From positions 142,773 through 206,772 of the IMG/VR virus record IMGVR_UViG_3300050014_000823: a stretch of 64,000 nucleotides of DNA; one strand, written 5' to 3'. This document shows positions 1 to 64,000 of the stretch, in pieces. The position numbers and the translations under genes were made by a program. Origin of the DNA: a virus. Below the pieces are notes generated by a model that had not been told where the DNA came from, searched no databases, and saw nothing but the letters and a program-made list of their open reading frames with translations. Numbering within the stretch: the stretch's first letter is position 1; each line of letters starts with the position of its first letter.

Positions 1-243
1 ACCTCTTGTTATCCTCACAGGAGCAATCATTGCCAAAGTATTGAGTAAATCGTGTGCTAATATAAGTTGTTCACCCTGTAAGTCAAGGTAATCGTGAACC
101 AAGTCACCGACAACAACAATTCTGTCGGGTTTTTCTTTTTCTAAAGATTTTATGAGATTTTTAAATACTTCTTCGTATTCGTCATTTCGTACTGGTACTT
201 TTCTGATGTGGATATCTGCAAGGTGAGCAATCTTTTTTATCAT
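1..243 (-). CDS. SbcD/Mre11-type nuclease, T4 gp47-like (partial, N-terminus)
   Basis: Only the first 81 codons are in the window; the rest lies beyond position 1. The protein opens MIKKIAHLADIHIRK and continues to DRIVVVGDLVHDYL. These are the first two metal-binding motifs (DxH and GDxxxD/H) of calcineurin-like exonucleases, and the layout fits SbcD/Mre11 and T4 gp47, the nuclease subunit that works with an SbcC/gp46 ATPase in recombination-dependent replication and host DNA breakdown. The later GNHD and GHxH motifs cannot be checked here. The ATG at 241-243 is the only sensible start. Family is fairly sure, the exact role inferred. Confidence 0.8.
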   Translation of the reverse strand, partial: MIKKIAHLADIHIRKVPVRNDEYEEVFKNLIKSLEKEKPDRIVVVGDLVHDYLDLQGEQLILAHDLLNTLAMIAPVRITRG

Positions 244-295
244 TACTAAAAATTTTTACAAATATATCTAAATCACCCTTATAATGCAAGGGTTT

Positions 296-1042
296 TTATA
301 AATTGTCAATAATCCACGAATTACTTGACTTATCTCTTTTAATATGATATTTTTTTATCAGTCTATAAAATGTCCTTAAATTCATATTTATTTTTTTGGC
401 TGCAATATTAATCGTACCGGATGAATTTAATGCCTTAAGCATCGATGAAACCTTTTGAAATTCTAAATTTAATTCACCGTTATCTACCTTTCTCAAAATT
501 GTGCTTCCACCATAATTTTTATTAAAAAGTATACCTGTTCCATTGTCTAATCTACCGAAATAATTAATAAACACTTGCTCAATATGATATGCATCAATTT
601 CAGTAACATTTTCAATCAACTTTACGGCAGAAAAATCATTGGTTGACTTTAATTCATTAATGCGCTCGATTAAATTAGTGTCCCTATTATTCATGTCTGA
701 AATTCTACCGTTTTTACCCTTACCAAAATATATTGGTTCATAGTATAAATAAAAATTACCAACTCTAATATCTACTTCTTTTCTCATATTATAATATACA
801 TAAACGTAATAATTATTGGTCGCACGATTGTTGTTGATTGTGTCGATGATTGTAGCATCTTCGATTTTTATTTCATTAAAATAATTAATATCGGTGATTT
901 TAATCTTATAATGTTCTAATATCGCTTCCTCAATCACATCATTTACGCTAACGTCTTGATTTTCATCTTTAGATAATGTTATTCTAATTTCTTCAAGTTT
1001 ATTAAATAAACCATCAGATAACTCATACACAATTTTTTTCAT
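296..1042 (-). CDS. GIY-YIG homing-type endonuclease (LEM-3-like) with DNA-binding ends
   Basis: A 248-residue protein. Residues 1-50 look like a ribbon-helix-helix segment. Residues 78-175 resemble the LEM-3-like GIY-YIG nuclease: YVYVY near 79, YFGKGKNGR near 105-113, a conserved Glu near 155, and FGRLDNGTGILFN near 162-174. Residues 205-245 form a helix-turn-helix. An earlier in-frame ATG exists at 1108, but a GTATTTATA promoter motif lies at 1056-1064, so the ATG at 1040-1042 was chosen. It sits between the gp47-like gene and the divergent hsp20 remnant. This fits a free-standing homing endonuclease; cutting has not been shown. Confidence 0.72.
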   Translation of the reverse strand: MKKIVYELSDGLFNKLEEIRITLSKDENQDVSVNDVIEEAILEHYKIKITDINYFNEIKIEDATIIDTINNNRATNNYYVYVYYNMRKEVDIRVGNFYLYYEPIYFGKGKNGRISDMNNRDTNLIERINELKSTNDFSAVKLIENVTEIDAYHIEQVFINYFGRLDNGTGILFNKNYGGSTILRKVDNGELNLEFQKVSSMLKALNSSGTINIAAKKINMNLRTFYRLIKKYHIKRDKSSNSWIIDNL

Positions 1043-1055
1043 AACTAAAATTTTA

Positions 1056-1064
1056 TATAAATAC
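1056..1064 (-). promoter_or_regulatory. GTATTTATA late-type promoter motif
   Basis: The motif lies 13 nt upstream of the GIY-YIG start at 1042 and rules out the longer reading frame start at 1108. Confidence 0.55.
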
Positions 1065-1175
1065 TGACAATTTTGAAATTTGTCATGTTTTAATGTAAAT
1101 TTTGACATTAAATACTCAATGGTATGATTTCTGATAAGTTATGTGAAAATAACTTTATTTAAAATTTTAAAAGCT

Positions 1176-1532
1176 ATGTTAGTAAGAAGAAGCACAACAC
1201 CATCCATTTTGGATTTGATATTCGATGACGATTTATTTAATCCATTCAAAGACACATCGATTCAATGCCCGATTCACGATGTTATCGAAAACGAAAAAGA
1301 ATTTGTTGTTGAAGCAATGTTAGCCGGGGTTAAAAAGGAAGATGTTCTCGTTGATATCAACGCAAGGAGATTGTCAATTGAGGCAGTACGCAAGGAAGTT
1401 AAAGACCTGAAATACAACCGTAAAGAATCCTATACAGGCAAATATAAAAGGTCTTTCATTTTACCGGATATTGCCGATGCAGAAAACATCACAGCCAACT
1501 TGGAAGACGGGGTACATGAACAGTTCGGTTAA
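1176..1532 (+). pseudogene. Hsp20 small heat-shock protein, 5' fragment, interrupted
   Basis: The frame from ATG 1176 (MLVRRSTTPSILDLIF) encodes a typical small heat-shock protein: a short N-terminal arm, then an alpha-crystallin domain with VIENEKEFVVEAMLAGV, SIEAVRKE and YKRSFILPDIAD. Such proteins are ATP-independent holdases in the cytosol and are known in T4-like phages. The frame is native up to Val at 1512-1514 (DGV), then runs into inserted DNA and stops after HEQFG at 1530-1532. The missing last strand, VLTVTIPK onward, is found at 2962-3030 beyond the TnpB element. An earlier ATG at 1143 is possible but less like the family. Confidence 0.85.
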
Positions 1533-1655
1533 ATCTACAAAAAATTACAAGAACCTATGAAAATCTATGAAAAAAATAAATTTAAGAAAAACCGATATTT
1601 TTATTTAATATATACTATTTATAAAAGGGATTAAAAATTAACCCGTAAAACAAAA

Positions 1656-2948
1656 ATGATAAAAGCAGTTAAAATAAGACTTTATCCGAACAAAACTCAA
1701 AGTAGTTATATAAATCGTCTATGTGGTTCATATAGAAAGATTTATAATATGTGTTTGGAGAAGAAAATAACCGCTTATACAACAGATAAAACAACAGTAA
1801 CATTTGGTGATTTAGGTAAATATTTTCATCAAGACCTAACTAAAAATGAAGAATTTAATTATCTTAATGAACACAATACTAAAGTATTAAAGCAAAGTAT
1901 TATTGATTTAATGGATGCCTATAAACGATTCTTCATCAACAATACTGGTTTTCCAAAATATAAATCAAAACATGACAGTAAACAATCGGCAAGGTTTCCT
2001 TTAGAAGCAATATCAAAACTAAATAGTTATTCAGATAATAAAATAACTTTAGGTAAAAACTTACAAAAGATTGGCTTTGAATGCAGTGACAGAGATAAAA
2101 ATTATTTAACTAATCATAAAGATAAAATTAAATCAGCAACTATAAGTAGAACCAAATCAGATAAATATTTTTTATCAATACTAATTGAAAATATAATTGA
2201 AAAACAAATACCAGAACCAACTAATGATATTTTAGGTATTGATATTGGTATAAAAGATTTTATGGTTTGTTCTGATGGTCAGGTATTTGATAACTTAAAG
2301 TTAAAAAGAAATAATGAAAAGACTTTAACTAAATTACAAAGACAATTAAGTAAAAAAGTTATTGGGAGTCATAACAGGTATAAAATCAAATTAAAATTAG
2401 CAAAGAAACACGAAAAATTAAATAATATAAAAATAAATTACATACATAACATTACAACTCAATTAGTTCGTGAGAACCAAACGATAGTTATTGAGAATTT
2501 AAATGTTAAAGGTATGTTAAAAAACCATTGTTTGGCAAAATCAATTCAAGATTTAAGTATCAACGAGACATTCAGACAGTTAAAATATAAATCTGAATGG
2601 TATGGAAGAGATTTGATTATAATAGACAGATGGTTTCCTTCATCAAAATTATGTAATGTTTGCGGTTATAAGTATAAAGAATTATCATTAAAAGAAAGGT
2701 ATTGGACTTGTCCAGACTGTGGAACACAACATAATAGAGATTATAATGCCGCAACAAACATTAAAAATGAAGGTCAGAGAATTTTAAATAATAAAATAGG
2801 GACACGTTATCCCGAATTTACGCTTGAGGACAATCCAACTATGGATGACAGACTTAGCAATAAGGTACTAAAAAGTAGTGATTGGTTGAGACAAGAAGAA
2901 AAAAGTACAAATAGTGAACGAAGTGAACTTCGTACTAATTTTTTGTAG
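1656..2948 (+). CDS. tnpB: TnpB (OrfB) RNA-guided nuclease of IS200/IS605-IS607 elements
   Basis: A 430-residue protein opening MIKAVKIRLYPNKTQ, the standard TnpB N-terminus. The split RuvC site is complete: Asp in GIDIGIKDF near residue 195, Glu in IVIENLNVKGM near 279, Asp in NRDYNAATNI near 362. A zinc ribbon (LCNVCGYK and WTCPDCGTQ) lies between the last two. TnpB proteins are guided by a right-end RNA to cut DNA next to a short target-adjacent motif, which helps keep the element in place. The ORF runs into the right-end hairpin, as expected when its 3' end overlaps the guide-RNA scaffold. All key residues are present, so it may be active. Confidence 0.93.
   Translation: MIKAVKIRLYPNKTQSSYINRLCGSYRKIYNMCLEKKITAYTTDKTTVTFGDLGKYFHQDLTKNEEFNYLNEHNTKVLKQSIIDLMDAYKRFFINNTGFPKYKSKHDSKQSARFPLEAISKLNSYSDNKITLGKNLQKIGFECSDRDKNYLTNHKDKIKSATISRTKSDKYFLSILIENIIEKQIPEPTNDILGIDIGIKDFMVCSDGQVFDNLKLKRNNEKTLTKLQRQLSKKVIGSHNRYKIKLKLAKKHEKLNNIKINYIHNITTQLVRENQTIVIENLNVKGMLKNHCLAKSIQDLSINETFRQLKYKSEWYGRDLIIIDRWFPSSKLCNVCGYKYKELSLKERYWTCPDCGTQHNRDYNAATNIKNEGQRILNNKIGTRYPEFTLEDNPTMDDRLSNKVLKSSDWLRQEEKSTNSERSELRTNFL
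2903..2936 (+). other. Right-end hairpin of the TnpB element, possible omega-RNA part
   Basis: ACGAAG (2918-2923), loop TGAA, CTTCGT (2928-2933) form a perfect stem inside the 3' end of tnpB. Subterminal hairpins mark IS200/IS605 ends and lie within the reRNA/omega-RNA scaffold. That this RNA is made here is inferred. Confidence 0.45.
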
Positions 2949-2961
2949 ATTTTTTTGAACG

Positions 2962-3030
2962 GTATTAACAGTTACAATTCCAAAACTTGACAAAGCCAAA
3001 GAACTAAAGACAAAAATTGAGATTAAATAA
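2962..3030 (+). pseudogene. Hsp20, 3' remnant beyond the TnpB insertion
   Basis: Read from GTA at 2962, the codons give VLTVTIPK, then LDKAKELKTKIEIK and TAA at 3028-3030. This is the last beta strand (the L-T-V-x-I/V-P-K motif) and C-terminal tail of an alpha-crystallin domain. It continues the frame broken at 1514. There is no start codon, so it is not expressed on its own. Confidence 0.85.
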
Positions 3031-3049
3031 CGCATGTCTCAAAAACAAG

Positions 3050-3074
3050 ATGAGGTCACAAATTGTGACCTCAT
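3050..3074. terminator. Bidirectional terminator hairpin
   Basis: ATGAGGTCAC pairs with GTGACCTCAT, followed by a T-run on the plus strand and a weaker one on the minus strand. It separates the converging hsp20 remnant and sigma gene. Confidence 0.75.
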
Positions 3075-3077
3075 TTT

Positions 3078-3728
3078 TTATTCGAATATGTCTTCTGGCA
3101 TTGACTTCTTTAACTTTGTTTTTATGTAGTTGATTTTGTTGCTCACAGTACTACTCGTAAGTTGGAATTCACTGCCAATTTCCTTATAGTCATACCCTTG
3201 AACATATTTCATATCAAGCAGGGCATAGTCATCGGGCGATATTTGTTTGGAAATATAGCTTAGTGCATTGCTATTCTCAAAGTTACATGAAGTTGAGTTT
3301 ACAATTGAGCCAGTAACTGTGCCTGAGTTTGAAACTGAAACATTCCCATCACTCACAGTAAATGTATTGTTGAAATATCCACCCGAACCATAGTCACAGG
3401 AAGTCAGAGTAACATTTGTGTTTGCGGGTAATATGGTGGTACAGCAGACTGCAGTACAACGCCACTTATCTATCATGTAATTTTTACAGATTGTCAACAC
3501 CCAAGATTTGAATTTAGCTTTGTGTTCGCTAAAGTCCTTGATGTTCATGAAGATTTTAATCAGCACTTCTGATACGTCATCGTCAATATCGTAATAGGTT
3601 TTGTATTTGCTTAAAATAAAATCTTTAACAACTTTTCTATAACGTTTATACAGTATTTCTTGTGCCGTCTGATTTCCATCCAAAATATTTTGAATTAGAA
3701 CTATATCGTCCTGCTCCTTGCTTATCAT
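3078..3728 (-). CDS. ECF-like RNA polymerase sigma factor with a long Ser/Thr/Asn/Cys-rich linker
   Basis: A 216-residue protein from ATG 3728 (MISKEQDDIVLIQNILDG). Residues about 11-90 match sigma-70 region 2 (LYKRYRKVVKDFI, FKSWVLTICKNYMIDKW), which contacts the core enzyme and the -10 element. Residues about 161-210 match region 4 with its helix-turn-helix (YKEIGSEFQLTSSTVSNKI). Between them, residues 91-154 are unlike any sigma linker: rich in Ser, Thr, Asn and Cys, looking like phage fibre sequence. The gene overlaps the 3' end of the primase by 83 nt in another frame. It is a candidate specificity factor for the repeated GTATTTATA motif; that link is inferred. Confidence 0.82.
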   Translation of the reverse strand: MISKEQDDIVLIQNILDGNQTAQEILYKRYRKVVKDFILSKYKTYYDIDDDVSEVLIKIFMNIKDFSEHKAKFKSWVLTICKNYMIDKWRCTAVCCTTILPANTNVTLTSCDYGSGGYFNNTFTVSDGNVSVSNSGTVTGSIVNSTSCNFENSNALSYISKQISPDDYALLDMKYVQGYDYKEIGSEFQLTSSTVSNKINYIKTKLKKSMPEDIFE

Positions 3729-4725
3729 AAGGTTTTGCCAACTTATTAATAAAGTAATCATCCACAGTCAAACCCCTTGCGCTACGTAGGCTTTTCAGTA
3801 CTTCGTCAATACCTCTTCTCTTACGAAGTTCATCCAAATCCTTCTCACAAGGAATTTTAACTATTTTGACCCTTTCCTCACAATCCACATAAATATTATG
3901 TAGGGTGTAATACAATTCAATAGCATTTTTATATGCGTCAGGGTCTAATAAAACCACAACATCTGGTTTTAATTCTTTCAGTTTTAAAAATAAAGTCGAT
4001 GAAATTGTCTTTCCCAACATCGGTATGATGTTAACGGGGAAACTGAACATTTCAAATGCGCCTTCAACAAGATATACAGTAGAATCCCAATTTACAAATC
4101 CCTCATTAAAGATAATCTTGTCTTTATCAGACTTTGGATTATCATAGGGTTTAATTTTCTTATTTCCAATATCATAATTTCTTGCAACGAAATAATTGAC
4201 CTCACCGTTCTTATCGTATGACGGTACAATTATTCTTTTTTCATATTTACCTGTAGTACAAAAACCAAGCCGATATTTTAAAATTATATCCCTTGATATC
4301 ATTCTTTCATTAATCATGTAGTTATATGCCTCAAAATGTTCTTGATTTGTTGCATCCATTTGACTGAATAAAATCATTTCCTCTGGCAACTTTACAGCTA
4401 CATATTCTTTTTCATCATCCTCATTATATTCATAATCTGCATAAATGCTTGCATATGATTTATAAAGGTCATAATCTATCGAAGTTCCGAATGTCCGGAT
4501 TAATCTGCCAAGCGAACCACTGAACTTTGGCTCATCACACTTCCAACACCTAAACATTCTCTTAGCAGTGTTGATTTCTAAGTTGAATTTTCCGTCAGGA
4601 TAACTAAGACCCTCTCTTTCTTGGCAATGCGGACAGTTAACCTGTACCTGTTCAGATACTTGCAAACCATTTACATCGCCAAAGACGTTCTGGATTATAC
4701 TATGAAATTCCTGTCCCCGAATCAT
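3646..4725 (-). CDS. DnaG-type DNA primase (zinc finger plus Toprim)
   Basis: A 359-residue protein. A zinc finger uses CPHC at 31-34 and CWKC at 60-63, as in CHC2-type primases and T7 gp4. A primase core follows, with the Toprim motifs VYLVEG (Glu 221) and VVVLLDPD (Asp 261, Asp 263) that bind catalytic metal ions. There is no helicase domain, so it should work with a separate replicative helicase not seen here. It makes RNA primers for lagging-strand synthesis and would serve the family-B polymerase at 45.5 kb. The C-terminal 27 residues overlap the start of the sigma gene. Confidence 0.88.
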   Translation of the reverse strand: MIRGQEFHSIIQNVFGDVNGLQVSEQVQVNCPHCQEREGLSYPDGKFNLEINTAKRMFRCWKCDEPKFSGSLGRLIRTFGTSIDYDLYKSYASIYADYEYNEDDEKEYVAVKLPEEMILFSQMDATNQEHFEAYNYMINERMISRDIILKYRLGFCTTGKYEKRIIVPSYDKNGEVNYFVARNYDIGNKKIKPYDNPKSDKDKIIFNEGFVNWDSTVYLVEGAFEMFSFPVNIIPMLGKTISSTLFLKLKELKPDVVVLLDPDAYKNAIELYYTLHNIYVDCEERVKIVKIPCEKDLDELRKRRGIDEVLKSLRSARGLTVDDYFINKLAKPYDKQGAGRYSSNSKYFGWKSDGTRNTV

Positions 4726-4734
4726 AGGGACAAA

Positions 4735-4742
4735 TATAAATA
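4735..4742 (-). promoter_or_regulatory. Variant late-type promoter motif (TATTTATA)
   Basis: The core lies 9 nt upstream of the primase start and lacks the leading G of the usual GTATTTATA. Confidence 0.35.
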
Positions 4743-4748
4743 AAAAAA

Positions 4749-4773
4749 TGCTCCAATCAAAGGATTTGGAGCA
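4749..4773 (-). terminator. Terminator hairpin
   Basis: TGCTCCAA pairs with TTGGAGCA, with an A-run on the plus strand that reads as a T-run on the minus strand. It follows the stop of the gene ending at 4795. Confidence 0.65.
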
Positions 4774-4794
4774 CTCATTTTAAAATATTCTCAA

Positions 4795-5343
4795 TTAGAA
4801 TCTTTTTTCTTTCTGCAAGAACGGGAAAAACAGTATCATCCTGTTCATAAAAGCTGCAGGTGGAATAATAAGATTTGGGTTATGTGTCATCGGGTCAAAT
4901 CCCATTTTAATGTAGTTTGACTGTATCTCGTGAAAGAGTGTCAACACGCCACCTTTAAGGTCACCGTCATTCTGTATACCTGCACCATTTTTAATTGCCT
5001 GATTCTCGTTGAATATCTTCTGATAGTCAATTTTAGCAACAGCCAATTCTGATTTAAGTACTTCGTTTTCGCTTGCAAGCAATGCAACCTGTTCTTGGAG
5101 CCAGATATCACCAGACTTTGGTTCTCCTTCTTCTACTTCGAGAAGGTCTTCTTTCTTAGGTGCAGTAATTTCCAAGTTTACGCCATCAAGTAAATCTTTT
5201 ACGGTTTCTTTTGCTTTGATGTCACGTTTTTCTTCTGGAGTAAGCACTTTTTCCACAACTTTTGTTGCAGGTTTTTTAGCAGGTGCTGCCTTCTTTGTAG
5301 CTGTACCTTTTGCTAAGTTTAATAAGTTCGTATTCTTTGCCAT
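4795..5343 (-). CDS. Uncharacterised protein with Lys/Ala-rich N-terminus and coiled coil
   Basis: 182 residues from ATG 5343 (MAKNTNLLNLAKG). An upstream ATG at 5367 lies inside the promoter motif and was rejected. Residues 15-35 are rich in Lys, Ala and Pro. A coiled coil follows around residues 75-115 (EQVALLASENEVLKSELAVAK). The C-terminus is hydrophobic (AAFMNRMILFFPFLQKEKRF). No family is recognised. Its own promoter motif and terminator make it a single-gene unit between the metallophosphoesterase and primase genes. A virion or DNA-associated role is possible but unsupported. Confidence 0.7.
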   Translation of the reverse strand: MAKNTNLLNLAKGTATKKAAPAKKPATKVVEKVLTPEEKRDIKAKETVKDLLDGVNLEITAPKKEDLLEVEEGEPKSGDIWLQEQVALLASENEVLKSELAVAKIDYQKIFNENQAIKNGAGIQNDGDLKGGVLTLFHEIQSNYIKMGFDPMTHNPNLIIPPAAFMNRMILFFPFLQKEKRF

Positions 5344-5366
5344 ATTAATAAATTTTATATTTTTCA

Positions 5367-5375
5367 TATAAATAC
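5367..5375 (-). promoter_or_regulatory. GTATTTATA late-type promoter motif
   Basis: 23 nt upstream of the start at 5343; it overlaps a rejected upstream ATG. Confidence 0.6.
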
Positions 5376-5404
5376 TGTAAAATTTTATAAAAATCTATAA
5401 AAAC

Positions 5405-5436
5405 AAAAAAACTCGCACAATAATGCGAGTTTTTTA
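5405..5436. terminator. Terminator hairpin
   Basis: ACTCGCA pairs with TGCGAGT around loop CAATAA, with A-run and T-run flanks on either side. It follows the metallophosphoesterase stop at 5453 on the minus strand. Confidence 0.72.
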
Positions 5437-5452
5437 TTAAACATGGAATTAT

Positions 5453-6916
5453 TTAAAGTACCAAATTAGAATTCAGATGTGCCATAAGACCTGCTTCGTC
5501 ATTCCAGATGAAACCTTCACCTGCTTTAATTGCGCCAACGAAACCTTTCTTGTGATGCCATTCTTCCGTACCTGTAAGACTTGAAAGATACCTTACGGTA
5601 ACTCCAAGGTCTTCACTGACAGTACGTTTTCTGTCAAGAATTGCATAGTTCACATTACGTTTTCTGTGTATGTGACCTAAATGCCATTCGTGATAAACTG
5701 TTTCGCTCCACATTGGTTTTGATTCAATGTCGGTTGCCATTAACATTGGTAATGAAACTTCCTTTTCTTCGCCACCGTGGGTCAGACCAAGCAATACTTT
5801 ACCGAATTTATAATATTTTCTTGGAGAAGCACCATTATTAACGCTAACCTGTTGGTCTTGGTTGAACCATGCTTCCAAGTATGCGCCTAAGTAATAACTA
5901 CGCTCAAAGTCATGGTTGCCGGGAATTACAACTACGTCAACTGGAACACCTGTTTGTTTCAACAAATTAATTGCATCAACAAGAAGTCTGGTTCCAACGT
6001 TGAAAGTTTTCTGCCAACGTAAGTCCTCATCCTGTGGTGTACCTTTAGTTGTTGTATTGAGAATTGTATCTGAGTTGAAGAAGTCGTTGCCGACAGGGAA
6101 GAGTATTCTTGAGAACTGATATCCGCTTGCTCTATGAATCAAAGTCTTAATTGTGTGTAAAAATCTCTCACGAGCGATTTTCACGTCATAATTCTCAAAT
6201 GTTTCACCACCCCAAGCAAGTTTACCGATGTGTAAGTCAAAGATTGAAACTTCGAAAAGATTGTTTTCGATGTATGTCTTTGTTGTAAGCGGTTTTATGC
6301 TTAGTACTGGTGGCACGTAATCCTGTACCATTTCAATAAACGCCTCACCGATTGCCTGTTCTTTAACATATGCCTTATTTCTTATAAGACGTGCTTTAAC
6401 CTGGAAATTCTGAAAGGTTGTTGGTACTTTGTTTACGATTGCTGTTACGTCCCATTTGTTGACGATGTGGCTTTCAACTTTCCACACATTGAGGTCAACT
6501 TTACAGATTTTAATGAGTTCGTCAAGAGTTTTAATGTGGTCGGGTGGATAGTTTGCACCCCAAGTCCAGTCGATTACTGCTTCTTCCTTTTCTTCATCAG
6601 CACTAAAGGTTGTTTTTTCACCGTCCTGAATTTTAGGAATGTCTACGGGTTTTTCAGTTGCTTCTATGTCTGATTTTATTGGAGATACACCTAATTCTTG
6701 TTTTTCATAAGCGGTGTATGCGTCATTGAACCTTGAGAAAAGTTCATCAGAGATTGCTTCATTTTCATATAAGTCAATAACAACTGCTTTTACGTTTTTG
6801 ACGTAAGTATTGGCACGTCCGAAATTTTCGCACGCTGCTCTGACTGATATTTTGTGTTGGATTGCATAATTAATGATTTCTACTGCTTTGTCTATTCGTT
6901 CACTTTTTATTGCCAT
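5453..6916 (-). CDS. Metallophosphoesterase with N-terminal helix-turn-helix
   Basis: 487 residues. Residues 1-50 form a helical DNA-binding-like segment (KISVRAACENFGRANTYVK). An acidic linker follows to about 120. The catalytic half shows the full calcineurin-like set: FDLHIGK (Asp 227, His 229), GND (276-278), GNHD (333-336), TH (His 380) and GHIH (414-417). Enzymes of this superfamily hydrolyse phosphodiesters, and phage members are often annotated as nucleases or phosphatases; the substrate here is unknown. It differs from the gp47-like gene at 1-243 in length and N-terminus, so the phage has two such enzymes. Confidence 0.83.
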   Translation of the reverse strand: MAIKSERIDKAVEIINYAIQHKISVRAACENFGRANTYVKNVKAVVIDLYENEAISDELFSRFNDAYTAYEKQELGVSPIKSDIEATEKPVDIPKIQDGEKTTFSADEEKEEAVIDWTWGANYPPDHIKTLDELIKICKVDLNVWKVESHIVNKWDVTAIVNKVPTTFQNFQVKARLIRNKAYVKEQAIGEAFIEMVQDYVPPVLSIKPLTTKTYIENNLFEVSIFDLHIGKLAWGGETFENYDVKIARERFLHTIKTLIHRASGYQFSRILFPVGNDFFNSDTILNTTTKGTPQDEDLRWQKTFNVGTRLLVDAINLLKQTGVPVDVVVIPGNHDFERSYYLGAYLEAWFNQDQQVSVNNGASPRKYYKFGKVLLGLTHGGEEKEVSLPMLMATDIESKPMWSETVYHEWHLGHIHRKRNVNYAILDRKRTVSEDLGVTVRYLSSLTGTEEWHHKKGFVGAIKAGEGFIWNDEAGLMAHLNSNLVL

Positions 6917-6989
6917 AATTAATGATTTAGATAAAATTATAAGATATTTTCGGTCAAAAATAATTTAAATATATCGGAAACACAAGGTT

Positions 6990-7298
6990 TTATATAAATA
7001 CATTGCCATTTTTTTTAAGAAAGTTCAGTGTTTCTTCTATTTTCATACATTCTTTTCGGAATGAAACCTCTTCAGTTATAGATAGTTCGAACCACTCACC
7101 TTCTTTATGAAAGTGAGAATAACGTCTTTGTAAAGCATGCTCAATTTTAATTGCATGCTCAGTTAAGTATGTGTCAATGAGTTTTAATGGAGACGAGTTT
7201 CCCGTCTGCAGTTGTTGAATTCTTTTTGTGGGGTGCTTTGAAATCCCAATCTTATAATACCCGTTTTCTAATGATTGTATTAAATAAATGTATCGCAT
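6990..7298 (-). CDS. T5orf172-type GIY-YIG nuclease
   Basis: 102 residues. YIYLIQSLENGYYKIGIS carries the GIY-YIG signature, followed by RIQQLQTGNSSPLKLI and GEWFELS, which together mark the T5orf172/MUG113 group of small GIY-YIG domains. These occur in phages as stand-alone nucleases or homing-like genes. The start at 7298 overlaps the stop of the RuvC-like gene by one base (TAATG type), so the two are translationally coupled. Whether it acts with the resolvase or is a mobile passenger cannot be told from sequence. Confidence 0.75.
   Translation of the reverse strand: MRYIYLIQSLENGYYKIGISKHPTKRIQQLQTGNSSPLKLIDTYLTEHAIKIEHALQRRYSHFHKEGEWFELSITEEVSFRKECMKIEETLNFLKKNGNVFI
6993..7001 (-). promoter_or_regulatory. 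GTATTTATA late-type promoter motif
   Basis: It overlaps the stop of the T5orf172 gene and lies 76 nt upstream of the metallophosphoesterase start at 6916, the longest spacing in the window. Confidence 0.4.
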
Positions 7299-7909
7299 TA
7301 CTTAAGAATACCCAAAGTTTTCAGTCCGGCAACACCTACACAATAGCTGTCTGACATATCGAAACACATGTCTTTCAGAGTGTTGTTCCTGGTGTAAAAC
7401 CATTCAATTTGGGGTTCTAATTTAGCAACTTTTTCCCAGATATACAACTTTTTATCTTTTAAATATTTTTCCGGGAAGCTAAGTGTCTCAACTCTTTCAC
7501 CCTTTTTCATGCTAACTCGCACTAACTCAGGACAAAACAATTTACGAGACTCGTATACACTTATTTTTGCTGGCATTATATCAAACACCTTATATAATAT
7601 GTATCTTGCAATGGCATTAAAACCAAGTAATAAAGCAGTGGTGTTGATATTCTTAGGTGTATTCGAAAGCGGTGCTTCGATAAAAACACTAACAATCTCA
7701 CCGTTCAGTTCATCTTCGATTCTCTGTTTATATGCAATACAATATTCTTTAAAGACTTCTGCTTTAATAATATCTCTATCCTCAACAACAGTATCTTTAT
7801 CGGACTTTAAAGCAAGGTGCTTGAGTTCGATTAGCTTACCCTTTTCGTCCCAAAGAGAACACCCTACATTAGTTGTTGAAACATCTAATGACCATATGTA
7901 TTTTTCCAT
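7298..7909 (-). CDS. RuvC-like Holliday junction resolvase
   Basis: 203 residues with an RNase H fold of the RuvC type: SLDVSTTNVGCSLWD (Asp 9), VFIEAPL (Glu 79) and KDMCFDMSDSYCVG (Asp 184 and 187) supply the four acidic metal ligands. Such enzymes cut four-way DNA junctions before packaging, the job done by gp49 in T4. A small ribbon-helix-helix gene lies just upstream with one base between them, and a GIY-YIG gene follows directly. The family is well supported; junction cutting is inferred. Confidence 0.82.
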   Translation of the reverse strand: MEKYIWSLDVSTTNVGCSLWDEKGKLIELKHLALKSDKDTVVEDRDIIKAEVFKEYCIAYKQRIEDELNGEIVSVFIEAPLSNTPKNINTTALLLGFNAIARYILYKVFDIMPAKISVYESRKLFCPELVRVSMKKGERVETLSFPEKYLKDKKLYIWEKVAKLEPQIEWFYTRNNTLKDMCFDMSDSYCVGVAGLKTLGILK

Positions 7910-7910
7910 A

Positions 7911-8108
7911 TTAGTTTCTTTCCTTTAAGTCGTCAATCATTTTTTGTAGACTCTTAGAGTCGTTGATATACAACTTAATAAGGTCTTCGATGACACCACC
8001 GATTTTCATGCTTTTACCTTTGCAGAGAATTTTAAATCTGTTGTGAAGTTCTCCATCGATTATGACAGATTTTGGCTTAGTTTCTTCGTCAATGTACAAT
8101 TTGCCCAT
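7911..8108 (-). CDS. Small ribbon-helix-helix (Arc/CopG-like) protein
   Basis: 65 residues. A short strand KPKSVIIDGELHNRFK is followed by two helices ending GGVIEDLIKLYIND, the pattern of Arc/MetJ/CopG DNA-binding dimers. It is first in a three-gene unit with the resolvase and the GIY-YIG gene, and could be a transcriptional regulator of this unit or of other phage genes. No binding site is evident. Confidence 0.6.
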   Translation of the reverse strand: MGKLYIDEETKPKSVIIDGELHNRFKILCKGKSMKIGGVIEDLIKLYINDSKSLQKMIDDLKERN

Positions 8109-8138
8109 ATATATTATAAATTTAAATTCGATAATTTA

Positions 8139-8148
8139 TAATAAATAC
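8139..8148 (-). promoter_or_regulatory. Late-type promoter motif (GTATTTATTA)
   Basis: About 30 nt upstream of the ribbon-helix-helix gene start at 8108. Confidence 0.45.
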
Positions 8149-8192
8149 TAAGAAACTATAAAAAAATATAAAAATTTATGATTATTTTGAAA

Positions 8193-8924
8193 TTAAAAAT
8201 CAATTGCGAATAAAACCGTCCTTGAAATTTGACCATTTTTCTCAATCGGGTCGTTGAATTTACCGATAGCTACAAGGTTTCCGTTATCATCATAGATACC
8301 AATTTCAGTCATGAAAACTGACTGACCGCCCCAAGTATTATTGTTTGACGAATTAAATTCACCAAGTGGTAATAATATCGAAAGATTTGTTGTATAGACA
8401 TCTGCATGTATTTCCGCACCGACATTTCCTAAGAAGAATGTTTCGTCACCAAAACACAATTCACTGTCTGCAGCTTGTAAATTTGACGGATAGTTTAATC
8501 CGTTAATGTTTGTATTCAGACTATATGTTGGTAGAACACTATAATTGTTTAATGCCACCTTAAATACCTGACCAGTTAATTGCTGTGGTGTTAATGGTGT
8601 TCCTGCAGTATGACCACTAATTTGACCACTTACGTCAACAATTTTCCACTTAGCAGGGTCTGGTGTAAGATTTGTAGTTGTTAAACCAGTTTGAACCAAT
8701 GCATAAAGATAATTGGCTGTATAGCCAGTGCCTGCACTAACACCTGTGTTTAAAAATTTAAAATCGTTTATCTCAGGAAATATTATACGAACTTCTTCAA
8801 TGTCGAGTACTTCGGTACTCACTTTTACTGGATGAATATAATTACAATGCACTGCAGGACTATAACCGCCTGCAACAACTGTTGGTTTTAAAAGATATGT
8901 GACAAAAATCGTATAATCAGTCAT
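8193..8924 (-). CDS. Tail or baseplate-associated structural protein
   Basis: 243 residues, low in charge and rich in Thr, Asn and Gly, as in virion proteins. The C-terminal part (MTEIGIYDDNGNLVAIGKF) has the 'IGIYD..G.L..IGK' look of phage tail-collar or fibre-attachment domains. It has its own promoter motif 13 nt upstream and heads the cluster of tail genes running to 26 kb. No exact family is recognised, and a head-fibre role is an alternative. Confidence 0.62.
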   Translation of the reverse strand: MTDYTIFVTYLLKPTVVAGGYSPAVHCNYIHPVKVSTEVLDIEEVRIIFPEINDFKFLNTGVSAGTGYTANYLYALVQTGLTTTNLTPDPAKWKIVDVSGQISGHTAGTPLTPQQLTGQVFKVALNNYSVLPTYSLNTNINGLNYPSNLQAADSELCFGDETFFLGNVGAEIHADVYTTNLSILLPLGEFNSSNNNTWGGQSVFMTEIGIYDDNGNLVAIGKFNDPIEKNGQISRTVLFAIDF

Positions 8925-8937
8925 ACTGTGTTTTTAC

Positions 8938-8946
8938 TATAAATAC
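8938..8946 (-). promoter_or_regulatory. GTATTTATA late-type promoter motif
   Basis: 13 nt upstream of the start at 8924; read in sense, GTATTTATAGTAAAA. Confidence 0.65.
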
Positions 8947-8949
8947 TCA

Positions 8950-10929
8950 TTATTCGAAAATTGCAGAGGCACAATTCTTACATATTGTCTGATATGCTAA
9001 TTCAATTTTATTCTGATGTTCTTCACTTCCCCAAAAATCCCGTAATTCCTGTGTCTTAAAACTACCAAACTTAAATTCGAACTTATAATCGTTACAACAA
9101 AGAAATGCATCGCCTGCAGCATTAATATGTATCCAGCCAATTGGTCTTCCACCAACTTCCCGACCATTACCACAACCAATTACCTTTCTGTTTAAATCGC
9201 CCTTCATCATGTATGCCTCAATTGCCCATTTATTTGACATGACATTATCCAATAGACCTGCTCTGTCAATTAATGAAGGTACACTGAAAATCTGTAAGCC
9301 AGGAAATAGTTGCCTTGCAAGTCTTTCTTGTGTTGCTAATTCTCCGTTTATTAGGTCTAAGTCAATATCTTGAGGAAAATCCGGACCTTTAGTTAGCCAA
9401 CCACCGTCTGCAACAAACGATTGTTTATTAACACCATTTACTTGTATTGAGAATGATTTATCCTGTACTTTTTCTGGCAACATTTCCATTGCATGCCTGA
9501 TATTTGCAATAAGTTTATCGAATAATTCTATGTCGAAACCTGTTCTTTTATTCCATGTCACTGCATCGAATGCGGGAATGTTAAGACAGATACCATTTAC
9601 TACATGTTTATATTTTCTTATCAAATCAATCTTCTCAGGCGTTAATGCTACTCCATTTGACAATATCATTGAGCACATGCCATATTTATCACAGATTTCC
9701 AAGAATTCTTTATAGTGAGGATAAAGCAGAATTTCGTTATAGTGAGCACTATAAAACCCGCCAAAGTTCTTAGCTACAAGTCCATCTGGTTTATTTCTTT
9801 CGTCAACCATATTCTTAATAATCTTCTCAAGCAATTCTGGACTCATTATTTCACGTCCTTCCAAAGGATTTCCAATATATTTCACCGGACAATACCAGCA
9901 CTTTGAATTACAGAAACCAAAGGGGTCTAACTGCATTTGGGTTATTTTGAATTTATCAAGTATTGTATTTTTCTTCATGGTAAAAGTATTCCCAGAAATC
10001 AGACAAGATTTTTTTGCTGTTTTACAAACTTCTTGCCAGTAAAAATATGATGCATATTTTGGAGATACTGAAAGGTCTTTTCCATATGGATATTCGTTCA
10101 TGAAATTTGACTTGAAAAACTTATCGCTTTTAGTATCATCGGTTACGCCTGCATTATGAAGTATCGTATACTTTTCAACGTCATCATAGCCGTTTGTTAC
10201 CCAACCAAAGTCCATTCTCTTATCAACAAGAGTTTCATGACCAAAATACCAGCCATTCCATAAAAAACTCCACATACCTGCGGTCCATTTCTGTATGGCA
10301 TAGTCATATTCGTTCTTTTTAATGTGCAGATGTTCTATACTACAAAAATATTCATATAGTTTTGCACTGTCCTTTTCAACCTTATCCCAGAACTCAAAAT
10401 TTGTGCCTTTCACAATATATTGAGCACCACCCGAATTACTGTTCATGAGTTTAGGAATCAACTTGTCGATACCAACAATTTCACACATTTTTTCATATAT
10501 GTGATTTCCTTTACATTGAATATAGTCGTAGTTTATGTAGAATCTCGTATCACTAATATACCAAGTGTCATTGTTCATCATTTCTTCGAAGTTCGGCTTT
10601 TTAGTAAACACAATATCAGCATCATGCAAGAATAGTACATCACCATGAATTTCAGGATGTGCCTGCATATGTTGCTTCATCATGTTAAAATAAATTGAGG
10701 GAATATAGACTTTATTCTCTCTTGTATCGTTGTAAAAGAAAAACCTCACAGGATACGTATTGACGAGTTTTTTAAATTCTTCAGGGATTACGTCATTCTC
10801 AATTGCACAGAGAATGTCCATTTGATTAGGGTCAACGCCTTTCTCTATAAAATTGTTAATTAGTACTTCGATTTGCCAAGCATAATATTTAATGGCTGGC
10901 TGTGCACAAATATATCTTAGTTGTTTCAT
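8950..10929 (-). CDS. Glycosyltransferase-radical SAM/SPASM fusion protein
   Basis: 659 residues from ATG 10929 (MKQLRYICAQPAIKYYAWQ). Residues 1-290 look like a GT-A glycosyltransferase: LFLHDADIVF holds a DxD-type metal site (Asp 103, Asp 105), and KWTAGMWSFLWNGW near 214-227 resembles acceptor-side motifs. Residues 325-585 are a radical SAM domain with the cluster motif CNSKCWYC (Cys 340, 344, 347). The C-terminus has extra cysteines (586, 611, 612, 650, 653) in a SPASM/twitch-like arrangement with GWIHINAAGDAFLCC. Radical SAM/SPASM enzymes mostly modify peptides or proteins. Lying between tail genes, it may modify tail proteins; the substrate is unknown. Confidence 0.78.
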   Translation of the reverse strand: MKQLRYICAQPAIKYYAWQIEVLINNFIEKGVDPNQMDILCAIENDVIPEEFKKLVNTYPVRFFFYNDTRENKVYIPSIYFNMMKQHMQAHPEIHGDVLFLHDADIVFTKKPNFEEMMNNDTWYISDTRFYINYDYIQCKGNHIYEKMCEIVGIDKLIPKLMNSNSGGAQYIVKGTNFEFWDKVEKDSAKLYEYFCSIEHLHIKKNEYDYAIQKWTAGMWSFLWNGWYFGHETLVDKRMDFGWVTNGYDDVEKYTILHNAGVTDDTKSDKFFKSNFMNEYPYGKDLSVSPKYASYFYWQEVCKTAKKSCLISGNTFTMKKNTILDKFKITQMQLDPFGFCNSKCWYCPVKYIGNPLEGREIMSPELLEKIIKNMVDERNKPDGLVAKNFGGFYSAHYNEILLYPHYKEFLEICDKYGMCSMILSNGVALTPEKIDLIRKYKHVVNGICLNIPAFDAVTWNKRTGFDIELFDKLIANIRHAMEMLPEKVQDKSFSIQVNGVNKQSFVADGGWLTKGPDFPQDIDLDLINGELATQERLARQLFPGLQIFSVPSLIDRAGLLDNVMSNKWAIEAYMMKGDLNRKVIGCGNGREVGGRPIGWIHINAAGDAFLCCNDYKFEFKFGSFKTQELRDFWGSEEHQNKIELAYQTICKNCASAIFE

Positions 10930-10950
10930 ATTACAAAGATACAATTATTT

Positions 10951-13491
10951 TTAATATACGCAACCACATACAACAACATACGAAGAACTGCTATCATATG
11001 AAAAACATTGTGTACACCAACTGGTTCCAGTTCCACCTATATTAATATATGTATTAATACCTGTATGTCCTTGAGGACCACTTTGATACAAAAGAATGTT
11101 ATCGTACTTCACATAATAACAACCTGTTGCAGGATTTACTGTGCAAGATTTTGAACTTGCAATTGGTGGAACACCTAATGTATAAACAACACTATCGTTA
11201 GAACACATTAAGCACATTGCACCACCAACACAATAACCTAAAACATCTGTACACGTATTAATGGTCAAGGATGGTGGTAGTGTTGTAGTGGTTGTTGTCG
11301 TAGTTGTGGTAGTAGGTGGTGTTTCTGGAACACAATTAGTAACACAATCACCATAGCACTCAGTTACACCAACACTCCAACCGTCATTGGTATGTAATAC
11401 GAATTCACTATATGAACCCGCATCACCACCGACCCAGTTTGTCCAACCAATTACATCACCATGATTAACAGGCTGTAATAATCCACCCGTATGACATGTA
11501 AATTGGTCTGAACATATTGTACATATTATGTTTGTATTACAAGTAAATTGGATACAAGAATATGCAAGTCCCGGATTTGTTGTTGATAGGTTTGCGGTGA
11601 ACTGTAAGCCAAGTGAATTTCCCGGTGCTAATACTGGTGACAAGTTAATATATCCAAATTGATTGTTTGCACTACCGCCTTGACATTGAACACATAAATA
11701 TGTTGGTGTTAATGGTGGTGCAGTAGTTGTACTTGTAGTTGTTGTCGTAGTAGTTGTACTTGTTGTTGTACTCGTTGTTGTACTTGTAGTGGTCGGCAAC
11801 GTAGTTGTACTTGTCGTAGTTGTACTTGTCGTAGTCGGCAACGTAGTTGTACTTGTCGTAGTTGTACTTGTCGTAGTCGGTGCAGCCGGTGTAGTAATTG
11901 AGAATCTATTACTTGATGAAACAGTATCAGTACCATTCCAAGTAGCATATGCCATGTAATTATACAAAGTACTTGGGGCTAATCCATTAATTGCCGTACT
12001 GAAATGATTAACACCTGCAGGAAGTGTAGTTCCCACAACCAATTTACTCCAAACACTATCTACGGCTTTCTTATAGTACATACCGTGTTCAGTAACAAGT
12101 TCTGGTGAGGTTATTTGAGCACCACCTGTACCTGCAATACTACCTGGAAATCCTTCGATTGTCAACAATGAAAATCCTGCTTCTCCAACATAACCACCAC
12201 CACCTAAAGTTGCGATGTAGTCTGGATAAGTCCAACTTCTGTTTGATTTGTATGACAAAGCAAAAAGTAATTCTTGGTCTTCGATAACAAATATTTTTAA
12301 ATCGGTGAAACACTTACCAACAGGATTGCCATATGGGTCGGCTAAGACATAATATTCTAAGTTTAGAGATTTTGTCAAACCTGTTAAAAGTAATGGTGCA
12401 CCAGTTGCTTTTAATTTCAATCCAAGCGTTTTTCCTGATGACTTATGCCACATAATTGTTGGAATATTCAACTCAGGAGTCTTTAAATAAAATCCTTCTC
12501 CATATACATTAGCGGGTGAAGGGTTGGTATAGTGAATTATACCTAATTTCTTATAAAGTGGTGCTTGATTTTGTATATACGAAACAAATCCACCAAATAT
12601 TTTACTGTTGTATTTTGTGAAAGTTCTATTATTACCTGTGAGTCCTGCAATATTATCGGTAAAAACAATTGACATGTTCCAAAATGGAAAAGCTGCAGTA
12701 TCACACTGACTATTTGTTAAAAATGACAATACACTTTCCTCAACATATTGAGTAGAATATTGATTTAAGATTGTGTCTCCGGTTAAATTCAATACGTTTG
12801 CATAAATCATTGCACCTGCTAAACCAGTTGGAGTATAACCACTGAAGTTCGGTAATTCTCTGTCAACAACAACAGTTAAATTGTTATTTGCTAATGTACC
12901 TGTCTTACTTACAACTTGATACATCAAATACGGTGTAGGTCTTGCTATATTTATTAAGTACGGTGTTGTGTCGCCATTTAAGGTCCACTTAACCAATACA
13001 AAGTCACCAATTGCTGGTTCTTGACCACTTGCACCATAAGTCGGAGATTTGCGTAACTGCAAACTGTTTCCACCTGTAACGGTGTTCATATAAACCATTG
13101 CATCGGGTTGTTTACAGTGATTGCTGTCATTTAAAAATGTTGTAGCACCACTATTAAAAAATCCTACGGGTTCTATTGGGTTTGTTACCAAATATGCAGA
13201 AGTTGGTACGCTTGGAATCACATTGTACGGATTTCCACTAATATTTCTTGGAATAAATGACAATAAACTTGGGTTAGCATCTGCAGCTCTTAATATTCTG
13301 GCATAGTATGGACTTGCTGTTGGGTCACTTGGATTATCAAGTAATACTTGACTGTTGAAAACATAATCCATTTCGCTGTCACCGATAGCAAAAGATTTAA
13401 AATTCAAATTACCCGTAGATAGTAATTCTCTACCACATGAAGTCAATTTAATGTTCAATACCACAGGGTCTTTTTTCTCAATGAATGCCAT
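10951..13491 (-). CDS. Modular tail adhesin: baseplate-like N-terminus, Fn3-like domain, poly-Thr linkers, Cys-rich domains
   Basis: 846 residues. Residues 1-430 open MAFIEKKDPVVLNIKLTSCG and resemble a tail or baseplate structural domain. A fibronectin-III-like segment covers about 440-530. Then comes a long Thr/Ser tract (about 535-590), a Cys-rich beta module to about 720, a second Thr tract, and a final Cys-rich segment. The modules are paralogous to those at 20243-23095 and 60230-60961. The order from virion anchor to spacer to tip suggests receptor binding by the C-terminus. A promoter motif lies 16 nt upstream of the start. Confidence 0.7.
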   Translation of the reverse strand: MAFIEKKDPVVLNIKLTSCGRELLSTGNLNFKSFAIGDSEMDYVFNSQVLLDNPSDPTASPYYARILRAADANPSLLSFIPRNISGNPYNVIPSVPTSAYLVTNPIEPVGFFNSGATTFLNDSNHCKQPDAMVYMNTVTGGNSLQLRKSPTYGASGQEPAIGDFVLVKWTLNGDTTPYLINIARPTPYLMYQVVSKTGTLANNNLTVVVDRELPNFSGYTPTGLAGAMIYANVLNLTGDTILNQYSTQYVEESVLSFLTNSQCDTAAFPFWNMSIVFTDNIAGLTGNNRTFTKYNSKIFGGFVSYIQNQAPLYKKLGIIHYTNPSPANVYGEGFYLKTPELNIPTIMWHKSSGKTLGLKLKATGAPLLLTGLTKSLNLEYYVLADPYGNPVGKCFTDLKIFVIEDQELLFALSYKSNRSWTYPDYIATLGGGGYVGEAGFSLLTIEGFPGSIAGTGGAQITSPELVTEHGMYYKKAVDSVWSKLVVGTTLPAGVNHFSTAINGLAPSTLYNYMAYATWNGTDTVSSSNRFSITTPAAPTTTSTTTTSTTTLPTTTSTTTTSTTTLPTTTSTTTSTTTSTTTTTTTTSTTTAPPLTPTYLCVQCQGGSANNQFGYINLSPVLAPGNSLGLQFTANLSTTNPGLAYSCIQFTCNTNIICTICSDQFTCHTGGLLQPVNHGDVIGWTNWVGGDAGSYSEFVLHTNDGWSVGVTECYGDCVTNCVPETPPTTTTTTTTTTTLPPSLTINTCTDVLGYCVGGAMCLMCSNDSVVYTLGVPPIASSKSCTVNPATGCYYVKYDNILLYQSGPQGHTGINTYINIGGTGTSWCTQCFSYDSSSSYVVVCGCVY
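11281..11321 (-). repeat. Poly-threonine linker tract (short)
   Basis: Degenerate ACN codons, seen as GTNG-type triplets on the plus strand, encode a run of Thr ahead of the last Cys-rich module of the 846-residue tail protein. Confidence 0.8.
11722..11882 (-). repeat. Thr/Ser linker minisatellite with 42-bp tandem unit
   Basis: The tract encodes repeats of LPTTTSTTTTSTTT. A 42-bp unit occurs twice, almost identically, at about 11800-11880, showing recent tandem duplication. Confidence 0.8.
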
Positions 13492-13507
13492 TTTATATGA
13501 ATTTAAT

Positions 13508-13516
13508 TATAAATAC
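13508..13516 (-). promoter_or_regulatory. GTATTTATA late-type promoter motif
   Basis: 16 nt upstream of the start at 13491. Confidence 0.65.
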
Positions 13517-13524
13517 TAATATTT

Positions 13525-16500
13525 TTAAATACTACAATCTAAAGTTGGCGTAAAATCTGTACCACTACCTTGAAGTCTATTATTGCACTTAATTGTTACT
13601 CCACCAATGTTTGCGACTACTGAAATTATTTCTACCCAGAATCCACCATCAGACGAATCACTGAAACCAGTGCTCCAAGACCAATTTCCTCTAAATCTAA
13701 TCTTAGCAATATCTGTTGCAGCTACTGTTACTGTTGTTGTTCCCGTTGCTTCTGCATAGCCTCCACTCTGTGGTGGATTTACATCACATGATACAGCATC
13801 TATCATACCAAAATTAACACCATCTGTACTCATTTCGAATTGTGCTTGTGATTGATTATAACCACCAGAATATTCGTTACCACAAGTAGCAGAAACAAAA
13901 TATTTAAATGTTATTGTAAATGTTTGAGTAGTTGCATTATCGGCAGCCATTATACCTGACTGTTGTATGTTATTAACTGAACCAAAATAAACTTGTGGTG
14001 TTGCAGGTGTAATAAATGACACTTCATTACCATAAGAAGTTCCAACGGCACTTGTCGCATATGCTCTAACATAGTATGTTGTATTTGGTGCTAAACCAGT
14101 CATACTACTAACAAATGCACCTGTTCCACTACCATCTACAGTATGTGAACCAGCAATTGTCGGACCACTTGATACACCCCAAGCAATACCACGTGCAGTC
14201 ACAGGTTGAGTACCTGCATCAGTGACATTACCACCGCCAGTTGCTGTTGTTTGTGCGATTGATGTTATTGTATTCGTTGTAACGGTTGGTGCTACTGGTG
14301 TTATCTGTGCTGTCGCTAATGTCAGAACATTTCCATAGTATTCAACACCACCAATAACCATATATGAACGATATTCATATGTTGTATTGGCAACTAAACC
14401 ATTAATAATATAACTATAAGTACTGCCAATTATTGGACCTGCAACTAATGGTGTGGTTGACCATGCGCCAGATATTCTGAATTGCATACCATACCAATTG
14501 GCTGAATTACCACCAATTACATTAATACCACCTGTTGAAATTGTTGTTTGTGTTGAAGTACCTGCAAGTGTTTCAAGACTTGGAACAATCGGAACTGCAA
14601 GTGTTGTTGCTTGCAATGTTGCACCCGATGCCGAATATATTCCAGATTGTATATATGCAAAATAATAATATAATGTATTTGGAGTTAATGGCGATGGCGA
14701 TGCCGACATAGTATAACTATTCGTAATAGGTGCACCCAATTCAAATACTTTTTGCCAAGGACCTGTTGGTGATGTACTGTATTTCACGCCATATTCGGTA
14801 ATCGTATTAAGACCAGTACTTATACTGATATTATTACCACCAAAATTATTAATGCTTCCGATTCCCGGACTACCTGCTGTTGTTTCAACAAATAGTGTTG
14901 GGTCAACTGGTGGCGGTGGAGCATTGATTTCTTGATTTATTAAGAATGTACTGCCATCATCACCCAAATAATGTACCATTGGCATACCTCTCATGTCCAT
15001 AGTCGTTGAATTACCCGAATATAAATTTACACCCCTTCTGTACATGAATTTTTGCTTGGTGAAGACCGTATTTCTTACAAGTAATCCACCCTGTTTCAAT
15101 ATTATTGTTGCTGATAGTAATTCGTCAACAAATCTCTGAAAAAACGCATTATATTTACTTAAGAACGGATAAAGATTTTCAAAAGTATAACCATTAGAAT
15201 GTAACGGGTCGTTATAAGGCAACTGACCTCTGATAAGATACTGAATATAAACATTTAAAAGTGTTGGATACCAACCACCTTTGAAGTCCGAAATAGTCTT
15301 ACGAGTTTTTGCGTTTATAAGTCTTCTCTGAATTAATTCAATAAATTCCAAGAAAGAAAGTTTACTTATGTCGCCAACACCAAAACTATCGTGAACAATT
15401 GGCGTGAAATATGCACTGCCACCAACAAGATAATATACGCTAATAACCGAACCATAGTTGATACCTCTTGGTAAAAAGATTTCAAATAGATTCATAGGAT
15501 TAATGTCATAGTCCATTCCTGGCTCTAAAGCGATACCATCGACAAGTACTTTAACATCTGAGGCACTATTTGCCTTGTAGTTCATTTTATAAACATACTT
15601 GTTAGCTGAAACGTTGAAATATATTTTACTTGTGTTAAAACTATCAACCCTCTGTACTTCACTACGTGCATTAATGTCGTTACTACCACTAACTTCCAAA
15701 TATGCAACAACAACACTTTGGTTTTGTATTGATGCAAGATATGCAATTACTTCGGGGTTCTGAATAATAATATTATTTAGACCACCAACAGAATTAGCGG
15801 GGTCAACAATATAATCGGCAACAAATTGTGGTGTACCCTTTGTCATTGCAATACCATTCATCGTCACCTGTACATCACCACGTGGATAACCCGGTAATGG
15901 AATATATGTGCCAAGTTGTGTCAATGTTGGTTTAATTCTCGCAACAATATATTGAACGGTAATACCTGTAACTGGGTGTGTGCCACCAGAATAAACAAAC
16001 GTTGCTTGTATTACGTCTCTTTGATTTCCTTGATTTATTGCACTTCCTCTAACTAAATAAATTTTATTAGTAATCTTACTATATGTATAATCATATGCGG
16101 GTACAGGCACATCAAATGGCGGTGTTGGTGCGTCATGTATTCCAGTCTCATCGTAATATTTATTTGGTGTTAATAAAATACCGTTATAACGAACCTCTAA
16201 ATATCCCCCAACCTTATTTGCATTAAACGGTAAAGTAAATTCGGTTTGTCCGCTTAATGCTGTTCCAGTTACTGGTAACGATATGTTCACGTAAGAGAAT
16301 GGCAATGTATATCCACTTGAATTGGCTGCAAAGTCTTTCTCAATGTAAGTATAAACATCATATTCAATACCACGTGCAGTATCAAGTGCAACGTCAACTT
16401 CTTTGGTATTTAAAACTAATTTGCTGTCGGCTTGATTGTATTGTGGTGTACTATAATGAATTCTTGTTGTTGCACCTGTTTGTATCCATGACTTTTTATT

Positions 16501-18135
16501 GTCAACGGTTCGCATAAGATTAAATCCGGCTTGACGAAAATTATCCATGTATGCTTGACCACTATCAGTATCACCGCTAATCTGAAAATAAAATGCAGGT
16601 GATTCTAATGGTGCTACAGGATATCCACTATTGTCATATGGTAGAGAATTATTCGGAAAATCTGCCTGTGTTAGTGGTACTGTATTCGGATTAATCTTAC
16701 CTTGTACAGTATAAACGTATTCAGTTATATTAATAAAGGGTTCTGGAATACCAATAAGTAAGAATATTGATTTAATTGCTTGTCTTGTACCTTTAGACTT
16801 CCAAAGATAATTGGTGTTTATTAGAATCCTTCTCCAAAGTTCTATGTTTACTTCGGCAGGCATTAAGTCTGTGCCTAAAACTCTTTCGGTGCTGTCAATG
16901 CTTAAAAAATTATCAACAAGTTCGCCTTCGTTGACCAACGTGAAATAATCCCAACCAAATGTTCTTGCTAAGTTGCTCACTAATTGGTCGGGTATATTAT
17001 TTAATTTATCGTATGTGACTGTGTTTATATTAACCAAAGAGTCAATAAATTTTCTTAATTGGTCAAATTCCCAACCATAAACTCTCAAAAGTTTAGTCAT
17101 CTTACCGTCTTCAGTAAGGTCATAAGTCTTAATTGAGGCGGGTGTTAAGAATCTTGCAATTAAGTCGGTCTTAACTGCATCGTACTTAGCACCAATTGCC
17201 AACATAGATGTTAAAAACTTCTGATATGGAGTAGTACTAATATCTATATTATATCCGTCTGTTGTGGTCCACAACATTGAAGTTGTACTATATACAACAC
17301 TACCGTCATCAAGTAGTGATGGTTCATTTATTGTAAACTGAAAACCGCTTGTAAATTGTCTTTGTGAAACAATATATTGCTCATAACTTGTCAGTAATGC
17401 TCTGAATTCCTCAAAAACAAAATTATTTGGCTTGATATGAAAGTCAAGTTTATTGGTCATACCAGTATTGAACAGGAATGGGTTGCCTTGAGTTTTCACC
17501 CAAACATATGGTATGCCCGATGTATCGCCAGTAAAACCAATTAGTGGATATGCATTATTCGGGTCATATTTTGACCAAATTACATATTTCTCATAAGATA
17601 AGTTTAAGTTTCTGATTACCATGTCATTTGGTTGACTTAAATTACCCATATTAAAGACTAATCCGAATGTATTTGCAATACATGCTGAAGGAATCTGGAT
17701 TAATGACTCGTCAGTAATAACATTGTAGTTAAAATTAAGAATAGTTGGATTACCACCAAGAATTATATTTGAATTACAATAAAGACTTCCCGGATATTTT
17801 AAAATAATTTCCTGTATTGTAACTCTGAAGAATTCATATGTGCTACCAAATCTAACAAACGTATTAAGGTTGGATTTATCAAGATTTAGCACTGCGTTTA
17901 CTTGATATTGATGCAATACTGCAGATTGTACGTCAGTAACACCAAGAGTTTCCAGTGTAACAGGACGCACAAAAGAATCTAAGGTGTTTGTGTAGTCAAT
18001 TGGTATTCTACCACTAAAGTTAGAGGTAACAGAAAACGTACCAAACTGGAAAATGGTTTCTGATGCCGTGTTATTAAAATTTGTACCGTTTAAATTTTGG
18101 TCAAGACCTGTACCTACTACTTTTACTTTTGCCAC
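13525..18135 (-). CDS. Large tail/baseplate protein with P2 gpI-like core and C-terminal Fn3-like repeats
   Basis: 1536 residues starting at GTG 18135. Around residues 325-500 it has the helical signature of phage tail protein I-type baseplate parts (TEDGKMTKLLRVYGWEFDQ, WKSKGTRQAIKSIFLLIGIPE). Residues about 1080-1375 hold three repeats with the Bacteroidota Fn3-like pattern TTYYVRAYATSAVGTSYGNE. The last 160 residues form a separate beta domain (VYFGSVNNIQQSGIM). It is likely to join the baseplate to host-recognition modules. It follows a terminator and has a promoter motif 16 nt upstream. T4 gp7-like placement is possible but not shown. Confidence 0.7.
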   Translation of the reverse strand: MAKVKVVGTGLDQNLNGTNFNNTASETIFQFGTFSVTSNFSGRIPIDYTNTLDSFVRPVTLETLGVTDVQSAVLHQYQVNAVLNLDKSNLNTFVRFGSTYEFFRVTIQEIILKYPGSLYCNSNIILGGNPTILNFNYNVITDESLIQIPSACIANTFGLVFNMGNLSQPNDMVIRNLNLSYEKYVIWSKYDPNNAYPLIGFTGDTSGIPYVWVKTQGNPFLFNTGMTNKLDFHIKPNNFVFEEFRALLTSYEQYIVSQRQFTSGFQFTINEPSLLDDGSVVYSTTSMLWTTTDGYNIDISTTPYQKFLTSMLAIGAKYDAVKTDLIARFLTPASIKTYDLTEDGKMTKLLRVYGWEFDQLRKFIDSLVNINTVTYDKLNNIPDQLVSNLARTFGWDYFTLVNEGELVDNFLSIDSTERVLGTDLMPAEVNIELWRRILINTNYLWKSKGTRQAIKSIFLLIGIPEPFINITEYVYTVQGKINPNTVPLTQADFPNNSLPYDNSGYPVAPLESPAFYFQISGDTDSGQAYMDNFRQAGFNLMRTVDNKKSWIQTGATTRIHYSTPQYNQADSKLVLNTKEVDVALDTARGIEYDVYTYIEKDFAANSSGYTLPFSYVNISLPVTGTALSGQTEFTLPFNANKVGGYLEVRYNGILLTPNKYYDETGIHDAPTPPFDVPVPAYDYTYSKITNKIYLVRGSAINQGNQRDVIQATFVYSGGTHPVTGITVQYIVARIKPTLTQLGTYIPLPGYPRGDVQVTMNGIAMTKGTPQFVADYIVDPANSVGGLNNIIIQNPEVIAYLASIQNQSVVVAYLEVSGSNDINARSEVQRVDSFNTSKIYFNVSANKYVYKMNYKANSASDVKVLVDGIALEPGMDYDINPMNLFEIFLPRGINYGSVISVYYLVGGSAYFTPIVHDSFGVGDISKLSFLEFIELIQRRLINAKTRKTISDFKGGWYPTLLNVYIQYLIRGQLPYNDPLHSNGYTFENLYPFLSKYNAFFQRFVDELLSATIILKQGGLLVRNTVFTKQKFMYRRGVNLYSGNSTTMDMRGMPMVHYLGDDGSTFLINQEINAPPPPVDPTLFVETTAGSPGIGSINNFGGNNISISTGLNTITEYGVKYSTSPTGPWQKVFELGAPITNSYTMSASPSPLTPNTLYYYFAYIQSGIYSASGATLQATTLAVPIVPSLETLAGTSTQTTISTGGINVIGGNSANWYGMQFRISGAWSTTPLVAGPIIGSTYSYIINGLVANTTYEYRSYMVIGGVEYYGNVLTLATAQITPVAPTVTTNTITSIAQTTATGGGNVTDAGTQPVTARGIAWGVSSGPTIAGSHTVDGSGTGAFVSSMTGLAPNTTYYVRAYATSAVGTSYGNEVSFITPATPQVYFGSVNNIQQSGIMAADNATTQTFTITFKYFVSATCGNEYSGGYNQSQAQFEMSTDGVNFGMIDAVSCDVNPPQSGGYAEATGTTTVTVAATDIAKIRFRGNWSWSTGFSDSSDGGFWVEIISVVANIGGVTIKCNNRLQGSGTDFTPTLDCSI

Positions 18136-18151
18136 AATCTTTACATTTTAC

Positions 18152-18160
18152 TATAAATAC
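18152..18160 (-). promoter_or_regulatory. GTATTTATA late-type promoter motif
   Basis: 16 nt upstream of the GTG start at 18135, which supports that unusual start. Confidence 0.65.
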
Positions 18161-18170
18161 GATAATAAAA

Positions 18171-18199
18171 AAAATCCCAATTGTTTACATCGGGATTTT
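18171..18199 (-). terminator. Terminator hairpin
   Basis: AAAATCCC pairs with GGGATTTT, followed by a T-run on the minus strand. It ends the unit containing the gene that stops at 18226. Confidence 0.65.
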
Positions 18200-18225
18200 C
18201 TCGTTAATTTCTGTTGTTTGTACTA

Positions 18226-19125
18226 TTATATGTCTGCAATTACATCTTTAAAGTTTTGTGTCTCATCGATATTTGTCCTTTTTTGCTTTACTTCATATAG
18301 TGGAACATCGGTTACTGAGTCTTTAATTTCAAATAAATTAAACTGGTCTGTGATGACATTATTTTGGTCATAGTATGTTAAAATACCTTTCTGAACGTCT
18401 TTAACTTGATTTCCCGCAAGAATATTAGCAAGTGTATCAATGGTGTTCTGAACTAAGTCGATTTCAATAGCAAGCGGTGAAAAAAATGTGTTTGACATTA
18501 AAATTGTTTGTCCGGGATTACCAATGAACGGAAATACGTTTGGTTTCACATCGGAAGAACTGCTTGGAGTCAATTGTAAAAAAAGTAGTGTGCCTGCATC
18601 GTCAAAACGATATCTGATTGCCTTTTGAGTTGTATTTCCTACGTTTTCACTTATCAGAACTGCTTTATTTGATGTTGCAACATATCTTACCACATTTCTT
18701 AACTTAGTACCGTCTGTATTAATATATTCGATTCTATACCCCTGCAATGCGTTATTTGCCTGTAATGTTGCTGGAATAGTGTTGATATCAATCACAATTC
18801 CTTTGACGCTTGGAAGCGATGATAATACGCTACAGTCGATAATAACAGTACTATAAGTTTTAGGTTTGATGTAAATCGTGTAAATTCCCAACTGGTTAAA
18901 TATTGTTGCAGGCAGTTTAAGATTATACAAACCCTCTAAAAGGTTTTCATTACCCACAATTTGTTCGGTATCCGGAAGATAGTTATAAGAAAGAATTTCT
19001 TGTGGAACTAATGGGTAAATTATATCGTTCTGAATTTCTCTGCTTGGCGTATAATTATAATACATGCTGATATCGTTTAAATCAACATCAGAAGGTCTAA
19101 CCACACCATAAACACCTATCGCCAT
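18226..19125 (-). CDS. Baseplate/tail structural protein, uncharacterised
   Basis: 299 residues opening MAIGVYGVVRPSDVDLNDIS. The composition is that of a virion beta protein, with a C-terminal amphipathic helix region (IDTLANILAGNQVKDVQKGI). It lies between the large tail protein and the 147-residue gene of the wedge cluster. An HNH homing gene ends one base upstream of its start, so it probably depended on the upstream transcript before that gene arrived. No family is recognised; a baseplate wedge role is inferred from position. Confidence 0.6.
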   Translation of the reverse strand: MAIGVYGVVRPSDVDLNDISMYYNYTPSREIQNDIIYPLVPQEILSYNYLPDTEQIVGNENLLEGLYNLKLPATIFNQLGIYTIYIKPKTYSTVIIDCSVLSSLPSVKGIVIDINTIPATLQANNALQGYRIEYINTDGTKLRNVVRYVATSNKAVLISENVGNTTQKAIRYRFDDAGTLLFLQLTPSSSSDVKPNVFPFIGNPGQTILMSNTFFSPLAIEIDLVQNTIDTLANILAGNQVKDVQKGILTYYDQNNVITDQFNLFEIKDSVTDVPLYEVKQKRTNIDETQNFKDVIADI

Positions 19126-19126
19126 C

Positions 19127-19783
19127 TTAAACTTTTATTAATTCTTCTTTACTTATCGAACATTTTGTTCTCTTAACAACATTATCTCTCCAAGGTATAA
19201 ATACAAGATTATTTAAACTTGCAATTATTTCTGGTTTAATGTCATTTTTAAATCCCTCAAAAATTGAATATTTATGGTCCAAACAATATGCACCGTCAAT
19301 TCCAGAAACACCCCTTTTCTCATAATTTTCCAATAAACTAATTGGTTGTTTATTGGTTAATTTAACAACCAATAATCTATATTTTTTATATTCGGGTAAG
19401 TTTTTTAAATATGTGTTATATTCAATACCTGTGCGTTTAACTAAACCTACAGAAACTCCTTCACTAACAGTTCTCCTATAATTAACGGTAGTTAAATATT
19501 TATCTAAATATGAAGCATTTATATTCAACACTTTACTGATTTCCTTAGCACTTTTATATTCAAACAAATATAATTTACGTATTTCATCCCTTTGTTTTTC
19601 GCTTAATATAATTTTAATACCATTACTTTTCCCTTTTCTTAATACATGTTCTCTTTTTAAAATCCTGTTTATCGGAGTGAGACTTGTGTTAAGTAGTTCT
19701 CCAATTTTTTTCGTACTTAATCCATCAATCAAATAATAATTTTTGATTTTATTAACTTCAATATCAGAAAATTCTATCCTCAT
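19127..19783 (-). CDS. HNH homing-type endonuclease with helix-turn-helix repeats
   Basis: 218 residues. Two helix-turn-helix segments lie in the N-terminal half (STKKIGELLNTSLTPINRIL and SAKEISKVLNINASYLDKYL). The C-terminal half has an HNH-type core: YCLDHKYSIFEGF, then PEIIASLNNLVFIPWRDN and a Lys, matching the DHxxSI...P...NL...N..K pattern of phage HNH homing enzymes. The gene fits between two structural genes, overlapping the upstream one by 4 nt and ending one base before the downstream start. It is a free-standing mobile gene rather than part of the tail machinery. Confidence 0.8.
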   Translation of the reverse strand: MRIEFSDIEVNKIKNYYLIDGLSTKKIGELLNTSLTPINRILKREHVLRKGKSNGIKIILSEKQRDEIRKLYLFEYKSAKEISKVLNINASYLDKYLTTVNYRRTVSEGVSVGLVKRTGIEYNTYLKNLPEYKKYRLLVVKLTNKQPISLLENYEKRGVSGIDGAYCLDHKYSIFEGFKNDIKPEIIASLNNLVFIPWRDNVVKRTKCSISKEELIKV

Positions 19784-20223
19784 GTGTTATTAACTATATT
19801 AAAGAAATTACCGCCAGCATATGTCGTCAAATCAACCAAACTTTGAATATATTCAAGTCTGTAGTTTTGGTCAAAAGCCGACAATTCTTGTCTTACTATA
19901 AATACATCATCATAAATTTTTGGGTTACTGATAATGTTTTCTTTATTCGGGTCTTTATAAATCGGTGCAGTAATGAAGTCTGGACTGCTATATCCTTGTC
20001 CAATAAAGCTAAACGTAGTCCCACTTGTTTCACCTGTGAGAATGTCTGTATATTTTATGCCACCAAGATAATACACTACTTTTGAACCTGCTGTTGAGAC
20101 AAAATAATCTACACCATCAAATGTCGGACTACCGTTACCAACATATTGCAATAGAAAATTACTTGTGATTGTATATTTTCGCAATTCTGTTAATCGACTA
20201 CTTGATGAACCTGTTACTACCAT
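19780..20223 (-). CDS. Small tail/baseplate protein, uncharacterised
   Basis: 147 residues, rich in Ser, Gly, Tyr and Asn. It opens MVVTGSSSSRLTELRKYTIT and ends with a helical segment RLEYIQSLVDLTTYAGGNFF. It has its own promoter motif 11 nt upstream, within the end of the adhesin gene before it. Position among baseplate genes is the only clue to function. Confidence 0.58.
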   Translation of the reverse strand: MVVTGSSSSRLTELRKYTITSNFLLQYVGNGSPTFDGVDYFVSTAGSKVVYYLGGIKYTDILTGETSGTTFSFIGQGYSSPDFITAPIYKDPNKENIISNPKIYDDVFIVRQELSAFDQNYRLEYIQSLVDLTTYAGGNFFNIVNNT

Positions 20224-20234
20224 TTTAATTTTAT

Positions 20235-20243
20235 TATAAATAC
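20235..20243 (-). promoter_or_regulatory. GTATTTATA late-type promoter motif
   Basis: 11 nt upstream of the start at 20223, overlapping the TAG stop of the preceding adhesin gene. Confidence 0.62.
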
Positions 20244-23095
20244 TATACTGGTGCTATATCACCTGCATATACATCATTAGGACTACCTATGACATAATTA
20301 CCAACAATATTTGACACACCCACCAAGTATGCATCGGCAGATGCTGCAGACTCTGGACAAATACTTGCAGCTCGTGTTGTAAGATATAAATTATCTCCTG
20401 CATTAACTATAAACGGACCCCAAATTCCACCAATATATCCACTGAAACTACTTGCAATACTACAGCTACATTTGGTTACACCATTACATACGATACAAAC
20501 ACCTGCAGTGCCTTTAAACGCATTTTTACCAAGACTATATGCAACACATAAATTAAATGAATCTCCTGCACACATAGATGGACACAATTGACCCTCACAC
20601 GTAGAATTAAATATATCCAAATATATCTGACAAACATATGATGCAGTGGTTGTGGTTGTTGTAGTAGTTGGCAACGTAGTTGTCGTTGTAGTTGTTGTCG
20701 TAGGTGGAGGACCGCCTGCATAGCTACAGCAACAATATGGATTACATCTTGCAAAATTGCCAGAAATTGGTGTAACACCAATACATACTGCTGACATACT
20801 ACCACCATGACAAGAAATATTTCCCACTTCAGTATAATTAAACATACGAACATCGTCACCAGGAAGAACTTGGAATGAAATTGAAGGCATTAAACAAACC
20901 TGTGCTTCGGTTATGCAACAACATAGCATTGGATTACCATTACACATTACACAGAAACGTGAGAACGAACCCGGTGCTTGGTCATAATTAACACATAAAT
21001 CACCAGTTATGCATGCACAATAACATTCACCTGCGCTCATTGGATATGATGAAGCCAAGCAAAAATCTCTTGCACTATAAATACCACCATCATTGCCTGG
21101 AGCAACATATGTCATACATAAATCAATATATTTTACCGCAGGTGGTGGAAGTGTTGTGGTAGTCGTGGTAGTTGTTGTTGTTGTGGTTGTCGTAGGTGGA
21201 GTTCCCCCTGCATAACTACAGCAACAATAAGGCGTTCCTAATTGATAATTGCCAACAATCGGAGCAACTGAACGAATACATATGCCTGACATTGTACCAC
21301 CCGGACATGTAATGTTTGCTACTTCCGTATAATTACACATGTACACCGTATCACCTTGATGAACAATAATTGTGGTACTTGGTATAGCACAAACTTCTGT
21401 TTGGTCTATGCAACAAGTTAAACAACATGACCCATTATGACCTATACCCGCACGTGAGTATGAACCCGGTGCTTGGTTATAATTAACACATAAATCAGCC
21501 ATTAAACAAACAGAATAACTATCGCCCGGAGCCATTGGACTCGATGTTGCTAAACAAAATTCTCTTGTACTATAAACACTACCGTCATTACCGGGAGCAG
21601 CATATGTTTGAAATAAAGTAACATAATTCGGTGGTGGTGCAGTAGTCGTTGTGGTAGTTGTTGTCGTTGTAGTAGTCGTTGTAGTACTTGTTGTGGTTGT
21701 CGCCTCTGTTGTAAACACCGATTGACCATCATATGCAGTTCCTGCATTATTGGTTGCATATACACCTACATAATAGGTTGTAGCTGGAATTAAACCAGTC
21801 ATTAAACTTGCAAAGCCGACACCAACAGTATTATTGCCATCAGTTGTTTTAAAATTCGCAGTTGTTGGGTTTGGACTTGTACTCCAAACAATACCACTTA
21901 CAGTTATTGGTGCGCCACCGTCACTAAGTATGACTCCACCGCCTTGTGCTGTTGTTTGAGTTACACTACCTGCGCCACCAGTTGCTACTGTTGGTAAATC
22001 TGCTGCTGTTTTGAACAATACTTCATTACCATAAGCGATACCCACAGCATTAATTGCATATGCTCGTACATAATATGAAGTAATCTTAGTCAATCCTGTG
22101 ATTGAAGACGTAAATGTTCCAATACCTGTTCCATCGACAACAACATTGTCCAGAATTGTCGGAGTACTACTTGTGCTCCAAACTATTCCTTTCTCAGTTA
22201 CAGGATTACCACCTTCTGAAGTCACATTACCACCACCTGTTGCAGTTGTTTGTGCAATTGCAGTAATACTGCTTGTGGTTACAGTTGCAAGTCCCCAAGT
22301 ACTGAATGACAATTCACTACCGTACATAATATCTGTATTATTAACTGCATATGCTCGAACAAAATATGTTGTTGATGTAGTTAAACCCGTCAAATAACTA
22401 TTAAAATTACCAATTCCAAACCCATTCGTTGTTGTATTGCCTGCAATGGTAGGTCCAGAGAATAATCCCCAAGCAACACCACGTCTGATTATCGGACTAC
22501 CGCCATCAGCAGTTATTTCACCACCAGTGGTTGCACCACTTGACGTAATATTTGTTATTGGTTTTGTAGAAATTGTAGAAATTGCTAATGTCGTGAAATT
22601 TACTTCCTCACCATAAACAAGTCCAGCACTATTAATAGCATATGCACGTGCATAATATGTAGTAAGATTTGTTAAACCGCTTATTGGCACTGTAAAAGTA
22701 CCTAATCCACCTGCAACAATTATTTTTGTACTTGCTGTTGTCGGATTTGGACTTGTACTATATACAAGACCTCTTTGTGTAACAGCATGTCCACCGTCTG
22801 CAAGAACCGCACCACCGCCAATTGCAGAGTTTTTAGTAATTGTTGAAAATGTGTTTGTTGATACTGTTAAAGTAGTTAAAGGCGGTGCTATATAAGCACT
22901 AAAGAAACCAATATCTTCGGCATCCTGTGTCAAACTAAATTTGACATAGTATGTTTTGCTCAAATCGGGAACAAGCGTCATTGTGGTTGCCGTACAGCCA
23001 GTAATGAGAATACCCGTTTCCGGGTCTCTGTACGAACACGGAGCAGTTGTTCCGGTTGTCATTATCCGATATATTGTTTTCTTTATGAGTTCCAT
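20243..23095 (-). CDS. Modular tail adhesin with Fn3-like repeats, poly-Thr linkers and three Cys-rich modules
   Basis: 950 residues. The start ATG at 23095 overlaps the stop of the gp6-like gene (TAATG), so translation is coupled. Residues 75-460 hold about five Fn3-like repeats with the Bacteroidota pattern TTYYVRAYAINAVGIAYGNE. Three Thr tracts (near 463-485, 632-648 and 795-817) each precede a Cys-rich module. The first two modules share APGNDG, DLCVNY, QAPGS and end in PYCCCSYAGG, so they are a direct duplication; the third is more diverged. Likely a receptor-binding protein attached to the baseplate. It ends with TAG. Confidence 0.72.
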   Translation of the reverse strand: MELIKKTIYRIMTTGTTAPCSYRDPETGILITGCTATTMTLVPDLSKTYYVKFSLTQDAEDIGFFSAYIAPPLTTLTVSTNTFSTITKNSAIGGGAVLADGGHAVTQRGLVYSTSPNPTTASTKIIVAGGLGTFTVPISGLTNLTTYYARAYAINSAGLVYGEEVNFTTLAISTISTKPITNITSSGATTGGEITADGGSPIIRRGVAWGLFSGPTIAGNTTTNGFGIGNFNSYLTGLTTSTTYFVRAYAVNNTDIMYGSELSFSTWGLATVTTSSITAIAQTTATGGGNVTSEGGNPVTEKGIVWSTSSTPTILDNVVVDGTGIGTFTSSITGLTKITSYYVRAYAINAVGIAYGNEVLFKTAADLPTVATGGAGSVTQTTAQGGGVILSDGGAPITVSGIVWSTSPNPTTANFKTTDGNNTVGVGFASLMTGLIPATTYYVGVYATNNAGTAYDGQSVFTTEATTTTSTTTTTTTTTTTTTTTAPPPNYVTLFQTYAAPGNDGSVYSTREFCLATSSPMAPGDSYSVCLMADLCVNYNQAPGSYSRAGIGHNGSCCLTCCIDQTEVCAIPSTTIIVHQGDTVYMCNYTEVANITCPGGTMSGICIRSVAPIVGNYQLGTPYCCCSYAGGTPPTTTTTTTTTTTTTTLPPPAVKYIDLCMTYVAPGNDGGIYSARDFCLASSYPMSAGECYCACITGDLCVNYDQAPGSFSRFCVMCNGNPMLCCCITEAQVCLMPSISFQVLPGDDVRMFNYTEVGNISCHGGSMSAVCIGVTPISGNFARCNPYCCCSYAGGPPPTTTTTTTTTLPTTTTTTTTASYVCQIYLDIFNSTCEGQLCPSMCAGDSFNLCVAYSLGKNAFKGTAGVCIVCNGVTKCSCSIASSFSGYIGGIWGPFIVNAGDNLYLTTRAASICPESAASADAYLVGVSNIVGNYVIGSPNDVYAGDIAPV
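20644..20706 (-). repeat. Poly-threonine linker tract
   Basis: Encodes a Thr run with one LP break just before the third Cys-rich module. Confidence 0.8.
21151..21196 (-). repeat. Poly-threonine linker tract
   Basis: Encodes a Thr run ending in LPPPAVKYIDLC at the second Cys-rich module. Confidence 0.8.
21640..21702 (-). repeat. Poly-threonine linker tract
   Basis: Encodes a Thr run that joins the last Fn3-like repeat to the first Cys-rich module. Confidence 0.8.
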
Positions 23096-24942
23096 TATAC
23101 AACAGACTTTCTCAGATATACTTTAATGTCCTTTTCGGGATATTTTATTTCAAACATACCGTCTTCGGTAGAATAAATAGTGTTGTTGATTATTTTAATC
23201 TCACCAGTTGTGGTATTCAAGATTTCCTGAGAAACAACGTTGTTCGAATACTGACCACCAACTCTATTATAAACCTTAATACTGATGACGTTTATAACAC
23301 CATTTGCAGAGAGTATTTGTTTCTGAAGTCTACCAAGGAAAATATTTTCGTCCATTTCGTAGTTGTTCACATCAAAATAATCTCTGACAATTGTAATAAT
23401 GCTATTGGCTATCTGATTATCTGCAATGTTTTCCACATATACGTCAATATCGAATGCCAAGTTGTAAATTTTACCGTCTTTAATCTCCACATAGTCATTT
23501 ACCATGCGGAATTCGGTTAGGTATTCCGCAATATTATCTTTTAACAGAGTATTGCTTGTATTTGACAACTTACCGTCCACACCAATGCCGAGCATCGAAA
23601 TAACTACCTTATTATTGTATTTAAAAGCATTTGCCCTAAAAGGTGAACCAAACTTACCTGGCATTTTATAGAGTTGTAATAAATAATCTGTAAGCGTGAC
23701 ATCCCTTGTTTGACTTGCAAAATTAAACTTGATTAACTGTCTTATTTGCTCAATGCTCAAACCATCATTACCGCCAATGGCAGGTATTGGATTATTAGTT
23801 TTTAAACTTCTCTGTACACTCTGATTAAAGTCAGAACGTGAACCTGCAACTCTCAGAGAATATCCACCGAGTTGTGTAAGGGTTGCTGCACCGAGATTTG
23901 AATTAATACCGCCACCAACTCTATATCTCACAAATAATGTATAGTTTGGTTTAAGTTTTTCACCCAAAGCGGTGTTATTTAAGAAGTTATCGAGAAAATA
24001 CTTATTACTTACACCAACTTTAATAAAGCCGTTTTTAAATGCGTCAGCATCTGCATCGCCACTACCGAAGGTCAGTTTACAATAACCGTTTGGGGTATAT
24101 TCTTTAATGAATTTCTTCGTTATGTCAATCCAACGAGCAGCTTTAATACCCGTATTCTGTGTGTTAACCGAACTGCTGAAGTTCTCAACAAAAACTCTTT
24201 GCTGTGCAAGCCACTCCACTTCATAAAATCTATTTTCACTTGTATATAAATCTGAAAGCGGTGGATTGTTAGTATAATTTGTACCTTCGAGCAAAATAAC
24301 GTTTTCTATTTCAATTACATCTGGGTCTGGAAGTGTTATACTAAAAAATGATGTAACGTCTTGTGGATTAATTATTCTTTTATATATGCTTGTTGAACCA
24401 TTGATAACTACTTCTCTTTTGGTAACATTATAGCTTACGATAATACCATTTGAGTTTAAGTTTGGTATAATTGAACGATTAGGGTCACCAAGATTGCTCA
24501 TAGGTGAATTCCAGTCAATTGTGTCTTGTGTTTCAAATATTTTACCACCACCAAGTACCTGTGCGCCAGGAGCAAGCGTAGGATAATAACTGGCATCGGG
24601 TCTATCACCAAGTACAGGAACAGTTACAGAAAAGTCTACTACTGTTACAGAAGGTCGTCTGCCGGGAATATTAAATCCCATATTTTTTGCAATATTTAAT
24701 ATTGATGACCTCAATTGTGCATACTCCAATTGTGTTTCTTGAAATGCTCTGTCAGTATTAACGCTCAAGTTATTACCAACACCCGCATTTAAGTCGATTA
24801 ACATAGCACCAACGGAACTATCGGTAAAATCAGATAAAACTTCTGGATATGCTTGACGAATAAACGAAATCAAATCTGTTTTGATTTCCCCAAATGTTCG
24901 TGAGCCATATTGAATTATGTTTGTTGAATTGTCAGTAGCCAT
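23095..24942 (-). CDS. Baseplate wedge protein, T4 gp6 / baseplate J-like
   Basis: 615 residues. The N-terminus (YGSRTFGEIKTDLISFIRQ, then a segment with DFTDSSVGAMLIDL and AYPEVLSDF) and the following FQETQLEYAQLRSSILNIAK match the baseplate J/gp6 family that forms the wedge ring around the tail tube. The C-terminal half has the GVDGKLSNTSNTLLKDNIAEY and FDIDVYVE segments typical of the family. It follows the gp25-like gene, as in many contractile systems, but a homing gene now lies between them. Start 24942 overlaps that gene's stop. Confidence 0.85.
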   Translation of the reverse strand: MATDNSTNIIQYGSRTFGEIKTDLISFIRQAYPEVLSDFTDSSVGAMLIDLNAGVGNNLSVNTDRAFQETQLEYAQLRSSILNIAKNMGFNIPGRRPSVTVVDFSVTVPVLGDRPDASYYPTLAPGAQVLGGGKIFETQDTIDWNSPMSNLGDPNRSIIPNLNSNGIIVSYNVTKREVVINGSTSIYKRIINPQDVTSFFSITLPDPDVIEIENVILLEGTNYTNNPPLSDLYTSENRFYEVEWLAQQRVFVENFSSSVNTQNTGIKAARWIDITKKFIKEYTPNGYCKLTFGSGDADADAFKNGFIKVGVSNKYFLDNFLNNTALGEKLKPNYTLFVRYRVGGGINSNLGAATLTQLGGYSLRVAGSRSDFNQSVQRSLKTNNPIPAIGGNDGLSIEQIRQLIKFNFASQTRDVTLTDYLLQLYKMPGKFGSPFRANAFKYNNKVVISMLGIGVDGKLSNTSNTLLKDNIAEYLTEFRMVNDYVEIKDGKIYNLAFDIDVYVENIADNQIANSIITIVRDYFDVNNYEMDENIFLGRLQKQILSANGVINVISIKVYNRVGGQYSNNVVSQEILNTTTGEIKIINNTIYSTEDGMFEIKYPEKDIKVYLRKSVV

Positions 24943-25634
24943 TATATTATGTTTTTTAAAATTCGATTAATATTATTTATTTCGCTGTATTTTATTCTCA
25001 ACAATAAGATATTTTTACTGTTGGCATATAAATTTTTTGCTTCGTCATTACTTTGTCTTATGTTAAGTTTAGCACTACCGCCCCAATATTCGATTGGTTT
25101 AAAGTGTTGTTCTCCGTCATACTCAATAAGTATGTTTACCGTTGGTAAATAGAAATCGAATGATAGTTTATTTTTACCACAATCAGCAAATCTTTTTTCT
25201 TTAACATATTCAATCATATGCATATCCAAATATTTTTTTATTAATAATTCGCCTTTAGATAATTTACATATTGAGCAACCTTTACCGTTTAAATGACCGT
25301 TTGGTGTCTGATTGAATATGCCGTGTTCTGGACAAATTATATTAATTTTATTATGTGCATTAACGTATTCAACTAAAGAATACCCATATCTATTGTTGTG
25401 TATTAAGTTTGCTTTATCAATAAATTCATTTAATGTTATATAATTACCAGCACATTTGGGACATCCATGATTACGTAAATGATGTTTTGGTATTTGTTCG
25501 AAAACTCCATGTTCTGCACACACTATTTTAATTCTCGAAACATTATTAACATAGTCCACTAACGAATAATCGTATTTCTCGTCATGAATTTTCTTAGCCT
25601 TTTCAATAAATTCTTCAGTGGTATATTTTTTCAT
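24942..25634 (-). CDS. DUF723-type repeat protein with Vsr/PD-(D/E)XK-like nuclease domain (homing-type)
   Basis: 230 residues. Two DUF723-like units (FIEKAKKIHDEKYDYSLVDY, then ICPEHGIF..GHL..KGC.IC) make Cys/His-containing DNA-binding repeats. The C-terminal nuclease part has Glu 129 (SKGEL), Asp 160 (SFDFYLP), then ILIEYDGEQHF (Glu 171, Asp 173, His 177), as in Vsr-like homing enzymes. It sits between the gp25-like and gp6-like genes with a 3-nt gap and a 1-nt overlap. Two paralogues are at 31358-32101 and 44110-44829. Confidence 0.78.
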   Translation of the reverse strand: MKKYTTEEFIEKAKKIHDEKYDYSLVDYVNNVSRIKIVCAEHGVFEQIPKHHLRNHGCPKCAGNYITLNEFIDKANLIHNNRYGYSLVEYVNAHNKINIICPEHGIFNQTPNGHLNGKGCSICKLSKGELLIKKYLDMHMIEYVKEKRFADCGKNKLSFDFYLPTVNILIEYDGEQHFKPIEYWGGSAKLNIRQSNDEAKNLYANSKNILLLRIKYSEINNINRILKNII

Positions 25635-25637
25635 ATT

Positions 25638-26036
25638 TTAAAAGTTTAAATCTAATTGACCTGATTCGCTGAAGCTATCTTCGGTATAAGTGAATAATAT
25701 TGTTACGTTAAGTTGATTTTCAGATATTGGTTGACCATTATCATCGAGATTCCAATTAAAATTTATTTTATTGATTTTTAAGTTTGGAATGTACTTCGAC
25801 ACAGTAGTTTTGATTTCTTGCTCAACATCTGTAGCGTTTAAAGTATCGTTAGGTTCGAAAATGTATTTCAGTAAGTTTGTACCGTATTCCGGCTCATAAT
25901 ACCTTTCTCCTTTCTGAGTGAGCAACAGCAAAAGCAAGTCAGAACTAAACGCTTCCTTAGTTACTTGTGTCAGTAAGAAATACGTGTTTTTACTTAAATC
26001 GTCATTCAAAGGAAATTTGATATTGTACGTAATCAT
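25638..26036 (-). CDS. Baseplate wedge protein, T4 gp25-like
   Basis: 132 residues. Key features are the helix SSDLLLLLLTQKGERYYEPE and then YGTNLLKYIFEPND, the 'L.t..GER...PeyG..l...iFEp' core of gp25/GpW family wedge proteins found in all contractile injection systems. It contacts the sheath and the gp6-like ring. It has its own promoter motif 13 nt upstream and follows a terminator. Length is normal for the family. Confidence 0.9.
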   Translation of the reverse strand: MITYNIKFPLNDDLSKNTYFLLTQVTKEAFSSDLLLLLLTQKGERYYEPEYGTNLLKYIFEPNDTLNATDVEQEIKTTVSKYIPNLKINKINFNWNLDDNGQPISENQLNVTILFTYTEDSFSESGQLDLNF

Positions 26037-26049
26037 ATAAAGTATTTTC

Positions 26050-26058
26050 CATAAATAC
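26050..26058 (-). promoter_or_regulatory. Late-type promoter motif (GTATTTATG)
   Basis: 13 nt upstream of the gp25-like start at 26036; a second TATTTATA-like copy lies at 26060-26067. Confidence 0.55.
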
Positions 26059-26070
26059 TTATAAATAAAA

Positions 26071-26097
26071 AAATCCCGACATCGATTGCCGGGATTT
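26071..26097 (-). terminator. Terminator hairpin
   Basis: AAATCCCG pairs with CGGGATTT and is followed on the minus strand by a T-run. It ends the unit whose last gene stops at 26121. Confidence 0.7.
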
Positions 26098-26120
26098 GTC
26101 TAAACTTGTCCGAATTGTTA

Positions 26121-26603
26121 TTATACTTCTGCGGTTTTTTTACCACGCTTGCCTTTCTTCTGTGCTTTTTCTTCGTCTTCCTGCTGTTTCTTCTTGTCAT
26201 AGAGACTTTTTATCGACTCGTGTAATACGATGATAGGTTTGTCGCCATACTTAGCAAGAACGCCTGTATGAGTGTTGAAATTTGGTTTTTCGAGTGTCAG
26301 AACATCAGCATCGCTGATACCAACACCTGCAAGGCACTCATCAATTGCAATTACCTGCATGTCTTCTGGTAATTCAGAGAAAATCGATTCGTTGATAACC
26401 ACAACAAAATTAATACCACCACCACCATCTGTATTGGTAAGTGCTTCAATGAGGTCATTTGCTTTAAAAAGTTTGCAGGGGTCATTCTTCTGTTTGTCGT
26501 TACAAAGAACCTCAATTTCCACCCACTGTGGAATGCTGGTCTTCTCACGAACTTCTTCAAAAAGTAATTTTACTTCATCGGATGCTTTTGAAAGTTTTGC
26601 CAT
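26121..26603 (-). CDS. Phage metallopeptidase-like protein lacking the zinc motif
   Basis: 160 residues. The order of segments (INFVVVINESIFSELPEDMQ, a helix AIDECLAGVG, then TGVLAKYG) follows the small phage metallopeptidase family, but the expected HExxH-type helix reads DECLA, so the zinc ligands are gone. The C-terminus is a Lys/Glu-rich helix (KKKQQEDEEKAQKKGKRGKK). If the kinship is right, it is a non-catalytic descendant, perhaps a structural or binding protein. The family call is an inference from pattern. Confidence 0.5.
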   Translation of the reverse strand: MAKLSKASDEVKLLFEEVREKTSIPQWVEIEVLCNDKQKNDPCKLFKANDLIEALTNTDGGGGINFVVVINESIFSELPEDMQVIAIDECLAGVGISDADVLTLEKPNFNTHTGVLAKYGDKPIIVLHESIKSLYDKKKQQEDEEKAQKKGKRGKKTAEV

Positions 26604-26617
26604 TTCGTAATTTGTTT

Positions 26618-27046
26618 TTAATTGTTAATAATAGAACTATATTTATTTTTAATCAGTTCAACTTCAGCCAATAACTCTGCGAAATTTGGATTGTTCTTGT
26701 CAAATGTTTCATCAAGAGTTTTAAGAAAATCACGCATGTCATATACACTTAGTCTTACTGTTTCTTCGATGTCACGTAACATCGCCAATTGTTGCAAAGC
26801 TAAGTCTTTTTCTTTAATTACTTGCATTTTGTCAAAATCTTCCTTAATTGTTGCAGCTTCTGCCTCTGTGACGGTTTTAATCTCTTTATTTGCAGTTGCT
26901 TTTTCATATGCACTGCTAAGAGCACCCGAAAATAACGGATTGTCTGCAAGTTTGTTGACTTCAATGATTTTTTTTGCTGCGTCAGAATTAAATTCTCCTG
27001 TATCGACAGACTTTTTTAAGTTTTCTAAAAACGGTGATAGTGCCAT
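26618..27046 (-). CDS. Uncharacterised helical protein
   Basis: 142 residues, predicted almost entirely helical with a coiled-coil stretch (EKDLALQQLAMLRDIEETVR). It opens MALSPFLENLKKSVDTGEF. It lies between two other uncharacterised genes with short gaps (14 nt and 11 nt) and is probably co-transcribed. No family is recognised. Confidence 0.62.
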   Translation of the reverse strand: MALSPFLENLKKSVDTGEFNSDAAKKIIEVNKLADNPLFSGALSSAYEKATANKEIKTVTEAEAATIKEDFDKMQVIKEKDLALQQLAMLRDIEETVRLSVYDMRDFLKTLDETFDKNNPNFAELLAEVELIKNKYSSIINN

Positions 27047-27057
27047 GTTATTTGATT

Positions 27058-27954
27058 TTAGTGTATACCCATGTTTTCCATTTCGATTCCTTCGAATATC
27101 AGAACATCGTGAGTATTGTTATGAATTATTCTTTTGAAATATTTAGTAACGCCAAAGCCGTGTAACTGACCATATTCGTCTTTAACATAAACTTCTTTAA
27201 TGTCAATAATTTCTTTGAAAATGTCTGAATCCTCAGATATTTCGAGTGTTTTGAACTTAAGCGGAATTAAGAATTCGAGTTGACGATGCTCAAAGCCGAT
27301 TTTTTTAACGTGAAGGAATTCTGCAAGTTGTTCGATTTTATTAACTGCGTCTTTATTCTCACGTTCAACTTTAAGTGGAAATTCCCAAGACTTAACAACT
27401 GCAACCTCAAACTCAATCTTTTCTTCCTGTGCCTTCTCCATTGCCTCATATAATTTTCCCATTCCAGCCACAATTGGCTTATTGTTGAAGATGTACAGTA
27501 ATTCCAAGTCATCGTCTTTGGTACGTCTTTCTTCGTATTCCTTGAGAAATACTTCTTCCATTGTCTTCCCGGCATTTTTATGTTTCTCATCGTAAAATCC
27601 ATAATGCTCATGTGTTCTACCTTGAGTATCTTTCATGCCATATGAAGTGCCGTACTTGTCTGCAGCAACCGCCATTTGATGTGGTGTTGCAGTACGCATG
27701 AATTTATCGGCTTTCTTGAGAATTTCGTAATAATCTTTCACGTACTTTTCGTCTGTTTGTCCTTGATAGAATTTTTCAAGAGTTTGATTTCTATGAAGTT
27801 TACGAGTTTCTTTTTTATCTCTCTCACCCAAATCATTTGGGTCGGCTTTCAGAATTTCCTGTTCGGTGTTATATAATGCAATAGTAATTGCAATTATCAT
27901 GGTGTGGACCTTGATATAACACCAGAAATATATTTTCTTGAAGAAGTCTATCAT
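27058..27954 (-). CDS. Uncharacterised protein with N-terminal membrane segment
   Basis: 298 residues from ATG 27954, which overlaps the preceding stop as ATGA; a longer frame from 28014 is possible. The first 28 residues (MIDFFKKIYFWCYIKVHTM, then IIAITIALY) form a membrane anchor, followed by a charged cytosolic part rich in Glu and Lys. The C-terminal 100 residues (HRQLEFLIPLKFKTLEIS, FKEIIDIKEVYVKDEYG) look like a beta domain. No family is recognised. The four-gene run 26121-28613 may act together. Confidence 0.6.
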   Translation of the reverse strand: MIDFFKKIYFWCYIKVHTMIIAITIALYNTEQEILKADPNDLGERDKKETRKLHRNQTLEKFYQGQTDEKYVKDYYEILKKADKFMRTATPHQMAVAADKYGTSYGMKDTQGRTHEHYGFYDEKHKNAGKTMEEVFLKEYEERRTKDDDLELLYIFNNKPIVAGMGKLYEAMEKAQEEKIEFEVAVVKSWEFPLKVERENKDAVNKIEQLAEFLHVKKIGFEHRQLEFLIPLKFKTLEISEDSDIFKEIIDIKEVYVKDEYGQLHGFGVTKYFKRIIHNNTHDVLIFEGIEMENMGIH

Positions 27955-28613
27955 TTTTGCATGTCGGCTATTATCTGAGACACACTGTCCGGTAATTTTC
28001 TTTTCATTGTCCATTGTGAACCAAATGTTCCGGGAGTTTCATACTTTTTCGCATTGCGTTCTTCGACAACCTCCAACGGTATTCTGTTAACAATTACATC
28101 CAAGTCGTCTTTGAAACTCTCGTATGAGATAATTCCAAGCGCATGCATTCTTGACAATCTCTGCTCTGGAGTGGTCTTGGCAATGTATTCGTCCATTCTT
28201 TTGGTAAGACTGACAACACCTGCAGAAACAACTTCGAAGGTTTTGATTTTCTTGTAAAGTTCTCTTTCGAAAACAAATACGTATGCCTTAGATATGTTAT
28301 AAATAACCTTATCAAATGCTCGTACATACCATTTTACTGGCAGTGGCTTAAGTTCACCACGTTTATAGTCAACAGCATTATAGAAAAATTTTCTATACTT
28401 ATCACTGTCGAGAATCTTCATGATTTCCTTATACCTTCTTGCTCTTGCATCGTTCCATACAGAAGCAGTTGTAATGTTATTTACCGCAAGGTATTGCATG
28501 AATACCGGATGACAATCGTTTACATAACGACCTGCGAGACTTCTACTTAAATTAGTAAGCCATCTAAAGAGTATGAATCTCTTTTTTTCTTTGTTTTTAG
28601 TTGGTATTTTCAT
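27951..28613 (-). CDS. Uncharacterised protein
   Basis: 220 residues, basic and helical, opening MKIPTKNKEKKRFILFRWL. It contains a segment TTPEQRLSRMHALGIISYES. No family is recognised. It is separated by 11 nt from the glycosyltransferase gene upstream and overlaps the next gene by 4 nt, so it belongs to the same transcript. Confidence 0.6.
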   Translation of the reverse strand: MKIPTKNKEKKRFILFRWLTNLSRSLAGRYVNDCHPVFMQYLAVNNITTASVWNDARARRYKEIMKILDSDKYRKFFYNAVDYKRGELKPLPVKWYVRAFDKVIYNISKAYVFVFERELYKKIKTFEVVSAGVVSLTKRMDEYIAKTTPEQRLSRMHALGIISYESFKDDLDVIVNRIPLEVVEERNAKKYETPGTFGSQWTMKRKLPDSVSQIIADMQK

Positions 28614-28624
28614 TGTTTTTAGTT

Positions 28625-30007
28625 TTAAACTACTGCCAAAGATTTCATAACTGCAGCTTTGTAAAATTCCGCACGTTTTTTAGTAACTTCGGCAAGATTA
28701 TATTCTTCTTTAAAGTCCTCATATAGCTGTTCCCCAAGTTGTTTACGAAGGTCTGCATCTAATATCAGTCTCTTTAAATACTTCTGCCAATACTTTCTGG
28801 CATTTTTTTCTGCAGGAATCAACACACAATTTTCCATGTGTCTACCATCCACATCGTATGGTGGAATATCTGAACAGACAATTGGAAGTTTCCTTGTCCA
28901 ACATTCAACCTGTTTCAAATTTGACTTCATCCTGTTAAATGGATTGTCGGCAAGTGGTGCGATTACTATATCGGTTTCATCCAATACCTGTGCGTATGTA
29001 TTGGCTTTCTGTGTCCATCTACGAGCAAAGTTACCTTCATTATCATACTTCACATTTCTTTCGAAGTTGCCGAGCCATTCGAGATAATCTTTGTCTTGAA
29101 TATTTCTGTGATTATCGGTCAAAATCTTTTCGTAAACAAGATATACGCTTTCTTCTGACTTAATATCACGTTGTTCCTGATTGAAAACTTTACCCCTGTA
29201 CTTTTCTTTTAATGCTTCAGGTAAACCAGGAATTAAATCAACATTACCACGACTTTTGTTAATTATTTTAACATTACCAATGGTCCAAAGTCCTAATTTC
29301 TGCAATTCAGTACCAAATTCCTGGTTGAATGTAATATCAGTTGTATTACCTTCTGTGTCCCAACCTGCAATAATGACTTTGAATTTATCATGGAGCATTG
29401 GGTCACCATTAAGTACATTGAATACTCCATCGAGTTGTTCAACGTCACCCATGTGAGAAGAACCTGCCATGTAAGTAATTCTTACACGACCATCTGGGTC
29501 GGGTTTCCAGTTGTTCTGAAACTGCTTCATCCAAGTAGGGTCAATACTGTTATAGAACACCATGACATTATCCTTACCTGTCACTTTACGAATTTCGTCC
29601 GCAAATATGTCCGTAGTTGTAGTAACATAGTCAGCAATCTTTAAGTTTTCCAGAATTGGAATATGCATTTTCTTTTCCTGTGCAAGACCATAGAACGGGT
29701 GATTCTTATGTAGTTGCCAGTAGTCGTCAATGTCCACAATCAATATTACACCTGACTTACGCAATTCAGTTGCAAGTAACTGCATCTGTTTTGGGTCGGG
29801 AAGAAATTGACGGTGATAATGTATAATGTGAAATGTTTTGAGATAATCAATTGTCTTAGGGTCATTAAAGTCTAATTCGGGGTTGATTTCAACATAAAAA
29901 TCTTCTGAATGATTCCTATCGAGTTCCGTTGCCGGGGTTAATGTTCTGAAGTAGTTTACACCTGCTCCATCTAAGTTGTAGAATAAAATTCTAATTTTTC
30001 CGTCCAT
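28625..30007 (-). CDS. GT4-like glycosyltransferase
   Basis: 460 residues from ATG 30007 (MDGKIRILFYNLDGAGVNYFR); a longer frame from a TTG at 30040 is less likely. Two Rossmann-like halves are visible: GVILIVDIDDYWQLHKNHPF in the first, and VRITYMAGSSHMGD then DIVIAPLADNPFNRMKSNLK and YWTRKLPIVCSD-type segments in the second, as in GT-B enzymes of the GT4 group. The promoter motif lies at 30046-30054. It would move a sugar from a nucleotide donor; the acceptor could be a virion protein, DNA or a host glycan. Confidence 0.78.
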   Translation of the reverse strand: MDGKIRILFYNLDGAGVNYFRTLTPATELDRNHSEDFYVEINPELDFNDPKTIDYLKTFHIIHYHRQFLPDPKQMQLLATELRKSGVILIVDIDDYWQLHKNHPFYGLAQEKKMHIPILENLKIADYVTTTTDIFADEIRKVTGKDNVMVFYNSIDPTWMKQFQNNWKPDPDGRVRITYMAGSSHMGDVEQLDGVFNVLNGDPMLHDKFKVIIAGWDTEGNTTDITFNQEFGTELQKLGLWTIGNVKIINKSRGNVDLIPGLPEALKEKYRGKVFNQEQRDIKSEESVYLVYEKILTDNHRNIQDKDYLEWLGNFERNVKYDNEGNFARRWTQKANTYAQVLDETDIVIAPLADNPFNRMKSNLKQVECWTRKLPIVCSDIPPYDVDGRHMENCVLIPAEKNARKYWQKYLKRLILDADLRKQLGEQLYEDFKEEYNLAEVTKKRAEFYKAAVMKSLAVV

Positions 30008-30045
30008 CTTGTGTTTATAAAATATTATAAAATTATGCAATTAAT

Positions 30046-30054
30046 TATAAATAC
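30046..30054 (-). promoter_or_regulatory. GTATTTATA late-type promoter motif
   Basis: 38 nt upstream of the GT4-like start at 30007. Confidence 0.55.
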
Positions 30055-30101
30055 GTAAAAATAGCGGAAAATCTGCCAAGTGGCAAGACATTTTAAAAAA
30101 A

Positions 30102-30122
30102 AAGCCAACAAATCGTTGGCTT
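30102..30122 (-). terminator. Terminator hairpin
   Basis: AAGCCAAC pairs with GTTGGCTT and is followed by a long T-run on the minus strand. It ends the unit of the gene stopping at 30145. Confidence 0.72.
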
Positions 30123-30144
30123 AATATCGTTAAATTAGATTAGG

Positions 30145-30513
30145 TTACTCATTACCAGGAACTTCGGTGTCGTGTAATTTCTTCCCAATCTTTTTTCTTG
30201 GAGTAGTGTCAACCCTCATATCAATATTTTTGGGTTCTTCCACAGGTGCTGTTGTAACAACTGGTTTACCTGCATTCATACTATTGTTCAACTCGTTAGT
30301 GCTTACTTCGATGACGCTAATGAGTTTCTTCACTCTTAATTTATGTACTGAGAGTGGTAATGAATGTATTTGTAAGAAAATAGTTTCACCGGGTTTAACC
30401 TGAATACTTTTTCTCTGCATAGAATCAACATAGTCAATCGACAGTGTTGTGTTGAATTTCAAATCACGCTTTCCTGCGGTATTTGTTAAGTTTGTTATTT
30501 TGTAGTTTGCCAT
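30145..30513 (-). CDS. Small uncharacterised protein, possibly virion-associated
   Basis: 122 residues. The N-terminal 80 residues form a beta domain (MANYKITNLTNTAGKRDLKF, VKPGETIFLQ). The tail is Pro/Lys-rich and disordered. The gene follows the ParB/ART-like gene by 8 nt, so they are probably co-expressed. No family is recognised. Confidence 0.6.
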   Translation of the reverse strand: MANYKITNLTNTAGKRDLKFNTTLSIDYVDSMQRKSIQVKPGETIFLQIHSLPLSVHKLRVKKLISVIEVSTNELNNSMNAGKPVVTTAPVEEPKNIDMRVDTTPRKKIGKKLHDTEVPGNE

Positions 30514-30521
30514 TGTAGTAG

Positions 30522-31361
30522 TTATTTAAGTCCTTGTATTAATGTATCGCCATATTTAATGCCATCATATCCCATATGCTGTGCTTTTTCGGCAATTGCT
30601 TTATTTTTTAAGTTAATTGGTGGAACTTTATATTGTTCACCTAATTTTTCAAAGTTTACGTGCGGAAACCATGCTTTAGCAAGTACTTCTGCAGGTATTT
30701 GGCTGTCCTTATACTCGATGCCTAAGTCATTGGTATCAAGTAAGTTTTCAAAATCAATCTGATATTTAATAAATCCTTCAACAGGTGTTAATGTAAAGAA
30801 ATTTCCAATGACGGACCTTTCTTTAATTGGTTCTCTACGATACGCAATTATCGACTGGTCATTTTTGCTTGGATTTTCTGATTCAACGCCTGCATTATTT
30901 TCTTCAAGTGCTGAAAGAAATTCATTGTAGCTTACACCTGAGTTTGTTTGATTATTTGCATTAAGAACATCCTGTCCGACCACTTCTTCCATTTTCTGCA
31001 CTTCGGTATAGTCATAAACGTCCTGTATTTTATTTAAAAGTCTGCAGGCATCTTTAAATTCTAAGTCGATTTTAATTGCTGTCAACGGTAAGTTATCTGT
31101 TGTGGCAAAAACATACCGATGATGCCCGTCACAGATGGTATTTTCTTTATCAAGCCAAATTGGATTCATATCATTTGGCTTTGCTTTTTCAACATCATCA
31201 GAAAAAGTAAATCCTTGTGACACATTTAAATTTTTTAACTCTTCTGGACTAATTTGAATGTATTCATAATCAACACCCTCCTCATCGAGTTGTTTCACGA
31301 CAGCATCAACAGGTGCGCTAATCTGTGGCAAATAGTACGGCTTGTGTTTCATTCTTATCAT
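30522..31361 (-). CDS. Small polyvalent protein: ParB-like domain plus ART-like domain
   Basis: 279 residues. The N-terminal third has a ParB/sulfiredoxin-type core: IQISPEELKNLNVSQGF and the signature ICDGHHRYVFATTDNLPL. A linker of about 60 residues follows. The C-terminus (IGNFFTLTP, AEKAQHMGYDGIKYGD) resembles the ends of ADP-ribosyltransferase-like domains found in phage polyvalent proteins. ParB-like domains can be NTPases or nucleases. Its closeness to the 2688-residue protein suggests a shared role in the first steps of infection. The DUF723-type gene overlaps its start by 4 nt (ATGA). Confidence 0.6.
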   Translation of the reverse strand: MIRMKHKPYYLPQISAPVDAVVKQLDEEGVDYEYIQISPEELKNLNVSQGFTFSDDVEKAKPNDMNPIWLDKENTICDGHHRYVFATTDNLPLTAIKIDLEFKDACRLLNKIQDVYDYTEVQKMEEVVGQDVLNANNQTNSGVSYNEFLSALEENNAGVESENPSKNDQSIIAYRREPIKERSVIGNFFTLTPVEGFIKYQIDFENLLDTNDLGIEYKDSQIPAEVLAKAWFPHVNFEKLGEQYKVPPINLKNKAIAEKAQHMGYDGIKYGDTLIQGLK

Positions 31362-32101
31362 ATTACTGACAAATTTTTTAATTCACATTCTAATGCTTCT
31401 TTAACAGTGCCTAATACAGAATAAGGTATTTTAATTAATTTATAGCCATTGTTAATAGCATAATTAATTTTAATTTTGTCACGTTTTTTTGTATCCAATA
31501 AAGCATTGTCACCACCAAAAAAATCAACAGATTTATAATGTTGAATTCCATCGAACTCTATGAATATTTTATGTTTGGGTAGATAAAAATCATAATATAA
31601 ATTCGAAACAGATTTTAAATTATTAAATGTTACTTCACGCTCAAAGTTAATGTTGTGTTTCAACAAAATATTTGCTATTTGTTCTTCATTATGTGAAGCA
31701 CGACATTTTCTACATCCATATCCATGTAAATGTGCATGGGGCGTTTGTTCAAATTTACCATGCTTATTACAAATAATCGTTATTTTGTTTTCATATCCAC
31801 CATATTTTACTAACGAATAATCAAATCTATTGCCGTGCATTTCTTTTGCTTTTTCAATAAAAGTTTCATTGGTGAACCTATTTTCTTTTGAGATTTTTTC
31901 GTATTGACATTTCTTACACCCATATCCCGTTAAATGGTCATTCGGTGTTTGCAAAAATTCTCCATGTTTAGTACAAATAATAATAACTTTATTTTTGTTG
32001 CCAACATACTCAACTTTCGAATAATCATATTTATCACCATGTTTATTTAGTGATTTTAATATGAATTCTCCTGTGTTTGATTTTTTTGTTGACCTAATCA
32101 T
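31358..32101 (-). CDS. DUF723-type homing endonuclease-like protein
   Basis: 247 residues. Two DUF723-like repeats (KYDYSKVEYVGNKNKVIIIC; RFDYSLVKYGGYENKITIIC), each with Cys/His zinc-type positions (GYGCKKC, GYGCRKC), precede a nuclease segment with YYDFYLPKHKIFIEFDGIQH. It is paralogous to 24942-25634 and 44110-44829. It has its own promoter motif 13 nt upstream and overlaps the next gene by 4 nt, so it has either brought a promoter or taken over that of the ParB/ART gene. Confidence 0.78.
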   Translation of the reverse strand: MIRSTKKSNTGEFILKSLNKHGDKYDYSKVEYVGNKNKVIIICTKHGEFLQTPNDHLTGYGCKKCQYEKISKENRFTNETFIEKAKEMHGNRFDYSLVKYGGYENKITIICNKHGKFEQTPHAHLHGYGCRKCRASHNEEQIANILLKHNINFEREVTFNNLKSVSNLYYDFYLPKHKIFIEFDGIQHYKSVDFFGGDNALLDTKKRDKIKINYAINNGYKLIKIPYSVLGTVKEALECELKNLSVI

Positions 32102-32114
32102 AGAATTATTTTAC

Positions 32115-32123
32115 TATAAATAC
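32115..32123 (-). promoter_or_regulatory. GTATTTATA late-type promoter motif
   Basis: 13 nt upstream of the homing gene start at 32101. Confidence 0.6.
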
Positions 32124-32124
32124 A

Positions 32125-32694
32125 TCAGATTATAATTTTTTTTAGTTCGTCTTGAATAATGCATAATGCATTCTGACTTCGACTTGTTTCTGTCAAAGCA
32201 ATAGTACCTTCAGTTGCACGATAAATATTAAATTCAACACCCGATGGTAGTTTACTTCTGATTTCTTCGTATGCTTCAATATCAACATCACGGTCCTCAT
32301 AGACGTTTATTACCTTCAAGTCTGGTAGTTGCTGTACATAACGCATAACCTTAACACCTTTGTTGCCTTCTGCACGTTTCATGTCAAATTTATCGACTTT
32401 GATTTTATTTGCATCAAGTACTGCTTCAACTTCTGAACGTAGTTTTTCCATTCTCGATGTTAAAACAATAACATAAGTTCCGGGAGTTACAATCTCTTTT
32501 TTGAGTTGTTTTAACACACTTGGAAATGGTTTGATGTCAAAAACCTCTAAGTCCAGGCTTTCTGGTCTACCCCACCATCCACTAAATGGATATTCTTTAT
32601 CCATTTTCTCCGACCATTCTTTTTTACCTGTTTCTGGCATAGGAGAATTCATAAGTGTCCCGTCAAAATCAAATACTGCTAATCTCTTAATCAT
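32125..32694 (-). CDS. HAD-family protein like the HAD domain of 'Swiss Army Knife' RNA repair proteins
   Basis: 189 residues from ATG 32694, which overlaps the upstream stop as ATGA. HAD motif I is FDFDGTLM (Asp 9, Asp 11). The following PFSGWWGRPESLDLEVFDIK and VIVLTSRMEKLRSEVEAVL, then NVYEDRDVD, fit the HAD_SAK subgroup linked to RNA repair. It may act as a 3'-phosphatase or similar on broken RNA ends. It directly follows the PD-(D/E)XK gene and the giant protein with CCA-adding and 2H domains, which supports a role in RNA repair. The substrate is inferred. Confidence 0.7.
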   Translation of the reverse strand: MIKRLAVFDFDGTLMNSPMPETGKKEWSEKMDKEYPFSGWWGRPESLDLEVFDIKPFPSVLKQLKKEIVTPGTYVIVLTSRMEKLRSEVEAVLDANKIKVDKFDMKRAEGNKGVKVMRYVQQLPDLKVINVYEDRDVDIEAYEEIRSKLPSGVEFNIYRATEGTIALTETSRSQNALCIIQDELKKIII

Positions 32695-33188
32695 AACAAA
32701 CAATTATATTTTATTTCATTAATATTGCTTATCTCTGAGCAATACGGTGCAAATATATCTTTTTTTATTAAATAAATGTTCATTTCCTTAGTAATATTTC
32801 CTTCTTGTTGAACGCTAAAGGTTTCATATCGAGTTTCAGGATGCTCAACAATACAATCGTGAATTCTTTGCTTCTCAATTATGTATGCTGTTTCTCCGTC
32901 TGCAATAAGCCAATAATCTGCTTTGGTAATCAATAAACCCGACCACCTGCCATTACAGCCAACCTCAATACAAATATTGCCCGTAATATAAGACATTTCA
33001 TCATACTTACATTCAAGAGTCTTTGAGGATTTACTGAAATCTCCGTTGAAAAGAATTATGTCGTAGAAACTATAATCTTCTCTTTTCATGTTTTTGTATG
33101 CGAGAGGTAATACCTTACTATTGATATCTTCTAAGACGAATTTTTCAAAATCAAATCCTTTTGCAGATGCTTCTTTCCAACTTGGCAT
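32691..33188 (-). CDS. PD-(D/E)XK-like nuclease family protein
   Basis: 165 residues. GFDFEKFVLEDI leads to SFYDIILF (Asp 43) and TLECKYDE (Glu 59, Lys 61), the spaced D...ExK core of PD-(D/E)XK nucleases. CNGRWSGLLITKADYWLIAD follows, as in small phage proteins of this fold that recognise or resolve DNA structures. It starts 2 nt before the giant gene's stop and overlaps the HAD gene by 4 nt. Activity and target (DNA or RNA) are unknown. Confidence 0.65.
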   Translation of the reverse strand: MPSWKEASAKGFDFEKFVLEDINSKVLPLAYKNMKREDYSFYDIILFNGDFSKSSKTLECKYDEMSYITGNICIEVGCNGRWSGLLITKADYWLIADGETAYIIEKQRIHDCIVEHPETRYETFSVQQEGNITKEMNIYLIKKDIFAPYCSEISNINEIKYNCLL

Positions 33189-33189
33189 A

Positions 33190-36100
33190 TTATTCTACTT
33201 CGGTTACTTTTCCTGTTAATATCAATGGTTCACTCAAATTTACCCACATGCTTAATTGATTTGACATCATTGGTTTACCACCCTGTGCACGATTTACGGC
33301 AATAGTTATATGTGGCTTCTTATTCTTTGTGAGATATTTATCCACCACCACACCAACTGCCATAACCATATCATCCATAGAAAATTCTGTGGCTTCCATA
33401 ACAATAGTCATGCCCAAGAATTTCAAATACTCTGGAGCAATCGGACCTAAGTTCATTGTCATGTGATGTGCAATAGTTTCCCAACCTTCGGGAATCATAT
33501 TACCAAGTCTCTTAAGCAATGCTGTACGGGATTTGTCATCAAGCACCACGGCAGTATATTTCACATTTTTATTCATGTCTTCGTCAAGTACTTCGTTATC
33601 AACTAATTTGTGATATAAATCGTGTTTTAATTTTTCATCATGGCTGAAATCCTCATAATTATTCTGTAAGAATTCCAATACGGATTTATCTGATGCACTT
33701 TCATATCCACCTTGATTCCACTCATAATATTTATCCGTAAAGAAATTAATATCAACCTGTTGTCCATTTACGTTCCAAGTAGGCTTCTCTTGACCTGTTT
33801 CAGGATAACTATATTCGTTAAGTGTAATTGGTTCGCCTTTAACATTCTCATAATACTCCGGATAAAAATTATATTGAGGATTACGTCTTTTTGCAGCTCT
33901 TAAGAAGTCATTAACAATTTTTATGTTGTCATAATCATATTCATCTGCAGCAAAATCATAACTACTGTCAGCCAAACCGAAATCATTTGTGCTTCCAATT
34001 CTGTTTACAAGCATCCATTCAGTCAAATAATTATACATGGCTTCTGTATCACCCTCAATAAATCCCAATGCTCTACCAATATTACCATGATTAAAATAAC
34101 CGTCCTTTTGTGCAAGAAATAAATTGCCCTCTTGGTCAATTATTCCTCTGACTCCCGGACCGATATTCCGTAATGATTTAGGATTTTCATATATTGGTGA
34201 CTTTTTACCATTTCTATCTCTTACCATAGCAACTGGTTCTTCTTCCTGTGCCTGTACTGCACCCCTTGCAATCACGTCTTGTTCTGCACTCTGATTTGGC
34301 ATGTTAAACATCCTTTCAGCAGCTTTATCGGCAATACTTTCATCTACACTACCGTCAAGCATAAGTTTATCGCCATCATTGCCTTTATGACCTTTCCAAG
34401 TATAAACCAATTCAGTACCGTTAAGCATTCTGTTCTTCTCGAATGGTTTAATGTACTTCTGTCCTTCTCCGGGTTTAACATACGCAATTGTAATATGTGG
34501 ATGATAATCGGGGAATGCACTTGTATGTGGTAATGCTTTCATTATCTCATTTAATTTTGTAAGTTCTGGAGATTCAACATCGAACTTAACAACATCAAAC
34601 TTAGGATTACCAGTGAAAAACGATATGCCCTTAATTCCTATCTTAATTGGTTCTATCGGCATATTTTTTTCAAACAAACTAAAGCAATCTTCTGAAGTTA
34701 CTTCATCGTGAAAACCATATAATATTGTAGTATGTGGTTCTGTTTCAATTCCATATCCTGGCTCGTCATAAACATCATCAGGAGAAATTATTGACGTAAT
34801 TTTTGTCCAAATCGGAACGTCAAGAAACAACATCAGACATCCATATTCTATTTTGTCCGTGGGTTTTACTTCTTCCTTAATCATTTCGCCATTTTGTTTC
34901 GCCAAAGCTAATAAATCTTCACGATTATTCCTAACCTTATCTGCATAAACCTTTAGCAATAATGATTTTTGCATGTCGCCAATTGCCTTACCCTGTAAAC
35001 CAAGTTGTGACAAATCATTACCATTAACAGCTAATTCGTTGACAGTTTTAGGATATTTGCCCTGTTGAAATTCTTCTGAGGCTTTTTGAAGTCCCATTGG
35101 AATTATCTGACTCTGTAATGCCTGTGGACTTAGCAGATACATATTATGTGCAATTGACCTATCGAGAACATCATGTGTTATGTCGGGTAATGTAAACGCT
35201 AATTCAAGTGCTTTAATTTCCTTATATGTTGGGATATCACCTTTGAGATTATTCTTGTAAAATTCCGAAGGACTCTGAACAGTACCAACTGCCAACAGAT
35301 AAATAAATTCACCCATTGTTTTAACATCGGCAATTCTATCGCTAATCTGCTTTGGCTGTCCACCGAAAATCTGTTCATATAAGCCAGTATTCACAAGTAA
35401 ATCCGCACCCATTTTCACATTACCCTTCTTGATTATCTTATCGAATTCCGTTAAAATTCTCTCTGGTGCAATTTCTTTAACCCTCTGGGCATTTTCTTTT
35501 ATCATCTGCATAGTCTGTGGCTCAATTGTAAACCCGAAACGTGATGCAAATTGTACTGCACGCAACATTCTCAATGGGTCATCACTGAATGCCTGTGGAT
35601 TAACAATACGAATAATTTTGTTTTTAAGGTCTTCTTGACCACCAAATGGGTCAACTATATTACCCTCTGAATCTTTTGCAATAGCATTAATTGTAAAATC
35701 CCTGCGTTCCAAGTCTTTTTCAATCGGTAGTGCATGGTCAGACTTAACATCAAAACCTTGATGACCACCTTCACCCGTAGCTGTTTCAGTACGTGGAATA
35801 GCAATGTCAATATCATCGGTAGCACCCTTTGGCTTGAATTTCAACACACCAAATGATTTACCAACAGCATCTACACGACCATATTTGCCAAGAAGTTGTT
35901 CAAGTTCTTCAAACGGCACACCAGTAATAAGCACATCCAAATCTTTGGATTGTTTACCAAGAAATTCATCCCGGACCGCACCACCAACACTATAAATTTT
36001 ACCACCAAGTTGCTCAACCTCTTGTTTGAAAGGCAAGTCTTGTAATGACATTATTTCCGCTTCGTTCATGACTGATTCTTCAAGTGCATTATCTCCATAA

Positions 36101-39100
36101 AAACGTATTGATTCCGCTATGAATTCCATAGTCGGATTTTTTTCTTTTGCCAAAGATAAGAATTTTTCGTAATATGGCAACGCTTCTTCTCTTTTTGGTA
36201 CAGTTTCCCAATAACTTGAATGAAAGTTTCTTTTTTCTTCTGGATATAACGGTGCATTTGACTCTCCAACTAAGATGATATTATCTCTTTTATATCGTTG
36301 AACAGTCAAAAAATTAGTTGGTGGGGTTTTATCCCAATGTTCCTCATTTTCAATGACTCCCAAGCTATTGAGGGTATAGAGTAATTCGAAGTGTATAACA
36401 ACACTTTTTTGTTCAGTGTATAAGTTTCCTTCTTTGTCAACAACACCCCGGACATCACCCCAAATATTTTTCCAAGATTTCGGATTTTTTATTATTACCA
36501 ACCCATTTTCGGGATTATTGTAAACGATATCTTCGGAATCCTGCTCCCTGTTGAACCTATCGTTGAATTCTGCATCAGGATTCGGAACATTAAACATTTT
36601 TTCCGCAGCAACATCCGCTACACCTTCGTCAACACTTACTGGTTCTCCTTCAATAAAAGTATAATATTCTTCATAAAACTCATATTGTGGATTTCGTCTT
36701 TTTGTGGCTTTCAATATATCAATTGCATTGTCATAGTTATGCGCATTTGAATTAATATATCTTGAAGAAATGTCCCCCAAACCGAAATTATTTGTTAAGT
36801 CAACCCTATTAAGTAATTGATATTTATCTAATTCTGAATATATTCTTGCATCAATCGTGAATAATCCCAATGCTTTTGCTATATTACCGTGGGTAAATGA
36901 ATAATCTGCTTGTGCAACATATAGATTTCCATCTGTATCTGCGATTGCCCGTACATCCCTTTGAAATCTTTCTAAGGATTTGGGATTTTTATAAATTTGA
37001 CTAACTCTTCCAATGGTATCTACTACTTCTCCAACAGGTTCATTCGTATTTTTTTCTATCTCACCCTGTGCTTGAACGTCTTGTTCTGCATGTGGGTCGG
37101 GAATATTAAATGCTTTCTCAGCATATTTATCAGCCACACCTTCCATTTGATATTTCTTACCACCCGTAGGTTTGAAATTCTTCTTAAATGCAGTGTACAT
37201 CAGACTTGAAATTCTTTCAGATTCTCCTTCTTCACTGATACTCTCTGTTCTTTTTCTGAAAAGCAATTCAACTTTATTTGCAATGTCATGGGCGTTATCG
37301 TATGTATAACCATAATGCTTGATAAGATAGCTTTCAACCCTTTCATGAAGTAAAATCCCTTCAAAGTCGTTTGGCTTTGTCAAATGTACGTCATCAACCC
37401 AAAGTTCGTCTGCTGGAATGTGCTTAGCATATTTTTGCTGTGATTTTGGTAAGTCATAGTCAACCCAATGATTGCCACCTTCAACCCACTCAATAAAACC
37501 ACTGTCACGCACTTCGTCACCATTAACTGCATAAACGGGATTGACATCAATACCGTCATTGTATGTACGGATTAATTTCTTATCCAATTCATGTGTAGTA
37601 TTGTCTTTCTCAATCTGTGGTTCACTTACAGGAAATTCTTCTTCGTGTATTGTGTTTTTCATTTTATCGAGATACTGCTCATAGTCTGTATCTTGAAATA
37701 TTTCAGAAGTTTCTTCGTCTGGCTCATCGTATGCTTCTAAACCATTAATCTCATAGAAAGCATTCATTCTCTTTTTAAAATCATCAGTAATATCGACTTT
37801 GCCAATATAATGACCTTGTACTGCCCTTCTGAATCTAACTTCTTTTAAATAAGTAAAATCACCTATTTCCCAATGAGAAATGTCCGCATCGGGTTTTTCG
37901 TTTATTTCATAAACATAAAAAACTCCCGGATTTTTACCGTGTTGCATAAACATCGAATACAGTCCCATTAAAGCACCACCAACACTTTTACTTGCAGCAA
38001 TTTCTGGTGTTTCACTAACCCAAAACGTATCATACTTATATATTGGATTACCGTCATCGTCAATTGCTTCGTAATAACCTTCGGGTTCAAATTCAATCGT
38101 TTCACCCATATATTTTTCAACAGCACGATAATATTTTTCACCACCACTTGTTACCACTTCATTTATTGCAGTATTGGGAAGTCTGTACATCAACTGCATA
38201 GTCTGGAAGTCCTTATTCCTGCCTTTGTTCATGATAAATCCCAATGATTTATACCATGCAGTTAGTTTAGACTTACTTGCGCCCCACATACTATCGGGAG
38301 TTAATGTAACAATTAATTTATTTCTGTCGGCATAGTCAAAGATAAGTTTCATTGCATCATTGGCATATCCTTTACCTCTGAATTCTTTGTTGATAAAAAT
38401 TTTATCTATTGCGATGTAATGATTCTGACCTTGAACGCCTCTGTCCATGATACCTACCTCACCAACGACTTGACCATCATCAGTTATCTTAAGCGAATCA
38501 TATCCGCTTAAATTGTTTGGTAGATTAAGATTCACAGACTCTTTAATACTACCAAATGTCAAGTTGCCAATATCTCCTTGATTACAGGCAGTGCTTGTAC
38601 CGTCACCATTACCACCAAGTCTGCACTTTTTCTTAACATCAACAGTTTTACTGCCAGATTGAAACGACTGAACTCTTTCTGTTATTTGAAATTCGTCTTG
38701 GGTTGCATCACCGACAACATGGTTATATTCTAAGTCTTCGTTTACTTCACTGTTTGCGTTTAAATCGTTGCTTATTGAGGGTGAAGTGTCCATATTATTG
38801 TATGTTGGAAAATTATCTTGACCAAAACTATTGTCTGTCGAATATAATGCTGAACCGTCTTCGTCAACTTGAACAGGTTCTGGCATATTATTAGATTTAA
38901 AAAAATAATTACCAAAACCTACATCAAAAAATCCCAAATTACCATTTGGTTTATATCCTAAGTTATTTGGATTTGTATAATCTGTACTTTCTAAGCCGTA
39001 TTTTTTTACTTCTTCGCCAATTTTAAGTATTTTATCAAAAAATTCTCTGTCTTGTGGATTTCTTGCAAAGTATTTTTGAACCTTATCTTCATCCACATTG

Positions 39101-41256
39101 TCATCGCCAAAACGATTGTGTATGAAATGGTCAAGAACATCGCCATAGTTTGCACCCATTATTTTTTCAAACGCAAATTTCATTCTTTCAACTCTTGCAA
39201 TAAAATCAGCCTTATCTGTTCTTAACTTCTCTAAGATTATCACATAAAGGTCATATCTCGTTTCGCCCGACAATGTATTAGACTTAATTGAGTAGACCTT
39301 ATATGGTTGAGCAATGTATTCTAATGGTTTACCAATAAGTTCAAGATTTTCATTTGCTTCGCTTTGGTCCTTAGTAACCTTTAATACTAAATTGTTTCCT
39401 ATATCATATGCATAGCCAAATACACCATCACCAAGAGGTTTTGGCTGACCATATCCAAACTTCTGTGCTACACTATTCGCCACTTTATTAGCGACTTCTC
39501 TCGGAAATCCTGTAGGTTCTTCATTCAGTACTTCTTCACCTTCGGGTAAAGAAATTCGGTTTTCTGGTGGTAAATCCGGTACAACTACACCCATGCATCC
39601 ACCTATGTCATAGTATGTTAAAATACCGTTCTTATATCCCAAATTACTGAGAGTCATATAATCGTCTGACTTAATCATCAGTGCAAGTAATTCTCTTTTA
39701 ATGTCATAGAGTCCCAACATAAAACGATATGCCTTTTCTCTATCGCCTGCAGCAATATTAGCATCGGGATTTGCCGTTAAAATTAGTTTAGCTAATTCTG
39801 GAAAATCGTTAAATGTTTTTCCAAAAAATTCCGTATCTTCTTTCTTAGGTTTACCTTTGATTAAAATTCTCAATAACCTACCGTATAAGTCTTCACCGAG
39901 CGAATTAATTATTTCAGTGTATCTTTCAAATTCCTGATGTGGTTTATCAACAATATTGTCTTCGATAAGCGCATAAACTGCTTTGTTTTGTTCGGTGTCA
40001 GTTACCTTATACACATTGTAAACCATTGCAAGTGTTTTAGGCTTACCCCTGCTAATTTTTAAACCAGCATCGACCTCACATGCATCAGTAGTAATTTTTA
40101 AAACCCTGTTGTTATTAACCTCATAAGCATATCCATATCCACCACCACCAAGATATTTAATAGCACCAAGATTTAACTTCTGTGCAACCGCATTAGCAAG
40201 AGTATCAGAATATTCTCTTGGTAATTGCATTGCTGCAACTTTTGGACTACTCTCATTTATTTCTACAGTTTCTTCCTCAAGTGGTTCTCTATCATAGAAT
40301 TTACCTCTGATAAGATAGTCTTGAAGTTCCAATAAGTTACTATAAAATTTCTTTTTCTCAGGTACGTGTTCAAGTACTTCTTTAAGGTTGTTTACTACAT
40401 CATGAAATTCATCGACAATATATGGAGCACTTGGAAGTTTTGATGTTGGATATTTGTCTCTGTTGAGTACAAATGAAATAAAATCTTCATTAATTACGCC
40501 AGGTCCGTCACCTACACCGTAAGGCATAAGTCCCCACATAGCTTGTCGGGTATCAACGGCATCTTGTGGTGGTAAATCACCAAGCATATCGTCATTACCA
40601 TCGGCAAAGTTATAAAGTTCATACATTTGATACTTTTGGTTTTTGCCACTATAATGAGTATCTACAACTTCATCATTTAACCCATAGTCGGTTAAAACTA
40701 TTGCAGGTTTACCGTTACGCAGTACTTCTCCAAAGGTACTTGGTCTACCCATATCGCCTGAGTTTTGAGCATAGCTTGCAACAAAATCGGCTAATGAAAA
40801 TGCAAATTCGTTTTTATTCCAAAAAAATTCTTCAAGTTCGGGTGATTGTGGAAATATTTTCTTATGCCCCTTACTTAATTCTTCGGCATTCTTAAGAAAC
40901 TCTTTTAAATCATTCAAACTTGGAATACCTGTTACTTGTTTAATACGTGCTTCATTGACTTTCTTAGCCTTTTCTGCTATCAACCAAGTATCGTCATCCA
41001 TAGAATCAATAACCTTTGCAAGTATATGATGATTGCTTTCAAAATATCCTGCACCTGTCTCTGCTTCGTTTTGACCAACACCTTTGGGGTTTTTCGCAAG
41101 TTTTAATACCTTTTCACCATCAATGTCATAAACGATTCGACCACTACCACTACCAATTCTCGGTAAGTATTGATTTGCGTACTTTATTTTTCCATTAAAT
41201 GATTTAATTTTAAGGAATTCTGGTAAGAAATTCGTTTTGAATTCAGCGTATGTCAT
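33190..41256 (-). CDS. Giant polyvalent protein: kinase-like x3, GNAT, ART-like, metallopeptidase-like, CCA-adding-type NTase, 2H phosphoesterase x2
   Basis: 2688 residues. Approximate order: kinase-like 1 (1-330; GSGSG, LTDYG), 2 (345-560; LGGGGYGYAYEV, DIGG), 3 (585-790; LGDGVFGYAYDI, DVGF); GNAT acetyltransferase (910-1020; NKEFRGKGYANDAM); ART-like (1035-1170; YYRAVE, FWVSETPE, EVRF); metallopeptidase-like (1240-1335; LLHERVESYL); two copies of a 150-residue repeat (1370-1535, 1550-1715); class II CCA-adding/poly(A) polymerase-type head and neck (1745-1960; YSVGGAVRDEFLG, DLDVLI, RRDFTINAIA); 2H phosphoesterase 1 (2135-2290; PHTTILYG, PHITIAYV); third repeat (2312-2470); 2H domain 2 (2565-2688; HHMTM, PHITIAV). 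Domain fusion on this scale is typical of phage polyvalent proteins injected with DNA. Enzyme activities are inferred from motifs. Confidence 0.82.
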   Translation of the reverse strand: MTYAEFKTNFLPEFLKIKSFNGKIKYANQYLPRIGSGSGRIVYDIDGEKVLKLAKNPKGVGQNEAETGAGYFESNHHILAKVIDSMDDDTWLIAEKAKKVNEARIKQVTGIPSLNDLKEFLKNAEELSKGHKKIFPQSPELEEFFWNKNEFAFSLADFVASYAQNSGDMGRPSTFGEVLRNGKPAIVLTDYGLNDEVVDTHYSGKNQKYQMYELYNFADGNDDMLGDLPPQDAVDTRQAMWGLMPYGVGDGPGVINEDFISFVLNRDKYPTSKLPSAPYIVDEFHDVVNNLKEVLEHVPEKKKFYSNLLELQDYLIRGKFYDREPLEEETVEINESSPKVAAMQLPREYSDTLANAVAQKLNLGAIKYLGGGGYGYAYEVNNNRVLKITTDACEVDAGLKISRGKPKTLAMVYNVYKVTDTEQNKAVYALIEDNIVDKPHQEFERYTEIINSLGEDLYGRLLRILIKGKPKKEDTEFFGKTFNDFPELAKLILTANPDANIAAGDREKAYRFMLGLYDIKRELLALMIKSDDYMTLSNLGYKNGILTYYDIGGCMGVVVPDLPPENRISLPEGEEVLNEEPTGFPREVANKVANSVAQKFGYGQPKPLGDGVFGYAYDIGNNLVLKVTKDQSEANENLELIGKPLEYIAQPYKVYSIKSNTLSGETRYDLYVIILEKLRTDKADFIARVERMKFAFEKIMGANYGDVLDHFIHNRFGDDNVDEDKVQKYFARNPQDREFFDKILKIGEEVKKYGLESTDYTNPNNLGYKPNGNLGFFDVGFGNYFFKSNNMPEPVQVDEDGSALYSTDNSFGQDNFPTYNNMDTSPSISNDLNANSEVNEDLEYNHVVGDATQDEFQITERVQSFQSGSKTVDVKKKCRLGGNGDGTSTACNQGDIGNLTFGSIKESVNLNLPNNLSGYDSLKITDDGQVVGEVGIMDRGVQGQNHYIAIDKIFINKEFRGKGYANDAMKLIFDYADRNKLIVTLTPDSMWGASKSKLTAWYKSLGFIMNKGRNKDFQTMQLMYRLPNTAINEVVTSGGEKYYRAVEKYMGETIEFEPEGYYEAIDDDGNPIYKYDTFWVSETPEIAASKSVGGALMGLYSMFMQHGKNPGVFYVYEINEKPDADISHWEIGDFTYLKEVRFRRAVQGHYIGKVDITDDFKKRMNAFYEINGLEAYDEPDEETSEIFQDTDYEQYLDKMKNTIHEEEFPVSEPQIEKDNTTHELDKKLIRTYNDGIDVNPVYAVNGDEVRDSGFIEWVEGGNHWVDYDLPKSQQKYAKHIPADELWVDDVHLTKPNDFEGILLHERVESYLIKHYGYTYDNAHDIANKVELLFRKRTESISEEGESERISSLMYTAFKKNFKPTGGKKYQMEGVADKYAEKAFNIPDPHAEQDVQAQGEIEKNTNEPVGEVVDTIGRVSQIYKNPKSLERFQRDVRAIADTDGNLYVAQADYSFTHGNIAKALGLFTIDARIYSELDKYQLLNRVDLTNNFGLGDISSRYINSNAHNYDNAIDILKATKRRNPQYEFYEEYYTFIEGEPVSVDEGVADVAAEKMFNVPNPDAEFNDRFNREQDSEDIVYNNPENGLVIIKNPKSWKNIWGDVRGVVDKEGNLYTEQKSVVIHFELLYTLNSLGVIENEEHWDKTPPTNFLTVQRYKRDNIILVGESNAPLYPEEKRNFHSSYWETVPKREEALPYYEKFLSLAKEKNPTMEFIAESIRFYGDNALEESVMNEAEIMSLQDLPFKQEVEQLGGKIYSVGGAVRDEFLGKQSKDLDVLITGVPFEELEQLLGKYGRVDAVGKSFGVLKFKPKGATDDIDIAIPRTETATGEGGHQGFDVKSDHALPIEKDLERRDFTINAIAKDSEGNIVDPFGGQEDLKNKIIRIVNPQAFSDDPLRMLRAVQFASRFGFTIEPQTMQMIKENAQRVKEIAPERILTEFDKIIKKGNVKMGADLLVNTGLYEQIFGGQPKQISDRIADVKTMGEFIYLLAVGTVQSPSEFYKNNLKGDIPTYKEIKALELAFTLPDITHDVLDRSIAHNMYLLSPQALQSQIIPMGLQKASEEFQQGKYPKTVNELAVNGNDLSQLGLQGKAIGDMQKSLLLKVYADKVRNNREDLLALAKQNGEMIKEEVKPTDKIEYGCLMLFLDVPIWTKITSIISPDDVYDEPGYGIETEPHTTILYGFHDEVTSEDCFSLFEKNMPIEPIKIGIKGISFFTGNPKFDVVKFDVESPELTKLNEIMKALPHTSAFPDYHPHITIAYVKPGEGQKYIKPFEKNRMLNGTELVYTWKGHKGNDGDKLMLDGSVDESIADKAAERMFNMPNQSAEQDVIARGAVQAQEEEPVAMVRDRNGKKSPIYENPKSLRNIGPGVRGIIDQEGNLFLAQKDGYFNHGNIGRALGFIEGDTEAMYNYLTEWMLVNRIGSTNDFGLADSSYDFAADEYDYDNIKIVNDFLRAAKRRNPQYNFYPEYYENVKGEPITLNEYSYPETGQEKPTWNVNGQQVDINFFTDKYYEWNQGGYESASDKSVLEFLQNNYEDFSHDEKLKHDLYHKLVDNEVLDEDMNKNVKYTAVVLDDKSRTALLKRLGNMIPEGWETIAHHMTMNLGPIAPEYLKFLGMTIVMEATEFSMDDMVMAVGVVVDKYLTKNKKPHITIAVNRAQGGKPMMSNQLSMWVNLSEPLILTGKVTEVE

Positions 41257-41275
41257 GCCAACATTATTAAGTTAT

Positions 41276-41285
41276 TAATAAATAC
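41276..41285 (-). promoter_or_regulatory. Late-type promoter motif (GTATTTATTA)
   Basis: 19 nt upstream of the giant protein's start at 41256; supports late expression with virion genes. Confidence 0.5.
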
Positions 41286-41303
41286 AAACTTGATTATAAA
41301 AAG

Positions 41304-41325
41304 AAAGGACATCTTACTGTCCTTT
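41304..41325 (-). terminator. Terminator hairpin overlapping a stop codon
   Basis: AAAGGACA pairs with TGTCCTTT; the stop at 41314 of the upstream gene lies inside the loop region. A-rich plus strand gives a T-rich tail on the minus strand. Confidence 0.65.
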
Positions 41326-42126
41326 ATTTTTGTTTTTGTTTTGTAATTCTCGTATGGTTTCGTAAACCACCGATTTTATCATTTCCTTATTCTCTGTAAG
41401 CACTTCTTTGATTCTTTCAACAGCATACATTTCAAGTATGGTTGACTTAATGGCTTCCTCCACAATCGGACCGAAGTTTTCCATGAGATAGTTATTCACT
41501 GTTCTCTTTACACTCTCAGTTAAATAACCCTCATTAATCATTGGCATACCATTGTTTCCGAATGACACTGCAGGTGGATTTAATAGACTTCCATCAGGAT
41601 TAACGGGTTGTCCCTTGGCATTGTATAGCTGATTTGCAGCCATTGCTCTATTGTTATTAAAACCTTCGATAGATTCAGCAAGAGTTCCATTATTACCTGC
41701 CACACCAACACTTCTGAATTTTCTTTGAAAATCACTGAAGATTGCATCGTCTCTTTCTGGTCCCATTCCCATATCGGCTTCATTAATTCTTCCCGGCTGA
41801 ACATACTGTGGGGGTTGATTGTGTTGCGGTGCTGCAGGAGCAACATAATTTGTAGAATTTTTTAATTCCTTAATTTTATTTATCGCTTCAGGTGTTACGA
41901 CACCACTTTTAACTGCGCCACTAATAATGTCTGCCCTTTCATTCATTGTCTTTATATTGTTCACAACAGGAGTATTCTGACCTGTATGAAGTGATGTAAG
42001 CAAGCTATTTAGGAATACATCTTTTGCAGGTATTGTAGTACCTTGCATTGTTTCACCAAGAATGCCTTTTTCCTTTTTGCGGGTATCTATCTCAGTTCTG
42101 AGTTTATTTAAATCGGGTTTTGCCAT
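41314..42126 (-). CDS. Uncharacterised protein, possibly structural
   Basis: 270 residues. The N-terminal part is helical (MAKPDLNKLRTEIDTRKKEK), the middle is rich in Pro, Gln and Asn and likely disordered, and the C-terminus is an amphipathic helix bundle (VKRTVNNYLMENFGPIVEEA). No family is recognised. It has its own promoter motif and a terminator at its stop. Scaffold-like or internal virion roles are possible, without direct evidence. Confidence 0.62.
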   Translation of the reverse strand: MAKPDLNKLRTEIDTRKKEKGILGETMQGTTIPAKDVFLNSLLTSLHTGQNTPVVNNIKTMNERADIISGAVKSGVVTPEAINKIKELKNSTNYVAPAAPQHNQPPQYVQPGRINEADMGMGPERDDAIFSDFQRKFRSVGVAGNNGTLAESIEGFNNNRAMAANQLYNAKGQPVNPDGSLLNPPAVSFGNNGMPMINEGYLTESVKRTVNNYLMENFGPIVEEAIKSTILEMYAVERIKEVLTENKEMIKSVVYETIRELQNKNKNKGQ

Positions 42127-42160
42127 TATCTTAAAATTATAAAATTTTATTATTTTTTAT

Positions 42161-42169
42161 AATAAATAC
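42161..42169 (-). promoter_or_regulatory. Late-type promoter motif (GTATTTATT)
   Basis: 34 nt upstream of the start at 42126. Confidence 0.45.
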
Positions 42170-42173
42170 GTGG

Positions 42174-43064
42174 TTATTTGAAAAAAGTCGGTTTATTTAG
42201 ATTTTCTTGTGCAATATTTGTTCTATTTAATTCATTCACTGCATCACTTTCGGCATTTTTAAAAAATCCGACATCGGTTTGCTTCTGACTTGGCTGAACT
42301 AATTTCACGTATAAGTCTTTAAGATTTCCAACAACTGAATTAGGGTCAATGCTTTGTAACTGATTCTCTGTTTTCAATACCATATCGCCATTCTCTGTAC
42401 TAACCACCCAATATTTTGCTCTTGAACCACCTGCTCTCATCTGATTTACCATACCCCACAGATGTTTAACTTCATCGGCAGTAATATCTCTTTGTTTTTT
42501 AGCAACATTTGAGAAATTTCTGAACTTATTCTTTTGTCCTGCAAATGCAGATGGTTGTGGTTCGGGAAGTTTTTGTGCAGTAGTATTACCCACAACATTT
42601 GTTTGTGGTTCACCGCTATCTATTTGTACTGCAGCCACAATGCCCGTCATTTGGGAATCATTGGGGTTATATCCTTCGGGAAATTTATCTTTGTTTGTAC
42701 TGAAAATTTCACCTGTCGGTAAAAAGGATGTAATTTTATCTACTCTGAATAATCTCCATCCGGGTTTAGCCTTTCCCTTTTGATTATAATATACTTTCCT
42801 ACTGTCGGTGTTACCTGCTTCCTGCCATGCACGAAGTAACATATATCCACCTTCCGCTTGTGCTTTCTGTGATTTACTATGACCCAATACCATTGGCATT
42901 ATTGTTCGATAACCTTTCATAATGGTGTCATCACCAGCATAATATATGTGAACATACTTATGCTTATTAATAGCATCGGCAATAGTACCCTCTCCAACAC
43001 CTTCATTTAAAAGTTGCCTGAAGTGAGTCAGGGTTTCCAAGAATATTTTAGCCTCACTTAACAT
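42174..43064 (-). CDS. WYL-like domain protein
   Basis: 296 residues. Residues 30-120 match the WYL fold: KHKYVHIYYAGDDT, GYRTIMPMVLG, GYMLLRAWQEAG and KPGWRLFRVDKITSF. WYL domains bind ligands (often nucleic acids or nucleotides) in regulators of DNA damage and phage-defence systems, normally after a helix-turn-helix that is absent here. The C-terminal 170 residues are low in complexity with a helical segment (ADEVKHLWGMVNQMRAGG). It may sense or bind nucleotides; the domain call is by pattern. Confidence 0.62.
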   Translation of the reverse strand: MLSEAKIFLETLTHFRQLLNEGVGEGTIADAINKHKYVHIYYAGDDTIMKGYRTIMPMVLGHSKSQKAQAEGGYMLLRAWQEAGNTDSRKVYYNQKGKAKPGWRLFRVDKITSFLPTGEIFSTNKDKFPEGYNPNDSQMTGIVAAVQIDSGEPQTNVVGNTTAQKLPEPQPSAFAGQKNKFRNFSNVAKKQRDITADEVKHLWGMVNQMRAGGSRAKYWVVSTENGDMVLKTENQLQSIDPNSVVGNLKDLYVKLVQPSQKQTDVGFFKNAESDAVNELNRTNIAQENLNKPTFFK

Positions 43065-43065
43065 C

Positions 43066-43305
43066 TTATGCTGTTCCTGCGTTGTACTCTCTGTTACGGT
43101 TGAATTTGTTTTTAGCTATTAAAGTTTTTCTTACTTTAATGTCAGTTGCACCGCCAACCTCACCATTTACTTCGCCCTTACCTTGCTCGTCACCAGTTGA
43201 CAAAGCATCTGGGTTTCCTGCATTATATGGGTCGTTGTTATCATAGTCGTTTTTAGCAACTAAGTTTTTTCTGAATGGTACGCTGATATCTTCTAATCTG
43301 CTCAT
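43066..43305 (-). CDS. Small uncharacterised protein with an internal duplication
   Basis: 79 residues. Two related segments, FRKNLVAKNDYDNNDPYNAG and VRKTLIAKNKFNRNREYNAG, flank a Gly/Glu-rich middle, so the protein is an internal tandem duplication. One base separates its stop from the next start. It has its own promoter motif. No family is recognised. Confidence 0.6.
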   Translation of the reverse strand: MSRLEDISVPFRKNLVAKNDYDNNDPYNAGNPDALSTGDEQGKGEVNGEVGGATDIKVRKTLIAKNKFNRNREYNAGTA

Positions 43306-43335
43306 TTTATTTTGTTTTATATCTCAATTATTTAC

Positions 43336-43344
43336 TATAAATAC
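43336..43344 (-). promoter_or_regulatory. GTATTTATA late-type promoter motif
   Basis: 30 nt upstream of the start at 43305; sense reading GTATTTATAGTAAA. Confidence 0.58.
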
Positions 43345-43346
43345 AA

Positions 43347-44132
43347 TTAATCGTACTTTTTAAACGATAATGTTATGTATTCAATCAAATTTGGTACAAT
43401 GTCCAGGTAATGCATTTCATCCACATCATACCAACCATAGTTTGTGTTTTCGGCATTATCTAACTCAATTTCAGTTGGGTCGCCCTCATATCGACAAGCA
43501 AAAACTGTTTCAATGCTCTCAGGATTCCTTTGTATTGTGAAGGTCCTGACAAACTTATTAATTTCCAACCCAATTTCTTCAAGTATCTCTCTCTCAATAG
43601 CACGCTGTGGAGTTTCACCCTTCTCAATAGCACCACCAACCAATGCCCATTTCTCCGGCATCCAAGGTGCTTCTTTGCCTCTTTTCAACAGTAAAATCTT
43701 ATTGTCGTTATTTACAATAACTGCAACGGCATTTTTTTGTTTTTCTTCTTTCTTCTCTTTCTTTTCTTCATTCAGTGTTGGCATGGGACTATTCGGCATT
43801 AATTCTGAATTAGGATTTGATGTCATATCCTGCTTGGTTTCTTTTGACCTTGCCACACCTGCTCTATCTTGTGCTAATGAAGTTTCAATAAACTGTCTCA
43901 TTGCTTCCCCACCAGCAAGGGCATATTGTGTTTTATCATCAGTCTGTGGATTAAAATAATCAAAGAAGTTTTTAAGTCTTTTCATTGCTTGATATGTTAA
44001 ATTACCGTTCTTAAGAATGAAATTAGCACGTTTAAGACCATTTTCATTCGAAGTGGATGCTTTAGCCACCGCAATACCATTAAGTACATTTGAGGGTATC
44101 CTATATGTCTTATCTTTGAGATATTGGTTCAT
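43347..44132 (-). CDS. Nudix hydrolase with N-terminal extension
   Basis: 261 residues. Residues 1-130 are an extra helical and charged region (KNGNLTYQAMKRLKNFFDYF, then KKEKKEEKQ). Residues 134-255 are a Nudix domain with the box GGAIEKGETPQ..EREILEEIGL (about 166-189), matching Gx5Ex7REUxEExGU. Nudix enzymes cleave nucleoside diphosphates linked to another group; possible targets are oxidised dNTPs, ADP-ribose, NAD or RNA caps. With ART-like domains nearby, ADP-ribose is worth considering. The upstream homing gene overlaps its first 23 nt. Confidence 0.82.
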   Translation of the reverse strand: MNQYLKDKTYRIPSNVLNGIAVAKASTSNENGLKRANFILKNGNLTYQAMKRLKNFFDYFNPQTDDKTQYALAGGEAMRQFIETSLAQDRAGVARSKETKQDMTSNPNSELMPNSPMPTLNEEKKEKKEEKQKNAVAVIVNNDNKILLLKRGKEAPWMPEKWALVGGAIEKGETPQRAIEREILEEIGLEINKFVRTFTIQRNPESIETVFACRYEGDPTEIELDNAENTNYGWYDVDEMHYLDIVPNLIEYITLSFKKYD

Positions 44133-44829
44133 ATGCTTCTAAGATTTTGTTTATTCTGTTGATTTGGTCAAACTTTATTCTCAATAGAAAGTAGTTGTTT
44201 GATTCTGCAAAAGTATTTTTTATTTCATCGTTAATTTTCTGGATTCTAAACTTATCAAGTCCACCGAAATGGTTATTAGCTATAAAGTGTTGTGCACCAT
44301 CAAACTCTATTAATACGTTGTTCTCTGGAAGAAAAAAATCGAATGCAAGTTTATTTATATTTTTACAGTCATTAAATTTTTTCTCTCTTTCAAAAGCAAT
44401 TGAATTATTTATTAAATATTTTGCAATCTCTCTTTCTCCGATAGATTCTGTACAACTGGGACAACCACATCCTTTTAAATGAGTATTTGGTTTTTGATTA
44501 AATTTTCCATGAATCGGACATAATATTTCTACATAAATATGTGCTGTTATATAGTTAACATTAGAATAATCATATCTATCTCCGTGAATTTCTTTTGCTT
44601 TAGTAATAAAATAATCAGTATTTTTTCTTAATTTCATTTTACCACACAATGGACAACCACAACCCTCTAAATGAGTATTTACTCGCTGTATGAATTCGCC
44701 ATGTGTGGGACATGATATGATAATATTATCGTGTGTATGTTTAAAATCAACCAAATCATACTCATAATAATTATTGTGCACAGCATTTGCTTTAGCAATA
44801 AACGCATCTATAGTTAATATCCTTGCCAT
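44110..44829 (-). CDS. DUF723-type homing endonuclease-like protein
   Basis: 239 residues. Two DUF723-like repeats (YYEYDLVDFKHTHDNIIISC; RYDYSNVNYITAHIYVEILC) with GCGCPLC and GCGCPSC zinc-type sites, then SIGEREIAKYL and a nuclease core FDFFLPENNVLIEFDGAQH. It is paralogous to 24942-25634 and 31358-32101. Its ATG overlaps the upstream stop by one base, and its end runs 23 nt into the Nudix gene in another frame. Confidence 0.78.
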   Translation of the reverse strand: MARILTIDAFIAKANAVHNNYYEYDLVDFKHTHDNIIISCPTHGEFIQRVNTHLEGCGCPLCGKMKLRKNTDYFITKAKEIHGDRYDYSNVNYITAHIYVEILCPIHGKFNQKPNTHLKGCGCPSCTESIGEREIAKYLINNSIAFEREKKFNDCKNINKLAFDFFLPENNVLIEFDGAQHFIANNHFGGLDKFRIQKINDEIKNTFAESNNYFLLRIKFDQINRINKILEAYEPISQR

Positions 44830-45452
44830 TACTTTGCTTCGAGTAGATTTTTCAGTTTATCTTTAGATTCTTTATCAAGTTTGTCAATCAGGTCAGCAAT
44901 TTTTTCAAGTTTCTTGTCGCCAATTTCTTTATCCTTGCTTTTACTTGCCATTTCATCTTCACTACGTTTCTCGATAACCCTATCTTCAACAACCGTAGCC
45001 TCATCAAGATTTTCAGGTTCTTTAAATGCATCTTCAAAGTGTTTTTCAACTACCTTAACAATTTTTCTTGCCCATTGGTCATCGAATTTCTGACATTCCT
45101 CAGTATGTTGACCCTCAGATGATTTTCTATAATCTGGCTTTAATTTATTTGGATTTCTGTAGTAATGACCTAAAATATCAATAAATCTTTCGTGCATAAG
45201 TTGTGACAGGTCACGGAGTAATGCTTTTTGTTGTGAATTTTCTTCTTTTCCTTCCATGAATGGAAACATAGAAAAGCCAAAGCGACCCAACATATCATAT
45301 CGAAATGGTTGTGTGCCTATTTTGGCATTAATGTCAGTAGTACCATTGGCTGCAGTTTCTAAATCAGCACCTGATGTAGGCACGTCATTTTTTCCAATTA
45401 GGTCACCGTTAGAGTCTATGATTTCTAATAATTCGCTCTTTTTGAATTTCAT
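44829..45452 (-). CDS. Uncharacterised protein
   Basis: 207 residues, highly charged, opening MKFKKSELLEIIDSNGDLIG. A conserved-looking central part reads LRDLSQLMHERFIDILGHYY; the C-terminus is a Lys/Asp-rich helix (IADLIDKLDKESKDKLKNLL). Its promoter motif lies 15 nt upstream. No family is recognised; a virion or DNA-packaging accessory role is possible. Confidence 0.6.
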   Translation of the reverse strand: MKFKKSELLEIIDSNGDLIGKNDVPTSGADLETAANGTTDINAKIGTQPFRYDMLGRFGFSMFPFMEGKEENSQQKALLRDLSQLMHERFIDILGHYYRNPNKLKPDYRKSSEGQHTEECQKFDDQWARKIVKVVEKHFEDAFKEPENLDEATVVEDRVIEKRSEDEMASKSKDKEIGDKKLEKIADLIDKLDKESKDKLKNLLEAK

Positions 45453-45467
45453 GATGCAATATTTTCA

Positions 45468-45476
45468 TATAAATAC
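45468..45476 (-). promoter_or_regulatory. GTATTTATA late-type promoter motif
   Basis: 15 nt upstream of the start at 45452. Confidence 0.6.
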
Positions 45477-45507
45477 TATTAAAATGCTAATACGCACCAC
45501 GAAATTA

Positions 45508-48500
45508 TTATTCCGGACCATCGCCACTATCATCGTAGCCAAAATCTGCAGCTTCTTCTTCCTGTTCGCTTTCCATGTTCTCCACATAAGTGTCGAATGC
45601 ACCCATTGCTTCGGGTACTTCCACGAAAAGTTTATCCATAGTTATGTGTGCAGGAAGTCCAAATTGTTTCACAAAGCCGGGGAAGTGTAATATTCTTTTT
45701 TCTATCTTAGCTTTTAAATATTTATCCTTCTCAGTTTCAACATTAGCCTCTTCGAGATTTTTCAGTTTTTCTTGCTGTTCTGCTCTTTTTGTATCAAGTT
45801 CAAGTTCGATTTCACTCTTAGGTACTTCAACATTGTCTCTGATAATTTCCATGAAAATACCATTGAATTTACCCACATGATATTGGCTACCATCCTTAAC
45901 GAGAACTAAATCACCCTTATCATATTTGTCATTAATTGACTTGATTTGTGGTTTACCGCTTGCTACCATTTTGTCGTTCAAGAACTTCAAAGCACCTTCG
46001 TAAATTTCGTAGTAAACTTTATCGTCTTCGTGCATCTTAAAACCATTCCACACAAGTCTTGGGTCATATCCGGTCTTATTCCAGAATTCCACTTCTTTAG
46101 GTTCGAGATACATTGAATCATCATAATCGTCACTGTCAAAGTTTTTAAGTTCGAGTTTTCCTGGTTCGTAACTACATTTAGTTATTTCCTCAATAGTACT
46201 TTTGTTGCCAAACTCATCTTTGACTTTCTTTTTCACAATCTTAGCAAGCATTGTATTAATTACCTCATCCTCAAAGCCAACAAGTATTGAACTAACTCTG
46301 CTGTTAAATGCATCAAGGTATTTCACGACATTATAATAACCTGTCATTGTGGGATTCTCTTGAAGTTCTTCTGCACTAATTAAAGTAGATGCAAACCTGT
46401 CTTCACCAGTATCTTTGTCCTTAATTGTAGCTGAACTACCGTGAGACTTCAAATAACCTGTATTAACTTGGTATACAACAGAATCTAATTCGGGTTCGGG
46501 TGGCATATAATTAGCCACAAGTCTTAATTTATCGTCCGATGTAAGTTTTTCTTCCTGCTTGGTGAAATTAATCTCTGCCTTATACTTTTCGAAAAGCGCA
46601 TCAGCAATTCTATGACGTTTCTGTAGTAATAACTCCATGTGTGCTTGCATTGCCTTATCCCTACCGTTCTTATCCTTACCTCTTTTCATGTAGGCATTTA
46701 AAGACATTTTAACCCTGTTCTTGGTTGCGATTTTCTTCAATGGAATTCTCTTATAGTATATGTCATCGACATAATCGTAGTAGTAATCAACAAACTCCTT
46801 ACCCTTACCGTGGAGAATAAGTTCGAAACCTTTGTCAATGAATTCTTCGATATACTCAGGCATTACTTTGGACTTAATTGTATTACCAGTGAGTTTGACT
46901 TTCTCTTTCATTTCACCTGTCTTTTTGTCTTTAACATTCGACAAGGTTGCATAGTTGATACGTGAAAGGTTCAAGCATGAAAGGAATTCACCGTCATTAT
47001 CAACCGACATGTACGGTAATTTCATTTCCTCAGTGTTAAACTTTTTAATAAGTGCAGAAACACCTGTTTTACCACCATACTGCCACATATCCTCAATTAA
47101 TCCCTCAGTTATTCCCTCAGTTATTCCCTCATCGGTAACTCTTATTGTGGTCCTGTCAGGAATATGGAAGTTTATACCGTCTGTTACAGCAAGCAATGCA
47201 ACACAACCAAAACGATTGAACCATGTGATTGCATGACGAAGTTCAAGACGACCTGCACAAGTAATACGAGCTGCACAAGTATTGTCCGACCAGTTGAATG
47301 ACATATCCGAACCCAAAGCACCGAAAAGTGAGTTGTTCAAAATCTTAATAGGCAACTGCTTAACTTTAAACATTGCACGGTCCGCAGTGGTGAGAGTATC
47401 ACTCAAATATTTTTTATGAACGTCAGGGTCAATCAGTTGTATCAACATAAGTTCTTCCTCGTTCAGTTTATCTGAATTTGCAAGTTTCTTATAAATGTTA
47501 CGAGTAGTTGTAAGATACAACAACATTTTTCTGATAACACCCGTGATGTCGAACATCGGGAATATGTTCCAAGTTAACTGGAGCATAGGGTAAAGTGATG
47601 CGTAGTCAATCTTAACAAGTCTCTGTGTAAAACCAACCTTATAACATCTTGCAAGACCACCCGAAAAGTTTTCTTTCACATCGGAATGTGGAATAGCAAG
47701 GTCATTCTCATAACTCCATGCAGTCAAAAGTAAGTTCCAGATTGCAGCCGTACCCATAGTACAAACTCTCTGATAGGTAGTTGGTACAATCTTAGCCAAC
47801 ATGAATGCTGACTGATTATAAAGTTCATCGACCTGTTCTGTTTCCCAAAGGTCATCGAGCAAGTAATTCTTAACAAGATTTTTACCACCGATAAAGGTTG
47901 TCATTTTCTTTGGGGCAGCTTCTGCTCTGAACCACTGAACAAATCCCGGACATTCATCAAGGCATTGAGTTCTTAATCCAGCATATTCTATATCTGAAAG
48001 ATTGGCTTTATTTGCTTGTATTCTGTATAATCTTCTTGAACATGTTTGAAATTCATCGGGTATCTGCAAATAATCGTTGGTTTCACTGACAAGAAACATT
48101 TTATTTTCAGTATAGTATCTGCCGATTGCATTGTCTTCTCCGGGAATATATGTTCTGTTCGGTCTGGCAATCTTCTCATGCTTGGCGATATACTTCAAAC
48201 CATTTGCTTTGATTTCCGTGTTTACTGCAGCGGTTTTCTTAACAGCATGAATGATATCAATGACTGAAAGTCCCCACATTTCGGTTGCAGTAAACTTCTC
48301 AGCAGTATTACCATATTTTACTGAAACATTGGGTCTTCTTTTAATATAGGTGTCTTTCTTTAATGTGGTTTGAAGTTTACCCATATTCATTTTGAGTTCC
48401 TTTGCCCTACCGAGAATAAAATCAAAGTCAAATCTCTCTGAATCATATCCACTGATAACCGCAGGTTGAAGATAAACTACCAAGTTAAAGAAGTCCTGTA

Positions 48501-49203
48501 TAAGTTTTATTTCGGCATCGTCATCATTCGACTTCTCAACTTCTAATATTGTTTCAAAGCCACGATTGTCTCTTACACCAATGGCGAAAACTCTTGCTCT
48601 CTGGTATCTTAAACCTGTGGTTTCAATGTCAAAAGTAACCTTATGAACTTGTTTATATTCTTCGAAACCTTTAAAGAGTCTTGATTGTGTTGAAATAAAG
48701 AACTGTTCAACTATTCTTGGTGCATAAAAGAATTCCCTGTAAAGATAAATTGGTTCACCCTTTGCATCCTTAACCTCATTACCGTCTTCGTCATGAAGTT
48801 TTTCATATGGATAAACTCTACCGTCCTTTAAAAACTCAATAATGTGATTATATGATTTGCTGCTTGTTATCTTGAAACAATAACCATTTTTCATTCTCTT
48901 ATGACCACCAGTCTTAAGCGGGGTAATTGTTATACCATGCTTAATCATCATATTAGGAAGAATGTCGGGGTCATGGGCATATAACTTTAACTTGTTTGGA
49001 GTTAAAGACAAGTCCTTCATGTACATGAAAGGAATATATGTTACAGGACGTATTTCGGGAGATTTGCCTGGCTCATGTATAATACACTGAGCAATATTGG
49101 TATCGGGGTCGGTTTCAACGTTAACCAAATACTTTAATTCGTTATTATAGCCGTCAAGGAATTCCTTGATTTCGGTAATAATTGCCGATTTGTTTTCTAC
49201 CAT
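45508..49203 (-). CDS. Family-B DNA polymerase with proofreading exonuclease
   Basis: 1231 residues, longer than T4 gp43 (898). The exonuclease has VTFDIETTGL (Asp 192, Glu 194) and ISGYDSERFDFDF. Polymerase motif A is KIDYASLYPML (about residue 534), motif B is KILNNSLFGALG (about 622) and motif C reads LLAVTDGINF (about 674), where family-B enzymes normally have DTD. The second Asp is kept. Extra length lies in the C-terminal 400 residues, ending with an acidic tail (EQEEEAADFGYDD). It is the replicative polymerase, flanked by a helicase and small genes. Confidence 0.92.
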   Translation of the reverse strand: MVENKSAIITEIKEFLDGYNNELKYLVNVETDPDTNIAQCIIHEPGKSPEIRPVTYIPFMYMKDLSLTPNKLKLYAHDPDILPNMMIKHGITITPLKTGGHKRMKNGYCFKITSSKSYNHIIEFLKDGRVYPYEKLHDEDGNEVKDAKGEPIYLYREFFYAPRIVEQFFISTQSRLFKGFEEYKQVHKVTFDIETTGLRYQRARVFAIGVRDNRGFETILEVEKSNDDDAEIKLIQDFFNLVVYLQPAVISGYDSERFDFDFILGRAKELKMNMGKLQTTLKKDTYIKRRPNVSVKYGNTAEKFTATEMWGLSVIDIIHAVKKTAAVNTEIKANGLKYIAKHEKIARPNRTYIPGEDNAIGRYYTENKMFLVSETNDYLQIPDEFQTCSRRLYRIQANKANLSDIEYAGLRTQCLDECPGFVQWFRAEAAPKKMTTFIGGKNLVKNYLLDDLWETEQVDELYNQSAFMLAKIVPTTYQRVCTMGTAAIWNLLLTAWSYENDLAIPHSDVKENFSGGLARCYKVGFTQRLVKIDYASLYPMLQLTWNIFPMFDITGVIRKMLLYLTTTRNIYKKLANSDKLNEEELMLIQLIDPDVHKKYLSDTLTTADRAMFKVKQLPIKILNNSLFGALGSDMSFNWSDNTCAARITCAGRLELRHAITWFNRFGCVALLAVTDGINFHIPDRTTIRVTDEGITEGITEGLIEDMWQYGGKTGVSALIKKFNTEEMKLPYMSVDNDGEFLSCLNLSRINYATLSNVKDKKTGEMKEKVKLTGNTIKSKVMPEYIEEFIDKGFELILHGKGKEFVDYYYDYVDDIYYKRIPLKKIATKNRVKMSLNAYMKRGKDKNGRDKAMQAHMELLLQKRHRIADALFEKYKAEINFTKQEEKLTSDDKLRLVANYMPPEPELDSVVYQVNTGYLKSHGSSATIKDKDTGEDRFASTLISAEELQENPTMTGYYNVVKYLDAFNSRVSSILVGFEDEVINTMLAKIVKKKVKDEFGNKSTIEEITKCSYEPGKLELKNFDSDDYDDSMYLEPKEVEFWNKTGYDPRLVWNGFKMHEDDKVYYEIYEGALKFLNDKMVASGKPQIKSINDKYDKGDLVLVKDGSQYHVGKFNGIFMEIIRDNVEVPKSEIELELDTKRAEQQEKLKNLEEANVETEKDKYLKAKIEKRILHFPGFVKQFGLPAHITMDKLFVEVPEAMGAFDTYVENMESEQEEEAADFGYDDSGDGPE
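47101..47131 (-). repeat. 12-bp in-frame tandem repeat inside the polymerase gene
   Basis: TCCCTCAGTTAT occurs twice in a row, followed by a partial third copy. It encodes EGITEGITEGLIED just after motif C. Confidence 0.75.
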
Positions 49204-49205
49204 AA

Positions 49206-49565
49206 CTATTTTTTAATTGTTTTTATTAGTATCTTTCTTCGTTTGTCAAAGGAATATATCGTGTCATTAATATGACACTGATTGCTTAAAAGTACTGCTT
49301 GAGGATTCTTTGGTAATACACCAGAGAGCCATAATGCTGAAATAATGTTATTACCAATTATCTGATAATGCATGTCAGTCTTTTTAATTTTAAAGTCCAA
49401 ATATACTAAATCTTCCCGATTCTTCAAGAAGTTTTCAAGAATTAACGTAAATATTGTATTTAATTCTTCCTTGAACTGTTTATCCGAAACGTCAACACCT
49501 ATTGCAATCATCTGCAATAATGTATCACGCATAGGATTCTGACCCCACACATATTCACTTCCCAT
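49206..49565 (-). CDS. Small uncharacterised protein
   Basis: 119 residues from ATG 49565 (MGSEYVWGQNPMRDTLLQMI); the frame can extend to 49586. A helical N-terminus (FKEELNTIFTLILENFLKN) precedes a beta-rich end. It overlaps the helicase's 3' end by 11 nt and stops 2 nt before the polymerase start, so it is co-expressed with both. A replication accessory role is a guess by position. Confidence 0.55.
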   Translation of the reverse strand: MGSEYVWGQNPMRDTLLQMIAIGVDVSDKQFKEELNTIFTLILENFLKNREDLVYLDFKIKKTDMHYQIIGNNIISALWLSGVLPKNPQAVLLSNQCHINDTIYSFDKRRKILIKTIKK

Positions 49566-51342
49566 GTTTTGCCTTAATTTTCGCAATTAAATCATTAATA
49601 ATACTCTGATTAATGTCCGATTCATATTTTTCTCCATCAATTACTTGTGAAAGTTCTGCTCGCTTAGATTCAATTAAGTCGAATACATATTCATCAATAG
49701 TATCTTTATATATGAAATAATACGCATTAACTGCATTTTTTTGACCAATTCTTAAAATCCTATATATTATTTGGTCTGCATCTGAAGGAGTCCAAGGCAC
49801 TGTAATAATACCAATTTTATTTGCTGCAGTCAGTGTAACACCTTCAGAAATGGTTGCTTGAGAACCTAATAAAAGTTTTATTCTTCCATTTTCGTCTTGA
49901 AAATCTTTTAATATTTCAGCACGTTCAGTATCTTTTTCATTTCCCGTATGTAGTGCAGATTCTTTGGGATATGATTTATTTAATTCACACAAACTATCTT
50001 TATAAAAATCTACCACAACAAATTTTTCACCGCATTCTAAAATAGAATCAATTAATTCTTTCACGCCATCAACTTTTAGATGTGAAGTATATTCTCGTAA
50101 TTTACTTAATACTGCTAATGGATGTGTAATTATTTTATCTGTGAATTCATTGGCAACACCCTCTTCAATTTTGAAATATGTTTCATATTCTTTTGGTGTC
50201 ATTTCCAACATAATTCTTTGTGTTGTTTTTTCAGGTAAGTCTTTAATGACTTCTTCAAGTTTTTTCCTGTATGTGAAAGGAGCAATTTTATTAAATAATT
50301 CTTCAAATTTTGTCATACTTATATCTGTTTTCCATCCCAAGCCATCGACATTATACTCCATACCGCAATAATACTCATTAAAATATTTCTTTGTAGCAAA
50401 ATCAGTTGGCGATATTTGGTGCAATACACTATATAATTGATGCGCACGAGATTTTGCGGGAGTCCCCGACATAAACACTTTTGATGCTTTACCATTCGTA
50501 AAGATATCATCCTTAAATATTCTTTTAAATGCTTTGTATGTATTTGTCTTGGTTGAAGCAATACGATGACACTCATCTACAATCAAACAGTCAATTTTTC
50601 CTATATTTAATTTATTAAATTTATCTTTTACCTTATTAAAATCAGACGAATTAAAATAATCGTAATTGACAATAATAAACTTGGCATCTTCGAGACTACA
50701 CTTGTTTTTTTTACCGATAATAAAAGAGGTTGAATTTGTAAATTTTTCAATTTCATTGCGGTAATTAAATTTTAGAGAATTTGGCGTAATTACAAAAACT
50801 TTTTTAAAGCCATTCATTTCTGCATAAGTTATTGATATTAAACTTTTTCCTGACCCCATTCCTAATGCCAATAACGCATTTCTAACTGCATTTAAAAACA
50901 TGCTACCTACGATTTGATGAGGATATAAACGAATTCCCGGCTTCAAAAACCTATGAATATCTTCACTATATTTCTCATATGTCGTCTCTAATTCTCTCTT
51001 ATATTGTACCCAATGCTCTTTCTTAATATTAAGGTCGGCAATAAATTTGCGTTTTTCTTCTTCAGCAATTTCAATTTTACTAATTTGATTTATAAAAATT
51101 TTACGACTTTCGTCACTGCCGAAATCAAAATAGATTTTCTTAGAACTCCTATACTTCTTAATAAGAGACAATAATGAAGCTGTGGTTACTTCCCAAACCA
51201 TCATACTTGAATTCCATTTTCGAGTCTCTTCGGGTAAACTTTTTATTTTTTCAATAAGACCTTCATTATATGAAAATCTAAGATAGTATGCCTGTCTTTT
51301 GGCAATTCTTTCACAAGAAACTACAAATAATAATTGTTGCAT
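49555..51342 (-). CDS. SNF2-type helicase/ATPase
   Basis: 595 residues from ATG 51342 (MQQLLFVVSCERIAKRQAYY). Superfamily 2 motifs are clear: LYPHQIVGSMF (Q/I region), LGMGSGKS (Walker A), LIVDECHRIAS (DExH), FMSGTPA (III), and in the second lobe ISEGVTLTAA, WTPSDADQIIYRILRIGQ (motifs V-VI). RILRIGQ is the SNF2 hallmark. An N-terminal part before residue 140 resembles the HARP-like regions of annealing helicases. It may remodel forks or recombination intermediates, like UvsW in T4. Confidence 0.85.
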   Translation of the reverse strand: MQQLLFVVSCERIAKRQAYYLRFSYNEGLIEKIKSLPEETRKWNSSMMVWEVTTASLLSLIKKYRSSKKIYFDFGSDESRKIFINQISKIEIAEEEKRKFIADLNIKKEHWVQYKRELETTYEKYSEDIHRFLKPGIRLYPHQIVGSMFLNAVRNALLALGMGSGKSLISITYAEMNGFKKVFVITPNSLKFNYRNEIEKFTNSTSFIIGKKNKCSLEDAKFIIVNYDYFNSSDFNKVKDKFNKLNIGKIDCLIVDECHRIASTKTNTYKAFKRIFKDDIFTNGKASKVFMSGTPAKSRAHQLYSVLHQISPTDFATKKYFNEYYCGMEYNVDGLGWKTDISMTKFEELFNKIAPFTYRKKLEEVIKDLPEKTTQRIMLEMTPKEYETYFKIEEGVANEFTDKIITHPLAVLSKLREYTSHLKVDGVKELIDSILECGEKFVVVDFYKDSLCELNKSYPKESALHTGNEKDTERAEILKDFQDENGRIKLLLGSQATISEGVTLTAANKIGIITVPWTPSDADQIIYRILRIGQKNAVNAYYFIYKDTIDEYVFDLIESKRAELSQVIDGEKYESDINQSIINDLIAKIKAKHGK

Positions 51343-51415
51343 GAAATTTATTACAATTGTGGTGCAAATATAATAATAAAAAATGTAAATACAAGAGATA
51401 TTAAACAATTACCAC

Positions 51416-51424
51416 GTATTTATA
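51416..51424 (+). promoter_or_regulatory. GTATTTATA late-type promoter motif, plus strand
   Basis: 16 nt upstream of the only intact native-direction plus-strand gene (51441). The motif is on the plus strand here, which fixes its direction. Confidence 0.65.
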
Positions 51425-51440
51425 GTAAATTGTATCTGCT

Positions 51441-52337
51441 ATGAATAAATGGAATTTTGAATCATGCAAAAATGAAGCATTAAAATATAAAACTAAAGGT
51501 GATTTTTTTTTAAATTCTGGTAGTGCATATAATGCTTCTCGAAAAAATAAATGGCTTGATGAAATCACCAAACATATGATTATATTTAATAAACCAAACA
51601 ATTATTGGACTTTTGATGCCTGTAAAAATGAAGCATTAAAATATATAACAAAAATTGAGTTTAGAAATCAGTCCAGTTCTGCATATCAGACTGCGAAAAG
51701 AAAAAAATTTTTAAATGAAATATGCGGTCATATGATACCATTAGGTAATCAACATAAGAAATTAATATATTCGTATGAGTTTTCGGATAATTATGTATAT
51801 GTTGGTTTAACATATAATATCATAAAAAGAAATTGGGAACACTTAACTGATATTAAAAGTCCCGTCTACAAACGCATATTAAAAACTAATATAATGCCAA
51901 TTCATAAAATATTGATAAATGAATTTGTTGATGTTAATGAGGCAAAAACATTGGAAAATTATTGGTACGAGAAATATAAATCAAATGGATGGAAAATGTT
52001 AAATAGGGCGAAAACGGGTGCATTGGGTGGAAATAAAATTTATTGGACTTTTGAGAAATGTAAGGAGGAAGCATTAAAATATAACACAAAATATAAATTT
52101 ATTAAAAATTCTGGTTCCGCATATAATTCAGCACTAAAAAACAATTGGCTTGATATAATAACAACACATATGATTAAAACCCAGAAACCCACAGGATATT
52201 GGAATATTGAAAGATGCCATGACGAAGCAGTTAAGTACCAAAGAAAATATGATTTTCAAAAAAATTCACCAAGTTCTTATTCTGCTGCAAGTAAAAGGGG
52301 GTGGATTAATATAATTTGTGGTCATATGCATCGTTAA
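51441..52337 (+). CDS. GIY-YIG homing-type endonuclease flanked by four DNA-binding-like repeats
   Basis: 298 residues. Four copies of a unit of about 40 residues (W-F-x-C-x-x-EALKY-x-T-K-x-x-F ... SAYN-x-A-x-K-x-x-WLD-I-x-x-HM) form two pairs, at about 4-95 and 200-298. Between them lies a GIY-YIG nuclease: LIYSYEFSDNYVYVGLTYNI, then RNWEHL and ENYWYEKYKSNGWKMLNRAK. It is the only plus-strand gene in the second half, converging on the structural gene at 52334-52735, whose stop it overlaps by 4 nt. A mobile gene by type and orientation. Confidence 0.75.
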   Translation: MNKWNFESCKNEALKYKTKGDFFLNSGSAYNASRKNKWLDEITKHMIIFNKPNNYWTFDACKNEALKYITKIEFRNQSSSAYQTAKRKKFLNEICGHMIPLGNQHKKLIYSYEFSDNYVYVGLTYNIIKRNWEHLTDIKSPVYKRILKTNIMPIHKILINEFVDVNEAKTLENYWYEKYKSNGWKMLNRAKTGALGGNKIYWTFEKCKEEALKYNTKYKFIKNSGSAYNSALKNNWLDIITTHMIKTQKPTGYWNIERCHDEAVKYQRKYDFQKNSPSSYSAASKRGWINIICGHMHR

Positions 52338-52735
52338 ATAACAGTAGTCTTAGTAATTGAATCTGATATCAGTATATTTATCTGACCATCAACAGGAAAT
52401 TTAATTTTACCACAACCACCATTATTGCCTGACGGAATAAAATCGACTACAAATTCTCCCAAGTATCTTCCTGGCTTAGAGGTATTGCCTAATTTAAACC
52501 TATAAATTAACGCATAGATAAAATTGTTTGGATATTGTGGTCTAAGTCTGGTATATTCAATACTTGCAGGAACGTTGGCAATTCGATATATTCCCGTTTC
52601 AGCATCTATCATAGAAAACGTAACTGCCACATTTGTGAGCATTTCATCGGTAATATCGTATTGTTCTCTTATGTCTTGAGTAAGATGATATTCTAATTCC
52701 GGAAGTGTACTGTCTTTTTTTATAAAAAAATTCAT
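52334..52735 (-). CDS. Small virion/tail protein, uncharacterised
   Basis: 133 residues, mostly beta (MNFFIKKDSTLPELEYHLTQ; GRYLGEFVVDFIPSG). Its pattern fits small phage tail proteins that precede fibre genes. Promoter motif 16 nt upstream; 2 nt gap from the upstream gene's stop plus leader. No family is recognised. Confidence 0.58.
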   Translation of the reverse strand: MNFFIKKDSTLPELEYHLTQDIREQYDITDEMLTNVAVTFSMIDAETGIYRIANVPASIEYTRLRPQYPNNFIYALIYRFKLGNTSKPGRYLGEFVVDFIPSGNNGGCGKIKFPVDGQINILISDSITKTTVI

Positions 52736-52737
52736 AA

Positions 52738-53463
52738 TTAATTATATTTAGTATAAATACCATCGACTAATATTGTTGTTATTGCATTTCTGAAAATATC
52801 CCAAGTACCTTGTGTTAATACCAATCCACTTTCAGCCATTCCAGCACCTGCATAATCATTGGTTGACATTATATAATCCAAAATTCCCGATTTTTTATCA
52901 CCAATTGCAATACCGAAACGACCCAATTGCGTGAATTCATATATTAAACTTTGTGCATCATCAAACAATTTTTCACCATCCGTCAATGAAACATATTGTG
53001 GAACAACAAACTTTATATAGTATGTTCTCAGATTACACGCTTCAAGCAATTTTGCGTGATATTTATGCCAAGACATCAGAACGAATCCCTGTGCTTGTTG
53101 TTGAGAATAACCCTTTGACATTAAATAAATTACTGCATCAGTTGGATTATCGCTGATATAATGTTTAATTGCAACATCTTTTTCAACATTAGTCATGTTA
53201 GACCATCCCTTTGCCTTACATAGGTCTCTGATTTCAAAACGAACAACCATATAGTCATTTGCAGTAATTTCACCACTGGCATATCCTTGTTTCCAAACAC
53301 TACCTACTTGCCAAATTCTTTTGATTTTCCAGTTTCCCTTTGCGGGGTCACTGAAACTTCTTGATGTGCCAATATAAATGTTAGTATTTGACACTTGGTC
53401 AACCAATACGGTTGGTTCTGTGTTTATTGGCTGAAAGTTGATATTTGATTCTTCTAATGGCAT
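52738..53463 (-). CDS. Tail-fibre or baseplate attachment-type protein
   Basis: 241 residues. The N-terminal 70 residues (TNIYIGTSRSFSDPAKGNWK, IKRIWQVGSVWKQGYASG) match the 'YIG..p..s......W.I.RI' attachment domain seen at the N-termini of phage fibres. The rest is helical (QQQAQGFVLMSWHKYHAKLL) with a beta end. It precedes the fibre cluster and has a promoter motif 15 nt upstream. It may link fibres to the baseplate. Confidence 0.62.
   Translation of the reverse strand: MPLEESNINFQPINTEPTVLVDQVSNTNIYIGTSRSFSDPAKGNWKIKRIWQVGSVWKQGYASGEITANDYMVVRFEIRDLCKAKGWSNMTNVEKDVAIKHYISDNPTDAVIYLMSKGYSQQQAQGFVLMSWHKYHAKLLEACNLRTYYIKFVVPQYVSLTDGEKLFDDAQSLIYEFTQLGRFGIAIGDKKSGILDYIMSTNDYAGAGMAESGLVLTQGTWDIFRNAITTILVDGIYTKYN
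52752..52760 (-). promoter_or_regulatory. GTATTTATA late-type promoter motif
   Basis: 16 nt upstream of the start at 52735, inside the end of the upstream coding region. Confidence 0.58.
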
Positions 53464-53478
53464 GGCTTTAAATTTTAA

Positions 53479-53487
53479 TATAAATAC
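53479..53487 (-). promoter_or_regulatory. GTATTTATA late-type promoter motif
   Basis: 15 nt upstream of the start at 53463. Confidence 0.65.
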
Positions 53488-53498
53488 TTAGATTTTTT

Positions 53499-55802
53499 CT
53501 AATAGCTTATGTTATAATATATGTATCGTTGATTATTATTGATGCTACTGATTTTTGCATTTTGCATCCAATATACTTTTTGTCCTTGCGTCCAAGGAGT
53601 ATTTGTACCTGTTCCAGTATAATCAAGACCCTGTACCAAGAAGTTAACTTGTGACTCACTTAAGTTCCACTGACCAGTTGTACCTGTTCCAAGTGGAAAT
53701 GTTCCAGTATCACCTAATTGTTGAGTTCCACCAGTAACGGTATCACCAATATTGGTTATTTGAATATTCAATGAATAGTTTGTGAAATTCTTTCTATTGA
53801 TAAACAAATAATTTATAAAACTATTCGAACCAGTAATGCCTGTACAACCATTGATATAGAACGCATATTGTGAATAATTTAATGTTACACCCGATAAATT
53901 ACCTGTCATATATATACAACCATTAAAATCTGCAGAATATGTTCTATTAGTAAAATTAAAATCAGTTGCAATATTACTGGTTATTTTAGTACCATTTGCA
54001 AAAACTTGATACGGATTGGTCATTTTTAACTGACCACCCAAATTAGTGCCGTCAATTCTTAAGTCAACATTATTAACATTCCATGCGCTTGTACTTCCAG
54101 ACAATAATGAACAATTACTTAGTACAATCTGATAAATTGTTGATGTACCTGTAAGCCAATTAGTCAAATCACCATGTAAATTTGGACAGTTGGTTGCATT
54201 AAAATTATAAACCTTACTTATATTCAATTTTGATAAGTCTGAATAAAAATTATTATTGCTATATAAGGTTAGGTTGCTCATTTGATTATCAATAATAAAA
54301 TTTGATAAATCACCAAATATTCCACCAATATAACTGACATCAAATTGATTGATACTTTGTGTGTGAAAAACGCCAGCAGTTTTACCTGAATAATATGGTG
54401 TACTACTCAATGTAAATGTAACACCACTATTACTATTCACACCCAATTGATATAATGTATTTGGTATTGTCATACCACTAACATCACCAGTTAAAAAATT
54501 TGTATCTAATGATAAGTATTGCAACTTGGGTGGAAGCACCAATAATTCTATGTTTCCCGTCACATACGTATTTCTAATTGTAATTGATGATGCGCTTAAT
54601 GGTATTACAAAGGTACTGAGTGTTCCATGCAATTTTGACCTTCCATAATAATTAAGAAAATTAATGCTCTGCATTTTTTCGTTGAAAACAAAATCGTTGA
54701 TACTCATGTCGAGATTGTTCAACGCATACATTGTCAAACTACTGAAATAGGTGAGACCACTATAATTCATGGGTATTGATGTTATGCCCGTACTGAAATA
54801 TATTTGAAAATTTTGAAGTGTGCTTGGTAATGTCCATCCAGAAAGACTTCCAGAAAAATTGGAACTTGCAGGAAAATTATTTTGGTTGCCATATAACAAA
54901 AAATTACTAAGATGAGTATTACTAATGTCCCAATTTGATACATCGCCCCTTAAATATTGATTACTGTATAAATCAAACGAAGTCAATCCTGTATTAAACG
55001 TCCAACCACTTACATTACCAGTAATACCATTTGAATTAAACAAATACCAATATATGTATTTTAACTTAGAAACATCCAAGGTCGTTGCATCGCCAGTAAT
55101 TCCATAACATTCCTGTATGTATGAATAAATTAAATTAGGACTATTGGTAATGATATCATTAAGACTTCCAGTTAGATAGCTATATAAATATGATAACACT
55201 AACCTTGTTAATTTAGTGAATCCATTACCAAGATTTCCCGTGAAATGTGTATTAACCAATTCCAGGTCTTCGACATTATTAAGATTTGTAATTGTGTTAA
55301 TATCACCCGACAAAGTATTATCAGCAATACGAAATGTACGAAGATTTTTAGGAAACACGCCATTAGTTATATCTTTATTAAAGGTTGTGTAATTGTAATA
55401 ATTATTACCATTATAATTCAATATAACTGAATTCAAATTAGGAAATTGGTTCATGAATTTCAACAAATCACCAGCATAAGAATATCCATAATAAATATAA
55501 TTATTGTATGGTTGAATTTTAGTAATTGCATCTAAATTACCTGAAAAATAAAAATTTTTATAACTACTTTCATTCGTTGCTTGCAATCCTTGATTCTGAA
55601 GACCATCATAATAAAATCTGTACTTCTGAGTACCCGCAGGTGTTTGATAATAAAAATTCACAGGATTACTCGGAGTCATACCTGTAAGTGTAAAACTCAT
55701 TGAGTTACTATATAGCGAATTTAATCGTAAATACGAATCAACAATTTGTGCCTTAAACACACTGTCGCCATTTTTTAATATTCTACCGTCATTAATTAAC
55801 AT
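53499..55802 (-). CDS. Leucine-rich-repeat-like tail fibre protein
   Basis: 767 residues with around two dozen irregular repeats of the type L..L.LY.N..L.GDVS.W, for instance FLTGDVSGMTIPNTLYQLGV and LRGDVSNWDISNTHLSNF. This is a leucine-rich solenoid, unusual in tail proteins but used for binding in other systems. The C-terminus has a Gly/Thr-rich segment and the end WTQGQKVYWMQNAKIS. Rich in Asn and Tyr and poor in charge, it is very probably virion-exposed and involved in receptor binding. It sits 8 nt after the YadA-like fibre gene. Confidence 0.68.
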   Translation of the reverse strand: MLINDGRILKNGDSVFKAQIVDSYLRLNSLYSNSMSFTLTGMTPSNPVNFYYQTPAGTQKYRFYYDGLQNQGLQATNESSYKNFYFSGNLDAITKIQPYNNYIYYGYSYAGDLLKFMNQFPNLNSVILNYNGNNYYNYTTFNKDITNGVFPKNLRTFRIADNTLSGDINTITNLNNVEDLELVNTHFTGNLGNGFTKLTRLVLSYLYSYLTGSLNDIITNSPNLIYSYIQECYGITGDATTLDVSKLKYIYWYLFNSNGITGNVSGWTFNTGLTSFDLYSNQYLRGDVSNWDISNTHLSNFLLYGNQNNFPASSNFSGSLSGWTLPSTLQNFQIYFSTGITSIPMNYSGLTYFSSLTMYALNNLDMSINDFVFNEKMQSINFLNYYGRSKLHGTLSTFVIPLSASSITIRNTYVTGNIELLVLPPKLQYLSLDTNFLTGDVSGMTIPNTLYQLGVNSNSGVTFTLSSTPYYSGKTAGVFHTQSINQFDVSYIGGIFGDLSNFIIDNQMSNLTLYSNNNFYSDLSKLNISKVYNFNATNCPNLHGDLTNWLTGTSTIYQIVLSNCSLLSGSTSAWNVNNVDLRIDGTNLGGQLKMTNPYQVFANGTKITSNIATDFNFTNRTYSADFNGCIYMTGNLSGVTLNYSQYAFYINGCTGITGSNSFINYLFINRKNFTNYSLNIQITNIGDTVTGGTQQLGDTGTFPLGTGTTGQWNLSESQVNFLVQGLDYTGTGTNTPWTQGQKVYWMQNAKISSINNNQRYIYYNISY

Positions 55803-55810
55803 AGTATATT

Positions 55811-58000
55811 TTAATAAACAAATCCTTCAACTAATAAATGTGCGCAAAGTGGATTTACACTTGTTGAACAACATCCAACTCTGAAAAATATATCAACACC
55901 ACAAGTATCTGGAACACCTTGATGTCTTGTACTTAAATCCAACTCATATGTTTCATTCGTCAAAACATCTGAAATTTGTTGTAAGTTAGCTAAATTATTC
56001 ATTGAAAGGCTTGGGTCTCCCGGACAACAGTTGTTACCAATGCTTACAGAGAAACATGTTGGAGAAGCATTACATAATATTATGAGTTTTGCACGGTTAA
56101 GTAATGCAACTTTGCCGGATGGTATACTAAATATTAAAGTATCTCCGACATTCTTCAAGTTAATATCTCTAACCACAATATAGTTTGGAACTGTAACACA
56201 TGTTCCAACATCAGTTTGCATTATTGTTTGAGTGGGATATGCAAATTTCTGTCCAGTGTACAATATTTCGGATGTTGAACTAACCCATTCATTAATGATT
56301 GGAACTTGTTTAATTAATGTGCTTCCTGTGTCCCACACTAAACCTTGTGTTGCAGTTGCGCCATTTGGCACATGTACTACCGCCAAGCAAGCATCAAGTT
56401 TAACTGATTGATTTACAAAATCACCACATATTAATGTGCAACTTGCACAGTTTGCAATGTGTAGTTTACTTGAACCAGTTTCATTATAACCAGCACATAC
56501 ACCAATCGCAATGTTATTACACCCACATATATTATTTTTAAGTGTCTGATTACCAATTCCAATATTAAAAGTACCACCAGTTATATATTTTAGTGATTGA
56601 GAACCAATTGCAATATTATCTATTCCAGAAACATTACATTGTAGTGCTTGTATACCAATTCCAATATTATCATAACCATCAACATTACATGTCATCGAAT
56701 TTATACCAATTGCAATGTTTGAATCACCAATTGTATTTGCGCATAATGCTTGATATCCGAGAGCAATATTATAATTTGCAATAGTATTATTACCCAATGT
56801 ATTAAAACCTAACCCAATATTGTATTGTCCACTAAGATTTTGTGTCATTGATGTTTGACCTAAAGCAATATTATTTCCTCCGCTTGTATTACTACAAAGC
56901 GATTGACAACCAATTCCAATGTTATTAGTACCACCAGTATTGAAATAAAGTGCTCTATATCCAATTCCAATATTATCATATCCTGTAGTATTATAAAAAA
57001 GTGATTGATAACCAACACCAATATTCTGATAACCACTACTATTAGTACTAAGTGCAAATGAACCAAGTGCTACGTTACCAAATCCATTTATGTTACTATT
57101 AAGTGCAATTGTACCAACAGCAGTATTATCATATCCACTAACGTTAGCACTAAGTGCTTCATATCCAAATGCGGTATTTTGACTACTTGTATTACTTTTA
57201 AGTGCAAATGAGCCAACAGCAGTATTACTATTACCAATTATAACAGACATAAGAGCACATGCACCAATAGCTACGTTTCCCGTACCTGTTGTTGTATTAG
57301 TACCCGCAGATACACCAAAATAAGTATTATCACATAAAGTACTACCGCTTATTGGTGTTCCACAACCTGCAACAGTTGAGCCATTAAGTGCATTAGACCA
57401 ACCAATTCCACCACCAGTTGAACCTGTTGGTATGTGAGTATCCACATATTCTTTATCGACCAATGAACGATTTGTAAAGTCTGCACTATAATCTGTAACA
57501 TATTCAATACCTGGGAAATTAACACCCGAAGCACCTGCTTTAATTGTGCCGCCACTAAATGACATATAACCACTAAAACTACAACCACCAAGTTTTCTTG
57601 ATGCAAGTGATATATACGGACTTCCACCGGGGTTACCGTTAATGTATAATGTTGCTTCGCATCCACAGACGTTAGGTATATCGGTTGATATTGCAAGCGA
57701 ATATGCATTAGTTCCTAAATCAAGAGAAGTATTTCCTGTTAATGTTCCACCTAATATGATATTTGCACCACTTGTACTTAAACCATTTGTACCACCTGTA
57801 ATACTTCCACCGCCACCGCCAAGTGAACATATTGTCACAGTGTTAGCCTGACTTGTCATGACTATGCCTGTTCCTGCAGACAATGATTTAAATTGTAGGT
57901 TATTTCCGTTATTCTTACCGGAAAATATCTGTGCACCACTACCTAGATTTTGACCTGTTGTTGTATTACCAACCAAATTTATATTTGACCTATTACCCAT
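55811..58000 (-). CDS. Tail fibre with YadA-head-like 17-residue repeats
   Basis: 729 residues. After an N-terminal fibre part with one NGLSTSGANIILGG module, residues about 233-510 hold 16 tandem 17-residue repeats of the type N-I-A-I-G-x-x-A-L-x-x-N-x-x-G-x-x (for example NIAIGSQSLKYITGGTF). NIAIG-type repeats form the trimeric left-handed beta roll of YadA-family adhesins. The C-terminal 200 residues are a separate beta domain. Cysteines recur along the fibre. A trimeric, surface-exposed adhesin fibre is likely. Confidence 0.75.
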   Translation of the reverse strand: MGNRSNINLVGNTTTGQNLGSGAQIFSGKNNGNNLQFKSLSAGTGIVMTSQANTVTICSLGGGGGSITGGTNGLSTSGANIILGGTLTGNTSLDLGTNAYSLAISTDIPNVCGCEATLYINGNPGGSPYISLASRKLGGCSFSGYMSFSGGTIKAGASGVNFPGIEYVTDYSADFTNRSLVDKEYVDTHIPTGSTGGGIGWSNALNGSTVAGCGTPISGSTLCDNTYFGVSAGTNTTTGTGNVAIGACALMSVIIGNSNTAVGSFALKSNTSSQNTAFGYEALSANVSGYDNTAVGTIALNSNINGFGNVALGSFALSTNSSGYQNIGVGYQSLFYNTTGYDNIGIGYRALYFNTGGTNNIGIGCQSLCSNTSGGNNIALGQTSMTQNLSGQYNIGLGFNTLGNNTIANYNIALGYQALCANTIGDSNIAIGINSMTCNVDGYDNIGIGIQALQCNVSGIDNIAIGSQSLKYITGGTFNIGIGNQTLKNNICGCNNIAIGVCAGYNETGSSKLHIANCASCTLICGDFVNQSVKLDACLAVVHVPNGATATQGLVWDTGSTLIKQVPIINEWVSSTSEILYTGQKFAYPTQTIMQTDVGTCVTVPNYIVVRDINLKNVGDTLIFSIPSGKVALLNRAKLIILCNASPTCFSVSIGNNCCPGDPSLSMNNLANLQQISDVLTNETYELDLSTRHQGVPDTCGVDIFFRVGCCSTSVNPLCAHLLVEGFVY
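56472..57284 (-). repeat. 51-bp coding repeats (16 units) of the YadA-like roll
   Basis: Degenerate 51-bp units, seen on the plus strand by the recurring ACCAATTCCAATATT-type core, encode 17 residues each. Confidence 0.8.
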
Positions 58001-58015
58001 TTTATTTTACTATTA

Positions 58016-58024
58016 TATAAATAC
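58016..58024 (-). promoter_or_regulatory. GTATTTATA late-type promoter motif
   Basis: 15 nt upstream of the start at 58000. Confidence 0.65.
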
Positions 58025-58026
58025 TA

Positions 58027-60129
58027 TTAAGATATTATTAAAATTTTAAATTCTTGACCATTTGCAGGTGGAGAATCGAATGTTACACAAACACAATTAG
58101 CGTTTGGTCTCTGTACGTTTGTGTAGATTGTATCGTATGGACTACTACCTCTCACTACTTCAACTGCAACAAATTGTTTACCTTTGGCATGATTAATTGT
58201 AAATCCGGTTGCAGTGCTATTACCTGTAATTGTAAATTCTGATAGTGATGAACCACCAGTTGCACCACTTACATATGGTACTTTATGAACTTGACATGTT
58301 CCAGAATCCCAAACCAATACACTATCACTGCAAGTACCGTCTACAATATACCCAGATATATATGGTGAACCACAAAGTAGTACACAATTACCCTTTATCA
58401 TCGAGATATTGTTGCAAGAATTAAGACTTAACTCTGCACAATTCATCATATTAACACAATATGCAGCAGATGGATAAGAAAGACACGTGTACATTGCATT
58501 TGCACCACATGTTGGTATTACGCATGTCATTACGCTTGTAGTGTCAATATTAATTAACGGTGGGTCATTAAATGCCATTGGTTGACGTGCTGCACTTAAA
58601 ATCACACGATTATATTCATGACAGCCATCAAAAAGTAAACAACCACTATTACCCGATATATGAAACGAATATCCGTCAGTATTAGTAATATAAGTATTTC
58701 CAGTTAATGCGCCACCAAGAGCAATATTCTGACCAACTTTAGTAAGACCATTATTTGCTGTCGAAACACTTGTACCACCAGTAATCTGTGATATAACCCA
58801 ACCCTTATTTACTAACGAACAATTGCTAAAATGAGCACTATAGTCTGCACAATATTCAATACCTGCAAAATTAGTCCATGTACCCTCAACACAAATAGCA
58901 GCAGCATTTTGGCAAATACATGTCTTATCACCACAACCATTATCTGATAATAAAATAATTCCACCTGTTGAAAGATATATCTGACCTTGATTTAAATGAT
59001 AACAAGTATATAAATTTATGCTTGGATTAGTAAGTTCAATACTACTACAATATTCTGTGGTTGGGGTATAATTGCATCTATATGTTTTTAATGTTAAATA
59101 ACCTGCAGATTCACTAATACATCCGTATTGCCTGCTACTATAGCCATCATCACCCAATTGAATTATCTTTGTTCCACCATAACAAGCATCTACACACAAT
59201 TCAGCAGTATTGATACCATTATAGCCAGCATTATTAAATTTACTCCAAAGTCTACATTTATCCACACATAAAAAACGCTGATTACTATAATCATCATATC
59301 CATATAAAAATACCGATGGAGTTATAGTTAAGCCATTGTTACAACCAAGTGTTGAACCTGTTACAATGAAATTTCCAGCATCCGTATTAATTGAAGTGTT
59401 GCCTGTTAATGCACCACCAAGAACAACAATTTTATCACTAAGAGTTAAACCGTTTGTTGCACCTGTAACATCACCGCCACCACCTTCAGGAACAGCAGTA
59501 CTTAAAGCACCTAAACCATCTATATATAAAACACAAGTTGCTGTTGTTTTTGCAGGTAAACCATTAAAAGTAACCGCACTTGGGGTCATTTGTATACTCG
59601 TATAACATGCTGTGGAATAATTACAAGCACTAAAATAGTTACAACCCTGTGAAGCACAAATCATTGCACCTATAGTTTCTGGAGTAGAAATAACACCGGA
59701 TAAATATGCTTGTACTGAATCCACATACATTTCACCGCTATTATTACCATCATAATTAGATATATCAACATAATTATTAGCAACAGTAAAATAATTGTTA
59801 CCAGAAGTATCGGTGAAACAAATGCAACCACTATCAGTATTAATACCAGTATTACCTGTTAATGTTCCACCCAATATAATATTCTGTCCCGATTTGCTCA
59901 GACCATTTGTTGCACCAGTAATACCTGCAAAATTCTGCCAAGTAGCATTACCGTTTTCATCAGAAGCCAAGTACTTACCAAGACCTGCTTGTGGACATAT
60001 GTGTAGTGTTGCACCACATTCAACAGTAAAATCACCATAAATTGCAGTACAACCCGATAAATAAAGTGAATCACCTGCTAACTGTTCAAACTTGCAATTA
60101 CTTAGGTTGGGTTTTGTATCAATTGACAT
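58027..60129 (-). CDS. Cys-rich modular tail fibre
   Basis: 700 residues. It opens MSIDTKPNLSNCKFEQLAGD, an N-terminus shared with the S74 fibre at 60961-62913 (LDTKQNWDDCHFDQFPGHS), so both probably dock at the same site. Three copies of the module NGL.K.GQNI.LGG.LTGNT separate beta segments that are rich in Cys and Tyr. The C-terminus ends FKILIIS after a compact beta domain (KGKQFVAVEVVRG). It should be a virion fibre. There is no S74 chaperone of its own. Confidence 0.7.
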   Translation of the reverse strand: MSIDTKPNLSNCKFEQLAGDSLYLSGCTAIYGDFTVECGATLHICPQAGLGKYLASDENGNATWQNFAGITGATNGLSKSGQNIILGGTLTGNTGINTDSGCICFTDTSGNNYFTVANNYVDISNYDGNNSGEMYVDSVQAYLSGVISTPETIGAMICASQGCNYFSACNYSTACYTSIQMTPSAVTFNGLPAKTTATCVLYIDGLGALSTAVPEGGGGDVTGATNGLTLSDKIVVLGGALTGNTSINTDAGNFIVTGSTLGCNNGLTITPSVFLYGYDDYSNQRFLCVDKCRLWSKFNNAGYNGINTAELCVDACYGGTKIIQLGDDGYSSRQYGCISESAGYLTLKTYRCNYTPTTEYCSSIELTNPSINLYTCYHLNQGQIYLSTGGIILLSDNGCGDKTCICQNAAAICVEGTWTNFAGIEYCADYSAHFSNCSLVNKGWVISQITGGTSVSTANNGLTKVGQNIALGGALTGNTYITNTDGYSFHISGNSGCLLFDGCHEYNRVILSAARQPMAFNDPPLINIDTTSVMTCVIPTCGANAMYTCLSYPSAAYCVNMMNCAELSLNSCNNISMIKGNCVLLCGSPYISGYIVDGTCSDSVLVWDSGTCQVHKVPYVSGATGGSSLSEFTITGNSTATGFTINHAKGKQFVAVEVVRGSSPYDTIYTNVQRPNANCVCVTFDSPPANGQEFKILIIS

Positions 60130-60149
60130 AACTTCTTATCTTATTTAAG

Positions 60150-60157
60150 ATAAATAC
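60150..60157 (-). promoter_or_regulatory. Late-type promoter motif (GTATTTAT)
   Basis: 20 nt upstream of the start at 60129. Confidence 0.5.
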
Positions 60158-60229
60158 TTAAAAACACAGACTTAATCCATTAGGCATAGAAAAAATAAAA
60201 CCCACTGAAATTGTGAGTCTTAATTACAA

Positions 60230-60961
60230 TTAAAATGTTGGTGCTTGTGCGTCTAACCATGTGCACGTACCACCAATTTGAAAATCACTTGTGCTACCCG
60301 GAACACAACTTACTCCAACTATCTGTATTTGACCACGTGAAAGACCACTGCCATTTACTGTACATGCAGATACCCCAACACAATAATCATCACCCAAACC
60401 TACAACAACATTATATTGACAATAACAAACGCCAGTTCCAGGTGTTGCAAGTAAAGTAAATGGATTTGGATTGAAAATGTGTGAATCAGCATATGCACCA
60501 CCCCAATCACCCGCATCTGCTTGAGCAGTCATGCCAAAGCATAAATTATAACAATCGCCAAGTTCTAATGGTGTACTTGGACACACATACGCACATATAT
60601 AACAATAACATTGGTCACCAGAAGAAGTGCTACATATCTCAAAATTAATGTACTTAACCGTAGGCGGTAAAGTAGTTGTAGAGGTTGTCGTACTCGTAGT
60701 AGAAGTACTTGTTGTCGTAGTTGTCGGTGGTAAAGTAGTTGTAGTTGTTGTCGTAGTGGTAGTCGTTGTAGTAGTGGTAGTTGTTGGTGTATTCCAATTT
60801 CTGAAATTCAACATACTGTTGCAGCTTCCACCATAAGTAGGGTCAAAGCCACCACATGCAACAGCAGAATTCCTTGCAGCCAATAAATCATTTGACGGTG
60901 GAACTACTGCTGCGATAACATCAGTAAGGCAGAATGTCGTATTATTGGGTACACTTCCCAT
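60230..60961 (-). CDS. Short tail adhesin: attachment domain, Thr linker, Cys-rich module
   Basis: 243 residues. Residues 1-55 (TFCLTDVIAAVVPPSNDLLA, then FDPTYGGSCNSMLNFRNW) match the N-terminal attachment domain common in Bacteroidota phage structural proteins. A Thr-rich linker follows at about 57-98, then one Cys-rich module (YINFEICSTSSGDQCYCYIC) paralogous to those at 20243-23095 and 10951-13491. The ATG overlaps the S74 fibre's stop by one base. It is a minimal version of the larger adhesins. Confidence 0.7.
   Translation of the reverse strand: MGSVPNNTTFCLTDVIAAVVPPSNDLLAARNSAVACGGFDPTYGGSCNSMLNFRNWNTPTTTTTTTTTTTTTTTTTLPPTTTTTSTSTTSTTTSTTTLPPTVKYINFEICSTSSGDQCYCYICAYVCPSTPLELGDCYNLCFGMTAQADAGDWGGAYADSHIFNPNPFTLLATPGTGVCYCQYNVVVGLGDDYCVGVSACTVNGSGLSRGQIQIVGVSCVPGSTSDFQIGGTCTWLDAQAPTF
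60669..60786 (-). repeat. Poly-threonine linker tract (long)
   Basis: Encodes about 40 residues that are almost all Thr, with a few Ser and LPP breaks. Confidence 0.82.
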
Positions 60962-62913
60962 TATCCTAATCTATTTTCCAGTTCAGCAACTTTATTTTTT
61001 AAGTATGCAAGTTCCTTAAACACGAAGTCCATTTGTGCAATGGTTAACATACCATCAGCACCAACTCTCACTAACTCAGGATTTACTTTTTGTAGGTCTT
61101 GAGCAATAACACCATATCTAATTTGATTTGGCTCAGAAATTAACTCATATTGTTTATACTCGACATTAATTGGAGATATACTTATTGGTTCTATGCAAGT
61201 TTTTAACCTACAGTCAGAACTTAAAATAAAGTTTGATGCTGTTATTGTTGAACTTGCACATACTTGACCACACATACATATTAAGCCACTTGCACCACCG
61301 CTTACACCTGCACCAGATTTAATCATAACATCACCACCAGCTTTAGGTGTTCCACCAATACCATCAACAGCATAGCCACCACAAATAAATATACTACCCC
61401 CCGCACCCGCATATCCTATTGCACCATATCCAACTCCACCACAAATACACATTGTAGTTGCATCAGTAAAGGCAGTACCACCACCCTGTCCACATATTCT
61501 TGAACCTGAAGGTAATGTTAATGTGTTTGTTGTAAAAGCAAACCCATTACAAAATAGACCAGATGGACCAATGTAGTTGTTTGGTGCAATTATATAATTT
61601 GATGCACCTGCCCCTTTAGGAGTTATAAATATGCTAATGTCGGTAGAAGTTCCTGCAGGACAAATATATGCATTACCAACACCCGCTTGTGTTGGACTTC
61701 CCATTATAAGATAGTTAGTACTACCATTCTTTGCTGCAATAAACACACAATTATTGTCAGCAGCCTGAATTGTCAAACAACCGTTATTACATAAAACATT
61801 ACTCGTAAAAGTAGCCGTTGTATTGCAAACATTATTTCCTGTTGCATTAAAAACAGTAAGGCGATTCGCAGTACCACTCATTGAAGATGTAGTGTTCGCT
61901 GTTACCCAACGTTTTACCCAATCAACATCAGGAATACTGCGACAATTTGCATTAAATTTTGTACAATAATCAGCAGTATATAGCATACCAGAATTTCCTA
62001 CGCCACCACCCACAGTAACATAAATTGCATCAGGTCTAACAGTAAAATCATTTGAGCAAACACCGTTTGTTGAAGTAAATTGTGCCGTTCCACTTGCTGT
62101 TATAGAACCAGTCCACCCAAGTCCCGTTTGTACTCCACATCCCAAAAATCCACCACAACGAACACTCATGCTACCACAACAACTATTAAAGATTGAGCAC
62201 ATTGTCAAGTCATTTCCTGTTCCACTTGCATAAAGCAGTGCATGTCCGGTAATTGTACCACCAAGACAAACATTAGCACTATCATATTTACAAACACCAT
62301 TTGTTGCGCCAGTTAAAGTACCGCTTCCACCACTACCACCAGAAGTTATATAATATCCCGGATATGGAAGTACCCAACCCGTTGAAGTTGAAGTAGCAAT
62401 TAATACAGATTTATCTATTTGTCCCGGTGTCGAAGGTTCAGTTGTTGTCAACAGACCTGCAACACTTGGACTTAAAAAGTACGTGCAATTCGCAACTAAT
62501 CCCGTTAATCCTGTTACATATCCTGCTTGTGTCAAATCAAAGCAATTGGCATTATAACATTTGCTTACTATGCCTAAAACTTCGCCATTATATGCACCAT
62601 TTGCTATTGGCTTACTATACACCCCACTACCGAAGCCAATTACATCACCACAATTAAATCCATGTGATGTTTGATTTATTAATTTTGTAAGACTTTCACC
62701 TTTAGCAACTTCCCAAGTACCAATGCCTGAAGCATTTGATACCCATGCCTTTCCTTGCCCTGCACCATAAGAAGCACTAAATCCTGTTGGACCACAGATT
62801 TTTAATTGACCACAGATTACTGTCTGACCAGATAAATGTATTGAATGACCGGGAAATTGGTCGAAGTGGCAATCGTCCCAATTTTGTTTTGTATCTAATT
62901 CTGCTGTTGACAT
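60961..62913 (-). CDS. Tail fibre with C-terminal S74 intramolecular chaperone
   Basis: 650 residues from ATG 62913 (MSTAELDTKQNWDDCHFDQF); a longer frame to 62961 is blocked by the promoter motif. Residues about 565-650 are a Peptidase_S74 domain: SSDCRLKTCIEPISI with the catalytic Ser and Lys, then YGVIAQDLQKVNPELV and a coiled-coil end. In endosialidase and T5/L-shaped fibres this domain helps trimer folding and then cuts itself off. The shaft carries Cys-rich Gly segments and one NG..LGG.ITGH module. Confidence 0.83.
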   Translation of the reverse strand: MSTAELDTKQNWDDCHFDQFPGHSIHLSGQTVICGQLKICGPTGFSASYGAGQGKAWVSNASGIGTWEVAKGESLTKLINQTSHGFNCGDVIGFGSGVYSKPIANGAYNGEVLGIVSKCYNANCFDLTQAGYVTGLTGLVANCTYFLSPSVAGLLTTTEPSTPGQIDKSVLIATSTSTGWVLPYPGYYITSGGSGGSGTLTGATNGVCKYDSANVCLGGTITGHALLYASGTGNDLTMCSIFNSCCGSMSVRCGGFLGCGVQTGLGWTGSITASGTAQFTSTNGVCSNDFTVRPDAIYVTVGGGVGNSGMLYTADYCTKFNANCRSIPDVDWVKRWVTANTTSSMSGTANRLTVFNATGNNVCNTTATFTSNVLCNNGCLTIQAADNNCVFIAAKNGSTNYLIMGSPTQAGVGNAYICPAGTSTDISIFITPKGAGASNYIIAPNNYIGPSGLFCNGFAFTTNTLTLPSGSRICGQGGGTAFTDATTMCICGGVGYGAIGYAGAGGSIFICGGYAVDGIGGTPKAGGDVMIKSGAGVSGGASGLICMCGQVCASSTITASNFILSSDCRLKTCIEPISISPINVEYKQYELISEPNQIRYGVIAQDLQKVNPELVRVGADGMLTIAQMDFVFKELAYLKNKVAELENRLG

Positions 62914-62925
62914 ATTAATATTTTC

Positions 62926-62935
62926 TAATAAATAC
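62926..62935 (-). promoter_or_regulatory. Late-type promoter motif (GTATTTATTA)
   Basis: 12 nt upstream of the S74 fibre start at 62913; supports this start over an earlier ATG. Confidence 0.55.
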
Positions 62936-62953
62936 TTTAGAAAGGCAATAAAA

Positions 62954-62977
62954 AAACCCATCGAATTCGATGGGTTT
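62954..62977. terminator. Terminator, perfect 24-bp palindrome
   Basis: AAACCCATCGAA pairs with its exact complement, with an A-run to the left and T-rich sequence to the right. It follows the GT9-like gene's stop at 63002. Confidence 0.75.
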
Positions 62978-63001
62978 CCTTAAAACTAAAAACTATGGCA
63001 A

Positions 63002-63913
63002 TTATTTCTGCTTGTTTACGGCTTCAATAATCTTGTTTATGTCAAACAGGTTGACAGTATCATATGGGAAAGCCTGGATTTGCCCACTAATATCGAATTG
63101 CTCCAAGTATGAGAACTTGTTAAGTTCATTTATATACTGTGCATTTGGAAGTACATTTATATGTTCCGGATAACCAAAAACTTCCGGCTTATTACCAATC
63201 CAAACAACGGTTGATTGCAGGTCGAGAGCTGCAGCGACATGTTGGCTGAAACTATCTATGAAAAGTCTCTTTGTACTCAAAGGAAACACCGCATATAATT
63301 CTCTATATGGCAAGTTAAGCATTTCTACTCCTTGTAAAACAGGTTGCTCTGGGGACTTAATATGAAGTATACGGTAAGATTTACTGAAATAATTCACGAG
63401 TTTCTGTGCAATCTCAACTGGCATATCCCTAAACCAAGATTTCTTTGAGTATTGCCCCGTAGGACTGCCACCATGCGTTTGTAATAACATGATTGGTCTG
63501 TTATCAGGTTTAATCTTATCTCTCGCTATTTCGAGTTCTCTGGGGTTTATATAGATTTTTGGTTTATAACCATCATAAGGAATTTTATACATATCACACC
63601 AACTTTGAGTCAAATGTTTTCTCTGTAGGATATGGTCTTCGGTGTGATAAACCTCTTGTCTGAATATTTTTGTTGTCGGTCTAATGAAATCTGCGAAAAA
63701 ATATTGCATCTGACCAAAGGTATAAAATCTGAATACATCTGGGTTGTAAAAGAACGGACCATCCCAAGCAGTTACAACAATTATTTTATAATCAGGGTAT
63801 GCCTTTTTAATTGCACGAATAACTGCAACACTCATAACTTGCTTACCATGACCACCTTCCGTATGAAAAATTATATATTTATCATCGTCTCTTATTTTAT
63901 CATCTGTTACCAT
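63002..63913 (-). CDS. GT9-like glycosyltransferase (heptosyltransferase family)
   Basis: 303 residues. YIIFHTEGGHGKQVMSVAVI is the N-terminal GT9 pattern (G-x-x-G-x-x), and the second half shows IMLLQTHGGSPTGQYSKKSW, then FPLSTKRLFIDSFSQHVAAA with VVWIGNKPEVFGYP, the donor-side region of GT-B heptosyltransferase-like enzymes. It lies next to the fibre cluster rather than near metabolism genes. It may act on fibres or on host surface glycan. The acceptor is unknown. Confidence 0.75.
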   Translation of the reverse strand: MVTDDKIRDDDKYIIFHTEGGHGKQVMSVAVIRAIKKAYPDYKIIVVTAWDGPFFYNPDVFRFYTFGQMQYFFADFIRPTTKIFRQEVYHTEDHILQRKHLTQSWCDMYKIPYDGYKPKIYINPRELEIARDKIKPDNRPIMLLQTHGGSPTGQYSKKSWFRDMPVEIAQKLVNYFSKSYRILHIKSPEQPVLQGVEMLNLPYRELYAVFPLSTKRLFIDSFSQHVAAALDLQSTVVWIGNKPEVFGYPEHINVLPNAQYINELNKFSYLEQFDISGQIQAFPYDTVNLFDINKIIEAVNKQK

Positions 63914-63941
63914 AATTTTGAATTTTTATATTAATTATTAT

Positions 63942-64000
63942 TTATATTCCCAACAAAAACCACCAGCGTGCTTTCTCTCTTTTTTTAAGCAATGATTTAT
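63942..64000 (-). CDS. C-terminal end of a gene cut by the window edge
   Basis: The frame up to TAA at 63942-63944 reads KSLLKKREKARWWFLLGI, a basic end with two Trp. It is open to the window edge. Only 18 residues can be seen, so the call is tentative and no function is offered. Confidence 0.35.
   Translation of the reverse strand, partial: KSLLKKREKARWWFLLGI

Follow-up and report, generated by a model that had tools for sequence, protein, structure and literature searches.

A giant multi-domain gene in a T4-type phage genome

The stretch of DNA analyzed here (the window) comprises 64,000 nucleotides, positions 142773-206772 of a virus record (G000) of 299,144 bases (~299 kb). One of its genes, P0001, encodes a protein of 2688 residues; the coordinates, strand and ATG start read from the letters were confirmed exactly, with zero internal stops (Table 1). 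An identical copy of P0001 was found on contig 3300050015_000656. The record is that of a T4-type phage, as a gp23 major capsid protein and an S77 prohead protease are encoded in the same genome as P0001. Its capsid protein is closest among cultured phages to those of Flavobacterium phage immuto and Rhodothermus phage RM378 (27-33% identity), and a Bacteroidota host is therefore likely. When P0001 was searched as a whole protein against a collection of cultured phages, only single-domain matches were obtained, and none of these phages had the full architecture.

The genes surrounding P0001 are included in Table 1. In the relatives at loci L020-L023, the spacing between the giant gene and one shared conserved gene upstream of it is constant. 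A WYL label for the gene at 42174..43064 was rejected, with a Pfam E of 0.03 under the cut-off. A NUDIX gene (window 43347-44132, 1.3e-19) has a long N-terminal extension with an L-N-E site (TLNE/EKK) right before the domain; the NUDIX part hits a PHROG that is labelled as portal protein. A pair of HNH homing-endonuclease-like genes, similar to each other, flanks the polyprotein region (window 31358-32101 and 44110-44829), and two similar OrfB/TnpB-like transposase genes are present in the genome (window 1656-2948 and L008:1022-2359). No defence system was called in a PADLOC run.

The window has 24 copies of the motif GTATTTAT (at 8141, 13509, 18153, 42162, 43337 and 53480, for example), where 7.4 would be expected; 23 of them are on the coding strand. 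Its extended form GTATTTATNNTNAA occurred 13 times against 0.3 expected, nearly always on the coding strand and in many cases just upstream of genes, which makes it a strong candidate for a phage promoter. A late-type motif had been proposed upstream of P0001; the copy of GTATTTAT is indeed there, in the shorter form only, and the extended form does not fit at this position.

Module composition of P0001

Table 1. Features of P0001 and neighbouring genes. Positions are those of the window; a slash marks the position after the Glu of a site.
Feature	Residues	Position	Strand	Basis
Polyvalent polyprotein gene P0001	all 2688 aa	33190..41256	(-)	ORF check; identical copy elsewhere
Kinase-like K1 and family signature YELYNFADGNDD...GVINE/, I-N-E site at E257	1-257	40486..41256	(-)	phrog_4301, XacN1 ORF170 homologue, alignment
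Helical segment ending INE335/S, joint to K2	258-335	40252..40485	(-)	No Pfam match
Kinase-like K2 ending LNE579/E	336-579	39520..40251	(-)	Alignments: G-loop, VLK, D...N, DxG conserved
Kinase-like K3	580-799	38860..39519	(-)	AF2 pLDDT 89.7; Foldseek to APH and protein kinases
Acidic or basic linkers, sites VNE840/D, ITE860/R, IKE906/S	800-906	38539..38859	(-)	Family breakpoints 799, 858, 907
GNAT acetyltransferase ending INE1033/V	907-1033	38158..38538	(-)	Pfam; DarB-like/PLxRFG relatives; Atu_ph07 homologue
ART-like module (unproven) ending IHE1205/E	1034-1205	37642..38157	(-)	Place and pattern as in Atu_ph07 ART-like proteins
HE..E...AH module ending ISE1342/E	1206-1342	37231..37641	(-)	Alignment; no PDB or Pfam match
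Orphan repeat R1 ending VDE1544/G (non-canonical)	1374-1544	36625..37137	(-)	Alignments
Orphan repeat R2 ending LEE1727/S / MNE1732/A	1545-1732	36061..36624	(-)	Alignments
Complete CCA-adding tRNA nucleotidyltransferase ending IKE2128/E	1733-2128	34873..36060	(-)	Profiles; stand-alone homologue in LR756504
2H phosphoesterase (HTT...HIT) ending VDE2306/S (non-canonical)	2129-2306	34339..34872	(-)	PF13563; stand-alone homologue in LR756508
Orphan repeat R3 ending LNE2481/Y	2307-2481	33814..34338	(-)	AF2 pLDDT 83.8
Small module ending LDE2559/D	2482-2559	33580..33813	(-)	Matches a portion of a stand-alone 172-aa ORF of relative L022
tRNA-ligase CPD (2H) cyclic phosphodiesterase module	2560-2688	33193..33579	(-)	PF08302; HxT...HxT invariant; encoded on its own in many relatives
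GTATTTAT late-promoter-like motif, 22-29 nt upstream of P0001 ATG		41278..41285	(-)	Window-wide count
Candidate prohead core/scaffold-like protein, several I-N-E sites		41314..42126	(-)	Gap of fitting size ahead of the giant gene in L020-L023
Gene with N-terminal LLNE/G; relatives keep it upstream of their giant gene; WYL weakly		42174..43064	(-)	Pfam
HAD/PNK-type RNA-repair phosphatase, next-but-one gene downstream of P0001		32125..32703	(-)	phrog_415 1e-6; PF10307 1.4e-4, below cut-off

The sequence-only reading had listed kinase-like, GNAT, ART-like, peptidase-like, CCA-adding and 2H domains. Four of these assignments stood, with GNAT, CCA-adding and 2H recovered in the per-domain profile search and the kinase-like one resting on structure. 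The ART-like segment gave no profile match and is unproven, and the peptidase-like assignment was not confirmed: residues 1206-1342 matched nothing in Pfam or the PDB, and their invariant H, E, E and H form the motif HE..E...AH rather than the HExxH of zincins. Three copies of a repeated orphan-fold domain, R1-R3, came in addition to that list.

By sequence profile, the kinase modules had no significant match in the PDB or Pfam, and their kinase-like identity was resolved only by a structure model. The AF2 model of K3 gave 69 PDB matches at E<=0.001; APH(2'') phosphotransferases came first, and MEK and GAK kinases were among the rest. E values started at 4e-5 but TM scores were low (0.38-0.43). 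Together with the G-loop, Lys, Asp..Asn and DxG residues, this fold match predicts a protein kinase/APH-like fold for the kinase modules, K1 being placed by alignment only. At residues ~214-257, P0001 carries a conserved signature of ~45 aa (ELYNxADGNDDxLSDIG...MWAxxPYxVxDGxGVINE) that recurred in ~36 relatives, either N-terminally or directly after K1. Ending in INE257, it is a candidate encapsidation signal. A T4-type N-terminal targeting peptide (10-20 aa, ending in L/I-X-E), considered for the MTYAEF start akin to T4 internal proteins, is not clearly present and was set aside, as LPE13/F occurs there but is not conserved.

The GNAT module (~907-1033; PF13508, 7e-7) and the 2H module (~2129-2306; PF13563, 2e-6) both exceeded the profile cut-offs. 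The CCA-adding module (~1733-2128) matched PF01743 at 3e-23 and NCBIfam PRK13299 at 6e-47 over profile positions 11-393 of 396. The C-terminus is another 2H-type domain, which matched the fungal tRNA ligase CPD (PF08302) in 9/9 family members, at best with 3e-7. The CCA-adding, 2H and CPD families act on RNA ends. An identity of the first 2H module as the anti-CBASS protein Acb1 was rejected, since PF23474 scored 21.7 bits against a cut-off of 27 and generic 2H profiles matched better. Two RNA ligases are encoded elsewhere in the genome; the RNA ligase family profile PF09511 gave no match, and the controls were likewise blank.

The model of the R domain was confident (pLDDT 84), and a fold search of the PDB and BFVD with it returned no match. 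Other R-domain proteins, one of them with an ART-like N-terminus, are encoded in the same genome at L009:8086-9351, L009:9375-9818 and L010:13389-14336, a list that includes a small GNAT starting MNLKGLIKEE. These proteins are possible additional packaged cargo.

Relatives of P0001 and module exchange

IMG/VR was scanned with several P0001 modules, which gave ~150 loci; after removal of redundancy, 77 proteins with 400 aa or more remained. The longest relative (3198 aa, L145:566-10162) exceeds P0001 itself. Among the ~77 relatives, modules were reordered, gained and lost, and BLAST alignments between them ended at 479 breakpoints, which we took as module joints, a definition free of any motif. 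The spread of the modules differed, with HE..E...AH at only 16 loci, while kinase and CPD modules were seen at 71-79. P0001 chains kinase-like, GNAT, CCA-adding (Pol-beta NTase fold) and two 2H domains, enzymes of the conflict repertoire that are shuffled combinatorially among relatives, and this places it by sequence in the polyvalent protein class; the earlier assignment to this type of phage protein thus held, on domain content and on the relatives of the GNAT module in DarB-like and PLxRFG proteins.

The C-terminal CPD was fused in some phages and encoded by its own gene in others. Of the fused copies with at least 60 residues upstream, 28/41 had [LI].E within 25 aa upstream of the module (background 0.28), and those lacking it were nearly all a different two-domain protein of ~310 aa. 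Separate CPD genes mostly started with Met directly at the domain.

L/I-X-E motifs at the module joints

Each of the 400 possible pairs of residues two positions apart was ranked by its occurrence near the 479 breakpoints, and the top two were L.E (213 vs 118 expected, z 8.7) and I.E (194 vs 115 expected, z 7.3), compared to a maximum z of 4.24 in a family-wise null of 300 circular shifts. V.E (z -0.7), M.E (z 1.3) and F.E (z -2.8) were not enriched there. A first motif definition, [ILVM][ND]E, was accordingly replaced, as the unbiased ranking enriched only L and I at P3. The ranking was robust to window width and breakpoint strength, except at the widest setting of 15 aa, where conserved pairs like C.Q ranked alongside.

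In five non-redundant subsets of 19-23 proteins, [LI].E was found within 10 aa of ~60% of breakpoints compared to ~30% expected (z 5.5-7.7; p 0.001, the lowest value that the permutations allow), and the control classes [VMF].E, [LI].D and [LI].[KR] showed little or no enrichment. In smaller non-redundant sets, L.E and I.E were singly at the top but mostly failed the family-wise null, and only the pre-specified class [LI].E passed. The 329 junction sites represent 218 distinct contexts, with a preference for Asn at P2 and for Glu, Ser, Thr, Asp or Asn at P1'.

Candidate cut sites of the canonical L/I-X-E form in P0001 are those at 257, 335, 579, 860, 906, 1033, 1205, 1342, 1727, 2128, 2481 and 2559. 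Within P0001, the motif was present at 17/70 linker Glu and at 20/160 Glu in folded domains (p 0.02, with hand-drawn linkers). As this excess is modest, the case rests on the family. The joints at 1544 and 2306 have V-X-E only, so R1-R2 and 2H-R3 may stay joined. In Tunturi_5 gp273, another polyvalent protein, L/I-X-E joints were not obvious when read by eye.

Protease, capsid and packaging

The gp21 protease of T4 cleaves after L/I-X-E (PMC9026906). The predicted cut site of the capsid protein was [IL]xE/ in 14/14 homologues examined (MINE/S, LLTE/A and LISE/T), the same motif as at the joints. Among 20 relatives searched, an S77 match was found in 12 records, and gp23 in 12/12 of those; the records with no S77 match were contigs of 218 kb or less. 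With L/I-X-E at the places where cuts would be expected, and with S77 and gp23 in one phage, P0001 is a candidate gp21-type substrate. The ORF of the prohead protease (L008:15639-17588, G000 ~295,639-297,588) is split by an intein-like insert beside the catalytic motif, so that the protease would be inactive before splicing. Such inserts were also seen at L190, L191, L192 and L193: they follow ADHPD here as well as in G001, G002 and G006, and in G010 the insertion point is a short way off. The S77 protease of the relative G003 carries no intein.

The same joints could alternatively be conserved recombination linkers in a chain that is packaged and injected whole. The virion RNA polymerase of N4 is a precedent, as a polyvalent protein packaged uncut (PMC5512222), and modules have demonstrably been exchanged at the joints. 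Linkers for recombination, however, need not follow the gp21 preference for L or I, and not V, M or F, at P3 with Glu at P1, nor would recombination explain the motif at the cut site of the capsid protein or its presence in 218 distinct contexts across the 329 junction sites. We therefore regard an intact chain as unlikely.

We infer that P0001 is packaged in the head from the joint motifs, the core-like neighbour, the late-promoter-like motif and homologues in a virion-protein cluster of Atu_ph07. In Atu_ph07, a GNAT is followed by an ART-like segment, with ITE where P0001 has INE. If numbering starts at the first CDS, this protein is CDS 63, inside the CDS 31-76 cluster, for which 29 virion proteins were reported by mass spectrometry, a figure for the cluster as a whole (PMC6102473). 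An unpackaged protein, made late and acting in the cytoplasm in assembly or late host control, would also agree with the late-promoter-like motif, but leaves aside the adjoining core-like gene, the protease motifs at the joints and the Atu_ph07 cluster; we consider it improbable. Least probable is self-processing by the HE..E...AH module: the module is conserved, with its four residues invariant, and processing by zincins was proposed for polyvalent proteins that bear them (PMC5512222), but it has no HExxH and no peptidase profile or PDB match, and it is present at only 16 loci, yet the same joint motif runs across the family.

Proposed processing and function

The reading that we prefer, with reasonable confidence, is a head-packaged polyvalent polyprotein that is made late and cut by the prohead protease into separate enzymes injected with the DNA. 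The sequence-only reading had proposed one injected machine, which is probably wrong. In the pathway that we infer for the cleavage, packaging, injection and function of P0001, late expression would be followed by packaging into the head, where the phage's own T4-gp21-type (S77) protease would cut after Glu at the inter-module L/I-X-E sites during head maturation. Cuts at the canonical sites would release single modules, with K3 retaining a linker: kinase-like, GNAT and CCA-adding enzymes, the 2H and CPD phosphoesterases, and the orphan R domains. The freed enzymes would leave the head with the DNA and act during the first minutes of infection. Related phages swap modules at the L/I-X-E joints.

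Protection in these first minutes against several defences had also been proposed. No specific support was found for CBASS, Thoeris or retrons as targets, and the RNA-end enzymes would fit the repair of damaged tRNA better. Given the CCA-adding, 2H and CPD modules, the HAD/PNK-type neighbour and the two RNA ligases, their most economical role would be to mend tRNAs whose ends have been damaged by nucleases of host defence. For the kinase and GNAT modules, the most plausible task is the modification of host proteins, in line with what has been suggested for polyvalent proteins.

More broadly, we lean slightly towards a system that is widespread in large T4-type phages, whose hosts are probably Bacteroidota, but has gone undescribed: the protease of capsid maturation would also process polyproteins, setting free swappable anti-defence and RNA-repair enzymes in the head. 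Any module between two L/I-X-E sites would then be injectable cargo, and the payload would include a virion-borne tRNA-repair kit. If so, a single rule, L/I-X-E at the joints, would explain how giant injected proteins become many working enzymes, and cargo modules and their borders could be read straight from the sequence in dozens of uncultured phages. Capsid maturation would be linked to counter-defence, ready-made tRNA-end repair enzymes could be delivered alongside the DNA, and new modules, the orphan R domain among them, could be catalogued.

Comparison with known systems

Polyvalent proteins and gp21 processing are each known; for their combination, an enzyme polyprotein cut by a prohead protease, no report was found in the open literature searched. 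Polyvalent proteins were described as phage chains of 2-15 domains that mix kinases, GNATs, ARTs, Pol-beta NTases and 2H domains (Iyer et al. 2017, PMC5512222). They were considered likely to be packaged, cassette recombination was suggested, and a kinase class came from Bacteroidetes phages. In that work internal processing by zincins was proposed, whereas the motifs of P0001 point to a separate prohead protease. P0001 also adds a CCA-adding enzyme, a CPD and the orphan R domain; the term 'tRNA nucleotidyltransferase' is absent from the text of PMC5512222.

The inner-body and ejection proteins of phiKZ and SPN3US (PMC5694885) are similar in that they belong to giant phages and are ejected after cleavage by a head protease. 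They differ in their S/A-X-E and A-X-E motifs, in processing by propeptide removal and in having no enzyme chains. Phage P1 (PMC12810830) likewise has injected anti-restriction proteins, those of the Dar system (DarA, DarB/DdrB), with DarA cut by Pro, and the GNAT of P0001 has relatives in DarB-like proteins. In P1, however, processing removes an N-terminal piece, and there is no whole-protein homology to P0001.

Other parallels are Alt, IPI-III and the core proteins of T4, which have L/I-X-E, the protease family and the capsid family in common with this phage (PMC9026906). The T4 cargo is ejected with the DNA, and core proteins are cut into several pieces (PMC9026906). T4 makes this cargo as small individual proteins, each bearing a targeting peptide, whereas P0001 chains many enzymes in one precursor.
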